DNA from: Caldisphaera sp.
Lineage (GTDB): Archaea; Thermoproteota; Thermoprotei_A; Sulfolobales; Acidilobaceae
DNA length: 43,938 bases
NCBI RefSeq assembly: GCF_023256325.1
Contig: NZ_JAGDXI010000035.1
Coordinates: forward strand, 1 to 43,938
Reading direction: 5' to 3'
In this document: piece by piece, positions 1-43,938 of the stretch
Layout: each line of letters begins with the position of its first letter
Position numbering within the stretch: the stretch's first letter is position 1
Position numbers and translations under genes: made by a program
The notes under the pieces: model-generated
Told to the model about the DNA's origin: nothing
Seen by the model: the letters and a program-made list of their open reading frames with translations, nothing else
Databases searched by the model: none

Positions 1-1504
1 CTCCTAGTACTTTTACTTCATTTATATAGCTTAATCTTGAATAATCTCCTTTTATAACTACCATTAATGGATAGCTTCCTACTTGCCTTGCGTAGCAAAA
101 ACCTTTATCACATTCTTCTACCCATAAATCCTTTAATATTGTTCCTTGAGGAGCAACTAAAGATAGCATATAAGGATCAAACTGATCTCTAATATAGTGA
201 ATAAAAGACTTAGATATGCCTTCGTTCTTTTTTCTTATTCCATGATCAATTCTATATGCCTTTGTGTTTTCTAATGCAAGCAATTTTCTTACATTTACCC
301 TTCTAACCATTAATTTCCTTTTAATTATTTCTTCTAAAAACTCTTTATTATATCTATAGGTCTCTTTTGTTTCTCCAGGTAAACCTAATATGAAATTAAT
401 ACCTGGAAGCAATTCTGGCAAACCATTATAGCCTCTAGATGAACCAACAGAATTAACAATTTCTATGGACTTAATAGCTTCATCGAATGTTACCTTTAAG
501 TTGTTTATCTTTATTACCTTTGGATCTAAAGATTCGATACCAAACGCAGCCACATCCCCCGGGGTGTGATATTTTATTATTATATTTAACGCATCCATAG
601 ATTCTTTCGGGTACCTAGATATAGTACCAGGATTTACATTATCTATATGCAATACGTGTAAATTAGGAGCGTTAGACCTAATTCCATAAAACAACCTTCC
701 TAATTCGTTTGAGTTAGGAATGGGCCATTCATCTTCTCCTATCCTTTCTGACCCATAGACAAGAATATCGGCTTGTCTCCCTAATCTAAAAGATCTAGCC
801 CCATTATCATATAATGCCTTTACTTCTTTAACTATACCTTCTACTTTTCTTTGTATAGGTTTTCCTCTTAATGGCTCTACACAGAAGCTACAACCGCCAG
901 ATACCCACCTAGAGCATCCCCTATATGTTTCTAATTCAACAATAAGGTTTTTACCGTAATTGGGGTGTTGCTTTATTATTCTTGCTCCTAAAGCAGCAAA
1001 CTTATCAACATCATCATAATTCTCCCTTATTTTATAGGGAGATGCGTTGCTTTCCCCATCTTTAAAAAATTCATAAAAATAAATTTCAGGATCACCAATT
1101 ACTAGTACATCAAAACCCGCTTTTTTAAATACTGATGGACTTATTGCATCTTTACCTCCTATTTGACCTATTCCCCACTTTGCAGCTGGACCAACAAGTA
1201 CCTTAAAGGGTTTATTTAAAACCTTAGCATATAATAAAAGTTCTTCACCGGTTATAGGTTTTCCTCCGATGTATTTGCCTGGGACTACTACACCTGCGGA
1301 AAATATAGCTAAATCATAATCATTATAATTAGTTAACTGGGTATTTCTTAGCTGATCTATTGTTACATATTTTATTTTAATATCATTATCAACACTCCAT
1401 ATAGCACCTGATATATATCTGGGATAAACATCTATATATGGAGGTACTCCTAGGCCTCCAGGCTCATCATTATACCCATCAACTATTAAAACTTTTCTCA
1501 TCAT
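1..1504 (-). CDS. Radical SAM protein, COG1031-like (3' end outside window)
   Basis: The first 501 codons of a minus-strand gene that runs off the left edge. The translation starts MMRKVLIVDGYNDEPGG and carries a three-Cys cluster C197-x7-C205-x2-C208 inside the stretch RGCSRWVSGGCSFC, which marks a radical SAM 4Fe-4S site. A preceding cobalamin-like Rossmann region and the later FGIESLDP and PGINFILGLPGET motifs fit the archaeal family COG1031, whose members normally end in a helix-hairpin-helix domain; that part would lie outside the window. The substrate is unknown. The start overlaps the 3' end of the TerC gene by 26 bases, so the two are probably cotranscribed and translationally coupled. 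ATG at 1504 or 1501 are both possible starts. Confidence 0.85.
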   Translation of the reverse strand, partial: MMRKVLIVDGYNDEPGGLGVPPYIDVYPRYISGAIWSVDNDIKIKYVTIDQLRNTQLTNYNDYDLAIFSAGVVVPGKYIGGKPITGEELLLYAKVLNKPFKVLVGPAAKWGIGQIGGKDAISPSVFKKAGFDVLVIGDPEIYFYEFFKDGESNASPYKIRENYDDVDKFAALGARIIKQHPNYGKNLIVELETYRGCSRWVSGGCSFCVEPLRGKPIQRKVEGIVKEVKALYDNGARSFRLGRQADILVYGSERIGEDEWPIPNSNELGRLFYGIRSNAPNLHVLHIDNVNPGTISRYPKESMDALNIIIKYHTPGDVAAFGIESLDPKVIKINNLKVTFDEAIKSIEIVNSVGSSRGYNGLPELLPGINFILGLPGETKETYRYNKEFLEEIIKRKLMVRRVNVRKLLALENTKAYRIDHGIRKKNEGISKSFIHYIRDQFDPYMLSLVAPQGTILKDLWVEECDKGFCYARQVGSYPLMVVIKGDYSRLSYINEVKVLG

Positions 1505-2408
1505 TTTTATCTTCCTTTTTATTTAACAAAAATGAGTATAATAAAGCTAAAACTATAATAAATATTATAACAATGATTGAAATATATTCTGGAATAAAAA
1601 TATTGATATCCAGAAATTTGCTTATGCTATTTATCAAAGAACTGATACCAATATAGCTCAAACCAATGGCAAGAAAACCATCTATATGCTTTAAATTTAT
1701 CAAAGATTTGTTTACATTAAAATATATAGACCTAATAATCATTGTTCCAAATATAGTTGAGGAATAAGCTATTATTTCATTTCTTGTTAACAAGACTATT
1801 GCTGGAATTGAATCAAAGGCAAATATTAAATCAGTAACCTCAATTGCCAAAATAACCAAAAAATATTTAGTAGGATAAATTTTACCATTCTTTCTAATAA
1901 AGAAAGAAAATTTTTCATTTAATAATTCATCTTTAAAAAATCTTTTCTTTAAAAATAACACAAACCTAGATTCTTCATTTTCATTTCTTATTTCATTTTT
2001 GCCTAATTCATAAGCGCTAAATAAAACAATTAATGATAATAAAATAGAACCAAAGCTAAATATATCAATTAATTTTATACCTGCAAAAACAAAAAAGAAC
2101 CTAAATATTAGTGCAGAATAACTTCCTATAGCTACAATTCTCTCTTGAAATTCAAAAGATATGGAAAATTGTTTAAATATAAGTAAGAAAACAAGGATAT
2201 TGTCTAAACTAAGCGAAACCTCTAACAAATAAGAAGCTAAATATAGATAAGAACTGTGAAAACCATAATTTAAATAGAGCAATAAAAGGAAAAACATTGA
2301 TAATGAAACCCAAATTAAAATTAAATACTTGAAATCTTTTTTAAATAGGAATTCAATACTAATACCAAATAAAAGTATTGCTAACAAAGAAAACCATATT
2401 AAATACAT
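1479..2408 (-). CDS. TerC/Alx-family integral membrane protein
   Basis: A 309-residue polytopic membrane protein with about eight or nine hydrophobic segments. Two internally related signatures, EVSLSLDNILVF (about residues 63-74) and EVTDLIFAFDSIPA (about 190-203), each place acidic residues inside a membrane helix; this is the hallmark of the TerC family. TerC/Alx proteins in bacteria are linked to manganese export and tellurite resistance, so metal-ion export is the most likely role, by inference. It starts 9 bases after aspS stops and its end overlaps the radical SAM gene, so it is the middle gene of an aspS operon. The C-terminus is a charged cytoplasmic-type tail rich in Lys, Asp and Glu. 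Confidence 0.88.
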   Translation of the reverse strand: MYLIWFSLLAILLFGISIEFLFKKDFKYLILIWVSLSMFFLLLLYLNYGFHSSYLYLASYLLEVSLSLDNILVFLLIFKQFSISFEFQERIVAIGSYSALIFRFFFVFAGIKLIDIFSFGSILLSLIVLFSAYELGKNEIRNENEESRFVLFLKKRFFKDELLNEKFSFFIRKNGKIYPTKYFLVILAIEVTDLIFAFDSIPAIVLLTRNEIIAYSSTIFGTMIIRSIYFNVNKSLINLKHIDGFLAIGLSYIGISSLINSISKFLDINIFIPEYISIIVIIFIIVLALLYSFLLNKKEDKNDEKSFNS

Positions 2409-2417
2409 TTATACCAC

Positions 2418-3746
2418 TTATGGTGTGATTCTTTCAGTATCCCTCGGTAAAAGCCTTGCTTCTCTTACATTATCAAGGTTTAAAAATTGCTTTACAATTC
2501 TTTCAAGCCCAAGTCCTACTCCTCCATGAGGCGGAGTTCCATCTTTGAAGAAGTCCAAATAGAACTTAAATCTCTTTTCATCTAATCCTTTGTCTTTCAA
2601 GTTTTTAACTAGCACATCATATCTATGTTCTCTCTGACTTCCAGTTGCTACTTCTAGCCCCTTAAATAATAGATCAAATCCATAAGTCCATTGATTGTCT
2701 TCTTGCTTTCTCATTGTATAAAATGGCCTTACTTTCCATGGATATTCAGTTACAAAAACAAAATCACTATTAAATTCCTTTTTAACATACTCTCCTAAAA
2801 GCTTTTCTGATTCGGTATCTAGATCATCACCTATTTCTAGGTGTTTTCCATAATAATTTTCTAGTATTTTATAAGCTTCCCTTATAGGTATTCTAGGTAT
2901 CCTTTCTGGTATCGACACTTCTAAGTTGAAGAATTCTCTAACAGGTTTAAGGTATTTATCGCTTAAAGCTTTTTCTGACATCCTCTTAAAGAATCCTTCA
3001 ACAGTATTTATAACATCTTCAACGCTGCTTATATAACCCATCTCCATATCAAGCCCATGGAATTCTGATAAGTGCCTCACAGTATGATGTGCTTCAGCTC
3101 TAAATACTGGACCGATTTCAAAAACCCTTTCTAATCCAGATATAACAGCTAATTGCTTATAAAATTGAGGGCTTTGAGCTAAATACGCTTCTTTACCAAA
3201 ATAGATAACTGGGAAAACTTCAGCTCCTCCTTCTGTACCTGTTGCAACAATTTTTGGAGTAAATACCTCAACAAAACCGTTATCTGTTAGATATTCCCTA
3301 AAAGTCTTTGCTACCCAAGATTCAAAGATAAATATTGCAGATACCTTCCTGTTCCTAACATCAAGCCATCTATAATCAAGCCTAACATTAAATTGCGCAT
3401 CAGTACTGCTATCAGGATCTAATGGTATTGGTTCAAACGGCTTGTTTAAAATATTTAATTTTTTAACTTGCACCTCATATTTTAATGATGACTTACCTTC
3501 AGTCAAAATTCCTTCAATGCATATAATTGATTCCTTAATTAATTCCTTTGATTTCTCAATTTCTTCTTCAGGTGTTATGCCTTTTTTAAAAACAAGCTGT
3601 AAAACACCTGTTCTATCTCTTAATAGTACAAATTTAACACCACCAAGGTCTCTAATATTGCTTACCCATCCGCATATCTTAATATCTTTATTTAAATAGT
3701 TTTGATGATTTTCATAAATTTCTTGGATAAAGTTATTTTTAAGCAT
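2418..3746 (-). CDS. aspS: Aspartyl-tRNA synthetase, archaeal type
   Basis: A class II aminoacyl-tRNA synthetase of 442 residues, the usual length for archaeal/eukaryotic-type AspRS without the bacterial insertion domain. It charges tRNA-Asp with aspartate using ATP in the cytoplasm. An N-terminal OB-fold anticodon domain (about 20-105) is followed by the catalytic domain: the QSPQFYKQ Asp-binding signature at 191-198, motif 2 around R216 (VFRAEAHHTVRHLSEF) and motif 3 ending at R416 (GVGLGLERI). ATG at 3746 has a good ribosome site (GGGAGAT). The residue after GWV is S29, where discriminating archaeal AspRS carry a Trp, so relaxed recognition of tRNA-Asn is possible. First gene of an operon with TerC and the radical SAM protein; divergent from the gene at 3894. 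Confidence 0.97.
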   Translation of the reverse strand: MLKNNFIQEIYENHQNYLNKDIKICGWVSNIRDLGGVKFVLLRDRTGVLQLVFKKGITPEEEIEKSKELIKESIICIEGILTEGKSSLKYEVQVKKLNILNKPFEPIPLDPDSSTDAQFNVRLDYRWLDVRNRKVSAIFIFESWVAKTFREYLTDNGFVEVFTPKIVATGTEGGAEVFPVIYFGKEAYLAQSPQFYKQLAVISGLERVFEIGPVFRAEAHHTVRHLSEFHGLDMEMGYISSVEDVINTVEGFFKRMSEKALSDKYLKPVREFFNLEVSIPERIPRIPIREAYKILENYYGKHLEIGDDLDTESEKLLGEYVKKEFNSDFVFVTEYPWKVRPFYTMRKQEDNQWTYGFDLLFKGLEVATGSQREHRYDVLVKNLKDKGLDEKRFKFYLDFFKDGTPPHGGVGLGLERIVKQFLNLDNVREARLLPRDTERITP

Positions 3747-3893
3747 TTTATATCTCCCTACGAATTTATCATTTATCTCAATTTTTAACTCTTTATGTTA
3801 AATTAACTCTTTATAATTATTAATAATAAATTTAATTTTATTGTTAATAAAAAGATTAAATATTAAACAGCTGCATTAAAAATAGGATTTGAC

Positions 3894-4223
3894 TTGAGAT
3901 GGAAACTATGCGTATCTGATAATATAAGTGTGGCTATGAAAATCAGTAGTATGGGTTATGATGTTCATGGTCATGATATAAAACTAACTCTATGTATTTG
4001 CGATAAAGTTTTAGATAACAAGCCAATTATTGACATAGAAAATTTACAAAATTTACTATCAACATTTCTAAAAAGATTAGACAGAAAAAAATTATGGGAA
4101 ATAGTTGGAAATGAAGGTACTTTTGAAGATTTATTAATCTATATAAAAAATAATATAAAAATAAATAATGTTTGTGAAATTAGAGCTGAAATACCTAATA
4201 AAGAAATTTATTTAGAAATTTAA
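3894..4223 (+). CDS. 6-pyruvoyl-tetrahydropterin synthase/QueD-like protein, degenerate
   Basis: A 109-residue protein whose layout follows the PTPS/QueD fold (COG0720): a VHGHDIKLTLCI strand (24-35), IIDIENLQNLL where the family has the (V/I)DFxxL helix, KRLDRKKLW in place of LDHxxLN, NEGTFEDLLIYI in place of PTxExxxxY, and a last strand ending in EIYLE. The family normally binds zinc with three His and uses a Cys and an Asp/His pair. Here H25 and H27 remain, but the first zinc His is M15, the Cys before HGH is absent, and LDH is LDR. It is therefore probably not a normal pterin or queuosine enzyme. TTG at 3894 is the only start that covers the full fold; a TTAAATA box about 32 bases upstream suggests a leaderless message. 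It sits 19 bases before hisS. Confidence 0.6.
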   Translation: MRWKLCVSDNISVAMKISSMGYDVHGHDIKLTLCICDKVLDNKPIIDIENLQNLLSTFLKRLDRKKLWEIVGNEGTFEDLLIYIKNNIKINNVCEIRAEIPNKEIYLEI

Positions 4224-4242
4224 CAAGATAAAGGGGATAAAA

Positions 4243-5544
4243 ATGTCAAAAGAGTTTAAACCGCCAAGAGGCTTTAGGGACTTTCCTCCAGAAATAATGA
4301 TACTAAGGAAAAATTTAATATCGAGGTTAGAAAATGTCTTTAAAAGATACGGATTCGACCCATTAGATACTCCAGCTGTTGAATATTGGGAGACTTTGTC
4401 TGGAAAATATGGAGAAGAAGCAGAAAACAGATTAATATGGCGTTTTAAAGATCCATGGAGTGATAAGGATTATGCTTTAAGATACGATTTAACGGTACCA
4501 TTAGCGAGATTTATATCATCTCATCTTGATATTCAAATGCCATTTAAAAGATATCAAATAGGCCCTGTCTGGAGACACGAAGAGCCTCAAAAAGGAAGGT
4601 ATAGAGAGTTTTATCAATGTGATGCGGATATTGTCGGATCACCTTATCCTGAGGCAGATGCAGAAATGATTAATTTAATTATTGACGCTGTAAAATCTCT
4701 TGGTTTCGAGTCAGGATTTGAAGTAAAAATAAATGACAGAAGACTTCTATCAGGAATATTTGAACAAGAACTCAATATAAAATCTCCATTAACTATTTAT
4801 AGAATTATTGATAAGCTAGACAAGATAGGCATAGATAATGTTAGAAAGGAGTTAAGTGAAAAACTTGATAAAGATGTTGTAGAAAAAATTGTTGGTCTAA
4901 TTAATATGAAAGGTAAACCAGATGAAATACTAGAAAATATCGATAAAAGTTTCGGTAAAAATGTTTTGGTAAAAAATGCATATAATCATTTAAACGAAAT
5001 GCTGGAATTGGTTAATAATAAAGATAAAGTTGTTGTTGATCTAAGTTTAGTTAGAGGTTTGGATTATTATACTGGTCCAATTTATGAGGTCGTATTAAAA
5101 GAACCTAAAATTGGTAGCATTTCTGGAGGAGGTAGATATGATAATTTAGCAGGCATTTTTTCAGGAAAACAATTACCAGCAACTGGAGGAAGCATTGGAA
5201 TAGAAAGAATAATTGATGCTGGCTTGGAATTAGGAATTTATACCCTTGATAAGAAGACTTATACTGATATACAATTAATATTTATTGGACAAGATACATT
5301 TAGGTATGCGTGGAATGTTGCAAACCTTTTAAGATCTAATGGATATAACGTTAAAATAGATTTGAATAGAAGTAAAGAAGATCAGCAAAGAAAAAAAGCA
5401 AACAAATTAAATATACCTTTATTTATTTTCATTGGTAAAAAAGAAGAAGAAACAAAAAGCGTAACAATATACAATACCAAAACTAATGAAAGAATTAATG
5501 TTAATTTAAGCGATATTATAGATAAAATAAGGAATCTTATATAA
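4243..5544 (+). CDS. hisS: Histidyl-tRNA synthetase
   Basis: A 433-residue class II synthetase that charges tRNA-His. Visible elements: the motif 1 region (about 30-60), motif 2 with R111 (QIGPVWRHEEPQKGRYREF) and the QCDADIVG strand, the HisA signature VRGLDYYTGP with catalytic R271, the SGGGRYD loop (294-300), motif 3 GGSIGIERI (315-323), and a C-terminal anticodon-binding domain of about 90 residues (from about 340). All key residues are present. The ATG at 4243 is preceded by AAGGGGAT, a strong ribosome site. It lies 19 bases downstream of the PTPS-like gene and is probably cotranscribed with it. Confidence 0.97.
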   Translation: MSKEFKPPRGFRDFPPEIMILRKNLISRLENVFKRYGFDPLDTPAVEYWETLSGKYGEEAENRLIWRFKDPWSDKDYALRYDLTVPLARFISSHLDIQMPFKRYQIGPVWRHEEPQKGRYREFYQCDADIVGSPYPEADAEMINLIIDAVKSLGFESGFEVKINDRRLLSGIFEQELNIKSPLTIYRIIDKLDKIGIDNVRKELSEKLDKDVVEKIVGLINMKGKPDEILENIDKSFGKNVLVKNAYNHLNEMLELVNNKDKVVVDLSLVRGLDYYTGPIYEVVLKEPKIGSISGGGRYDNLAGIFSGKQLPATGGSIGIERIIDAGLELGIYTLDKKTYTDIQLIFIGQDTFRYAWNVANLLRSNGYNVKIDLNRSKEDQQRKKANKLNIPLFIFIGKKEEETKSVTIYNTKTNERINVNLSDIIDKIRNLI

Positions 5545-5610
5545 TGAATTCTTAATTGTATTTATAAAAATATATTAACTTAGAGAACAACTGTTTTTAT
5601 TGGTGATTAT

Positions 5611-6138
5611 ATGAAACCGGCTCTTGTAATAATTGATATGTTGAACGATTTCATTTCAGGTATTTTGAAAACAGATGAAGCAATGTTAACAGTTAAACCA
5701 ACAAAAAAAGCTATTGATGTTTTTAGGAAGAAGAATTACCCAATATTTTATGTTAATGATTCACATTATTATAATGATTTCGAAATCTCCTTATGGGGAC
5801 CACACGCTATGAAAGGAACTGATGGCGCAAAAGTATATAAAGAAATAGAGCCAGAAATAAATGATTATGTATTAGAGAAGCATGTATATAGCGCTTTTTA
5901 TGACACACCTTTAGATTACCTTTTAAGGACAAACAATATTGACACAGTTTTTCTAGCAGGTTTAGATGCTGATATTTGTGTTAGGCACACTGCCGCAGAT
6001 GCTTTCTTTAGAGGATATAAAATATATGTAATTAGAGATGCCGTAGCAGCAAGAATAGATAAAAACTGGGAAGTATATTATAAAAAGGTTTATAATGCTA
6101 ATATAATAAATTCTGATGATCTTGATAAAATTATCTAA
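5611..6138 (+). CDS. Isochorismatase-family cysteine hydrolase, probable nicotinamidase
   Basis: A 175-residue cysteine hydrolase with the triad D9 (VIIDMLNDF), K90 (VLEKHVYSAF) and C123 (GLDADICVRHTAADA). Metal ligands expected in nicotinamidases also appear present: D50, H52 and H65. Nicotinamidase turns nicotinamide into nicotinate plus ammonia for NAD salvage, and the metal-ligand set favours that over isochorismatase or ureidoacrylate hydrolase, although sequence alone does not settle the substrate. ATG at 5611 follows GGTGAT with a short spacer. It has its own AT-rich promoter after hisS, and the mannosidase gene starts 42 bases downstream. Confidence 0.8.
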   Translation: MKPALVIIDMLNDFISGILKTDEAMLTVKPTKKAIDVFRKKNYPIFYVNDSHYYNDFEISLWGPHAMKGTDGAKVYKEIEPEINDYVLEKHVYSAFYDTPLDYLLRTNNIDTVFLAGLDADICVRHTAADAFFRGYKIYVIRDAVAARIDKNWEVYYKKVYNANIINSDDLDKII

Positions 6139-6180
6139 ACCTTAATAATTTCTTTTAAAATAAAATATCTAGGGAAGAGA

Positions 6181-9096
6181 TTGGAAAAAAGAAGCACAGG
6201 ATCAATTGATGTAAAGCTTTTCTATATTTATGCAAATTCAATAGTTGATTATAAGGAGTTGGATTTAAAAAAGTGTGATTCGTGCTTTTGCACTAATTTG
6301 TCTATTGATAATAATAATGAACCTTGGATTTTCGTTGATATAGATGGAGAAGGAACTCTCGAAATAGATAATGAAAAATATGCAATATATGGAAGCAAAG
6401 AAATAACAGATGGAAAATGGATAAAAGCAACAAAATCTGGTCTAATAAAGTTATGTCCTTCCTATGTTGGCTTATTGGGAGAAAATAAAATATCAATTAA
6501 CAAAATATATTTAATTTATTTTGAGCCTTCAACCTTTAGATTTTTAATAAAAGCAAAGCTAGTAAATGACGCATCAAAAGTTTTGCCATCAATTTCTGAT
6601 GAGTTGCTAAGGATCCTTAACGATTCCCTAGACGAGATAACAATTGATTCTATAAAAGGAGATAAAATTGAAACTGCTTTAAAAACACAGCTAATAAAAG
6701 CCCCATGGTATCTTAATAATCTTGAAAATTATATAAGTATTAATGATATTGATGGAAAAGAAATAGATTTTTCAAAATTGAAAAAAAGTGCTGAAAGAGC
6801 AGAATCTATATTAGAAAAAGGTATGGAAAGATTAAGAAATAAATTTGGGCCTATAGGTAACCTTGACTTGATAGCGCATGCCCATATCGATTTTACATGG
6901 CTTTGGGATATAAACGTAACAAAGCAAAAAGTCTATAGGAATTTATCTAATGTGATATCATTAATTAAAAACAATAATTTTTTAAAGTATGGTATATCAA
7001 ACATGGTTTATTTGAAATGGATTAAAGAAGAGTATCCTGAACTCTATAAAGAAATAAAGAATTTTGCGATGGAAAATAAACTAATACCGTTAGGAGGTAT
7101 GTGGGTCGAAAGTGATACCAATTTACCAGGAGGAGAATCTTTAGTAAGACAGTTTCTTTATGGACAAAGATTTCTATTAAAGGAATTCAATAAAATCTCA
7201 ACTATTGGTTGGTTGCCAGATTCTTTTGGTTTCTCCGCACAATTACCTCAAATAATGAAGAAGTCTGGAATAATTGGCTTCTATACGCATAAATTATATT
7301 GGAATAGCATAAATAAATTTCCCTATTCTGTTTTCTTATGGAAAGGTATTGACGGATCTGAAATGCCATCCATAAATTATCCAACTTATGGAAGCGATTT
7401 ATCTCCAAGTCAATTAGTAAACGCATGGAATGATCATAAAATAAAAGATTTACCAGCATTTTTAGTTTTTGGTCATGGAGATGGAGGGGGAGGGCCAACA
7501 TGGCTAATGCTAGAGAGGTTTTTAACATACAAAGACTTCCCTGGTTTACCAAAACTTACAGTTAAATTACCTCAAGAACATATAAGTGAAATTAAAGAAC
7601 ATATGGAATTATTACCTATTTGGTATGGAGAGCTTTATTTAGAAACCCATAGAGGAGTTTATACAAATGGCGTAAAGCTAAAAAGATTGATAAGAGAAAC
7701 AGAGATGAAATTAATTCAAATTGAGACTTGGTCTTCTCTTTTAAATAAAAATATTAACATGGAAAAGTACTGGATAAAACTTCTCGAATTTGAATTTCAT
7801 GATGCTATTTCAGCAACAACAACTTATCAGGTCTATGAAAATATAATTAATGAGCTTGATTCAATAATAAATCAGCTTAACCAAGTTTTACTGTCAATGT
7901 TGAAAGATCTGATAATAAATGATAATAATTATATAACTTTTTTCAATTATCTCCCTTGGAAAAGGGAAGAATTAATAGAATTAGAAAACCCATTAAAAGG
8001 TAAGGTGTGCCAAAAATTTGGAGAAAAATATTTAACTGAAATAGATTTACCTCCTACAGGATTCATTTCATACGAAGTCGGTCCTTGCATATCTCAGTTC
8101 AACACAGAAATTTCCAACGATAAATATATAGAAAACAATTATTTTATTTTAAATAAAGAAGGACAGAAAATAAAAGTTTATGACAAAGAAAATAAAAGGT
8201 ACTCTATAAATGATATTTATTTACTTCTGTGTGAAGATATGCCAGAGAAGTTTGATGGATGGGATATAGATGAAAACTATAAAAGAGTTTGTAAAAAAAT
8301 TAGCTTGAATTTTATCGGTTCTGAAAAAGGACCATTAATGAGCTGTTTAAACTTTGTTAATGATATTAACAATTCTGAAATAAAAACAAAGATTTGTTTA
8401 AGAAGAAATGTAATAGAGGTTAATCATGAAGTTGATTGGCATGAAAATCTTAAACTGCTTAAAACAGTTATTGAAGCAAACATTATGGGTCAATACAATC
8501 ATGCTGAGATACCTTATGGAGTAATAGAAAGACCAACTCTACCTAGTAACAGTTGGGATAGAGCAAAATATGAAGTCCCTATGTGGAAATGGACTGATGT
8601 CTATGACCCTGACTATGGTATATCAATAATAAACTTTGGAAGGCAAGGTTATAGCGTTTCTTCAAATATACTAAGCTTATCTTTATTAAGGTCTCCCTTA
8701 TTCCCCAACCCAAAACTAGATAGAGGTAGACAAGATATAAAATATTGGATATATCCTCACAAAAATACTTGGAGAGAATCCCTTACTCCTAAGTTAGCTA
8801 TGGAATTAAATAATCAGGTTATCTATATTAAAGGAAAATCAGATAAAAGAAGCTTCTTGGAAATAGATCCAAGCTTGATGATGTTTGGATCGTTAAAAAT
8901 GATGGAAGATACTGATAACTTGATATTAAGAATCTGGGAGACTTATGGGAAAAGCGTTTGCATAGATCTTAAGTTTGAAAATTATATTATAGAAGGTGAA
9001 ACCAATTTAATTGAAACAGAAAAAAATGAATTAAATAAAGTGTGCCTAAAGCCTTACGAGATAAAAACGTTGATATTAAAAAAGGTAAAGTCTTAA
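6181..9096 (+). CDS. Alpha-mannosidase, glycoside hydrolase family 38
   Basis: A 971-residue GH38 enzyme, close in size to characterised Sulfolobus alpha-mannosidase. It hydrolyses terminal alpha-mannose from glycans using a bound metal ion. The metal-binding motif AHAHIDFTWLW has H233, H235 and D237; the nucleophile is D347 in WLPDSFGFS; a third loop GHGDGGGGP starts near 431; and HDAIS at 540-544 supplies further active-site residues. A long beta-rich C-terminal region (about 600-971) follows, as usual in the family. No signal peptide is visible, so it is probably cytoplasmic and would recycle protein N-glycans or imported mannosides. The start is TTG, preceded by GGGAAGAG. The upstream N-terminal region of about 200 residues is poorly conserved. 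Confidence 0.93.
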   Translation: MEKRSTGSIDVKLFYIYANSIVDYKELDLKKCDSCFCTNLSIDNNNEPWIFVDIDGEGTLEIDNEKYAIYGSKEITDGKWIKATKSGLIKLCPSYVGLLGENKISINKIYLIYFEPSTFRFLIKAKLVNDASKVLPSISDELLRILNDSLDEITIDSIKGDKIETALKTQLIKAPWYLNNLENYISINDIDGKEIDFSKLKKSAERAESILEKGMERLRNKFGPIGNLDLIAHAHIDFTWLWDINVTKQKVYRNLSNVISLIKNNNFLKYGISNMVYLKWIKEEYPELYKEIKNFAMENKLIPLGGMWVESDTNLPGGESLVRQFLYGQRFLLKEFNKISTIGWLPDSFGFSAQLPQIMKKSGIIGFYTHKLYWNSINKFPYSVFLWKGIDGSEMPSINYPTYGSDLSPSQLVNAWNDHKIKDLPAFLVFGHGDGGGGPTWLMLERFLTYKDFPGLPKLTVKLPQEHISEIKEHMELLPIWYGELYLETHRGVYTNGVKLKRLIRETEMKLIQIETWSSLLNKNINMEKYWIKLLEFEFHDAISATTTYQVYENIINELDSIINQLNQVLLSMLKDLIINDNNYITFFNYLPWKREELIELENPLKGKVCQKFGEKYLTEIDLPPTGFISYEVGPCISQFNTEISNDKYIENNYFILNKEGQKIKVYDKENKRYSINDIYLLLCEDMPEKFDGWDIDENYKRVCKKISLNFIGSEKGPLMSCLNFVNDINNSEIKTKICLRRNVIEVNHEVDWHENLKLLKTVIEANIMGQYNHAEIPYGVIERPTLPSNSWDRAKYEVPMWKWTDVYDPDYGISIINFGRQGYSVSSNILSLSLLRSPLFPNPKLDRGRQDIKYWIYPHKNTWRESLTPKLAMELNNQVIYIKGKSDKRSFLEIDPSLMMFGSLKMMEDTDNLILRIWETYGKSVCIDLKFENYIIEGETNLIETEKNELNKVCLKPYEIKTLILKKVKS

Positions 9097-9119
9097 TATT
9101 CTATTATATATTATAAAAC

Positions 9120-9623
9120 ATGGTGCAAAGATTGTCAATTGAAGTATTGGGGATTGAAGAATTCCACAATATGATACTAAACGAGGCAAATAAAGAGAAA
9201 AGTAAATATGATCCTAAAATAACTGAAGAGGAAATCAAAAAATTATTAGATGAATTGAAAGAAAGAAATGCAGAAATAGTTAAGATAGGCGATAAAGAAA
9301 TTATCAAGGTAAAATTGAAGAATTCTATATCATTTATAGTTGTTTATCAACCTTATTATAAAATTAAAGCAGTTGAAGCGATGAAAGACTTAGAAAAAAT
9401 TTCGTCGATAATAGAAAACTCATTTAATTTATTGGTATTTTATTCTAGGAGAGGGAAGCTAACTACTTCAGCATACCTATATTTAGGTAATGTCATGGAG
9501 GAAAACGAGTTAGGAATATTATTTATTAATGGCAATGCAAAAGAAATAATAGAAGTTTTTGATATATTAGAAAAAAATGGTTCTTACACACCTGAAGAAG
9601 AAAGTTTTATTAATATAGATTAA
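9120..9623 (+). CDS. Hypothetical protein
   Basis: A 167-residue soluble protein that I do not recognise. The first 70 residues are strongly helical and charged ([20 protein letters not shown]), followed by alternating strands ([50 protein letters not shown]), which suggests a small alpha/beta domain. There is no signal peptide, membrane segment or metal motif. It follows the mannosidase gene by 23 bases. No convincing ribosome site precedes the ATG, and a downstream ATG near 9171 is an alternative. Its stop codon overlaps the stop of ppsA on the opposite strand. Confidence 0.7.
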
Positions 9624-12016
9624 GACTTATTGATACTGTTTTCAACTAATATTCTTCTCTCAACGCTAGCTACATGTCTCCTTACTTTAATTACCGCATC
9701 AGGATTTACGCTTATAGAATCTATACCCTTTCTAACAAGGTTCTCAACAATTTCTGGATAAACGCTTGGAGCTTGACCGCATATACTTACGGTTGCATTA
9801 TGCCTATGAGCTGCATCTATTAGCATACCTATTGATTTGAGGACCGCTGGATCTCTTTCATCAAAATATCCCATCTTAGCTAATAATGAACTATCTCTAT
9901 CAACTCCTAATGTTAATTGAGTTAAGTCATTACTACCAACACTAAATCCGTCTACCATTTTTGCAAATTCATCTGCTAAAATAACTGTGCTAGGAACTTC
10001 AACCATTATCCACACTTTAAAGTCCTTTCCTCTTTTAAGTCCTTCATCTTCCATTATTTTCATGGCTCTTTCTAATTCCCAAGTAGTTCTAACAAATGGA
10101 AACATTACATAAACATTTTTTAAACCCATTTCTTCTCTAACTTTTTTAATAGCTTTAACCTCAAGTCTAAATGCTGGTTCATATGGTTTTTGTATATATC
10201 TAGAAACCCCCCTCCATCCTATCATTGGATTTCTTTCATCAGATGGCTCATATTTTTCTCCTCCCTTTAACCTGCTATATTCATTGGTCTTAAAGTCACT
10301 GAATCTAACAACTAAGGGTCTTGGTGAAATAGCAGCAGCAACTTTTGCAATCCCTTCTGCCAATCCATCGATAAAAACATCAGGTTTTCCTTGCTCTATC
10401 AAATAAAGCGGGTGATAACCTATCTTACTTGAAATTATGAACTCAACTCTCATCAAACCAATTCCATCAAATGGCAAATTAACATATCTATCGATTTCAT
10501 CAGGTTCTCCTAAATTCATATAGATCTTTGTGCCTGTAACAGGGTAAAGATCTGCTAAAAATTCTAGACTTATTTTTTGTTCTCCTTCTTCTCCTTTCTT
10601 TTTAGACTCTTCTTTTTTCTCAGTTATTCCATAAGTAACAACTCCTCTACTTCCATCAACAGTAATTGGCATTGAATCTTTAATGGCAGAAGTTGCATTT
10701 CCTGTTCCAACAACAGCGGGCTTTCCCAATTCTCTTGCAACAATAGCAGCGTGTGCTGTCATACCACCTTCATCGGTAACAATAGCTGAAGCCATTTTCA
10801 TATAAGGTACCCAATCTGGGTCGGTCATTTTAGTTACCAAAACGTCTCCAGGTTTCATTTTTTCAGCGGCTTCATTAACTGTATGTATTATCTTTGCTAA
10901 TCCGCTTGCTATACCAGGGCTAGCTGGAAGCCCTCTAGTCAAAATACTTCCTTCTTTTCCTGTTTTTTGTCTAGACCATACCGTTTCAAATCTTGCTTGA
11001 ACTATCATAATATTTCTTGGAAAAGTTAAATCCATATCTATAGCCCATTCCATATCTAATGCATGATTAAATGCGTCTTCAGCCTTCTTTGCAATTTCTG
11101 CTAAATATTTTATCTCTTCATCCCTTAATGATGAGGACTTTGAAGTTATGCCAAACATTTTTAATAAATCATATAAAGGCCCTTCCGGATAATCTTCCGG
11201 ATTATCAAGTAACTCTATATCGACGTTTTTCTTATTTACTGGATCATAAAACCTGCCTATCTTCTTTGCTGATATTCTTCTTTCAATTATATTTAATGTA
11301 TTTTTATCTAAGACGAAGCTATCCGGTGTAACAATACCTCCTACAATTAGTTCTCCTAGACCCCATGATGATTCTATGACAATTTTATTTGTTTCTCCAG
11401 TAGCTGGGTGAACTGTAAACATTACCCCAGAACTCTTACTATTTACCATCTTTTGAACTATAACAGCTATTGATACCTTTCTATGATCTAACCCTAAGCT
11501 TTCCCTGTAAATTAATGCTCTTGCAGTCCATATGCTTGCCCATACCATCTTTACATACTTTAGTAAATCTTCTATACCTTGCACATTTAAATATGTATCT
11601 TGAATCCCTGCAAAGCTTGCTTCAGCAACATCTTCTAAAGTAGCGCTGCTTCTTACAGCAACTCTAGGATTCTCAATCCCTAATCTTTTACCTAACTCAA
11701 TATATGATTGTTCTATCATATCTTTTAAATCATCTGGTATATCAGTAACTTCGAATTTTCTTGTTATTTCTTCACTTATTTTTTCGATTTCTCCAGGCTT
11801 TAATGAACCAATCTTTTTAACAGTATCATTTAAATATTGCTTTAAACCTGTTTTTTCTATAAAGTATTCATATGATTTTGATGTAATTACCAATCCGGGA
11901 GGAACTGGAAAGTTATGTTTAGTTAATTCTACTAATCCTTTAGCCTTACCTCCTAATAGCTCAATATTTAAATCCTTAATTTCATCAAGCCATAATATAT
12001 AAGAATTTTCCTCCAC
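9620..12016 (-). CDS. ppsA: Phosphoenolpyruvate synthase
   Basis: A 798-residue pyruvate, water dikinase that makes phosphoenolpyruvate from pyruvate and ATP, the entry step of gluconeogenesis. The order is an N-terminal ATP-grasp domain ([11 protein letters not shown] at 21-31, [17 protein letters not shown] at 121-137), the swivelling phosphohistidine domain with H422 ([16 protein letters not shown]), and a C-terminal TIM barrel with the catalytic Cys at about 746 (SICGQAPS). A Lys/Glu-rich insert at about 467-480 links the last two. The start is GTG at 12016; an in-phase ATG is not available. The promoter contains a perfect inverted repeat (12031-12045). It is divergent from tmcA, with 108 bases between them. 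Confidence 0.96.
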
Positions 12017-12030
12017 TACTCAGCCCCATA

Positions 12031-12045
12031 TTTCACAAAGTGAAA
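12031..12045. promoter_or_regulatory. Inverted repeat in the ppsA promoter, candidate operator
   Basis: TTTCACAAAGTGAAA is a perfect 6+3+6 inverted repeat. On the ppsA strand it lies just downstream of a TATA-like GATTTTAAAAGG (12062 to 12051) and covers the region leading to the expected transcription start near 12030. A bound repressor there would block ppsA initiation. The protein that might bind is unknown. Confidence 0.45.
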
Positions 12046-12124
12046 GGAAACCTTTTAAAATCTTATGCTCCAACAAACCTTATACTTATTATTTAAGATT
12101 AAAACAATATATTAGAGGGGAAGA

Positions 12125-14602
12125 ATGGAAGAAACAAATGATAGAAAAAACTCTAAAGAAATAATAAAGAAAAGAGCAGAAGAGTTAACATTTGATATAA
12201 ATTTTGATATGCCGATTGGTTTCCTTAGATTTATGAAAATGCTTAAAAAAGCAATATTACAATCCTACAAAAGCAAGAAAAGAATTATGATAGTTTTAAG
12301 TGGGGATAATCAAGAAGAAATTGGCATATTAACTTCAAAATTAATCTTATCATATGAAAACATATTAAGGGAAGAGCAAATTATTAAAAATTTGAATTTT
12401 TTATATGTTTTTTATGATCACAGCGATGCATCAAAGCTGAAAAAAGAGATAGCTAAACGGAATGTAAAAGAAAAAGGAGGAAAGCTAAGCCTATCAATAT
12501 ATAGAATTGAGGATTCAAAAAAACTTATGGGACAAACATTTCAAGGTGCAATAATTGATTTATATGAAGACCTTAGACCCAACTATATAGGCATTATATC
12601 TGGTTTAGTAGAAAAAGGAGGTTTGCTAATTTTACAAACTCCTTCGTGGGATAAGTGGGATAATAAAATAACGTTCTTTAAGAAAAATTTGATAGTTCCG
12701 AATTATGAAAATCCTAGAAACATTTTCATAACATGGTTTAAGAAAAAAATAATTGAGCATAGAGAAAACGTTTTCGTTTATGATGCAGATAATGATAAAT
12801 TATTAAATGAACCTGAAATAATATATGATATTCCAAAAGAAAAAGAATTAGTAATACCATCAGACATAACTTTTCCTAAAGAAGTTTATGAATTAGCTTT
12901 AACTCAGGATCAAATAAATGTAATTAAAGAAAGCGAGTCCCTAATAGATTTTAATGAAAAAAAGAAGGTAATAGTCGTCACAGCAAATAGGGGTAGGGGG
13001 AAAAGCTGTGCAATAGGATTGAGCTTATCAGGTTTAGTAAAATCTTTATCGGATAAGAAAAAAGTAAAAATTATTGTTACGTCTCCAAGCCTTGAAAATA
13101 CTCAAAGCCTCATGGAATTAGCTATAAAAGGATTAGAAAAACAAAACTTTAAAATCAAAGTTGATAGAAATAAAGAAAATTTAATTTATGGTATCTATGG
13201 AGACAACTTTTCAATTTCTTATTTGGAGCCAAAAGATGCAATACAAGAATGGTGCGATATATTGGCTATAGATGAAGCTAGCGGGCTCCCTGTTACGTTG
13301 TTGGTCAAATTATGGCAATCCCATAAGAAAATTTTAATTGCTTCTACTTTGCACGGCTATGAAGGGGCTGGTAGGGGATTCAGCTTTAGATTTTTAAATT
13401 ATTTAAAAAAAGATGAAAATACTATATTAAAACAATTGGAAATGGTTACGCCAATTAGGTATGCTGAAAACGATCCAATTGAAAAATGGGTATTCGATGT
13501 TTTATTATTGGATGCAGAGCCAGTAGAGATTGATGAACAGGATTTAAAAGATATAAATGAAGGGAAGTTAAATTACCTAATCGCAAAGCCTGAAGAACTA
13601 TTTTTTAACAATGAGCAATTACTAAGGCAAATATTTGGAATATATGTGCAAGCCCATTATAGGAATGAACCGGATGACTTAGCATTAATTGCTGACGCTC
13701 CACATTACAGCATAAGAGCTATAACAACTCATAAGGGTAAAGTTGTATCAGCATCTCTTCTTGCAGAAGAAGGTGGTTTAAGTTATGAATACAGTAAGTC
13801 TTTATTGCTAGAAGATAAAACAAGAGGCAATATAATACCAGATAGAATCATAAAACATTACAGAATCTTTGATTTCGGAAACCTTAGAGGATGGAGGATT
13901 GTGAGGATTGCAACTCATCCATTGCTTCAAAATAAAGGATTAGGGAGCAAATTAATATATTATTTGATTAATGAAAGCTTGGAAAAGAACTTTGATTGGA
14001 TAGGCAGTGGTTTTGGTATTAATGTAGAACTATCAAATTTCTGGATTAAAAACAAGTTTTCTATAATCCACATGAGTCCTGATAGAAACCCGATTAGCGG
14101 TGAATATACTGTATTAGTTCTTAAAGCTTTATCTGAAAAAGCAAAGAAAATAGAAAAAATTGCCGAAAGCATTTTTAAGAGTAAGCTGATCTATAGCCTT
14201 TATGATACTTATAAAAATATGGAACCAGAATTGGCATTAGTTTTGTTGAATTCAATACCTATAGATAAAATGGAAGAAATAAACGAAATTGAAAAGAAGA
14301 GGCTTTGGGCATACCTTTATGGAACTATGACCTATGAAACAACAAATGATATAATATTTAAAATAGTAAATAATTATTTTAAAATTTTACCAATAGATAA
14401 TGAAATTTTGGATGAATTTGAAAAGAAGTTACTTATATTAAAAGTTATGCAAGGAAGAAGCTGGAAAGAAACTAGTAAAGAGATGAAAATATCAACAGAT
14501 AAAGCTGAAAATATTATTAAAAAAGCTATAATAAAATTAGCAAATTATTACTACAAAATAGATCAAAATTTTTCGCCGGGTATAGATTCTTCTTCTCTTT
14601 AA
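12125..14602 (+). CDS. tmcA: tRNA(Met) cytidine acetyltransferase TmcA
   Basis: An 825-residue enzyme that acetylates cytidine N4 in RNA (the tRNA elongator Met wobble base in bacteria; wider rRNA and tRNA targets in hyperthermophilic archaea). The domains are an N-terminal helicase-associated domain (about 1-250), a RecD-like ATPase with Walker A TANRGRGKS (286-294) and Walker B AIDEAS (about 380-385), a GNAT acetyltransferase domain with the acetyl-CoA loop HPLLQNKGLGS (598-608), and a helical C-terminal tRNA-binding region. The STLHGYEGAGRGFSFRF stretch is diagnostic of this family. ATG at 12125 follows GAGGGG. It shares a divergent promoter region with ppsA. Confidence 0.95.
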   Translation: MEETNDRKNSKEIIKKRAEELTFDINFDMPIGFLRFMKMLKKAILQSYKSKKRIMIVLSGDNQEEIGILTSKLILSYENILREEQIIKNLNFLYVFYDHSDASKLKKEIAKRNVKEKGGKLSLSIYRIEDSKKLMGQTFQGAIIDLYEDLRPNYIGIISGLVEKGGLLILQTPSWDKWDNKITFFKKNLIVPNYENPRNIFITWFKKKIIEHRENVFVYDADNDKLLNEPEIIYDIPKEKELVIPSDITFPKEVYELALTQDQINVIKESESLIDFNEKKKVIVVTANRGRGKSCAIGLSLSGLVKSLSDKKKVKIIVTSPSLENTQSLMELAIKGLEKQNFKIKVDRNKENLIYGIYGDNFSISYLEPKDAIQEWCDILAIDEASGLPVTLLVKLWQSHKKILIASTLHGYEGAGRGFSFRFLNYLKKDENTILKQLEMVTPIRYAENDPIEKWVFDVLLLDAEPVEIDEQDLKDINEGKLNYLIAKPEELFFNNEQLLRQIFGIYVQAHYRNEPDDLALIADAPHYSIRAITTHKGKVVSASLLAEEGGLSYEYSKSLLLEDKTRGNIIPDRIIKHYRIFDFGNLRGWRIVRIATHPLLQNKGLGSKLIYYLINESLEKNFDWIGSGFGINVELSNFWIKNKFSIIHMSPDRNPISGEYTVLVLKALSEKAKKIEKIAESIFKSKLIYSLYDTYKNMEPELALVLLNSIPIDKMEEINEIEKKRLWAYLYGTMTYETTNDIIFKIVNNYFKILPIDNEILDEFEKKLLILKVMQGRSWKETSKEMKISTDKAENIIKKAIIKLANYYYKIDQNFSPGIDSSSL

Positions 14603-14666
14603 TTATTAATGATTAGCCATTAAATGTTTATTAAATTTACAATGAAAATTAGATTTGGGGATATCA

Positions 14667-15146
14667 ATGAATGAACAAGAACTGTTAAAACTATTCATGA
14701 GACAGTCAGCCCAACAAGTGTATGTAGTTACATCAAAAAGTAAAAATGGTTATTCAGCTATAACCGTATCAAGCTTAACAAGCATTAGTATGGATCCTCC
14801 TTTAATGATGATTTCTATAGACAAAAAATCGCATAATCATGAAATTTTAGTAAATTCTGAACACTTTATAATAACTTTATTATATTATGGAGATGAAGAA
14901 ATATCTAAAATAATGGCAGATAGAATAGATGCTAAAGAAAAGCTTGAAAAAGTTGGATATACAGAAAGTGGATATGGACCTATACTAAATATTGAAAGAC
15001 CGTATTTAATATTATCAAACTATAAAGTTTATGATGCTGGAGATCATAGTATAATACTTGGTAAAATTATCGATGGAAAAATTTCAGATATAAAATGTCC
15101 ATTAGTTTATTATAATAGAAACTATACTACATTAAAGAGCTGCTAA
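14667..15146 (+). CDS. Flavin reductase-like FMN-binding protein
   Basis: A 159-residue protein of the flavin-reductase-like (HpaC/flavoredoxin) split-barrel family. The motif order fits: VYVVTSKSKNGYSAITVSSLTSISMDPPLMMISIDKK-type strands near the N-terminus, with the conserved SSLTSISMDPP at about 35-45, then the HNHEILVNSEHF segment, and the late DHSIILGKI strand. Such proteins bind FMN and reduce flavins with NAD(P)H or act as electron carriers; the partner here is unknown. I start at ATG 14667 because GGGGAT sits at the right distance upstream; a TTG four codons earlier overlaps that site. Confidence 0.85.
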   Translation: MNEQELLKLFMRQSAQQVYVVTSKSKNGYSAITVSSLTSISMDPPLMMISIDKKSHNHEILVNSEHFIITLLYYGDEEISKIMADRIDAKEKLEKVGYTESGYGPILNIERPYLILSNYKVYDAGDHSIILGKIIDGKISDIKCPLVYYNRNYTTLKSC

Positions 15147-15206
15147 TATATTTAAAAATGTAAAAATTTAATTAAATATATATGAAATGTGTAAAAGGGA
15201 GAAAAA

Positions 15207-15743
15207 TTGAATAAAGAATTGGAGGAGGCTGAAGAAGAGTTAAGGTGGATAGCTATGGCATTCGGTGGTCCGTCGGTACCTTTTGTTCCTACAAGAAAAG
15301 AGGTATTTGATTTAGTATTTGAGGCCTTAGATCTTAAGGAGAATGACGTACTTTATGATTTAGGTTGTGGTGATGGGAGAATAATTATTGAAGCTGCAAA
15401 AAAATATCCAATAAAAAAAGCTATAGGAGTTGAGATGAGAGAAGAGCTAATAAAAGATATTATGAACAAAATAAGAGAAGAAAAAATAGAGGAAAGGGTT
15501 CAAGTTGTACAAGGAGACTTCTTTAAAGTACCTATAAGTGATGCAACAGTTGTATATATGTATTTGCTTACAAGCGTAAATGAAGCATTGAAGCCTAAAC
15601 TTAAACAAGAGCTTAAGCCTGGTACGAGAGTTGTAACACTTGATTTTCAAATACCAGGTTGGAAACCAGTAAAGGTAATAGGAGACAAGCTGGGATGGCA
15701 GAAAACATTATATGTTTATGTAATAGGTGAGTCTGACAAATAA
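15207..15743 (+). CDS. aKMT-type (Dot1-like) protein lysine methyltransferase
   Basis: A 178-residue class I SAM-dependent methyltransferase. Motif I is YDLGCGDGRIIIEAAKKYP (about 50-68), GVEM is the acidic motif II, and the stretches SDATVVYMYLLTSVNEALK and LKPGTRVV match, as I recall it, the crenarchaeal enzyme aKMT4 from Sulfolobus, which methylates lysines on chromatin proteins and many others and is related to eukaryotic Dot1. The N-terminal PFVPTRKEV segment matches too, with a short helical extension before it. The start is TTG with GGGAG upstream. The stop lies directly against the stop of the convergent acyl-CoA synthetase gene. Confidence 0.88.
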   Translation: MNKELEEAEEELRWIAMAFGGPSVPFVPTRKEVFDLVFEALDLKENDVLYDLGCGDGRIIIEAAKKYPIKKAIGVEMREELIKDIMNKIREEKIEERVQVVQGDFFKVPISDATVVYMYLLTSVNEALKPKLKQELKPGTRVVTLDFQIPGWKPVKVIGDKLGWQKTLYVYVIGESDK

Positions 15744-17324
15744 TTAATTCTTTAAAACCCTTTGTCTTAGCTCACTTCTTCTTATTTTACCTGTAGTAGT
15801 TGTTGGTAATGAATCAACAAACTCTATTACACTTGGATACGCATATAAAGCAAATTTTTTCTTAACATAATCTTTAATTTCTTCTTTAATATCTTCATTA
15901 CCTTTTATACTTTCTTTCAAAACAACAAATGCAACAATTTTCATTCCCTTTTCTTTATCTTCAATACCTATAACTGCAGATTCCTTAACATATGGATGCG
16001 AATTAATTATATTTTCGATTTCTATTGGATTTATCCTATAGCCAGAAACCTTTATTATTTCATCTTTCCTACCTATGAAAATTAGATATCCTTCTGAATC
16101 TAAGTAGCCTATATCTCCAGTCAATATAAATTTGTTATCAATTATCTTTTTTGATGTAGATTCAGGGCTTTTATAATATTCTATCATTACGCCCGGATCA
16201 GGAAGAGTAACAGCTATTTCTCCTATCTCATTTTTTCCTAAGATGTTATAATTGTCATCGACAATTATTATATTATGCCCAGGACATGGAATACCAACAG
16301 TATTAATTTTTTTATTCATTAATAGAGAACTTTCACAAGTTATTAGCCCCGTTTCAGTTTGACCATATGTATTATTTATGCTTATACCCATCTTTTTCCC
16401 CCATTCATATATATCTGATGTAACTATCTCTGAACCAGTTAATATTGATCTTATCTTCAAATCATATTTTTTAAACTCATCACCCAATTTCATAATCATT
16501 CTCAAAGCAGTTGGAACCAACACTGTACCTGTTACCTTATATTTTTCATATTTAATTAATAAATCAGATACATCTAGTTTACCTTCTCTTTTATAAACAA
16601 CTAAAGGTATTCCATAATATAAAGATGGTAAAGCCATATTACCTAGACCGCCAATCCAAGCCCATTCTATAGGAGTCATAAATACATCATTTTCTCTTGG
16701 AGCTAAGTCTAAAGAGATTTGAAAAGATGGTAATATACCTAAAATCCAACTATGAGGCAATAGAGCCCCCTTAGGTTCCCCAGTTGAACCTGATGTAAAC
16801 AATAAATGGGATGGCTTGTTTTTATCTGTATCATATTCTAAATTAGATATCTTTGTTATAGAATCTATATCATAATCTCCTCCATCATTGCTTACTATAA
16901 TTATATCCTTGCTTACTTCCCTTAATTTTTTAGTTTGTGTATGATCAGAAAAGATGACTTTAGACTTGGTTTTTTCTAATCTAATTTTAATAGATTCTGT
17001 TCCTAAAAGAGTCGATATTGACATAAAAATTGAATTATTTTTATAAGTTCCTATAATTGCTGACAATAAATTAAAGCTTTGCTGCATTATACCTCCTACA
17101 ACATCGTTATTTTTTATATTTAGATCTGAAAGAAATTTTGCTATACCATTGCTTTTTTCTCTTAAGTATTGAAATGATAACTCTTTGTCCTCTTCTATAA
17201 CAGCGATACCTTCCCTTGAATCAATTGTTTTGGGCAAACTAAAATAGCTTGGCCATTTAAAATTTTTTATTATATCATTTAATTTGTTTCCAAAATTTCT
17301 GATATCAAATACTTTTATATCCAT
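15744..17324 (-). CDS. AMP-forming acyl-CoA synthetase
   Basis: A 526-residue ANL-superfamily enzyme that activates a carboxylic acid with ATP and joins it to CoA. The phosphate loop LLFTSGSTGEPKG (174-186), the NNTYGQTETG adenine/aryl motif (about 316-325), the LTGDIGYLDSEGY aspartate motif and hinge IGRKDEIIKVSGYRI, and the C-terminal catalytic K513 (TTTGKIRR) are all present. Size and motifs point to an acetate/propionate or medium-chain acid ligase; chain length cannot be read from sequence. It is convergent with the methyltransferase gene and divergent from the gene at 17490. A link to the methylisocitrate lyase-like gene at 26.3 kb through propionate is possible but only inferred. Confidence 0.92.
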   Translation of the reverse strand: MDIKVFDIRNFGNKLNDIIKNFKWPSYFSLPKTIDSREGIAVIEEDKELSFQYLREKSNGIAKFLSDLNIKNNDVVGGIMQQSFNLLSAIIGTYKNNSIFMSISTLLGTESIKIRLEKTKSKVIFSDHTQTKKLREVSKDIIIVSNDGGDYDIDSITKISNLEYDTDKNKPSHLLFTSGSTGEPKGALLPHSWILGILPSFQISLDLAPRENDVFMTPIEWAWIGGLGNMALPSLYYGIPLVVYKREGKLDVSDLLIKYEKYKVTGTVLVPTALRMIMKLGDEFKKYDLKIRSILTGSEIVTSDIYEWGKKMGISINNTYGQTETGLITCESSLLMNKKINTVGIPCPGHNIIIVDDNYNILGKNEIGEIAVTLPDPGVMIEYYKSPESTSKKIIDNKFILTGDIGYLDSEGYLIFIGRKDEIIKVSGYRINPIEIENIINSHPYVKESAVIGIEDKEKGMKIVAFVVLKESIKGNEDIKEEIKDYVKKKFALYAYPSVIEFVDSLPTTTTGKIRRSELRQRVLKN

Positions 17325-17489
17325 TTCCTATGCCTCTTAATATTACTTTCTTTTATTAATATACTTAATTAAAGTTTAAATTTTAATCCTATATAATTTT
17401 ATTATACACAATTTTTGAAGAAAGTAGTGTAATACTATCTAATCCTCCTAATTAAACTTTAAAAAGAATATAATTAATGGTGCTATATA

Positions 17490-18023
17490 TTGAGCGATCA
17501 AACTACTGATAATAAGGCAATTACAAAAGATGAGCTTATTGAATGGTTAAGGAAAAAACTAGAGGACCTTAAAGAGGAAACGAGAATTATAGAAACGCTT
17601 CTTAATTATATAGAAGATTCCTCAAAACAAAACATCAATGAAAAAAGCGAAGAAGTGAAAATTGGAAGGAGAAAAATAGGAAAAATATATAGAGGAGAAG
17701 GTTATGTTAGATTAGTACCTGATTTACCAATACCTTTACCGCAAGAGCTTAAAGAATATTTAGAAACAGTTGAAGGTGAATTGAAGTCAACACAAATTAA
17801 AAATGGTTTACAAGATCAAGATCAGGTAAAGTTAATAATTAAAGAGAGGCCTGACGCTAGTATATCAGAAATAAGATTTGAAAACTTAAATACAACTATT
17901 GAAATGCTTAAGGCTAAGGCTGCTTTAAAATATACTGCAGAAGTTTCTTATCAAATCTACAAAGCACAAAGTAAAGGAGAAGAAAGCGAGGGAATCGATG
18001 AAAGTAAAGAAGGAGAATCTTAA
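17490..18023 (+). CDS. Conserved-looking hypothetical coiled-coil protein
   Basis: A 177-residue acidic soluble protein that I do not recognise. Residues 12-48 form an amphipathic helix of coiled-coil type (DELIEWLRKKLEDLKEE), followed by a short basic strand region (KIGRRKIGKIYRGEGYVRLVPD at 62-83), a proline-rich PDLPIPLPQ turn, a helix/strand segment, and an acidic low-complexity tail (GEESEGIDESKEGES). There is no signal peptide or membrane segment. The start is TTG with GGTG about 10 bases upstream. It is convergent with trmI, with the two stops immediately adjacent. Confidence 0.72.
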   Translation: MSDQTTDNKAITKDELIEWLRKKLEDLKEETRIIETLLNYIEDSSKQNINEKSEEVKIGRRKIGKIYRGEGYVRLVPDLPIPLPQELKEYLETVEGELKSTQIKNGLQDQDQVKLIIKERPDASISEIRFENLNTTIEMLKAKAALKYTAEVSYQIYKAQSKGEESEGIDESKEGES

Positions 18024-18797
18024 TTATTTAAGAACTCTTAACAATATAATAAATCCAGTATGACCTATTGTTCTTACGGATGGCCTTAAAGCTTCTTTCC
18101 TGGGTTCCCATTCTCTCTTAATTAACTCTGAAATTTCTTGTATCACATATTTATCATCAATGTTTAATAAAAGTTTCTCTATTTGATTTACTGTAGGAAC
18201 GAAAATTACAACAGGAGCACTAATTTTAATGGATTTATGTATTTTATTTAAGGCATTCCATGGATCTGCCATATCCAGAAAAGCCGCATCAAAGTTTTCT
18301 TCATCAATACCTTCTCTAATATCCTTTTTATTTATAATAATACAATCTAGAAAATTTGCCTTTTCTAAGTTCTTCTTTGCTATCTCTATCATATCATCCC
18401 TTATATCATAAGCATAAACCTTCCCATCAGGACAAATGTGTTTTGCAATTTCTATGGTTAAAAATCCACTTCCAATTCCAGCTTCTAAAACTTTCATCCC
18501 TTTCCTTATACCAGATAGGGAGGTAATATAACCTGAATCTTTTGGATATATTACTTGACTTTTCCTTTTCAAATCATACATTATTTTATCATAAAGGCTT
18601 GGTTCAATTAAATACAAAATACCTTTATCTAATTTTATTGTTTCTCCATAATCTTTCCCTACAATTTCTTTTCCTTGTATGTTGCCTAAAAATGTAGAAT
18701 AAGATTGCCTTGCATCTATTGTAAAAAAATACAATTTCCTTCTGCCAGCTTTATTATCTGCAATAATTAAAACTTTTTGGCCATCGTTAATAGGCAT
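18024..18797 (-). CDS. trmI: tRNA (adenine-N1)-methyltransferase TrmI
   Basis: A 257-residue SAM-dependent enzyme that makes 1-methyladenosine in the T-loop of tRNA (positions 57/58 in archaea), aiding heat stability. The N-terminal barrel domain (1-70) is followed by the methyltransferase core: motif I VLEAGIGSGFLTIEIA (about 104-119), VYAYDIRDDM, and the family signature FLDMADPWNAL. The length matches archaeal TrmI. The ATG at 18797 is preceded by GGTG that lies in the 12-base gap after the epimerase gene, so the two form an operon. Confidence 0.93.
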   Translation of the reverse strand: MPINDGQKVLIIADNKAGRRKLYFFTIDARQSYSTFLGNIQGKEIVGKDYGETIKLDKGILYLIEPSLYDKIMYDLKRKSQVIYPKDSGYITSLSGIRKGMKVLEAGIGSGFLTIEIAKHICPDGKVYAYDIRDDMIEIAKKNLEKANFLDCIIINKKDIREGIDEENFDAAFLDMADPWNALNKIHKSIKISAPVVIFVPTVNQIEKLLLNIDDKYVIQEISELIKREWEPRKEALRPSVRTIGHTGFIILLRVLK

Positions 18798-18809
18798 TTA
18801 TAACACCAA

Positions 18810-19760
18810 TTACTCGTATAAAGCCTCTTTAACAGCTTTCTTAACTGCCTCATAGCTATTTAATTTTGGCTTCCAACCAACAGACTTTGCCTTTTCTATA
18901 CTTAATAGCATGTATTTTACATCACCAACCCAACCTCTTCCTCCATTAACTCCTCCTGTTAAATAAATTTTCGGATTTAAGCCCATTTCCCCTATAATAA
19001 TTTTAGCTATATCCATAACTGTTATTTGATCTTCACTTCCTATGTTATATACATCATAAGTTAAATTTTTCTCCTCAGTTTTATTAAATAAATAAAACAT
19101 TCCCTCAACAACATCTTTAACATGTATATAGCTTTTGCTTTGTGTTCCATCGCCTAATATTTCCAATTTATTTTTATCTTTTCTCAATTTTTCTATAAAA
19201 TCGTGTATAACCCCATGATTTGATCTCTTGCCTATTACATTTGCCAGACGAAATGAAACAGATATCATATTAAATGTGTGCGAATAAGCGCTTATAATCG
19301 CTTCAGATGCTAGTTTTGCACCTCCATAGATACTTATTGGTTCTAATGGAGCGTAGTTTTCAGGTGTTGGTATAACTTTAGCATCACCATAAACTGTTGA
19401 AGAAGAAGTAAAAGCTAGTTTTTTAACTTTATTTTTTCTCATGGCTTCTAATAAAATGTATGTCATATTAACATTTAAATCATAAAGAGAATCAGGGGAT
19501 TGTTCTCCAATTCTAACCTCAGGATTAGCAGCTAAGTGATAAACCATATCAACGTCTTTCAGAGAATCTGATGCAATACCTGGATCTCTTAAATCTCCTT
19601 TTATAAATTCAAAATTTTTTAAACCGATAAGATGTTTTATGTTTTCTAAGCTACCAAAACTTAAGTTGTCTACTACTTTAACTTCATACCCTTTTTCTAC
19701 TAAATAATCAGATAAATGTGATCCGATAAAGCCAGCACCACCAGTTATTAGTATTTTCAT
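18810..19760 (-). CDS. NAD-dependent sugar epimerase/dehydratase, GalE-like
   Basis: A 316-residue extended short-chain dehydrogenase. The N-terminal NAD loop is GGAGFIGSHL (7-16); the catalytic region is TSSSTVYG (about 118-125) and YGGAKLASE with the Tyr-x3-Lys pair (about 145-153); the C-terminus has the DVVEGMFYL and YNIGSE substrate-side motifs. Members interconvert UDP-glucose/UDP-galactose or related nucleotide sugars for glycan synthesis; the exact sugar is not determinable. ATG at 19760 follows GGGGATTT. It is the promoter-proximal gene of a pair with trmI. Confidence 0.9.
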   Translation of the reverse strand: MKILITGGAGFIGSHLSDYLVEKGYEVKVVDNLSFGSLENIKHLIGLKNFEFIKGDLRDPGIASDSLKDVDMVYHLAANPEVRIGEQSPDSLYDLNVNMTYILLEAMRKNKVKKLAFTSSSTVYGDAKVIPTPENYAPLEPISIYGGAKLASEAIISAYSHTFNMISVSFRLANVIGKRSNHGVIHDFIEKLRKDKNKLEILGDGTQSKSYIHVKDVVEGMFYLFNKTEEKNLTYDVYNIGSEDQITVMDIAKIIIGEMGLNPKIYLTGGVNGGRGWVGDVKYMLLSIEKAKSVGWKPKLNSYEAVKKAVKEALYE

Positions 19761-20148
19761 TTTAAATCCCCTATTTTATGTCATATTAAACATTTTTATC
19801 TTTTCCATTAATTTCATGAAAGTTAATGGGTTTTTGTGAAATATAAAAAATTAAAAAGTTTTAATTAATTTAAATATTAACTAAATGATAATTCTAATTA
19901 CTATAATAATTTGATTCCTCATAAATAAGCTAATATATAGATTATATAAGTGAGGATCTTAATATATTTGCATATATTAATATCTTCTTAAACAATATTT
20001 AAATATATTATTTAAAAATAATAGCTAATAGTTCTGTTTATTTTAACTGATCGAAAGCTGAAGATAAATCTTATAATGTTTCATATATTCGTTACTACAC
20101 CTTATATTAATGTTAATTATACAGAGATATTTCTATTCTACATTAACA
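19761..20148. other. AT-rich intergenic region with a strong inverted repeat
   Basis: Nearly 390 bases without a credible gene. The left end carries the epimerase promoter (minus strand). The only clear structure is the inverted repeat at 19952-19987. I see no tRNA, no C/D box pair and no open reading frame with a ribosome site. Confidence 0.6.
19952..19987. repeat. Inverted repeat in an intergenic region
   Basis: Arms of about 16 bases: TTAATATAT (19959-19967) and ATATATTAA (19972-19980) are perfect around a TTGC loop, and the pairing continues after one mismatch with GAT/ATC and outward to GAG/TTC with one G-T pair. As RNA this gives a long hairpin; as DNA it could be a protein site. A TATA-like ATTATATAAG (19941-19950) lies directly to the left. 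Confidence 0.5.
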
Positions 20149-20233
20149 TGCGGAGGGTGGGGTTTGAACCCACGCAGGCCTACGCCAACGGGTTCTAGGC
20201 CCGTCCCCTTTGGCCAGGCTCGGGCACCTCCGC
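20149..20233 (-). tRNA. tRNA-Leu, anticodon UAG
   Basis: A complete class II tRNA of 85 bases. The acceptor stem is GCGGAGG/CCTCCGC, followed by discriminator A; no CCA is encoded. The D arm contains GAGCCTGGCCAAAGG, the anticodon stem is ACGGG/CCCGT with loop CCTAGAA (anticodon TAG), the long variable arm is GGC-GTAG-GCC, and the T arm is GTGGG-TTCAAAC-CCCAC. Base 33 is C instead of the near-universal U. A TATA-like stretch (TTATATTTAATCC, about 20257-20269) lies at the right distance upstream. No intron is visible. Confidence 0.97.
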
Positions 20234-20279
20234 TCATAATTAATGTTTATACAAAGGATTAAATATAATTTTTGCTCAA

Positions 20280-20570
20280 TTATTTGTTTATGGCAGAATT
20301 TTCAATTTTTCTTATATCTGTTAATATTTTAATTTTTTCAATTGCAATCCTAGATTTCGGAGTTAACATATAACGTAAAACATAAAGACCTGAAAGGGGG
20401 ATATAAATTGTTCTTGACTCATTAAATCCGCACAAATTACAATTTACTTGGTAGTTAATCTCTATATAAGGTTCATTGTCTTTCATAATAGGCCCATCTA
20501 TTTCATATTTGAAGTCCGCTGGTGCATTGCAATATGGGCAAATGCCTGGTTCTATTATCTTTTCTTTCAA
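20280..20570 (-). CDS. Small zinc-ribbon protein
   Basis: A 96-residue protein with two knuckles, CPYC at 11-14 and CNLC at about 44-47, spaced as in a zinc ribbon. The first half is the ribbon with acidic strands; the second half is a basic helix-rich tail (LRYMLTPKSRIAIEKIKIL). Such small archaeal ribbon proteins often bind nucleic acid or act as transcription or translation accessory factors, but the function here is unknown. The start is TTG at 20570, preceded five bases earlier by a run of six G. That G-run is one arm of a perfect 12-bp hairpin in the leader (20575-20624), so expression may be controlled by leader folding. Confidence 0.8.
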   Translation of the reverse strand: MKEKIIEPGICPYCNAPADFKYEIDGPIMKDNEPYIEINYQVNCNLCGFNESRTIYIPLSGLYVLRYMLTPKSRIAIEKIKILTDIRKIENSAINK

Positions 20571-20574
20571 AATC

Positions 20575-20624
20575 TACCCCCCTTAATCAATAATAATTGT
20601 GTATCCCAGGGTTTAAGGGGGGTA
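20575..20624 (-). promoter_or_regulatory. Leader hairpin sequestering the ribosome site of the zinc-ribbon gene
   Basis: On the minus strand the leader reads TACCCCCCTTAA (20624-20613), a 26-base loop, then TTAAGGGGGGTA (20586-20575): a perfect 12-bp inverted repeat. The second arm holds the G-run that serves as ribosome site for the TTG start at 20570. The TATA-like palindrome at 20645-20654 would start transcription near 20624, that is, exactly at the first arm. The RNA would begin with the C-rich arm and could close the ribosome site. A DNA operator is the alternative reading. Confidence 0.6.
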
Positions 20625-20644
20625 ATCCTATGCTTATTGCTAAG

Positions 20645-20654
20645 ATTATATAAT
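20645..20654 (-). promoter_or_regulatory. TATA box of the zinc-ribbon gene
   Basis: ATTATATAAT, a perfect palindrome centred about 25 bases upstream of the first arm of the leader hairpin. Because it is symmetric it could also be read in the other direction, but the divergent surface-protein gene starts more than 110 bases away. Confidence 0.45.
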
Positions 20655-20768
20655 GAAAAATTTAATATTGTTACTCATTATTAAGAAAATATATGCTGTA
20701 AATGTATACACTATAAAACTAAAAGTGTATTAATTAGATTTTTTACTTATCAAAAGAGTTGAATTAAA

Positions 20769-23700
20769 ATGAAAAGAAAAATTTTTAGGTCGCATATTAA
20801 ATTAAAGGTAATTATACCTATCTTTATAGTTTTACTTGCTCTACTTCTTTTATTTCCCATAAGGATTTCTAAGGCTAGTTCTAATCAAATTATATATGTT
20901 CCACAGCAATATTCAAGTTTACAAGATGCCATAAATGCAGCAACACCCGGAACAACAATCTACGTCTCCCAAGGATACCTCTATAATGGATCTATATTAA
21001 TTCAAAATAAGCAAGATTTGACAATTATTGGTCAAGGAAACGTTGTATTAAACTATGGTGGGTATGGAAATACAACAATAATAGATTCTTCTTACATAAC
21101 AATTGAAAACCTAAATATCAGTGGGGGTTTAGATATAAACAGTTCAAGTCAAATATCTTTGAAAAATGTAAATGTTTCAGGAATTATTTCGTTACCTAAC
21201 CAAGTTTTAGGAGATGACTTATTGGTATACGATGTTAATTCTTTATATATGCAAAATGTTATAGCTTATTGGACTATGCCTGGAATGACTTATACAACTT
21301 ACCAAGGAATCAACATTACTGATTCTTCAAACCTAACTTTAAATAATGTCATAAGCTATGCTTTGAGCGGTTACGGTGTTTATATAGATAACAGCAATGG
21401 CCTAACAATGCAAAACGACCTCTTTAATTCACCATCGAATGGAGGTATAGGAATTGGATTAGTAAATTTAACAAAGGCAGTTCTAACAGATGTAAATTCA
21501 AATCAAAGTTATCAGCTATACGTTTTAAATGTCAGCTCACTTAGCATTAATAGAATGGATTATTCTTCCAGCTACCAAACTGGTGGCGCAAACATAACAA
21601 ATGTAAATCAATTAACTATTAATGATGCGAATTTTAATGGATTAAGCATTTCACAAATTTTTAAAACAACTCTTAACAATGTATTAGATTTGGGAAGCCT
21701 TAGCATTAATGGAGTAGGAAGCCTTACATCTGCTATTCTTAATAGTGTTTCAGTATACCAATACGTAGATATTAGCAATTTATCAAGCATTTCTTTAAAT
21801 AACATAAAAGTATATAATACTAATTTCCAAACGAGTACTACATACGGTTTATATTTAACGAACTTCCAAAATTCGCAAATAACTGATTCAAACATATGGG
21901 GAGGAATGAATATAACGAATGGAAATTATTTAAACATAACTAACTCACTAATACCTTCCAATAACACATATGAATATTATAGTGATTATGTTTTATTTAA
22001 TAATATAAATACCATAGCATTAAGCAATGCTAGCCTAGGAGGCGATGGTGTTTTAGTCTCAAATGGAAATTCTTTAAGCTTAAATAATTTAAAAGGATTT
22101 TATTTGAATGGTTTTTCTATAAATAATTATAATTCTGTTGAATTTAATATAGTAAATGTTTCCACATCTTCATTTTCAATAAGCAACTTTACAAGTTTTT
22201 ATGCAATTAATTCGTATTTAAATAGCGAGCATGGAATGAATATAACTGGAAAAACAGGGTCGTCAATATTATTAAAGAACTTTAATTTAGAAGCAGATTA
22301 TGCACTACCATACACTGACGGAATTACCATATATAACGTTTATAACTTTACAGCAGTAAACTCTGTATTCTCATCTCACGATGGAATGGGAGGAGTAGGA
22401 ATTTATACCGATGGAATACCCTACATATACTTAAATAATGTTAAATCTGTTGGCTGGTTTGGCTATTATGGTGGAATGGGAATTTGGTTAGTAAATCCAA
22501 TAGATGCCACAATTGAAAACACTAATGTTACAGGTATAGATACTCAGACCTCATTTAGTTATGCGATGTTAGGACAAACCGGTATAATGATTACGGGTTC
22601 TTCTAAGTTAATTTTAACCAATTTGATTGTTAACTCTTTTAATGATGCAGTTAACATAACTGGGAATTCAAATGGAGTTACTTTGTCTAAGGTATCAACA
22701 AAATCATTTAACGTAGGTATATTTGTTGGCAATGCAAATACTTTGTCTCTTAATAGTATAAACGTTTATGTTTCATCACAATCGCCATCTTATGGAATAT
22801 ATTTAAATAACATTAATCAAGTAAACGTAAACCAAGTTAATTTAATCGGAAAGTCAAATCAAATAGAATACACGAATTTTGAAATAAATAATGGAAAAAG
22901 CCTAACGATAAGCTATTTAAACAGTAATACATCAGGCACAGGTCCTTATATTGGTTTAAATGTTTTCAACTATTCTACTCTGGCTTTATCAAATTCAAAC
23001 GTTTACGATGGCATATATTTAACGGATGTGCCATATATAACAATGAATAACATAAATGCTGGTCTCTCAACTTATTATGGAATAGCAATATATGCACTTT
23101 CAGTATTAAATGGTAAATTTAATTATATAAATGTTTTGAGAAATGCTATGATATCTAGCACTGGAATGGAATTAACTGGTATAAGAGGTAAGTCTGTTTT
23201 TTCATTAAATCAGATAAACTCGCAAAGTGATATATCTATTGATAAAGCATACAATGTTTCTGTAGCTAACACAAAAACTGATGGACTTTTCATTTCTAAT
23301 TCGTATGTTTCAAATGTTTATTTAGCTGACTCAAGTGGAGGTATATCTTTTAATGCCGTTAATTTAGTTTACTTAACACAATCATCTTCTGATGGTATTT
23401 CTGTATCGTATGCTAAAAATGCTTCTCTGAATAATTTAAATTCTATTGCAACAAATCAAAATAGCAATTCCAATGGTATTTCATTTTATAACGTTACATA
23501 TGCTAACTTAAACAATGCTAATTCATTAGGATGGAACGGATCATCAGGTGTTTATGCGTCATACGTTGCCTTCTTGAATTTGAATAACGTAGTATCAGGT
23601 GGAGGAACTGGTATTGATGTAAGCTATACTAACAACATTAACATTAAAAATGATAATGTTAAATATGGCGGAATAAATATTTTAGGATATCCATCGTCTA

Positions 23701-25457
23701 CAGTAACAATTGAAAATGTTTTTACAAATGGCGGAATAAGGATATTTAACTCCTATACATCAACGCTAACGAATATTAACGATGTAGGCAAGATAGAGGC
23801 AGACAATACAATATATTTAACCATGTCATCAATTAACATAGTTTCTAAAGGTCAAGGCATATCTATAAGCAATTCAAACAGTTCAAAATTATTTAATATA
23901 ACATCATTAAGTCAAGGGGGAATTTCTATAACAGGAAACAAAAATTCCATAATATCAATAAATGATGTGATATCTAAAGGTAACATGCCATACAATACTT
24001 ATGGACTCTCAGTTAATAACGGTGAAAGCCTATCTTTAAATAACTTCTTCTCATCTGAAGGAATTTCAATAAGTTCTATAAACTACATTAAAATTGAAAA
24101 CGTAATTTCAAATGTAAACAACGGGAATCAAGCAGACGTTTATGTAAATAATAACAATAATTTAAACGTATATAACCTAACCGAAAGCATTTATAATGGT
24201 ACTTTCCAAGGTATGAGCACAACTGGTCTTAACATAATTAACTTAAATCAAGGAAATGATAATCTGCTAGATGTAAAAATTAATGCATATTATAGTAACC
24301 CTAATGTTTCAACTAATGGAATTAGTATATCTAATGGAAATAGCATAAGTATTGAAAATTCATATATTAATTTGCCTCTGGTAAATGCAAGTTCATCTGG
24401 TTATGATATATATATTTCTTCTTCTAGAAGCAGTTCTTTAAGCAATTTAGTCTTAAATGGAGCGAATTCTATATCAATACATAACAGCAATACGACAATA
24501 AATGAAGTAAGCCTAACATACTCATATTCTGGAATTAATTTAGGCAATAGTAAATCCGCAATCATTTATTTGGTAAAATCAGTTGCTAATGGAAACACTT
24601 CAGGAGGAAGCATATTTGCAAACAACGTTTCTTCCCTAAAAATTTATGAAACCTTATCTATTGGGGGATTATATGGAATTGTAACTGTTAACGATAACCC
24701 GTTAATTTATAACAATACTGTAGAAAACTCAGTTGATGGTATTATGTCTGAATATAGTAAAAATACAACAATATTTGAAAATTATGTAGAAAATACAACA
24801 AGCGGTATAAATTCAGTTTATTCAACAAATGTGACAATATTTTCAAACGAAATTATAGGAAATAAATACGGTATAGGATTGATTGGTGTAAATCATGCCT
24901 ATGTTTATCTTAATTATTTTAATAACAGTAAAAATATTTATGTCAGTAATTCAAATGTTACATACAATACAGAAAGCAAGGTAAAATATACATTTAATGG
25001 AAACAGCTTCACAAACTATCTTGGCAATTACTGGTATGGCTATAAGGGAAGCGAAATAGATAGCGAAGGTATTGGATCTAAGCCTTATAATACTACTTTT
25101 GGACTGGATAACTACCCATTAACTTCAAACCCATCAAGCTATCAAGTAACAGGTATTTCAACAACTCAGGTTACAACTCCAACAATCACCGTAACAACCA
25201 GTATAACAAACACAACAACTACGAGTCCTACACAAACAACTACACCTATTTCAACAAGCTCAACGACTAGCTCTTATACATCAAGTTCAACACCTATTTC
25301 AACAAGCTCAACAAGTACCCAAACATCTAGTACTTCTAGTAGTAAGACATTAACCAGTAAAGCACCATCTTTTACAGGATCATTAACTGTTGGAGTTGTT
25401 ATAGCAATTGTCATTATAGCTGGAGCAGGGTTTATGATTTTAAAAAGGAAAAAATAA
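20769..25457 (+). CDS. Large beta-helix surface protein with Ser/Thr stalk and C-terminal anchor
   Basis: A 1562-residue secreted protein. Residues 12-33 form a signal/membrane segment with a likely cleavage after RISKA. IIYVPQQYSSLQDAINAATPG with the following GTTIYV and LTIIGQG strands is the classic N-terminal cap of a right-handed parallel beta-helix (pectate-lyase-like/NosD-like). Residues about 100-1450 are repeated short strands with Asn, Ser and Ile ladders (units such as LNNI, ITNGN, ISNSN). A Ser/Thr-rich stalk (about 1455-1530) precedes a final membrane helix (about 1537-1558) and KRKK. NxS/T sequons are dense, so it should be heavily N-glycosylated. No catalytic residues can be named. 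It may be a polysaccharide-binding or degrading enzyme, or structural. It resembles the 1115-residue protein at 38.8 kb. Confidence 0.88.
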   Translation: MKRKIFRSHIKLKVIIPIFIVLLALLLLFPIRISKASSNQIIYVPQQYSSLQDAINAATPGTTIYVSQGYLYNGSILIQNKQDLTIIGQGNVVLNYGGYGNTTIIDSSYITIENLNISGGLDINSSSQISLKNVNVSGIISLPNQVLGDDLLVYDVNSLYMQNVIAYWTMPGMTYTTYQGINITDSSNLTLNNVISYALSGYGVYIDNSNGLTMQNDLFNSPSNGGIGIGLVNLTKAVLTDVNSNQSYQLYVLNVSSLSINRMDYSSSYQTGGANITNVNQLTINDANFNGLSISQIFKTTLNNVLDLGSLSINGVGSLTSAILNSVSVYQYVDISNLSSISLNNIKVYNTNFQTSTTYGLYLTNFQNSQITDSNIWGGMNITNGNYLNITNSLIPSNNTYEYYSDYVLFNNINTIALSNASLGGDGVLVSNGNSLSLNNLKGFYLNGFSINNYNSVEFNIVNVSTSSFSISNFTSFYAINSYLNSEHGMNITGKTGSSILLKNFNLEADYALPYTDGITIYNVYNFTAVNSVFSSHDGMGGVGIYTDGIPYIYLNNVKSVGWFGYYGGMGIWLVNPIDATIENTNVTGIDTQTSFSYAMLGQTGIMITGSSKLILTNLIVNSFNDAVNITGNSNGVTLSKVSTKSFNVGIFVGNANTLSLNSINVYVSSQSPSYGIYLNNINQVNVNQVNLIGKSNQIEYTNFEINNGKSLTISYLNSNTSGTGPYIGLNVFNYSTLALSNSNVYDGIYLTDVPYITMNNINAGLSTYYGIAIYALSVLNGKFNYINVLRNAMISSTGMELTGIRGKSVFSLNQINSQSDISIDKAYNVSVANTKTDGLFISNSYVSNVYLADSSGGISFNAVNLVYLTQSSSDGISVSYAKNASLNNLNSIATNQNSNSNGISFYNVTYANLNNANSLGWNGSSGVYASYVAFLNLNNVVSGGGTGIDVSYTNNINIKNDNVKYGGINILGYPSSTVTIENVFTNGGIRIFNSYTSTLTNINDVGKIEADNTIYLTMSSINIVSKGQGISISNSNSSKLFNITSLSQGGISITGNKNSIISINDVISKGNMPYNTYGLSVNNGESLSLNNFFSSEGISISSINYIKIENVISNVNNGNQADVYVNNNNNLNVYNLTESIYNGTFQGMSTTGLNIINLNQGNDNLLDVKINAYYSNPNVSTNGISISNGNSISIENSYINLPLVNASSSGYDIYISSSRSSSLSNLVLNGANSISIHNSNTTINEVSLTYSYSGINLGNSKSAIIYLVKSVANGNTSGGSIFANNVSSLKIYETLSIGGLYGIVTVNDNPLIYNNTVENSVDGIMSEYSKNTTIFENYVENTTSGINSVYSTNVTIFSNEIIGNKYGIGLIGVNHAYVYLNYFNNSKNIYVSNSNVTYNTESKVKYTFNGNSFTNYLGNYWYGYKGSEIDSEGIGSKPYNTTFGLDNYPLTSNPSSYQVTGISTTQVTTPTITVTTSITNTTTTSPTQTTTPISTSSTTSSYTSSSTPISTSSTSTQTSSTSSSKTLTSKAPSFTGSLTVGVVIAIVIIAGAGFMILKRKK
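25242..25312 (+). repeat. Direct repeat in the Ser/Thr stalk coding region
   Basis: A 23-base sequence (ACACCTATTTCAACAAGCTC plus AAC) occurs at 25242-25264 and again at 25290-25312, a 48-base period (16 codons). It encodes TPISTSST-type stalk sequence and suggests growth of the stalk by local duplication. Confidence 0.8.
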
Positions 25458-25477
25458 ATTAAAAATATTATTTTTAT

Positions 25478-26284
25478 TTAAATTATTAATTCTTTTCCAA
25501 CACCAGCATCTTTAAATGAACTAGGGAAGCTCCTCTTCAGCAATGATATACCATCTATTCCAGTACAATGAGTACCTGCAACTATCTTAGGAGATTTTGT
25601 ATTCAAATATGAAACTATTGTATTCAATCTCTTATCATCAAATCCCATGAAGTGAAGTCCACCTATTATTCCTTTAAGTTTATTTTGCCCCGTTATCTTT
25701 AAACCATATTCGACTATATTTTCTATACCCGCATGACCACAACCTGTCAAAATCAAAAGACCATCTTTATCTATTATGTACAAAGCCATATCATCTGGTA
25801 TTTCATCTATTAGTCCTCCGGCATGGCTTGGACCCCAGTTTCTAGGTATATATCCTGATATGATTATATTTTCTTTCAATTTATATGGTGAATCGATAAG
25901 AATCAGTTCCGCATTTTTCTTTTCTAGGTCTTCTTTTGTAAAGTTAACTCCAACGTTTACTTCTCCTTTTTCATCCTTTGCCCTTGCAGGTGAAAAGAGA
26001 TTTTTATGTGCAATAATTTTTATAGGTCTTTCCCTTTCATTTAAAAACTTCATTAATCCTCCTGTATGGTCTAAATGCCTATGGCTCAACACCAAGTATT
26101 CAGGCTCATTAACATCAATATTAAGAGCCTTCATGTTGTTTAGCAAAACATTTCCGCTTAACCCTGTATCATACAATAACTTATAGTCATGCAAATATGC
26201 TGCAAAACCCCACTCGCTAAGCAATTTATCTCTTAATGAAGTTAACGAAGTCACATAATTATCAACTAAAATGGTAAGTTTCAT
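25478..26284 (-). CDS. MBL-fold metallohydrolase, COG1237-like
   Basis: A 268-residue metallo-beta-lactamase-fold protein. The metal-binding motif SHRHLDHTGG contains H68, H70, D72 and H73; further ligands are probably in GCGHAGIENIV (about 187-197) and GTHCTGI near the C-terminus. The motif order fits COG1237, some members of which are annotated as the dihydropterin-linked ribofuranosyl aminobenzene phosphate synthase of methanopterin synthesis; that role is only a possibility here. ATG at 26284 follows GGTGTAAGAG. It is convergent with the surface-protein gene (20 bases between stops, rich in T runs on both strands). Confidence 0.88.
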   Translation of the reverse strand: MKLTILVDNYVTSLTSLRDKLLSEWGFAAYLHDYKLLYDTGLSGNVLLNNMKALNIDVNEPEYLVLSHRHLDHTGGLMKFLNERERPIKIIAHKNLFSPARAKDEKGEVNVGVNFTKEDLEKKNAELILIDSPYKLKENIIISGYIPRNWGPSHAGGLIDEIPDDMALYIIDKDGLLILTGCGHAGIENIVEYGLKITGQNKLKGIIGGLHFMGFDDKRLNTIVSYLNTKSPKIVAGTHCTGIDGISLLKRSFPSSFKDAGVGKELII

Positions 26285-26338
26285 CTCTTACACCTATTTA
26301 AAAATAGATTTTAAACCTTAAATTTATTTAAAATTTTA

Positions 26339-27253
26339 TTACCTTTTCTCCTTTTTAACTATTTCATCTCCCTTCTTTGCAAATTCATTGTCTCTTTTCT
26401 CATATTCATAATATCCTATTAAATTGTAGAATTCCTCTCTGCTCATTATTTTATCTAAAATGAACTTCTGGGTTCCCTTATCTTTAATTTCAATTAATGT
26501 ATCTTTCATTGCTTTCATAGCGGCTCTGAAAATTGTTACAGGGAAGATAACTATTTTAAAACCGGCTTCTTTAAATTCTTGTACAGTTATGTAAGGTGTT
26601 TTTCCGAATTCTGTCATATTAGCTAGTAAAGGTGCCTTGACTTCTTTGGCAAATAATTTGAATTCTTCTAAATTAGTCAATGCCTCTGGAAAAATTACAT
26701 CAGCCCCTGCCTCTAAGTAAAGTTTTGCCCTTTCTATGGCTGCCTCAATACCTTCAGTTGCCCTTGCATCAGTTCTAGCAACAATTAACATGTCTCTTCT
26801 TGCTTCATTTGCAGCAACAATTTTCTTTACCATGTCTTCTGGAGAAATCGTTTTCTTTCCTGATAGATGACCGCATTTTTTAGGCATGTCTTGATCTTCG
26901 ATTTGTATAGCAGCAGCCCCTGCCTCTTCTAACTCCTTTACTGTTCTATAAACGTTTAATGACTCTCCGAACCCAGTATCCGAATCAACAATTAAAGGTA
27001 TATTTATAACATTAGTTATCTTTCTTGTTGAATCATATAGTTCTGTAAAAGTTATTAAACCAAGGTCAGGCATTGCAAGACTTCCTGTTAACGCTGCACC
27101 AGATAAATAAGCAGATTTAAATCCCATGCTTTCGACTAGTAATGCAGAAGCAGGATCAAAAACACCAGGAGTTATTAATATATCTTCCTTTTTCAATAAT
27201 TCCCTTAGTTTCTCTCCAGGAGTTTCAAGCTTTCTTTTAAATAAAAACGCCAT
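26339..27253 (-). CDS. prpB: Isocitrate lyase/PEP mutase family enzyme, probable methylisocitrate lyase
   Basis: A 304-residue TIM-barrel lyase. Metal-binding D90 and D92 lie in IVDSDTGFG; the catalytic loop KKCGHLSGK has C127 (125-133), the form found in 2-methylisocitrate lyases; the RTDARA and NMTEFGKTP motifs complete the site. The enzyme would split 2-methylisocitrate into pyruvate and succinate in propionate breakdown; related lyases for oxaloacetate or other C-C bonds share the fold, so the substrate is inferred from the loop. The partner genes (methylcitrate synthase and dehydratase) are not in this window. ATG at 27253 has GGTGAGC upstream. It is divergent from the microprotein gene. 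Confidence 0.88.
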   Translation of the reverse strand: MAFLFKRKLETPGEKLRELLKKEDILITPGVFDPASALLVESMGFKSAYLSGAALTGSLAMPDLGLITFTELYDSTRKITNVINIPLIVDSDTGFGESLNVYRTVKELEEAGAAAIQIEDQDMPKKCGHLSGKKTISPEDMVKKIVAANEARRDMLIVARTDARATEGIEAAIERAKLYLEAGADVIFPEALTNLEEFKLFAKEVKAPLLANMTEFGKTPYITVQEFKEAGFKIVIFPVTIFRAAMKAMKDTLIEIKDKGTQKFILDKIMSREEFYNLIGYYEYEKRDNEFAKKGDEIVKKEKR

Positions 27254-27354
27254 CTAAGCTCACCAATTAATTAATTGAACTTAAATTAATAAGCATTATT
27301 GAATAAAAATAAAGCTTAAATTCATTAAATACTCAATTATAATTGGTGATATAT

Positions 27355-27429
27355 ATGGGAGGAAGACAAAAAACAACTCTATTTTCAACGAGCAAGAGGG
27401 AGGAAGAAAACAAAGGTAAAAAGAAGTGA
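27355..27429 (+). CDS. Basic 24-residue microprotein coupled to the SPOUT methyltransferase gene
   Basis: ATG at 27355 opens a 24-codon frame that reads MGGRQKTTLFSTSKREEENK and ends GKKK. It has a near-ideal archaeal ribosome site (GGTGAT at 27345-27350, four bases before the ATG) and an upstream TTAAATA box. Its stop TGA (27427-27429) overlaps the GTG start of the methyltransferase gene (27426-27428) in a four-base GTGA, a typical coupling arrangement. Ten of 24 residues are Lys or Arg, which fits an RNA-binding or ribosome-associated peptide. It could also be only a leader peptide that drives translation of the downstream gene. I do not recognise it as a known family. Confidence 0.6.
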   Translation: MGGRQKTTLFSTSKREEENKGKKK

Positions 27430-28274
27430 GCTGTAATAATTTCCCTCCTTTGCGGAGATATAAAAAACTCATTGTTTTATTACCTCCAAGCATTTTATCA
27501 GTCGAGGATAGTTTAATCGATAAAACAAACAAAGCAGGTTTTATTTCCAGGATCTTATCAATATTCAGAGTTGATGAAGTAATCCTATACAAGGATGAGG
27601 AAACAAGAGATTTTGATGAGAAAATGCTTAACTTAATACTAAATTACCAAGTTATACCTCCACATATAAAGAAGAAGGTGATAAAAAAAAGCAAGATATT
27701 AAAATATGCAGGTATTTTGCCCCCACTAAGGTTAGTTAACCATGATCCTCCAAAAAAAGCTGAAGTAGGAAAAATATTGGACGGCTATATTGAGAAATGC
27801 GATAAAGATGATTGTCTGATTTACCTAGGATTGTTAGGAAAAGGGGTTTTAGATAGGAAAAAACTTAATAATAGCGATAAAAACAGTAAAATCATTACAG
27901 TTAAAATAAAATCAACTAATGGAAAAATTTTACTTGAAAAAGCTTCATGGGGAAACCTCTATACTGGATATAAAGTATCAAAAACAAATGAACTAAAGAA
28001 GGAAATAAATAAGCTAAAAAATGATAAGAATTTAATAATAGGAACAAGCAAATTAGGAGATTGTTTTGATAAAAAAATTCAAGATAATTTAAAGAATGAT
28101 ATTGATAAAAGTAATGGTATAGCCCTTATTTTTGGTGGACCTCATGCTGAGCTATATCAACAAAGAGAAGAATTTGATTACATTTTAAATACAGTTTTGA
28201 ATCAAGGAACTTTAACTGTTAGAACTGAAGAAGCATTAGCTATAACACTTTCTTTATTTAATTACCTTGTATGA
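27426..28274 (+). CDS. SPOUT-family RNA methyltransferase, COG2106-like
   Basis: A 282-residue protein of the trefoil-knot SPOUT superfamily. The N-terminal VLLPPSILSV and LSIFRVDEVILY, the YAGILPPLRLVNHD segment, an inserted OB-like domain of about 90 residues (110-195), and the C-terminal knot region ALIFGGPHAELY with the final TVRTEEALAITLSLFNYL match the archaeal group that in many crenarchaea lies next to the ribosomal protein L3 gene. Relatives methylate rRNA uridine N3; that is the best guess. The start is GTG and overlaps the microprotein stop. No ribosomal protein genes are adjacent here. A GTTAAC hairpin immediately follows the stop. Confidence 0.85.
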   Translation: MSCNNFPPLRRYKKLIVLLPPSILSVEDSLIDKTNKAGFISRILSIFRVDEVILYKDEETRDFDEKMLNLILNYQVIPPHIKKKVIKKSKILKYAGILPPLRLVNHDPPKKAEVGKILDGYIEKCDKDDCLIYLGLLGKGVLDRKKLNNSDKNSKIITVKIKSTNGKILLEKASWGNLYTGYKVSKTNELKKEINKLKNDKNLIIGTSKLGDCFDKKIQDNLKNDIDKSNGIALIFGGPHAELYQQREEFDYILNTVLNQGTLTVRTEEALAITLSLFNYLV

Positions 28275-28275
28275 C

Positions 28276-28301
28276 AATTGTTAACCCCCCAGTTAACAAT
28301 T
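28276..28301. repeat. Perfect inverted repeat after the SPOUT gene
   Basis: AATTGTTAAC, loop CCCCCA, GTTAACAATT: a perfect 10-bp stem starting one base after the TGA stop. It could stabilise the mRNA 3' end, act in termination, or be an operator for the DUF3782 gene about 85 bases downstream. It is not followed by the T-run typical of archaeal terminators. Confidence 0.55.
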
Positions 28302-28344
28302 ATCTAAACTTATGCTTAACGTAATCTTAAAGAAGAAAAATATA

Positions 28345-28358
28345 AGGTTTAAAAACCT
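28345..28358 (+). promoter_or_regulatory. Palindromic TATA element of the DUF3782 gene
   Basis: AGGTTTAAAAACCT is a perfect 6+2+6 inverted repeat that includes the TTTAAAA core. It lies about 35 bases before the GTG start, which fits a message with a short leader (GAAAGGTAAC as ribosome site). The symmetry allows a repressor site overlapping the TATA box. Confidence 0.45.
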
Positions 28359-28385
28359 ATAATATAAAGAGAAAGGTAACTAAAA

Positions 28386-29105
28386 GTGAAATCTGAGGAA
28401 CTAAAGGAAGAAATAAAAAAGATATTACTTGATAATCCGTCTATAATAGCAGACGTTATAGTATCGAAACCTGAAATAATTTATCAAGTACTTGCAAAGC
28501 TTACTCCATGGCAAAGTCTTGCAACAAAAGATGATATTAGAGAAGTAAAAAATTCGCTTTCAAAGTTAGAAATAAAGGTCACAAGCTTAGAGGAAAAAGT
28601 AGAGGATATAGATAAACAGTTTGCTACTAAGGATGATATATCTAAATTGGTTACAAAGGAAGAGGCTAAACAGTTTGCTACTAAGGATGATATATCTAAA
28701 TTGGAAAGCATTATAAATGCTATAGGTGCTAGATGGGGAATCATGTCAGAAAGTTCATTTAGAAACGGCATATATGAAATCTTAAAAGATATTGGCTGGG
28801 AAATTAAAAATGAAATAATATATGACAGAGAAGGATATGTATATAATGAGCCCTCAGAAATCGAAATAGATATTGTAATTAAAGACGGAAATACTATGAT
28901 AATAGAAATAATGTCATCGTTAAAGAGGAGTGATCTGCCAATAATAAAAAAGAAGACTGAGCTTTATGAGAAGAAAAACGGAGTTAAAGTAAATCAAATA
29001 ATTGTTATTACTCCATTTATACATGATAAATATCAAGATCAAGTAATAGCTATGGCAAACAGTATGGGAATAAAGATAATTACTTCCTTAGATAACATCA
29101 AATAA
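28386..29105 (+). CDS. DUF3782-like protein: coiled coil plus PD-(D/E)XK-type domain lacking the catalytic Lys
   Basis: A 239-residue archaeal protein. Residues 1-45 are helical; residues 46-108 form a coiled coil containing a repeated KQFATKDDISKL unit (78-89 and 95-106) and an earlier LATKDDI copy; the signature ARWGIMSESSFRNGIYEIL (115-133) and a nuclease-like C-terminal domain follow. In the DUF3782 domain a PD-(D/E)XK core of the form D...ExK is expected. Here it is D162 ... E174-I-M176, so the Lys is replaced by Met and cleavage activity is doubtful. Such genes occur in multiple copies in thermophilic archaea and their role is unknown. The start is GTG. Confidence 0.75.
   Translation: MKSEELKEEIKKILLDNPSIIADVIVSKPEIIYQVLAKLTPWQSLATKDDIREVKNSLSKLEIKVTSLEEKVEDIDKQFATKDDISKLVTKEEAKQFATKDDISKLESIINAIGARWGIMSESSFRNGIYEILKDIGWEIKNEIIYDREGYVYNEPSEIEIDIVIKDGNTMIIEIMSSLKRSDLPIIKKKTELYEKKNGVKVNQIIVITPFIHDKYQDQVIAMANSMGIKIITSLDNIK
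28613..28704 (+). repeat. 54-base direct repeat inside the DUF3782 gene
   Basis: An identical 38-base stretch occurs at 28613-28650 and 28667-28704, spaced 54 bases (18 codons). It encodes KQFATKDDISKL twice. Identity at the DNA level, including third positions, points to a recent duplication or conversion that lengthened the coiled coil by 18 residues. Confidence 0.9.
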
Positions 29106-29236
29106 AACTATTATAATTCACTTCTAACTCAATTCCCCTAAATCCCATAGAGTAAGTTCTTCAATTTTTAATATAGGGCTGTCAGAATAAATAATTAGAA
29201 AACCTTTACTTAATTAAATCTTAATTATTTAGAATT

Positions 29237-29890
29237 TTATGATTTTGTAGCCTTTATAACAACAAATCCAGCATCTTTGTAATAACCTTTTTCTACAAAA
29301 TCGATAGTCTCTTCCTTATCTGGATTTTGAAATAAAGTAGAATATATTTCATTATAATTAAAACCTGTTTCTTCTAACATATCTAATATCTCACTATATG
29401 TATAGAAAGTAGCATATTTATAAAAAGGGTTTCCTTTTTCTTTAAGAATCTCATAGTAATTTCCCCACTTGCTTTCTTTGGGAACAAAACCTATTATTAT
29501 ATTTCCTTTATTTTTTAAAATTCTATTGCCTTCTTTAAGCGTTTTTATAGGATCGTCTAAAAAGCATATCGTTATCAATATATAAATAGTATTAAATTTA
29601 TTGTTAGAAAAAGGTAAACTTTCTCCAACGCTTCTTATTACATTCACTCCTCTACTTTTGGCTATTTTAAGTAACGATTCTGAAGGATCAATTCCTAAAT
29701 CAATATTTAAAGGTTTAGCAAATCTCCCACTACCTACTCCTATTTCTAATGATGGCCTGTAAGTTCTATCCATAGCGCTTTTAACAGCATTTAATTCGTA
29801 TTCATAAATAATTCTATGCTTGTCATACCATTGATCGTATCTCATTGCATATATATCAAATATGTCGAAAACCAATTCCACCCAATTCAT
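29237..29890 (-). CDS. SAM-dependent methyltransferase, type 11-like
   Basis: A 217-residue class I methyltransferase with motif I SLEIGVGSGRFA (about 48-59), the acidic loop GIDPSE, the PFSNNKFNTIYI region (about 97-108) and a post-motif FLDDPIKTLKEGNRILKNKG helix that is typical of small-molecule methyltransferases of the UbiE/type 11 group. The substrate cannot be told. ATG at 29890 has no ribosome site, and AT-rich sequence at about -20 to -30 suggests a leaderless message. It stands alone between two intergenic stretches, in the same direction as the SDR gene further right. Confidence 0.82.
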   Translation of the reverse strand: MNWVELVFDIFDIYAMRYDQWYDKHRIIYEYELNAVKSAMDRTYRPSLEIGVGSGRFAKPLNIDLGIDPSESLLKIAKSRGVNVIRSVGESLPFSNNKFNTIYILITICFLDDPIKTLKEGNRILKNKGNIIIGFVPKESKWGNYYEILKEKGNPFYKYATFYTYSEILDMLEETGFNYNEIYSTLFQNPDKEETIDFVEKGYYKDAGFVVIKATKS

Positions 29891-30358
29891 ATTTATAAGA
29901 GAAAATTAATTAATGTTTAATCAAGTTTAGGAAATTTTTTAATAAAATAGATATTAATGTGATTTTTAAAATTTATTTATTAACTTATTGTTATGTTATA
30001 GAATTCAATTTATTATCAATTAGGGCAAAACAATATGCTTTGTATTATATTAATTTCCCGTTTATTAGAATTAAACTCTTACTTTCATAACTTTTAATAT
30101 CTAATAATATAGAAACTTTCGAAATTTCTTTTAGAAATCGGTCCTTCATATAAAAATTTCGTTTAAAAGATTTAAATACCATTTGAGAGAAAATAAACTA
30201 CAACCTTATCTTTTTAAGGTATAATGTTTTTAAAGTTTGCTCCAAAAATAAATTGAGAACATTGACAATCAAATGAACTATGCTTTATAGAATAGGGCTG
30301 AGTGTTAATATAAAATAAGTATCTTACAATTCTCTATATCAATGGAGTTAATTTTTAT
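29891..30358. other. Intergenic region without a recognisable gene
   Basis: About 470 AT-rich bases between two minus-strand genes. It holds the promoter of the methyltransferase gene at its left end. The only structures seen are short inverted repeats: ACCTTA-TCTTTT-TAAGGT at 30203-30220 and ATTTCT-TTT-AGAAAT near 30125. No reading frame with a ribosome site, no tRNA and no C/D box pair was found. Confidence 0.55.
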
Positions 30359-31141
30359 TCATTCTCTCTTATATACACTTCCAGGTGTTAAAGATGCCCC
30401 TGCATCAACTGTTATTACTTGCCCAGTTATTCCGCTAGCTTCTTCGCTTGCCAAAAATGATACTAAAGATGAAACCTCATCTTCACTTGCTAATCTATTG
30501 CTTGGTATGAAAGAAAGGTAATTCTTTTCAGAGTCTTTATATCCAATTGAATCAAGCCATTCAAAATAGCTTTTTCCTAGCTTAGTTTCAATAAAACCTG
30601 GAGCAACAACGTTTACAGTTATATTATATTTTGCCATTTCTATTGCTAATGACTTCGCTAAACCTATCAAACCGGCTTTTGCTGCACTGTAAGCAGTTAA
30701 ATACTCAGCGCCATAAATTCCGGCTATGCTGCTTATGAAAATTATTCTTCCCCATTTCTTATTCATCATATTATCGATTAACAGTTTTGTAACATAAAAG
30801 CTTCCTGTTAAATTTGTCTGTATTTGCTTAAACCATGAATCATAAGTTAAATCAGCAAATTTAGAGGAAAAACCAACCCCTGCATTATTAACTAATATAT
30901 CAATTCCTCCATATTTATCCCTTATGTAATCTGCCATCTTTTCTACATCTTCTTTATTTGATATATCTGCTTTTATCATATCACCTTTACCATTTCTCGA
31001 TTTTATCAAATCTAATGTTGACTTTGCCTCGTCTTCTCTTTTCCTATAACTTATTATTGTAAAAATATTTTGAGAAGAAAGTCTTAATGCTATTGCCCTT
31101 CCTATCCCTCTATCTCCTCCAGTAACTAAGGCAAACCTCAT
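30359..31141 (-). CDS. Short-chain dehydrogenase/reductase, FabG-like
   Basis: A 260-residue classical SDR. Cofactor loop TGGDRGIG (7-14), NNAG (85-88), and the catalytic set N110, S138, Y151, K155 are all present, followed by PGFIETKL. It reduces a keto group or oxidises a hydroxyl with NAD(P)H/NAD(P); 3-oxoacyl reductase is the usual label but the substrate is not known. I place the start at ATG 31141, because GGTG (31151-31148) lies six bases upstream and the SDR fold begins there. A longer reading from ATG 31159 would start inside a structured RNA element. It is divergent from the hydroxyacyl-CoA dehydrogenase fusion gene. Its leader carries a K-turn-like element. Confidence 0.9.
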   Translation of the reverse strand: MRFALVTGGDRGIGRAIALRLSSQNIFTIISYRKREDEAKSTLDLIKSRNGKGDMIKADISNKEDVEKMADYIRDKYGGIDILVNNAGVGFSSKFADLTYDSWFKQIQTNLTGSFYVTKLLIDNMMNKKWGRIIFISSIAGIYGAEYLTAYSAAKAGLIGLAKSLAIEMAKYNITVNVVAPGFIETKLGKSYFEWLDSIGYKDSEKNYLSFIPSNRLASEDEVSSLVSFLASEEASGITGQVITVDAGASLTPGSVYKRE

Positions 31142-31148
31142 ATTAAAC

Positions 31149-31219
31149 ACCGGGGTCATGCAGCGTTTTCCTACATTACCCTCTCGGGTTCAGGTCCCGG
31201 ATTCCTAATCATACCCCAG
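31149..31219 (-). ncRNA. K-turn-containing structured RNA: C/D-box-like sRNA or leader of the SDR gene
   Basis: On the minus strand CTGGGGT (31219-31213) pairs with ACCCCGG at the other end (one G-U, bulged G excepted). Inside are a C-box-like ATGATTA (31212-31206) and a D-box-like ATGA (31159-31156) flanking GGGG/CCCC. They form a K-turn: three-base bulge TAT, tandem G-A pairs, a U-U pair, then U-A where the consensus has G-C, so both bases changed together. A D'-like CTGA (31193-31190) lies exactly 12 bases after the C box, the standard guide length; a weak C' (GTAATGT) lies 13 bases before D. A hairpin ACCC-GAGA-GGGT is also possible. Transcription from the palindromic TATA at 31233-31248 would start at the GGGG. 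The GGTG ribosome site of the SDR gene abuts the stem. Confidence 0.5.
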
Positions 31220-31232
31220 CTTTAATTAATTT

Positions 31233-31248
31233 TAGATATTAATATCTA
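31233..31248 (-). promoter_or_regulatory. Palindromic TATA element upstream of the K-turn RNA
   Basis: TAGATATTAATATCTA is a perfect 16-base palindrome containing TTAATATC. Its centre is about 23 bases upstream of the GGGG that would open the structured RNA, the distance expected between an archaeal TATA box and its start. It lies in the divergent region between the SDR and the dehydrogenase fusion genes, so it could also be an operator. Confidence 0.45.
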
Positions 31249-31438
31249 TTTCTAAAAGAATCTTCTAATTTCATTTATAAAGTTTATTTGATCAAAAAAA
31301 TGTTAAACAATTATTAATTATCTTAATCAATAACAAACCATGTACAATTATAAACTTTTCATTTAGGAACTATATGAATGCCATCTTTCTGAATATTTAT
31401 ATTGTTTCTTGGGAAAAATAAAATCAAAGGTGAAATTC

Positions 31439-33442
31439 ATGGAAATAAAAAATGTAGCTGTTTTAGGATCAGGAACCATGGGACAAGGAATTGCAGAAGT
31501 TTTTGCAATATATGGATACAACGTTAAAATGGAAGATATATCTGATGAAATATTGAATAAAGCTTTAAAGAAAATCAAGGAATCCTTAGTTAAACTAGAG
31601 CAAAAAGGACAGCTTTTTGGTAAAACATCTGATGAGGTTATGTCTAGAATAAGCACATACACAACTATAGAAAATGCCGTAAAAGATGCTGATTTAGTAA
31701 TTGAAGCAGTGCCTGAAAACCTTGATTTAAAAAAGAAAATATTTGCTGAAGTAGAAAAATTTGCTAAAAGAGAAACTATTATAGCAAGCAATACATCGAA
31801 TATTAGAATAACAGATATAGCCAAGGATTTAAAATATAAAGATAGGGTAGCAGGACTTCACTTCTTTAATCCACCTGTATTGATGAAATTAGTTGAAGTA
31901 ATTAAAGCTGAAGATACATCAGAGGAAGTTATGGAAATCCTCGTTGATGTAGTTAAAAAGATAGGTAAATATCCATTAAAGGTAATGAAAGATACACCCG
32001 GTTTTGTTGTTAATAGAATTAACGCCCCAGAAAGCTTGCTTTTCTGTTTATATATAGACCATAAGGTTGCAACGCAAGAAGAAATAGATGCATACTTTAA
32101 ATCCCAAGGTCTACCAATGGGGCCCTATGAATTGATGGATTACGTTGGTATAGATGTAGTTTATGATTCTCTAGAATACTTTGCAAAAACTTTAAATCCA
32201 TGTTACGGAAAATGTAATACAATTAAAGAACTCTATAATAATAAGATGTTAGGAATGAAAACCGGAAAAGGGTTTTATGATTGGTCTAAAGGTAGGCCCT
32301 TTATAGACGTTAAAAAAGCAACAGATAAAGTATCAATGATGGATGTATTAGCTTTGGAAATTAATGAGGCAGTTAAACTAATTGAGCAAGGAATCGCAAC
32401 ACCAGAAGATATAGAAAATGGCGTAAAATATGGAATGAATAGACCTTATGGACCAATATCTGTAGCGAAGAGCTTTACCAGCATGGAAATTAAGTCAAAG
32501 CTTGAAGAGCTTGCGAGCAAATTCAATTGCGATGTCTTTGAGCCAGCTGAATCAATTAAAAACGGATTATTAAGAGATGCTATAGAAGGCAGATTGAAGG
32601 TAAAAGGTGTAGAAGAGAAGAAGGTAAAAGAAGAAGCAAAGGTAAAAGAAGAGAAGGTTCTTTCAGCTCAACAATTTAATACAATAAAGGTTGAAAAGTA
32701 TGAAAGTAAAGTTGCTAAGATCATATTAAATAGGCCAAAGTATAATTTGATAAGCGGAGAGCTTTTGGATGAATTGGAAAAAGCAATTAAATATCTTTGG
32801 AATGACCCAGAAGTAAACGTTATTATAATAACTGGCGAAGGAAATGTATTATCAGCTGGGGCTGATTTAAATGAATTTGTAGGAAGCAGTTTCCAGTTCT
32901 TAGAAAATTCTAGAAAAGGGGAAAGGGTATTCCAACTGCTTTCTGAAATGCCAAAGTTAACAATAGCAGTTATGAAAGGCTATGCATTGGGAGGTGGTTT
33001 TGAGTTATCATTAGCATGCGATTTAAGAGTTGGAACCGAAGATGTACAAATAGGATTCCCAGAAATTACCTTAGGCTTAGTCCCAGGGTGGGGAGGCTCT
33101 CAAAGGCTATCAAGGATTGTTGGCTTAGGGAAGGCGATGGAATTGATAGTAACAGGTCAAAGGATTACAGGAAAAGAGGCCTACTCAATGGGCATATTGA
33201 ATAAATTATATAAGAACCCTGATGAAGAAGTTATGGAATTTGCCAAATCGATAGCACAAAACTCAGCACCGGTTGCTGTTGCAATGGCAAAGAGGCTTCT
33301 AAACAAGGGATCACAAGTACCAATAGATGTTGGTTTAGAAATGGAATCATTTGCAATGGGAGTTTTGTTCTCTACTGAAGATTTAAAGGAAGGAATTATG
33401 TCATTCCTACAGAAGAAAAAGCCAGAATTTAAAGGAAGGTGA
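31439..33442 (+). CDS. Fused 3-hydroxyacyl-CoA dehydrogenase / enoyl-CoA hydratase
   Basis: A 667-residue bifunctional enzyme. Residues 1-385 are the dehydrogenase: NAD loop GSGTMG (10-15), catalytic H141 and E153 (LHFFNPP, LVEVI), N192, and two C-terminal helical domains. A Lys/Glu/Val linker (386-408) leads to the crotonase domain (about 415-667), with the oxyanion segments LSAGADL and GYALGGG and both catalytic Glu, E522 (FELSLACD) and E542 (FPEITLGLVPG). It converts crotonyl-CoA to acetoacetyl-CoA, as the homologous Metallosphaera enzyme does in 4-hydroxybutyrate-type cycles, or serves beta-oxidation. The start is ATG 31439, five bases after AGGTGA; a TTG ten codons upstream is less likely. 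The thiolase gene follows six bases later. Confidence 0.95.
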   Translation: MEIKNVAVLGSGTMGQGIAEVFAIYGYNVKMEDISDEILNKALKKIKESLVKLEQKGQLFGKTSDEVMSRISTYTTIENAVKDADLVIEAVPENLDLKKKIFAEVEKFAKRETIIASNTSNIRITDIAKDLKYKDRVAGLHFFNPPVLMKLVEVIKAEDTSEEVMEILVDVVKKIGKYPLKVMKDTPGFVVNRINAPESLLFCLYIDHKVATQEEIDAYFKSQGLPMGPYELMDYVGIDVVYDSLEYFAKTLNPCYGKCNTIKELYNNKMLGMKTGKGFYDWSKGRPFIDVKKATDKVSMMDVLALEINEAVKLIEQGIATPEDIENGVKYGMNRPYGPISVAKSFTSMEIKSKLEELASKFNCDVFEPAESIKNGLLRDAIEGRLKVKGVEEKKVKEEAKVKEEKVLSAQQFNTIKVEKYESKVAKIILNRPKYNLISGELLDELEKAIKYLWNDPEVNVIIITGEGNVLSAGADLNEFVGSSFQFLENSRKGERVFQLLSEMPKLTIAVMKGYALGGGFELSLACDLRVGTEDVQIGFPEITLGLVPGWGGSQRLSRIVGLGKAMELIVTGQRITGKEAYSMGILNKLYKNPDEEVMEFAKSIAQNSAPVAVAMAKRLLNKGSQVPIDVGLEMESFAMGVLFSTEDLKEGIMSFLQKKKPEFKGR

Positions 33443-33448
33443 TATGTA

Positions 33449-34636
33449 ATGGAAGAAGTTTATCTAGTTGACTTCTTGAGGACTGCCTTTTCAAGGAGCA
33501 GGCCTAAAGAGCCTGATAGAGATGTTTTCAATACAATAAGGATGGATGATGCTCTTGGAATGCTTATAAAAGAAGTTGTTAAGAGGAATAACATAAACCC
33601 CCATGATATTGGTGATGTAATAACAGGCTGTGCTTTGCAAGTAGGTGAAAACTGGCTATATGGAGGAAGGCATCCGGTCTTTTTGGCAGGACTACCTGTC
33701 GAAGTTCCAAGTATGGCAATTGATAGGCAGTGCGCTTCTTCAATGAATGCAATAGCTATTGGAGCAATGGAAATAATGACAGGCAATTCTAAAATCGCCT
33801 TAGCTGGTGGAATGGAGCACATGACTCATATACCTATGTCTGACAACCCACATATTGAGATAAACCATAAACTTCTCTTTAAACCTGAATATGCAAAATA
33901 TCAACTAAACATCGGGTACAGCATGGGTTTAACAGCTGAGAAGCTGGCTGAAATAAATAAAATAACGAGAGATGAAATGGATGAATTCGCTTTAAGGAGC
34001 CATAAATTAGCCTCAGAAGCTTTAAAGAATGGATGGTTCAAAGGTGAAATCTTACCTATTCAAGTAGAAAGCAAAGGAAAAATGATAACAGTTGATACTG
34101 ACCAAAGCATAAGGCCAGATACGACTTTAGAACAGCTCAAAAAGCTACCACCAGCATTTAAGCCTGACGGAGTTATAACAGCTGGTAATTCATCACCATT
34201 AAATGCAGGGGCATCTTTAACAATGCTCATGAATGAAAAGACTATGAATGAATATGGATTAAAGCCAATGGCTAAAATAATATCTATAGGCTGGGCAGCT
34301 GTTGACCCTAGTATAATGGGAGAAGGTCCTGTGCCAGCAACAAAAAAGGCATTAGAAAAGGCTAAGATGAATGTTGAGGACATAGATTATTGGGAAATTA
34401 ATGAAGCATTTGCTGTTGTTGTGTTAAATGCCGTCAAGAAATTAGGGATAGATATTAATAAGGTAAATATACATGGAGGAGGAATATCTATAGGCCATCC
34501 ACTAGGAGCAACGGGAGCAAGAATTGTGGGTACATTAGCTAGAATTCTAAAGGAGAAAAATGCAAAATATGGTGTAGCAACCCTATGCGTTGGAGGAGGG
34601 CAAGGCTATTCAATAATACTTGAAAATGCTTCATAA
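33449..34636 (+). CDS. Acetyl-CoA C-acetyltransferase (thiolase)
   Basis: A 395-residue thiolase with the acylated C95 (DRQCASSMN), the H350 of GGGISIGHPLGATG, and the general base C380 (CVGGGQG), plus the NEAFA loop (near 313-317). All catalytic residues are present, as in biosynthetic/degradative type thiolases of the bacterial kind. It cleaves acetoacetyl-CoA into two acetyl-CoA, or the reverse. Its ribosome site GGTGAT overlaps the stop of the fusion gene, so the two are translated together and form one two-step module: crotonyl-CoA to acetyl-CoA. No DUF35 partner gene, which accompanies many archaeal thiolases, is adjacent. Confidence 0.95.
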   Translation: MEEVYLVDFLRTAFSRSRPKEPDRDVFNTIRMDDALGMLIKEVVKRNNINPHDIGDVITGCALQVGENWLYGGRHPVFLAGLPVEVPSMAIDRQCASSMNAIAIGAMEIMTGNSKIALAGGMEHMTHIPMSDNPHIEINHKLLFKPEYAKYQLNIGYSMGLTAEKLAEINKITRDEMDEFALRSHKLASEALKNGWFKGEILPIQVESKGKMITVDTDQSIRPDTTLEQLKKLPPAFKPDGVITAGNSSPLNAGASLTMLMNEKTMNEYGLKPMAKIISIGWAAVDPSIMGEGPVPATKKALEKAKMNVEDIDYWEINEAFAVVVLNAVKKLGIDINKVNIHGGGISIGHPLGATGARIVGTLARILKEKNAKYGVATLCVGGGQGYSIILENAS

Positions 34637-34656
34637 TAAAATTATTCTTAATTATA

Positions 34657-34694
34657 TTAATATAAATTTATATTTTATTTTAATATAAATTTAT
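34657..34694. repeat. Two copies of an AT-rich 15-mer in a promoter
   Basis: TTAATATAAATTTAT occurs at 34657-34671 and 34680-34694, period 23 bases, just before the GH114-like gene (34706). Each copy contains the palindrome ATAAATTTAT. The upstream copy fits the TATA position for a short leader; the second may be an operator or a spare TATA. Confidence 0.4.
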
Positions 34695-34705
34695 GTGGGA
34701 AAATT

Positions 34706-35533
34706 ATGAGAACAAAAAAGGTAATCTTTACGTTAGTTATAATTGCTATAGCGCTTCTATTAATATTAATGAGATTTCAAAATAATTTTTACAAGGTTAG
34801 CATAAAGAATTCTTCGCTAACAAATCAGTTTGCAGTATATTATGGAGATAGTGTTAACTCCAGTATTATAAATTACCTAAACAAATACAAATTGGTCATA
34901 TTAGAACCCTGGGCATTCAATTCTTCACTTTTAAATAAAATAAAAGCAATTAAGATAGCTTATATTGATCTAGGTGAATATGATAACTCTTCTTTAGGAA
35001 ATTGCACAGTTAACGTTTCTCAAATAGCTATTGGCTATGATTCTCAATGGAACCAAACAGTAGTTAACGTATCAAGCCCTATTTGGGAAAGATACATAGT
35101 ATGCGAAGTAAACTACTCATTGAAAGAGGGTTTTCAGGGAGTTTTATTTGACGATGTTGATGATGCAGAAATTTATAATTTAAGCCAGGGAATGATAAAT
35201 ATAATAATTGGAATCAGGAAAATGTACCCTAACATAATAATTGGAATCAACAGGGGCTTCTTTATTTTGCCAAATGTTTCAAAATACATAAATTTTGTAT
35301 TATATGAAGACTACGGCACAGTAGTTTCTGGTATTGATGAGGTAAAGTTTGTAAGCAATGTAAGCGAAATAATCTCAAGGACTGAATATATTAAAAGCTT
35401 AAACATTACCATTTACGCTTTATCTTATGCCGTAAACAAGTATGATAAGTATTATAATTACAGCATTTTATTAGCTATAAAAAATGATGTTCCTATTTAT
35501 ATATCAAACTGGAATGTAAGTGCAACATGGTAA
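34706..35533 (+). CDS. Membrane-anchored GH114-like glycosidase
   Basis: A 275-residue extracytoplasmic protein. Residues 6-23 are a membrane anchor or signal; the rest is a TIM-barrel-like domain of the GH114/endo-alpha-1,4-polygalactosaminidase group: QFAVYYGD (41-48), LVILEPWAF (63-71), KIAYIDLGEYD (83-93), GVLFDDVDDAE (145-155), NIIIGINRG (175-183, approximate), and a late strand ending VPIYISNW. The acidic D149/D150/D152/D153 cluster and E67/E91 are candidates for catalysis. NxS/T sequons are frequent, so it is probably N-glycosylated outside the cell. Possible substrates are galactosamine-containing exopolysaccharides; this is inferred from the family. ATG follows GTGGG. Confidence 0.75.
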   Translation: MRTKKVIFTLVIIAIALLLILMRFQNNFYKVSIKNSSLTNQFAVYYGDSVNSSIINYLNKYKLVILEPWAFNSSLLNKIKAIKIAYIDLGEYDNSSLGNCTVNVSQIAIGYDSQWNQTVVNVSSPIWERYIVCEVNYSLKEGFQGVLFDDVDDAEIYNLSQGMINIIIGIRKMYPNIIIGINRGFFILPNVSKYINFVLYEDYGTVVSGIDEVKFVSNVSEIISRTEYIKSLNITIYALSYAVNKYDKYYNYSILLAIKNDVPIYISNWNVSATW

Positions 35534-35608
35534 TTTATCATTTACTTAAATTAACAATACTGAATAAACTTATTAAATACAAAATCAGATGAAATATAGG
35601 GTTTAAAA

Positions 35609-36130
35609 TTGATCTATGTGTGTAATGATGGCTCTTATGGAATAATAGCAGCAGTTCGTAGGGAAACAAAGGAAGCAAAGATAATAAGACTTAGACCAAT
35701 AGATGACGTTTCTGTATTGAGCATACCTATAAAAAATTTAAGATACCAAAGACCAATGTGGACAATTTTATTAAGGCTTATAATTATCATAGTTTATTTT
35801 GGAGTTATGGTATGGTTCGCATCAAACACAAAAGCAATAAACAATCCTCCCTATGAAGCAGCATTATCTTTTGCCTTAGTAGCTATAGTAGCAGCAGTTT
35901 TAGCTGTTGTTAGAAGGTATAGAAGGAACTCATTTACAAATCCTAATCAAGCATGCAGCAAAGTGGAAAGCTGGCAGAAAATAGGTTCAGTAAAATACAT
36001 AAGTAAGAAAAGAGTTGGTTTTACAAATTATAATATTATTTCTTTAAAAGTGGGTACTGAAGATTATACAATAGCATTAACTGATAAAGAATTGAACAAG
36101 TTAAAACAGCAAGGAATAATGATATTTTAA
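35609..36130 (+). CDS. Two-helix membrane protein of unknown function
   Basis: A 173-residue protein. An N-terminal soluble strand region (1-48) precedes two membrane helices (about 50-68 and 74-95, LLRLIIIIVYFGVMVWF and ALSFALVAIVAAVLAVV), then a basic region (RRYRRN) and a second soluble domain ending LTDKELNKLKQQGIMIF. There is no known motif. The start is TTG; no ribosome site is visible and a TTAAATA box about 30 bases upstream suggests a leaderless message. It may be paired with the upstream GH114-like gene, but the gap of 75 bases with its own promoter argues for separate transcription. Confidence 0.65.
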   Translation: MIYVCNDGSYGIIAAVRRETKEAKIIRLRPIDDVSVLSIPIKNLRYQRPMWTILLRLIIIIVYFGVMVWFASNTKAINNPPYEAALSFALVAIVAAVLAVVRRYRRNSFTNPNQACSKVESWQKIGSVKYISKKRVGFTNYNIISLKVGTEDYTIALTDKELNKLKQQGIMIF

Positions 36131-36656
36131 TATTAATTTAGCAATATAAAACATATAGTTAAGTTTTTACAATATATATAATTCCGATTACTAAGTTTCA
36201 ATAATCTTTGAAATTAGCAAATGTGAGTAAAAAAGAAAGCTTTTTTAGTTCGCTCTAGTGAATAAACTTGTATTAAATTATTATTAATTTTGAGATATAA
36301 TAGTGCTCTTATACAATACTTATAATTAAGTTTGAAATAATAAAACACAAACAATGTAATAGCTCAAGTAACACAAAGGAGATGGTAGTTTACTAAGGGG
36401 TGCAATAACATAGACAAGAAATAATATCAAAATATTAATAAAGTTTGAGATTAGCATTCATTACGTTTATACATGCGATATAACAATGTTATTTGTATAA
36501 TTAGAGACTTTTAAAACTATTCACCTTATGTTAAAATATTTTATTAAATTTCATCTGTCAATTATAAATTAAATTTTATATTTATGCCTACCGTATTTTT
36601 AGCCAATAACAAAAATTTATAATGCTAAAAAGTAAATCTTGTAATAGGATGGGCCT
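36131..36656. other. Intergenic region without a recognisable gene
   Basis: About 525 AT-rich bases. A short inverted repeat, AAAAAAG-AAAG-CTTTTTT (near 36229-36246), is the only local structure. I see no frame with a ribosome site, no tRNA and no repeat shared with the rest of the window. The right end carries the promoter of the gene at 36657. Confidence 0.55.
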
Positions 36657-37139
36657 ATGGTTGGAAAAAACAACAAAACTAATAAAATAAGCAGAAATAT
36701 AATATTTTATGCAGCAATTACAATAATTGGTATAATTGCTATGGGTGGAATATATTATTATTTTAGCAACCAGTTTCATAAATTTACCCTATTTAGTTCC
36801 AAATTAATTGTAAATTGGCCTTTAAACTATGGAGATGTTCTTCTCATAAACTTCACAATACCAAATTCAAGCAAATATGCATATGTAACAGGGTCTTATA
36901 TATCATCTAATAATGTGATATGTGATATCTTAAATCAAAATCAATATGAATTATTAATAAAAAATTTTACTGAATTTGTAAAATCAAAGGATTACGTTTG
37001 GTCTTCAGGAAATAGCAAAGGGTTTGGATTATTTGTTAAACTACCTCCCGGAAAATACTATATAATATTTTATAACAATAACACAAATACTCAAGATGAA
37101 CTTTCTGTTCTTAATGACATAACTTTATATTATAAATGA
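36657..37139 (+). CDS. Single-pass membrane protein with an extracytoplasmic domain
   Basis: A 160-residue protein. A basic N-terminus (KNNKTNKISRN) precedes one membrane helix (about 16-36, IIFYAAITIIGIIAMGGIYYY); the remaining 125 residues are strand-rich with several NxS/T sequons and an FVKLPPGKYYIIFYNNNTN region (about 125-143) that resembles a beta-sandwich edge. The family is not recognised. It stands alone with about 500 bases on both sides. ATG at 36657 lies close behind GGATGGGCC. Confidence 0.6.
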   Translation: MVGKNNKTNKISRNIIFYAAITIIGIIAMGGIYYYFSNQFHKFTLFSSKLIVNWPLNYGDVLLINFTIPNSSKYAYVTGSYISSNNVICDILNQNQYELLIKNFTEFVKSKDYVWSSGNSKGFGLFVKLPPGKYYIIFYNNNTNTQDELSVLNDITLYYK

Positions 37140-37486
37140 TTATAACATTTGTTAAGAATTATGTTTTAGAAAAAGATATTAAAAGCCCTGCTCCTTTAAA
37201 ATATTAACATATAATTTCAAATAAAATAAATAACTCAATTTTAACATGGCTATAATAAATCATAAGAAATTTTTAGAATAAGTTATTAGTGTATTAATAG
37301 GACACTATTAAAATAAGCATTAACTAAAATAAGTAAATTAAAAATTGTAAAATAAGATCATAGTTATTATGCTTTCTAATATTCCTAAGGATTTATAAAT
37401 AAAATTATGTAAATTCCATAAGATTTTTCTAATTATTAGTATATAAATTAATATTTTAATTTAAATATTTTTTAATGGTAAGAATA
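37140..37486. other. Intergenic region without a recognisable gene
   Basis: About 350 AT-rich bases between the membrane protein gene and the remnant frame at 37487. The right part could hold the eroded 3' end of the gene to which the remnant belonged, but I could not follow a convincing reading frame there. No RNA genes were seen. Confidence 0.5.
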
Positions 37487-37621
37487 TTATTTCATAGTGT
37501 GCTCTCCTTTGCATATATTAATTTTATGATTATTAATCGGGAAGTCTTTTCTCTTTATTAACCTTCTTATGAATTCTGGAGAATATGTATCTTCAGTTAT
37601 TAGTGCTATTTTTAATTGCAT
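37487..37621 (-). pseudogene. Truncated gene downstream of an AAA ATPase, TOPRIM/DUF4276-like remnant
   Basis: A 44-codon frame starting ATG at 37621, 17 bases after the ATPase stop, on the same strand. It reads MQLKIALITEDTYSPEFIRR and continues with a basic helix (about 20-26) to CKGEHTMK and a TAA. The opening strand, acidic turn (ITED) and helix FIRRLIKR resemble the N-terminus of TOPRIM-type proteins that follow AAA_21 ATPases in many archaea (DUF4276/RloB/DUF4435-like). Those are roughly 150-250 residues long, so this one appears cut short. The identification rests on one short segment and on position. A short functional peptide is the alternative. Confidence 0.4.
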
Positions 37622-37638
37622 CAAAATCACTATTATGA

Positions 37639-38745
37639 TTAAAAATAATATGAATAAAAAATATGCTCGCTTAAGGTTAATCCTTCTTCTGCTAATTTAT
37701 TTTTGATTTGTTCTGAATTCTCAAAACGTTCAGCAACGCTTTCACCCGATTTTTTATGAAGCATTACTACATCTGATGGTTCAACTAGATCTATTACCAT
37801 AGGAGAATGGGTAGTTACTATAGCTTGTGTTGTTTGAGAATATTTTAATTCATCTATTAATCTCTCAATAAAGTTCAAATGAAGCGAATTTTCAATTTCA
37901 TCAATAATAACTAGTGAAGGTTTTAATATTTCTATAGTTGAAATTATTGTTAGCATCTTCACTACTCCCCATGGTATCGCTGAAGAGTGCAAAAAGATTT
38001 CTCTATTATTAATATTTTCCATCATATTAAGCACTAAATTTCCTTCAGGTGTTGCTTCAATTCTTAGTTTTAAGTTTAGCTCTTCAAGCATTTCAGTTAT
38101 CTGCTTTGGAAGATTACTTAAATATGGTAAAATAATATTTGCAAGACCAAAGCCATCTTCCCTTAAAACATTAGGATAATTTGTTGGAACAGGACTTAAA
38201 GCTGCTTGAGGATTTATTCTTAGTACAGCAATATCATTGCCAAATTTAATCAGAAAATTACTAATGAGATCTTGAGGAATTTGCACAGGCGAAGCAAATA
38301 AGGTGAAAGAAAAACCAGGCCAAGGAGATACAAAAAGGTGAAAGATACTCATTGATGGATTCATCTTACCTTGCTTATCATCAACACTTATATCTCCACC
38401 TTTTTTAACTAGCTTGTGATTACCATAATTGAGTTCTTCTTCTAGAACCTGCAAACCATTTGAACCATTAACGGAAATACCATAATAATAATCATCAGCT
38501 TCTAGCTTTAGTTCAATATTAAGCCTTTCATCATTCATGTAAACAGCATTGTTATATCCTCCCCATCTCCTAAAAGGATATAAAGGATAAGAGCTGGGCT
38601 TAACTAATTCTTTTAATAAAATAAATGCATCAACTAAATTACTTTTACCAGCTCCATTGGGGCCAACAATTACATTAATTTTACCCAGGTTTAGTTCGAG
38701 ATCTTTGAGACTCTTAAAATTTTTAATTCTTATCTTCTTTAACAA
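37639..38745 (-). CDS. AAA family ATPase of the ABC/SMC-like AAA_21 type
   Basis: A 368-residue ATPase. It opens with KKIRIKNFKSLKDLELNLG, the SMC/RecF-like first strand, followed by Walker A GPNGAGKS (28-35). The middle (about 70-240) is variable. The Walker B region SLVIIDEIENSLH with D282-E283 is followed by TTHSPM with the H-loop H313. Such proteins drive DNA or TOPRIM partners in phage-defence systems (OLD-, PARIS- and RloA-like). TTG at 38745 is favoured since GAGGGTGG lies six bases upstream. The likely partner gene immediately downstream is only 44 codons long. Confidence 0.85.
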   Translation of the reverse strand: MLKKIRIKNFKSLKDLELNLGKINVIVGPNGAGKSNLVDAFILLKELVKPSSYPLYPFRRWGGYNNAVYMNDERLNIELKLEADDYYYGISVNGSNGLQVLEEELNYGNHKLVKKGGDISVDDKQGKMNPSMSIFHLFVSPWPGFSFTLFASPVQIPQDLISNFLIKFGNDIAVLRINPQAALSPVPTNYPNVLREDGFGLANIILPYLSNLPKQITEMLEELNLKLRIEATPEGNLVLNMMENINNREIFLHSSAIPWGVVKMLTIISTIEILKPSLVIIDEIENSLHLNFIERLIDELKYSQTTQAIVTTHSPMVIDLVEPSDVVMLHKKSGESVAERFENSEQIKNKLAEEGLTLSEHIFYSYYF

Positions 38746-38814
38746 TAAATGCCACCCTCTTTTATTTATAATAAGGTAAGGTTATAAATTGGTTTAAAAA
38801 TTATAATATTCAAT

Positions 38815-41800
38815 TTAACTCCTTCTTATTATAATAACAGCCGCAGCTATAACCACAACAGCTACAACAACAGCTATTACTATTGTCATTATTGAAGATT
38901 TATGTGAAATTAACGGAGCAGTTGAACTACTTGTAGAAATATTGCTTGTTTGTGTAGGTGTTAGTGTAGAGGAAGTAGATGTTTGTGTAGGTGTTAGTGT
39001 AGAGGAAGTGGTCGTAATTTGTGATGTAGATGTAGTTGAACTAGAACTTGTTGTTGGCAAAGAAGTTGTTGTTGTAGTAGTAATGCTTGTTGTAGTATAG
39101 TTAATTTCTTGAGGATATTTTAGGGGATAATAATCCGTTGAATTAACTCCTATAATATAGGGTTTACTGCATATATCTTGCAATGAAGGCATAGGAGAGC
39201 AAGTTTGAGAAAATCCATTTCCATTGGGAGAAAGCCAAGCATTTCCCCCTATAACGTTACCTCCTAAAATGTTTATACCTTGATGAAGAGAGATGTTAAA
39301 ATAAGCCCATGACAATATAATATCTAAATTGTTTGTATTATTAAATATGTTATTGTAAATTAAATCACCTTGTGAATTGCTAAGAACTAGACCATAATAA
39401 CTGTTGTTTTCAATTATAGAATCGGTTAATATGTTATCAATTCCTCCTAAAGACATTCCGTATCCATTATCCTTTGCTGTTAAATTTTCTAAAACATTGT
39501 GATTCCCTCCAATAACAAAACCAACACTATTTTCAGAAATTGTTCCTGAGCTATCATTTATTACTGCAACAGAATTAATTGATGAGTCATTTATAAAAGC
39601 TCTAAATATTCCATATAGGTTATCAACAATAAAAACATCTTGTATCGTGTCGTTATCACTTATTTCATAGTTGCCATTTATATAAAAACCACCTTGATTA
39701 TTATACTTTATTAAAATATTTTCTATTGTATTGTAATTGCCAGTTATGTAAATATTGCCTAAAAATTGATGTTCTGCTACTACATTTTTTAAAGTATCAA
39801 AATTTCCAGTTATGTAAATATTTCCCATATTAGATTTTGAAAATTCTATAATTCCTGATACTGTATCATTATCACCCCTTAAGTTTATTGAATAAAGGTA
39901 TTCGTTATTGGTTATTATATTGCTTATAAAAGAATTATTAACATTGTAAAGCAATGCACCTATTGTTGCATTACTTAAGTTAGAATTTTTTATGTATAAG
40001 TTTCTTGAATTAAACGCTATAACTTCTCCGGCATTGTTTATCAAAACGTTTGAAGTATCGTTTAAATAAACAAGAGGTCTCCCGTTTACTGTTGAATCCT
40101 CAATAGTAACGTTTAATGATTCCAATGATAAGTACACCCCTCCATCTATAAAGGTTATATTTCTCACAACTAAGCCATCTCCTTTTGAATAAAGACCATA
40201 ATCGTTTATTTTTGCCTCCGAATCATTTACAATGTCTTGATTTCCTATAATATTGAACCCGTAACCGTTATGAATAGCTTTTACTTCATATAATATATTA
40301 TTGTTTCCAGTTATGTTAAAAGCATAACTATTATTAGACGAAGTAACGTTAATTATCAAGTTTTTATTACCAGTTATGTTAATTCCTGCTAACAAGAAAT
40401 TTTCAATATAAGCATTAGTAACTTTATTGTAATCTCCTGTTATGTTTATCCCATTATTTACCTCATAATATATATTATTTTCAGCCAGCACATTATTTAA
40501 ATTATTGTAATCCCCATTTATAATAATTCCATCTTGGCCTGCGTTTTCTACATAAAAATATGAAATTTTGTTATAATTACCTTTAATGTATAATCCCAAT
40601 ACATTATTATTATCTGAAGTTATATTTTTAATAACGTTGCCTGATCCGCTTATATTGAAACCGTAAAGGTTAAGGTCTTCCTGAATACTTGTAATTAGAT
40701 TATCGCTACCATTTAAGCTGAATCCTATTAACATATTATTATATAATGTAACGATTGAAACTTTATTGTATAATCCTTCCATAAAGAATCCATATCTATT
40801 TAGGCTTACGTTTATTTCATTTATTGTATTATTTATACCGCTAACGTTAAGACCATAGGCATTATCTATAGATACTATATCTTTTATTTCATTATAGTTA
40901 CCGCTTACATTCATTCCAATGGAATAACCCCTAACATTTATATCCTTCAAACTTGCATTGTATATTTCATTATAATTACCGGTAACGCTAAGGCCAGAGC
41001 CATAATCATCATTTGCTATAATGTTTTCTATAATGTTATAGTTACCTGTTATGTTAACACCATATGCTGTCATTTGTGTTTCTATATCTCTTATAACATT
41101 ATGATTTCCTAGTAAATGAATTCCGTAAAATGTATCTAGAGTTAAATTAGCCGTTTCAATTAAATTATAGTTACCTTCTACATAAATTTCCTGATTAGAA
41201 CTTCCAGTAACATTTTTTATTGTGTTGTTATTTCCTACGATATAAATACCGTAAAGATAATCGCTACCTGAAATGTTAATCAATCTAGAAAAATTAACAT
41301 TATAGAGCTCTGCTCCAACAGCACTACTTCCCAAATTCATGTTATATAGACTTAGATTTCTTGAATTAAACGCTATAACTTCTCCGGCATTGCTTATCAA
41401 AACGTTTGAAGTATAGTTAAGGTAAACTAATGGTTTATCATTAACAGATACGCTATTTATTGAAAAGTTTTTAGAATTTGGGGTTAAGTATACCCCTCCA
41501 TTAGTTAATTTTATATAATCTAATCTTACATTACTGCCATTAATATAAAGGCCTGAACCGCTATCTATTATGTTTGAGTTATTAATTAATATATTATTTC
41601 CTGTTGCATTTATTCCGTATATGAAATTATCTAGTAAAAAGGCGTTTTCAACGTTTATTTTACTGTTATTGATACTAATTACTACCCCATCAAATAGACC
41701 TTTTATATTTTCTATAGTGATATTATGTCCATTTGCTGATATTCCTATATTAAAGTCTGATAATGACATATTTTCTATTATAATATTATGAGAGATTGGA

Positions 41801-42162
41801 CTTATGTATATTCCTGTTCCGTTAACAAAGCTCATACTTAAAGAATTTCCTTGGCCATTAAGAATGACATTATTTGAGAAAATCCCAATACAATATCCTT
41901 TTCCCTGTATACCCTGTATACTATTGTTTAAAATGTAATACCCAGGAGCTGTTATGTTTGTACAGGAGTTTATGAAGCTTTCATTACTTATGCTTTGAGC
42001 ATAAGCTGTAATAGGTTTTATTAAATGAACTGGCATTATGCTTATTGCTATTATAATAGAAAGAATAATAAATATCTTTTTTGTATATTTTATAAAATTA
42101 TCAGAATTAGCTAATATTTTTTTAAGGGAAGAATTAATGAGGTTGTGATATGATACGCTCAA
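38815..42162 (-). CDS. Second large beta-helix surface protein with Asn ladder and Ser/Thr stalk
   Basis: A 1115-residue secreted protein. The N-terminus has a positively charged lead and a hydrophobic core (about 29-52) ending in a likely AYA signal cleavage site. Residues about 65-1000 are a parallel beta-helix built from 21-22-residue rungs with a recurring NITGNYNxI core, a NosD/CASH-type Asn ladder, and very many N-glycosylation sequons. A Ser/Thr stalk (about 1025-1085) leads to a final membrane helix and RRS. Two DNA-identical stretches show an internal duplication of about 452 residues. The order signal-helix-stalk-anchor matches the 1562-residue protein at 20.8 kb, so the two form a surface family in this strain. 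Start TTG behind GGGGGT. Confidence 0.88.
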   Translation of the reverse strand: MSVSYHNLINSSLKKILANSDNFIKYTKKIFIILSIIIAISIMPVHLIKPITAYAQSISNESFINSCTNITAPGYYILNNSIQGIQGKGYCIGIFSNNVILNGQGNSLSMSFVNGTGIYISPISHNIIIENMSLSDFNIGISANGHNITIENIKGLFDGVVISINNSKINVENAFLLDNFIYGINATGNNILINNSNIIDSGSGLYINGSNVRLDYIKLTNGGVYLTPNSKNFSINSVSVNDKPLVYLNYTSNVLISNAGEVIAFNSRNLSLYNMNLGSSAVGAELYNVNFSRLINISGSDYLYGIYIVGNNNTIKNVTGSSNQEIYVEGNYNLIETANLTLDTFYGIHLLGNHNVIRDIETQMTAYGVNITGNYNIIENIIANDDYGSGLSVTGNYNEIYNASLKDINVRGYSIGMNVSGNYNEIKDIVSIDNAYGLNVSGINNTINEINVSLNRYGFFMEGLYNKVSIVTLYNNMLIGFSLNGSDNLITSIQEDLNLYGFNISGSGNVIKNITSDNNNVLGLYIKGNYNKISYFYVENAGQDGIIINGDYNNLNNVLAENNIYYEVNNGINITGDYNKVTNAYIENFLLAGINITGNKNLIINVTSSNNSYAFNITGNNNILYEVKAIHNGYGFNIIGNQDIVNDSEAKINDYGLYSKGDGLVVRNITFIDGGVYLSLESLNVTIEDSTVNGRPLVYLNDTSNVLINNAGEVIAFNSRNLYIKNSNLSNATIGALLYNVNNSFISNIITNNEYLYSINLRGDNDTVSGIIEFSKSNMGNIYITGNFDTLKNVVAEHQFLGNIYITGNYNTIENILIKYNNQGGFYINGNYEISDNDTIQDVFIVDNLYGIFRAFINDSSINSVAVINDSSGTISENSVGFVIGGNHNVLENLTAKDNGYGMSLGGIDNILTDSIIENNSYYGLVLSNSQGDLIYNNIFNNTNNLDIILSWAYFNISLHQGINILGGNVIGGNAWLSPNGNGFSQTCSPMPSLQDICSKPYIIGVNSTDYYPLKYPQEINYTTTSITTTTTTSLPTTSSSSTTSTSQITTTSSTLTPTQTSTSSTLTPTQTSNISTSSSTAPLISHKSSIMTIVIAVVVAVVVIAAAVIIIRRS
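38947..39009 (-). repeat. 33-base tandem repeat in the Ser/Thr stalk
   Basis: A 33-base unit encoding TLTPTQTSTSS is present about twice (starting at 38947 and 38980), with complete agreement over 30 bases. It is another sign of stalk length change by tandem duplication, parallel to the 48-base period in the other surface protein. Confidence 0.85.
40001..40058 (-). repeat. Internal duplication, copy A (C-terminal side)
   Basis: A 58-base block that matches 41357-41414 with one mismatch. It encodes the TSNVLINNAGEVIAFNSRN module of the beta-helix. The copies lie 1356 bases apart, exactly 452 codons, so the duplication keeps the frame. Confidence 0.9.
41357..41414 (-). repeat. Internal duplication, copy B (N-terminal side)
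   Basis: The partner of 40001-40058. It encodes TSNVLISNAGEVIAFNSRN. Similarity at the protein level extends on both sides (PLVYLN before, and GALLYNVN or GAELYNVN after), but the DNA is less alike there, as expected if one block has been kept identical by conversion or selection. Confidence 0.9.
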
Positions 42163-42461
42163 GTTATACCCCCAGTTAGTTTTACAGAAAAGAAATTTTA
42201 AATTTTATTATAAATTTACAGTGGGAAAATTCTTAATAAAATTTAAAATAAAAAATAATCGCTAGATATCATGAAAAATATATGGGATCATTTTATTAAG
42301 GTTTATAAATTTATGTGTTTCTACATTACCCTTAATGGCCTTTCAATTTTCTTTTAACCATTAAAAAGATAAATCTTACCAAATTAAACAATTTTTATTA
42401 ATAGATATGCATTATTTAAAAATAATAAGTCTCTTTAATATAAATTTTGGAGGGAAATAAT

Positions 42462-43172
42462 TTGCGTTTATTATTTGTAAGTGACATTCATATGAATTTG
42501 AAGATGTATAAAGGAGTCGATGAGTCTTATGCAATGATATGGTTAAATAAATTAATTGACAAAATAAAACCAGATGTATTATTATCTGCAGGAGATTGGG
42601 ATAAGGATGTAACCCCAAAGGATTTTTCGATAATAAGCAGTAAGGTTAAGCTCATAACAATTTACGGAAATCATGAAAACTTCAATATTATTAAAGATTA
42701 TTCAATTAAGGATGGAAAAGTCATTAAGCTAAACAATATTAGCATTTCAGGCATCAATGGATTACTTGAAGAAAAAGTATCTTTTTTATGGAAAAATATT
42801 AAAGAAGAAAATATTATTGAAAGCTATTTGAAAAAAATAATTAGGGATATCAAAAAATATACAAATAACCTTGATATATTTATTTCACATCAACCTCCCT
42901 TTTTACCAGAAGTTTACCCAAGCATGATTGAAGACATATATAACAAAGCCATGTTGAATTTTATTAAAGAACTAAGACCTAAGCTTTATTTAAATGGTCA
43001 TATGAAACCCTGCTATTCCTTTTACGAATTCCCATATGGTACCAAATATTTAAGAGTAGATAGTTCCCAAAGTTGTAAGCATTTTGCCATAATAAATACA
43101 GAAAATTCTGAAGTAGTTGTTTACTATGATGATAAATATAAATTTAGAGAAATACTTTCTTTTAAATTTTAG
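42462..43172 (+). CDS. Metallophosphoesterase (calcineurin-like)
   Basis: A 236-residue phosphoesterase with the family's metal motifs: SDIH with D8 and H10, SAGDW with D45, GNHE with N70 and H71, SHQPP (about 146-150) and NGHMKPC (about 185-191). Both metal sites look complete. The substrate is unknown; similar archaeal enzymes act on cyclic or di-ester phosphates or on protein phosphates. I start at TTG 42462, as GGAGGG (42449-42454) is seven bases upstream; a TTG five codons earlier overlaps that site. It is divergent from the beta-helix surface gene. Confidence 0.85.
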   Translation: MRLLFVSDIHMNLKMYKGVDESYAMIWLNKLIDKIKPDVLLSAGDWDKDVTPKDFSIISSKVKLITIYGNHENFNIIKDYSIKDGKVIKLNNISISGINGLLEEKVSFLWKNIKEENIIESYLKKIIRDIKKYTNNLDIFISHQPPFLPEVYPSMIEDIYNKAMLNFIKELRPKLYLNGHMKPCYSFYEFPYGTKYLRVDSSQSCKHFAIINTENSEVVVYYDDKYKFREILSFKF

Positions 43173-43197
43173 TAAAAATTTGAACAAATAACATTGT

Positions 43198-43791
43198 TTA
43201 TTGATTTGTATTCGTTGTTATAGGCATATTGCTAACAACACTTAATTCATGAAATGCTAATATAGCATAAATGTCTCCAATTATAATTATGATAATTCCA
43301 ACAACTATTATAGCTAATAACGTACCATACCAATATAGCTTTCCAACACTTTCAAAACTTTTTACGCCTGATGATTTAGATAACTGAAAATAAGACTCCT
43401 TTATATAATAACCATAGATTATCAATATAGCATATGCAAGTATTAATATAATAATAACTAAAGGAAGGCCCAAACTTAATGTAGTAGGAGAAAAACCACT
43501 TGTAAAAATAGCTACAATAAATGTAACTGCAATTATTGCTAACAATATTGATCCTGCTATGGCCGCAATTAGTCCCTTTATTGCATTATCAAATATTAAA
43601 TTGTTTTTATAAGCTTGAGAAAGCTCATAAAGAGAAACAAGAATTAAAATATATCCAATAAGTGAAAGAGCTATTCCTACAAAGGACGCCAAAAAATTTA
43701 AAATAAGACCTAGTATAATAAATATTGATCCTGCTAAACCCAAATTACTAGCAGAATTTATTTTTCCTCTGTCATATTCATTAATTTGCAT
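43198..43791 (-). CDS. DUF996-family membrane protein
   Basis: A 197-residue polytopic protein with about five membrane helices (near 15-50 as one or two, 65-90, 95-120 and 155-180) and short loops, matching the archaeal DUF996 family. Its function is unknown. The N-terminus QINEYDRGKINSASNLGLAG is on the cytoplasmic side and the C-terminus is short. ATG at 43791 follows GGGTG with a six-base spacer; a GTG three codons earlier overlaps that site. It is convergent with the metallophosphoesterase gene, 25 bases between stops. Confidence 0.8.
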   Translation of the reverse strand: MQINEYDRGKINSASNLGLAGSIFIILGLILNFLASFVGIALSLIGYILILVSLYELSQAYKNNLIFDNAIKGLIAAIAGSILLAIIAVTFIVAIFTSGFSPTTLSLGLPLVIIILILAYAILIIYGYYIKESYFQLSKSSGVKSFESVGKLYWYGTLLAIIVVGIIIIIIGDIYAILAFHELSVVSNMPITTNTNQ

Positions 43792-43938
43792 TTTAAACAC
43801 CCATATGCTTGTTATTTTCTACTATTATATATTTTATATTTTATTATAAAATTAACATATTCAAAACAATTTGATAATGGTTTTTCATTATCATTATTTA
43901 ACAGCATATAAACTTTTATTAGCAAAATTGTTAAAAAT

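Follow-up and report, generated by a model that had tools for sequence, protein, structure and literature searches.

Positions 31217 to 31152 on the minus strand of the window (the whole 43,938-nt stretch of Caldisphaera sp. DNA that was analyzed) form a C/D box sRNA directly upstream of an SDR gene. It is a small guide RNA gene of a known kind that occurs across a thermophilic archaeal order. Overall, it is highly probable that the element is an sRNA gene of the sR33 family which guides methylation of C50 in tRNAs and whose transcript very likely continues into the SDR gene.

Architecture of the element

In minus-strand reading order, the region comprises GGGG-UAU-GAUUA-GGAAUCCGGGAC-CUGA-ACCCGAGAGGGU-AAUGUAGGAAAACGCUGC-AUGA-CCCC-GGUG-UUUAAU-AUG, and the following features were identified.

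31234 to 31247, no strand assigned: AT-rich palindrome AGATATTAATATCT, probable TATA/promoter position (putative promoter role)
31152 to 31217, minus strand: C/D box sRNA (sR33-like), 66 nt from stem to stem, kept in 5/5 genomes of the genus
31214 to 31217, minus strand: 5′ strand of the terminal stem, GGGG (pairing above shuffled and slid controls, 24 sequences)
31206 to 31212, minus strand: C box AUGAUUA, in which base 6 is U and pairs with A1 of the D box (C6-D1 paired in 24/24)
31194 to 31205, minus strand: D′ guide GGAAUCCGGGAC, 12 nt, with predicted pairing to tRNA positions 47 to 56 and predicted C50 methylation (core kept order-wide)
31190 to 31193, minus strand: D′ box CUGA (sequence and alignment)
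31178 to 31189, minus strand: short hairpin ACCC-GAGA-GGGU between D′ and C′ (sequence)
31172 to 31179, minus strand: degenerate C′ box GUAAUGUA, consensus GUGAUGA (alignment)
31160 to 31171, minus strand: D guide GGAAAACGCUGC, without a conserved target and variable within the genus
31156 to 31159, minus strand: D box AUGA (sequence, alignment and pairing counts)
31152 to 31155, minus strand: 3′ strand of the terminal stem, CCCC (sequence and pairing counts)
31148 to 31151, minus strand: Shine-Dalgarno-like GGTG adjoining the stem (complement in own 16S rRNA, kept in 5/5 in the genus)
30359 to 31141, minus strand: SDR gene (PF13561/PF00106) with start AUG at 31141-31139 (domain match and start conservation)

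An initial annotation of this DNA had described a GGGG/CCCC closing stem, ATGATTA and ATGA boxes with the tandem G-A geometry of a K-turn, and a CTGA sequence 12 bases after the C box. All of these were found in place on the minus strand; the tandem G-A residues are present in the window copy, and the guide (31205-31194) leads directly into CUGA (31193-31190). A tRNA gene at this locus was ruled out, with ARAGORN finding none there. The U-A at C6-D1, which had been read as a compensated replacement of the consensus G-C, was borne out among relatives, where this position is paired in all 24 aligned sequences (GC in 18, UA in 5 and GU in 1; unpaired in none). The five UA cases are those of the window's genus, in which the change was probably a single event. 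Across the same 24 sequences, pairing of the terminal stem exceeded that of both shuffled and slid controls. Binding of L7Ae, Nop5 and fibrillarin is established for C/D sRNAs as a class, and the C/D-box K-turn found here would bind these three proteins.

The short hairpin between D′ and C′ is capped by a GNRA-type loop. It reads ACCC-GAGA-GGGU in the window copy and UCU-GAAA-AGA in G004, one of the other genus members, which carry GAAA loops on shorter or imperfect stems. Compared with the consensus GUGAUGA, the C′ box (GUAAUGUA) is degenerate across the whole genus.

Family assignment and conservation

The only relevant match in Rfam was sR33 (RF01120), which aligned to the element from end to end with a score of 22.2 bits (E value, 0.031), below the gathering score of 37 bits for this family. 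In relatives from other families, sequences with the same D′ guide score up to 50.2 bits against sR33 (L013), and the homology of the window copy to sR33 was shown through these intermediates. Shared with sR33, besides the end-to-end alignment, are the position of the C box, the D′ guide (GGAAUC-GGGA) and the CUGA D′ box. In contrast, the window copy, in addition to its score, differs from sR33 in its D guide, its degenerate C′ box, the U-A in place of G-C in the K-turn and the small capped D′-C′ hairpin.

A leave-genus-out model, generated from 19 relatives outside the genus, was searched against the window together with the complete congener G003 (1.6 Mb). The window copy (E value, 2.3e−4) and its G003 ortholog (5e−5) were the only matches below an E value of 1, with the next best at 3.5. 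Since the model recovered no other significant site in 1.6 Mb, the element is not a chance occurrence. At the scale of the order, 154 of 197 genomes carried a match at an E value of ≤0.1, 99 of them below 1e−4, although this model included some of the genomes searched and its weak matches are no proof of presence. A pattern scan of approximately 85,000 species returned 32 matches, 19 archaeal and 13 bacterial. Nearly all of the archaeal matches had recognizable C, D′, C′ and D boxes; the bacterial ones, most of which carry another base in the guide, look like chance matches.

Within the genus, DNA matches cover the element in all four other genomes. The initial annotation had made its reading depend on conservation of the C/D boxes and stem in relatives that keep the SDR gene, and the element with its C and D boxes is kept in 5/5 genomes of the genus. 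When the window copy was compared with those of G001 and G002, 52 to 53 of 66 positions were identical within the element and 49 to 50 of 115 in the upstream flank; guide and boxes are kept in the genus while the upstream flank is not. The core of the D′ guide is conserved across the order.

Loss of the C′ consensus in the genus, coupled with a D guide that is variable and lacks a target, could be taken as signs of a decaying sRNA, degenerate in C′ box and D guide and preserved solely as a leader. This appears very unlikely, as all five species retain the C, D′ and D boxes, the D′ guide and the compensated K-turn pair, and the upstream flank is less conserved than the sRNA itself.

Predicted targets of the two guides

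When the core of the D′ guide, GAAUCCGGGA, was compared with the structured RNAs of G003, it paired at 10/10 positions, one of them G-U, with nucleotides 47 to 56 in at least 11 tRNAs. The paired T-arm stretch is TCCCGGGTTC, found in tRNAs for Gly, Ala, Arg, His, Thr, Cys, Lys and others. In a control with shuffled guides, 5 of 300 matched anything in the G003 structured RNAs equally well. In each of the 30 genomes checked, tRNA-Gly had the same T-arm sequence. Following the N+5 rule, C50 lies opposite the guide base five positions upstream of the D′ box. The element thus shares a trait of the class, a guide of 10 to 12 nt (here 12) that ends at the D′ box and has an N+5 target in rRNA or tRNA (here tRNA), with methylation predicted. 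C50 of Sulfolobus acidocaldarius tRNA-Gly(CCC) is predicted by snoRNAdb and stated as observed in PMC7668247, which gives no sRNA name for the assignment. Genome G073 carries the same D′ guide.

Covariation between the guide and position 51 of tRNA-Gly was uninformative because both sides are invariant in the 30 genomes, and a double change in G022 and G030 was used instead. The guide of these two genomes, GAACTCGGGA, has two adjacent bases changed opposite an unchanged T-arm, and it still pairs at 10/10 positions with one G-U, which lies at G52 rather than at G53. Judging from these pairings, the sRNA most likely directs methylation of C50 in many tRNAs: the D′ guide would pair with T-arm positions 47 to 56 of many tRNAs, including tRNA-Gly, and direct 2′-O-methylation at C50. 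A specific role can in this way be predicted for Rfam family sR33, namely modification at C50 in many tRNAs, backed by guide changes that preserve pairing. In having one guide that fits a conserved tRNA stretch and another that is targetless, the element resembles the tRNA-targeting archaeal C/D sRNAs reviewed in PMC7994747, whereas its guide differs in matching the T-arm in no fewer than 11 tRNAs, always with a single wobble. The D′ guide was never perfect against the T-arm, with one G-U retained even after the two-base change. A perfect guide would hold the self-complementary sequence CCCGGG, which may be selected against.

The search for rRNA or tRNA complements of GGAATCCGGGAC proposed in the initial annotation found the tRNA T-arm at C50 but no full complement in rRNA. 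Specifically, a full complement of the D′ guide was absent from the 16S and 23S rRNAs of G003, the partial 16S and the 23S rRNA of the window's own genome (G000), and the flanking spacers. The best rival to the tRNA T-arm is the 23S site CCCGGGTTC. Targeting of 23S rRNA (AACCCGGGTTCA) in place of tRNA would draw on nine contiguous pairs, one of them G-U, that occur in both G000 and G003. However, the T-arm offers ten pairs, the invariant guide A that pairs with U47 in tRNA faces an A in 23S rRNA, and C50 methylation is reported in Sulfolobus; a 23S target is accordingly considered quite unlikely.

For the D guide (GGAAAACGCUGC), no credible target was found, and it is probably targetless. A candidate site with 11 pairs, three of them G-U, in the 23S rRNA of the window's own genome was rejected, as one G-U would occupy the position to be methylated and G004, G001 and G002 do not share the guide. 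A search for a target of the sRNA in the anticodon stem of tRNA-Trp was negative; in G003, the likely tRNA-Trp gave no match. A D guide with the sequence GCGTAACTTCG is common to other genera of the family (L183, L184 and L186), and its complement is absent from G003 rRNA.

Two observations were made on the RNA genes used in these searches. The 16S gene of the window's own genome (L024:1-1790) is truncated at the start of contig C27 of G000 and carries a long insert, in which an open stretch resembles an intron-encoded endonuclease, along with smaller inserts. Among the tRNA genes of G003 (L027 to L105), several have introns, some apparently noncanonical; the latter include the likely tRNA-Trp (336644-336743) and a tRNA-Thr with an insert in the D arm.

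Linkage to the SDR gene

The sRNA lies directly upstream of the SDR gene in 9/9 genomes, five from the window's genus (g1) and four from a second genus (g10). Every SDR ortholog of this group in the two genera is directly preceded by the sRNA; more distant SDR homologs of the family are without it, and elsewhere in the order the sRNA stands beside other neighbors. The D box contains another AUG in the SDR frame, at 31159, which was rejected as the start because its frame is lost in G003, G001 and G002; the gene therefore starts at 31141, where AUG is kept. The 3′ end of the 16S rRNA of the window's own genome (...GGATCACCTCCT) contains CACC, the complement of the GGTG ahead of this start. This GGTG directly abuts the stem in G000, G003 and G004 and is separated from it by no more than a few bases in G001 and G002. 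In g10, the SDR start codon falls inside the sRNA (G013, G022 and G030).

In archaea, 7% of C/D sRNA genes are located at ORF 5′ ends (Tripp 2017, as cited in PMC7994747), and this review describes lowered downstream reporter expression for such genes. The present arrangement, in which a coding gene is preceded at its 5′ end by an sRNA and, in g10, the start codon lies within that sRNA, resembles the overlapping cases in PMC7994747. It differs in that the sRNA of the window's genus ends just before the ribosome site and in that the link is kept in nine genomes from two genera.

The gene on the 5′ side of the sRNA is divergent, and the sRNA therefore needs a promoter of its own. With 10 bases between the sRNA and the SDR start codon, the divergent neighbor also means that sRNA and SDR gene most likely share one promoter and transcript. 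Of the TATA palindrome recorded in the initial annotation, the exact sequence AGATATTAATATCT is present, but its symmetry is absent in congeners, where only an A/T-rich, promoter-like position is conserved. From a start approximately 25 bases after this TATA-like element, which lies between the divergent genes, transcription would very likely proceed through the sRNA into the SDR gene; the SDR start codon follows the sRNA by 10 bases and has its own GGTG ribosome site. The sRNA would then be matured out of the SDR mRNA or compete with it. The initial annotation had proposed, as one of two readings, an sRNA gene read on into the SDR mRNA; the sRNA itself is strongly supported, and from the gene arrangement its transcript most likely continues into that mRNA. 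In this archaeal family, unusually, the sRNA most likely leads the transcript of a metabolic enzyme gene, an arrangement that is conserved in nine genomes and can be tested as an example of guide RNA and mRNA apparently sharing one transcript.

The other reading was a leader switch, in which L7Ae bound to the K-turn blocks the adjoining GGTG and represses SDR translation, with the guide role secondary or lost. In keeping with this, GGTG lies at or within a few bases of the stem in five genomes (G000 to G004), the linkage of sRNA and SDR gene holds in 9/9 genomes, and L7Ae is described as repressing its own translation through a leader K-turn in S. acidocaldarius (PMC5539422). The likeness to that autoregulatory leader is a K-turn near the ribosome site in an mRNA leader, here with the anti-Shine-Dalgarno sequence present in the 16S rRNA of the window's own genome; the differences are that this K-turn is part of a guide RNA, that the gene is an SDR gene and that regulation is putative. 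However, no other part of the element is as well conserved as the D′ guide, which is kept order-wide, also where an SDR neighbor is lacking; this argues against a pure K-turn switch because such a switch needs no guide. A leader switch in place of a guide RNA is thus considered unlikely.

Alongside the favored reading of a guide RNA gene transcribed into the SDR gene, L7Ae control of SDR translation is possible, given the placement of the K-turn. A conserved dyad of guide RNA and enzyme, in which an sRNP assembling on the transcript as it is made would preclude SDR translation and vice versa, is an unlikely proposal. If true, either the supply of free L7Ae, Nop5 and fibrillarin or the demand for tRNA Cm50 would set SDR output.
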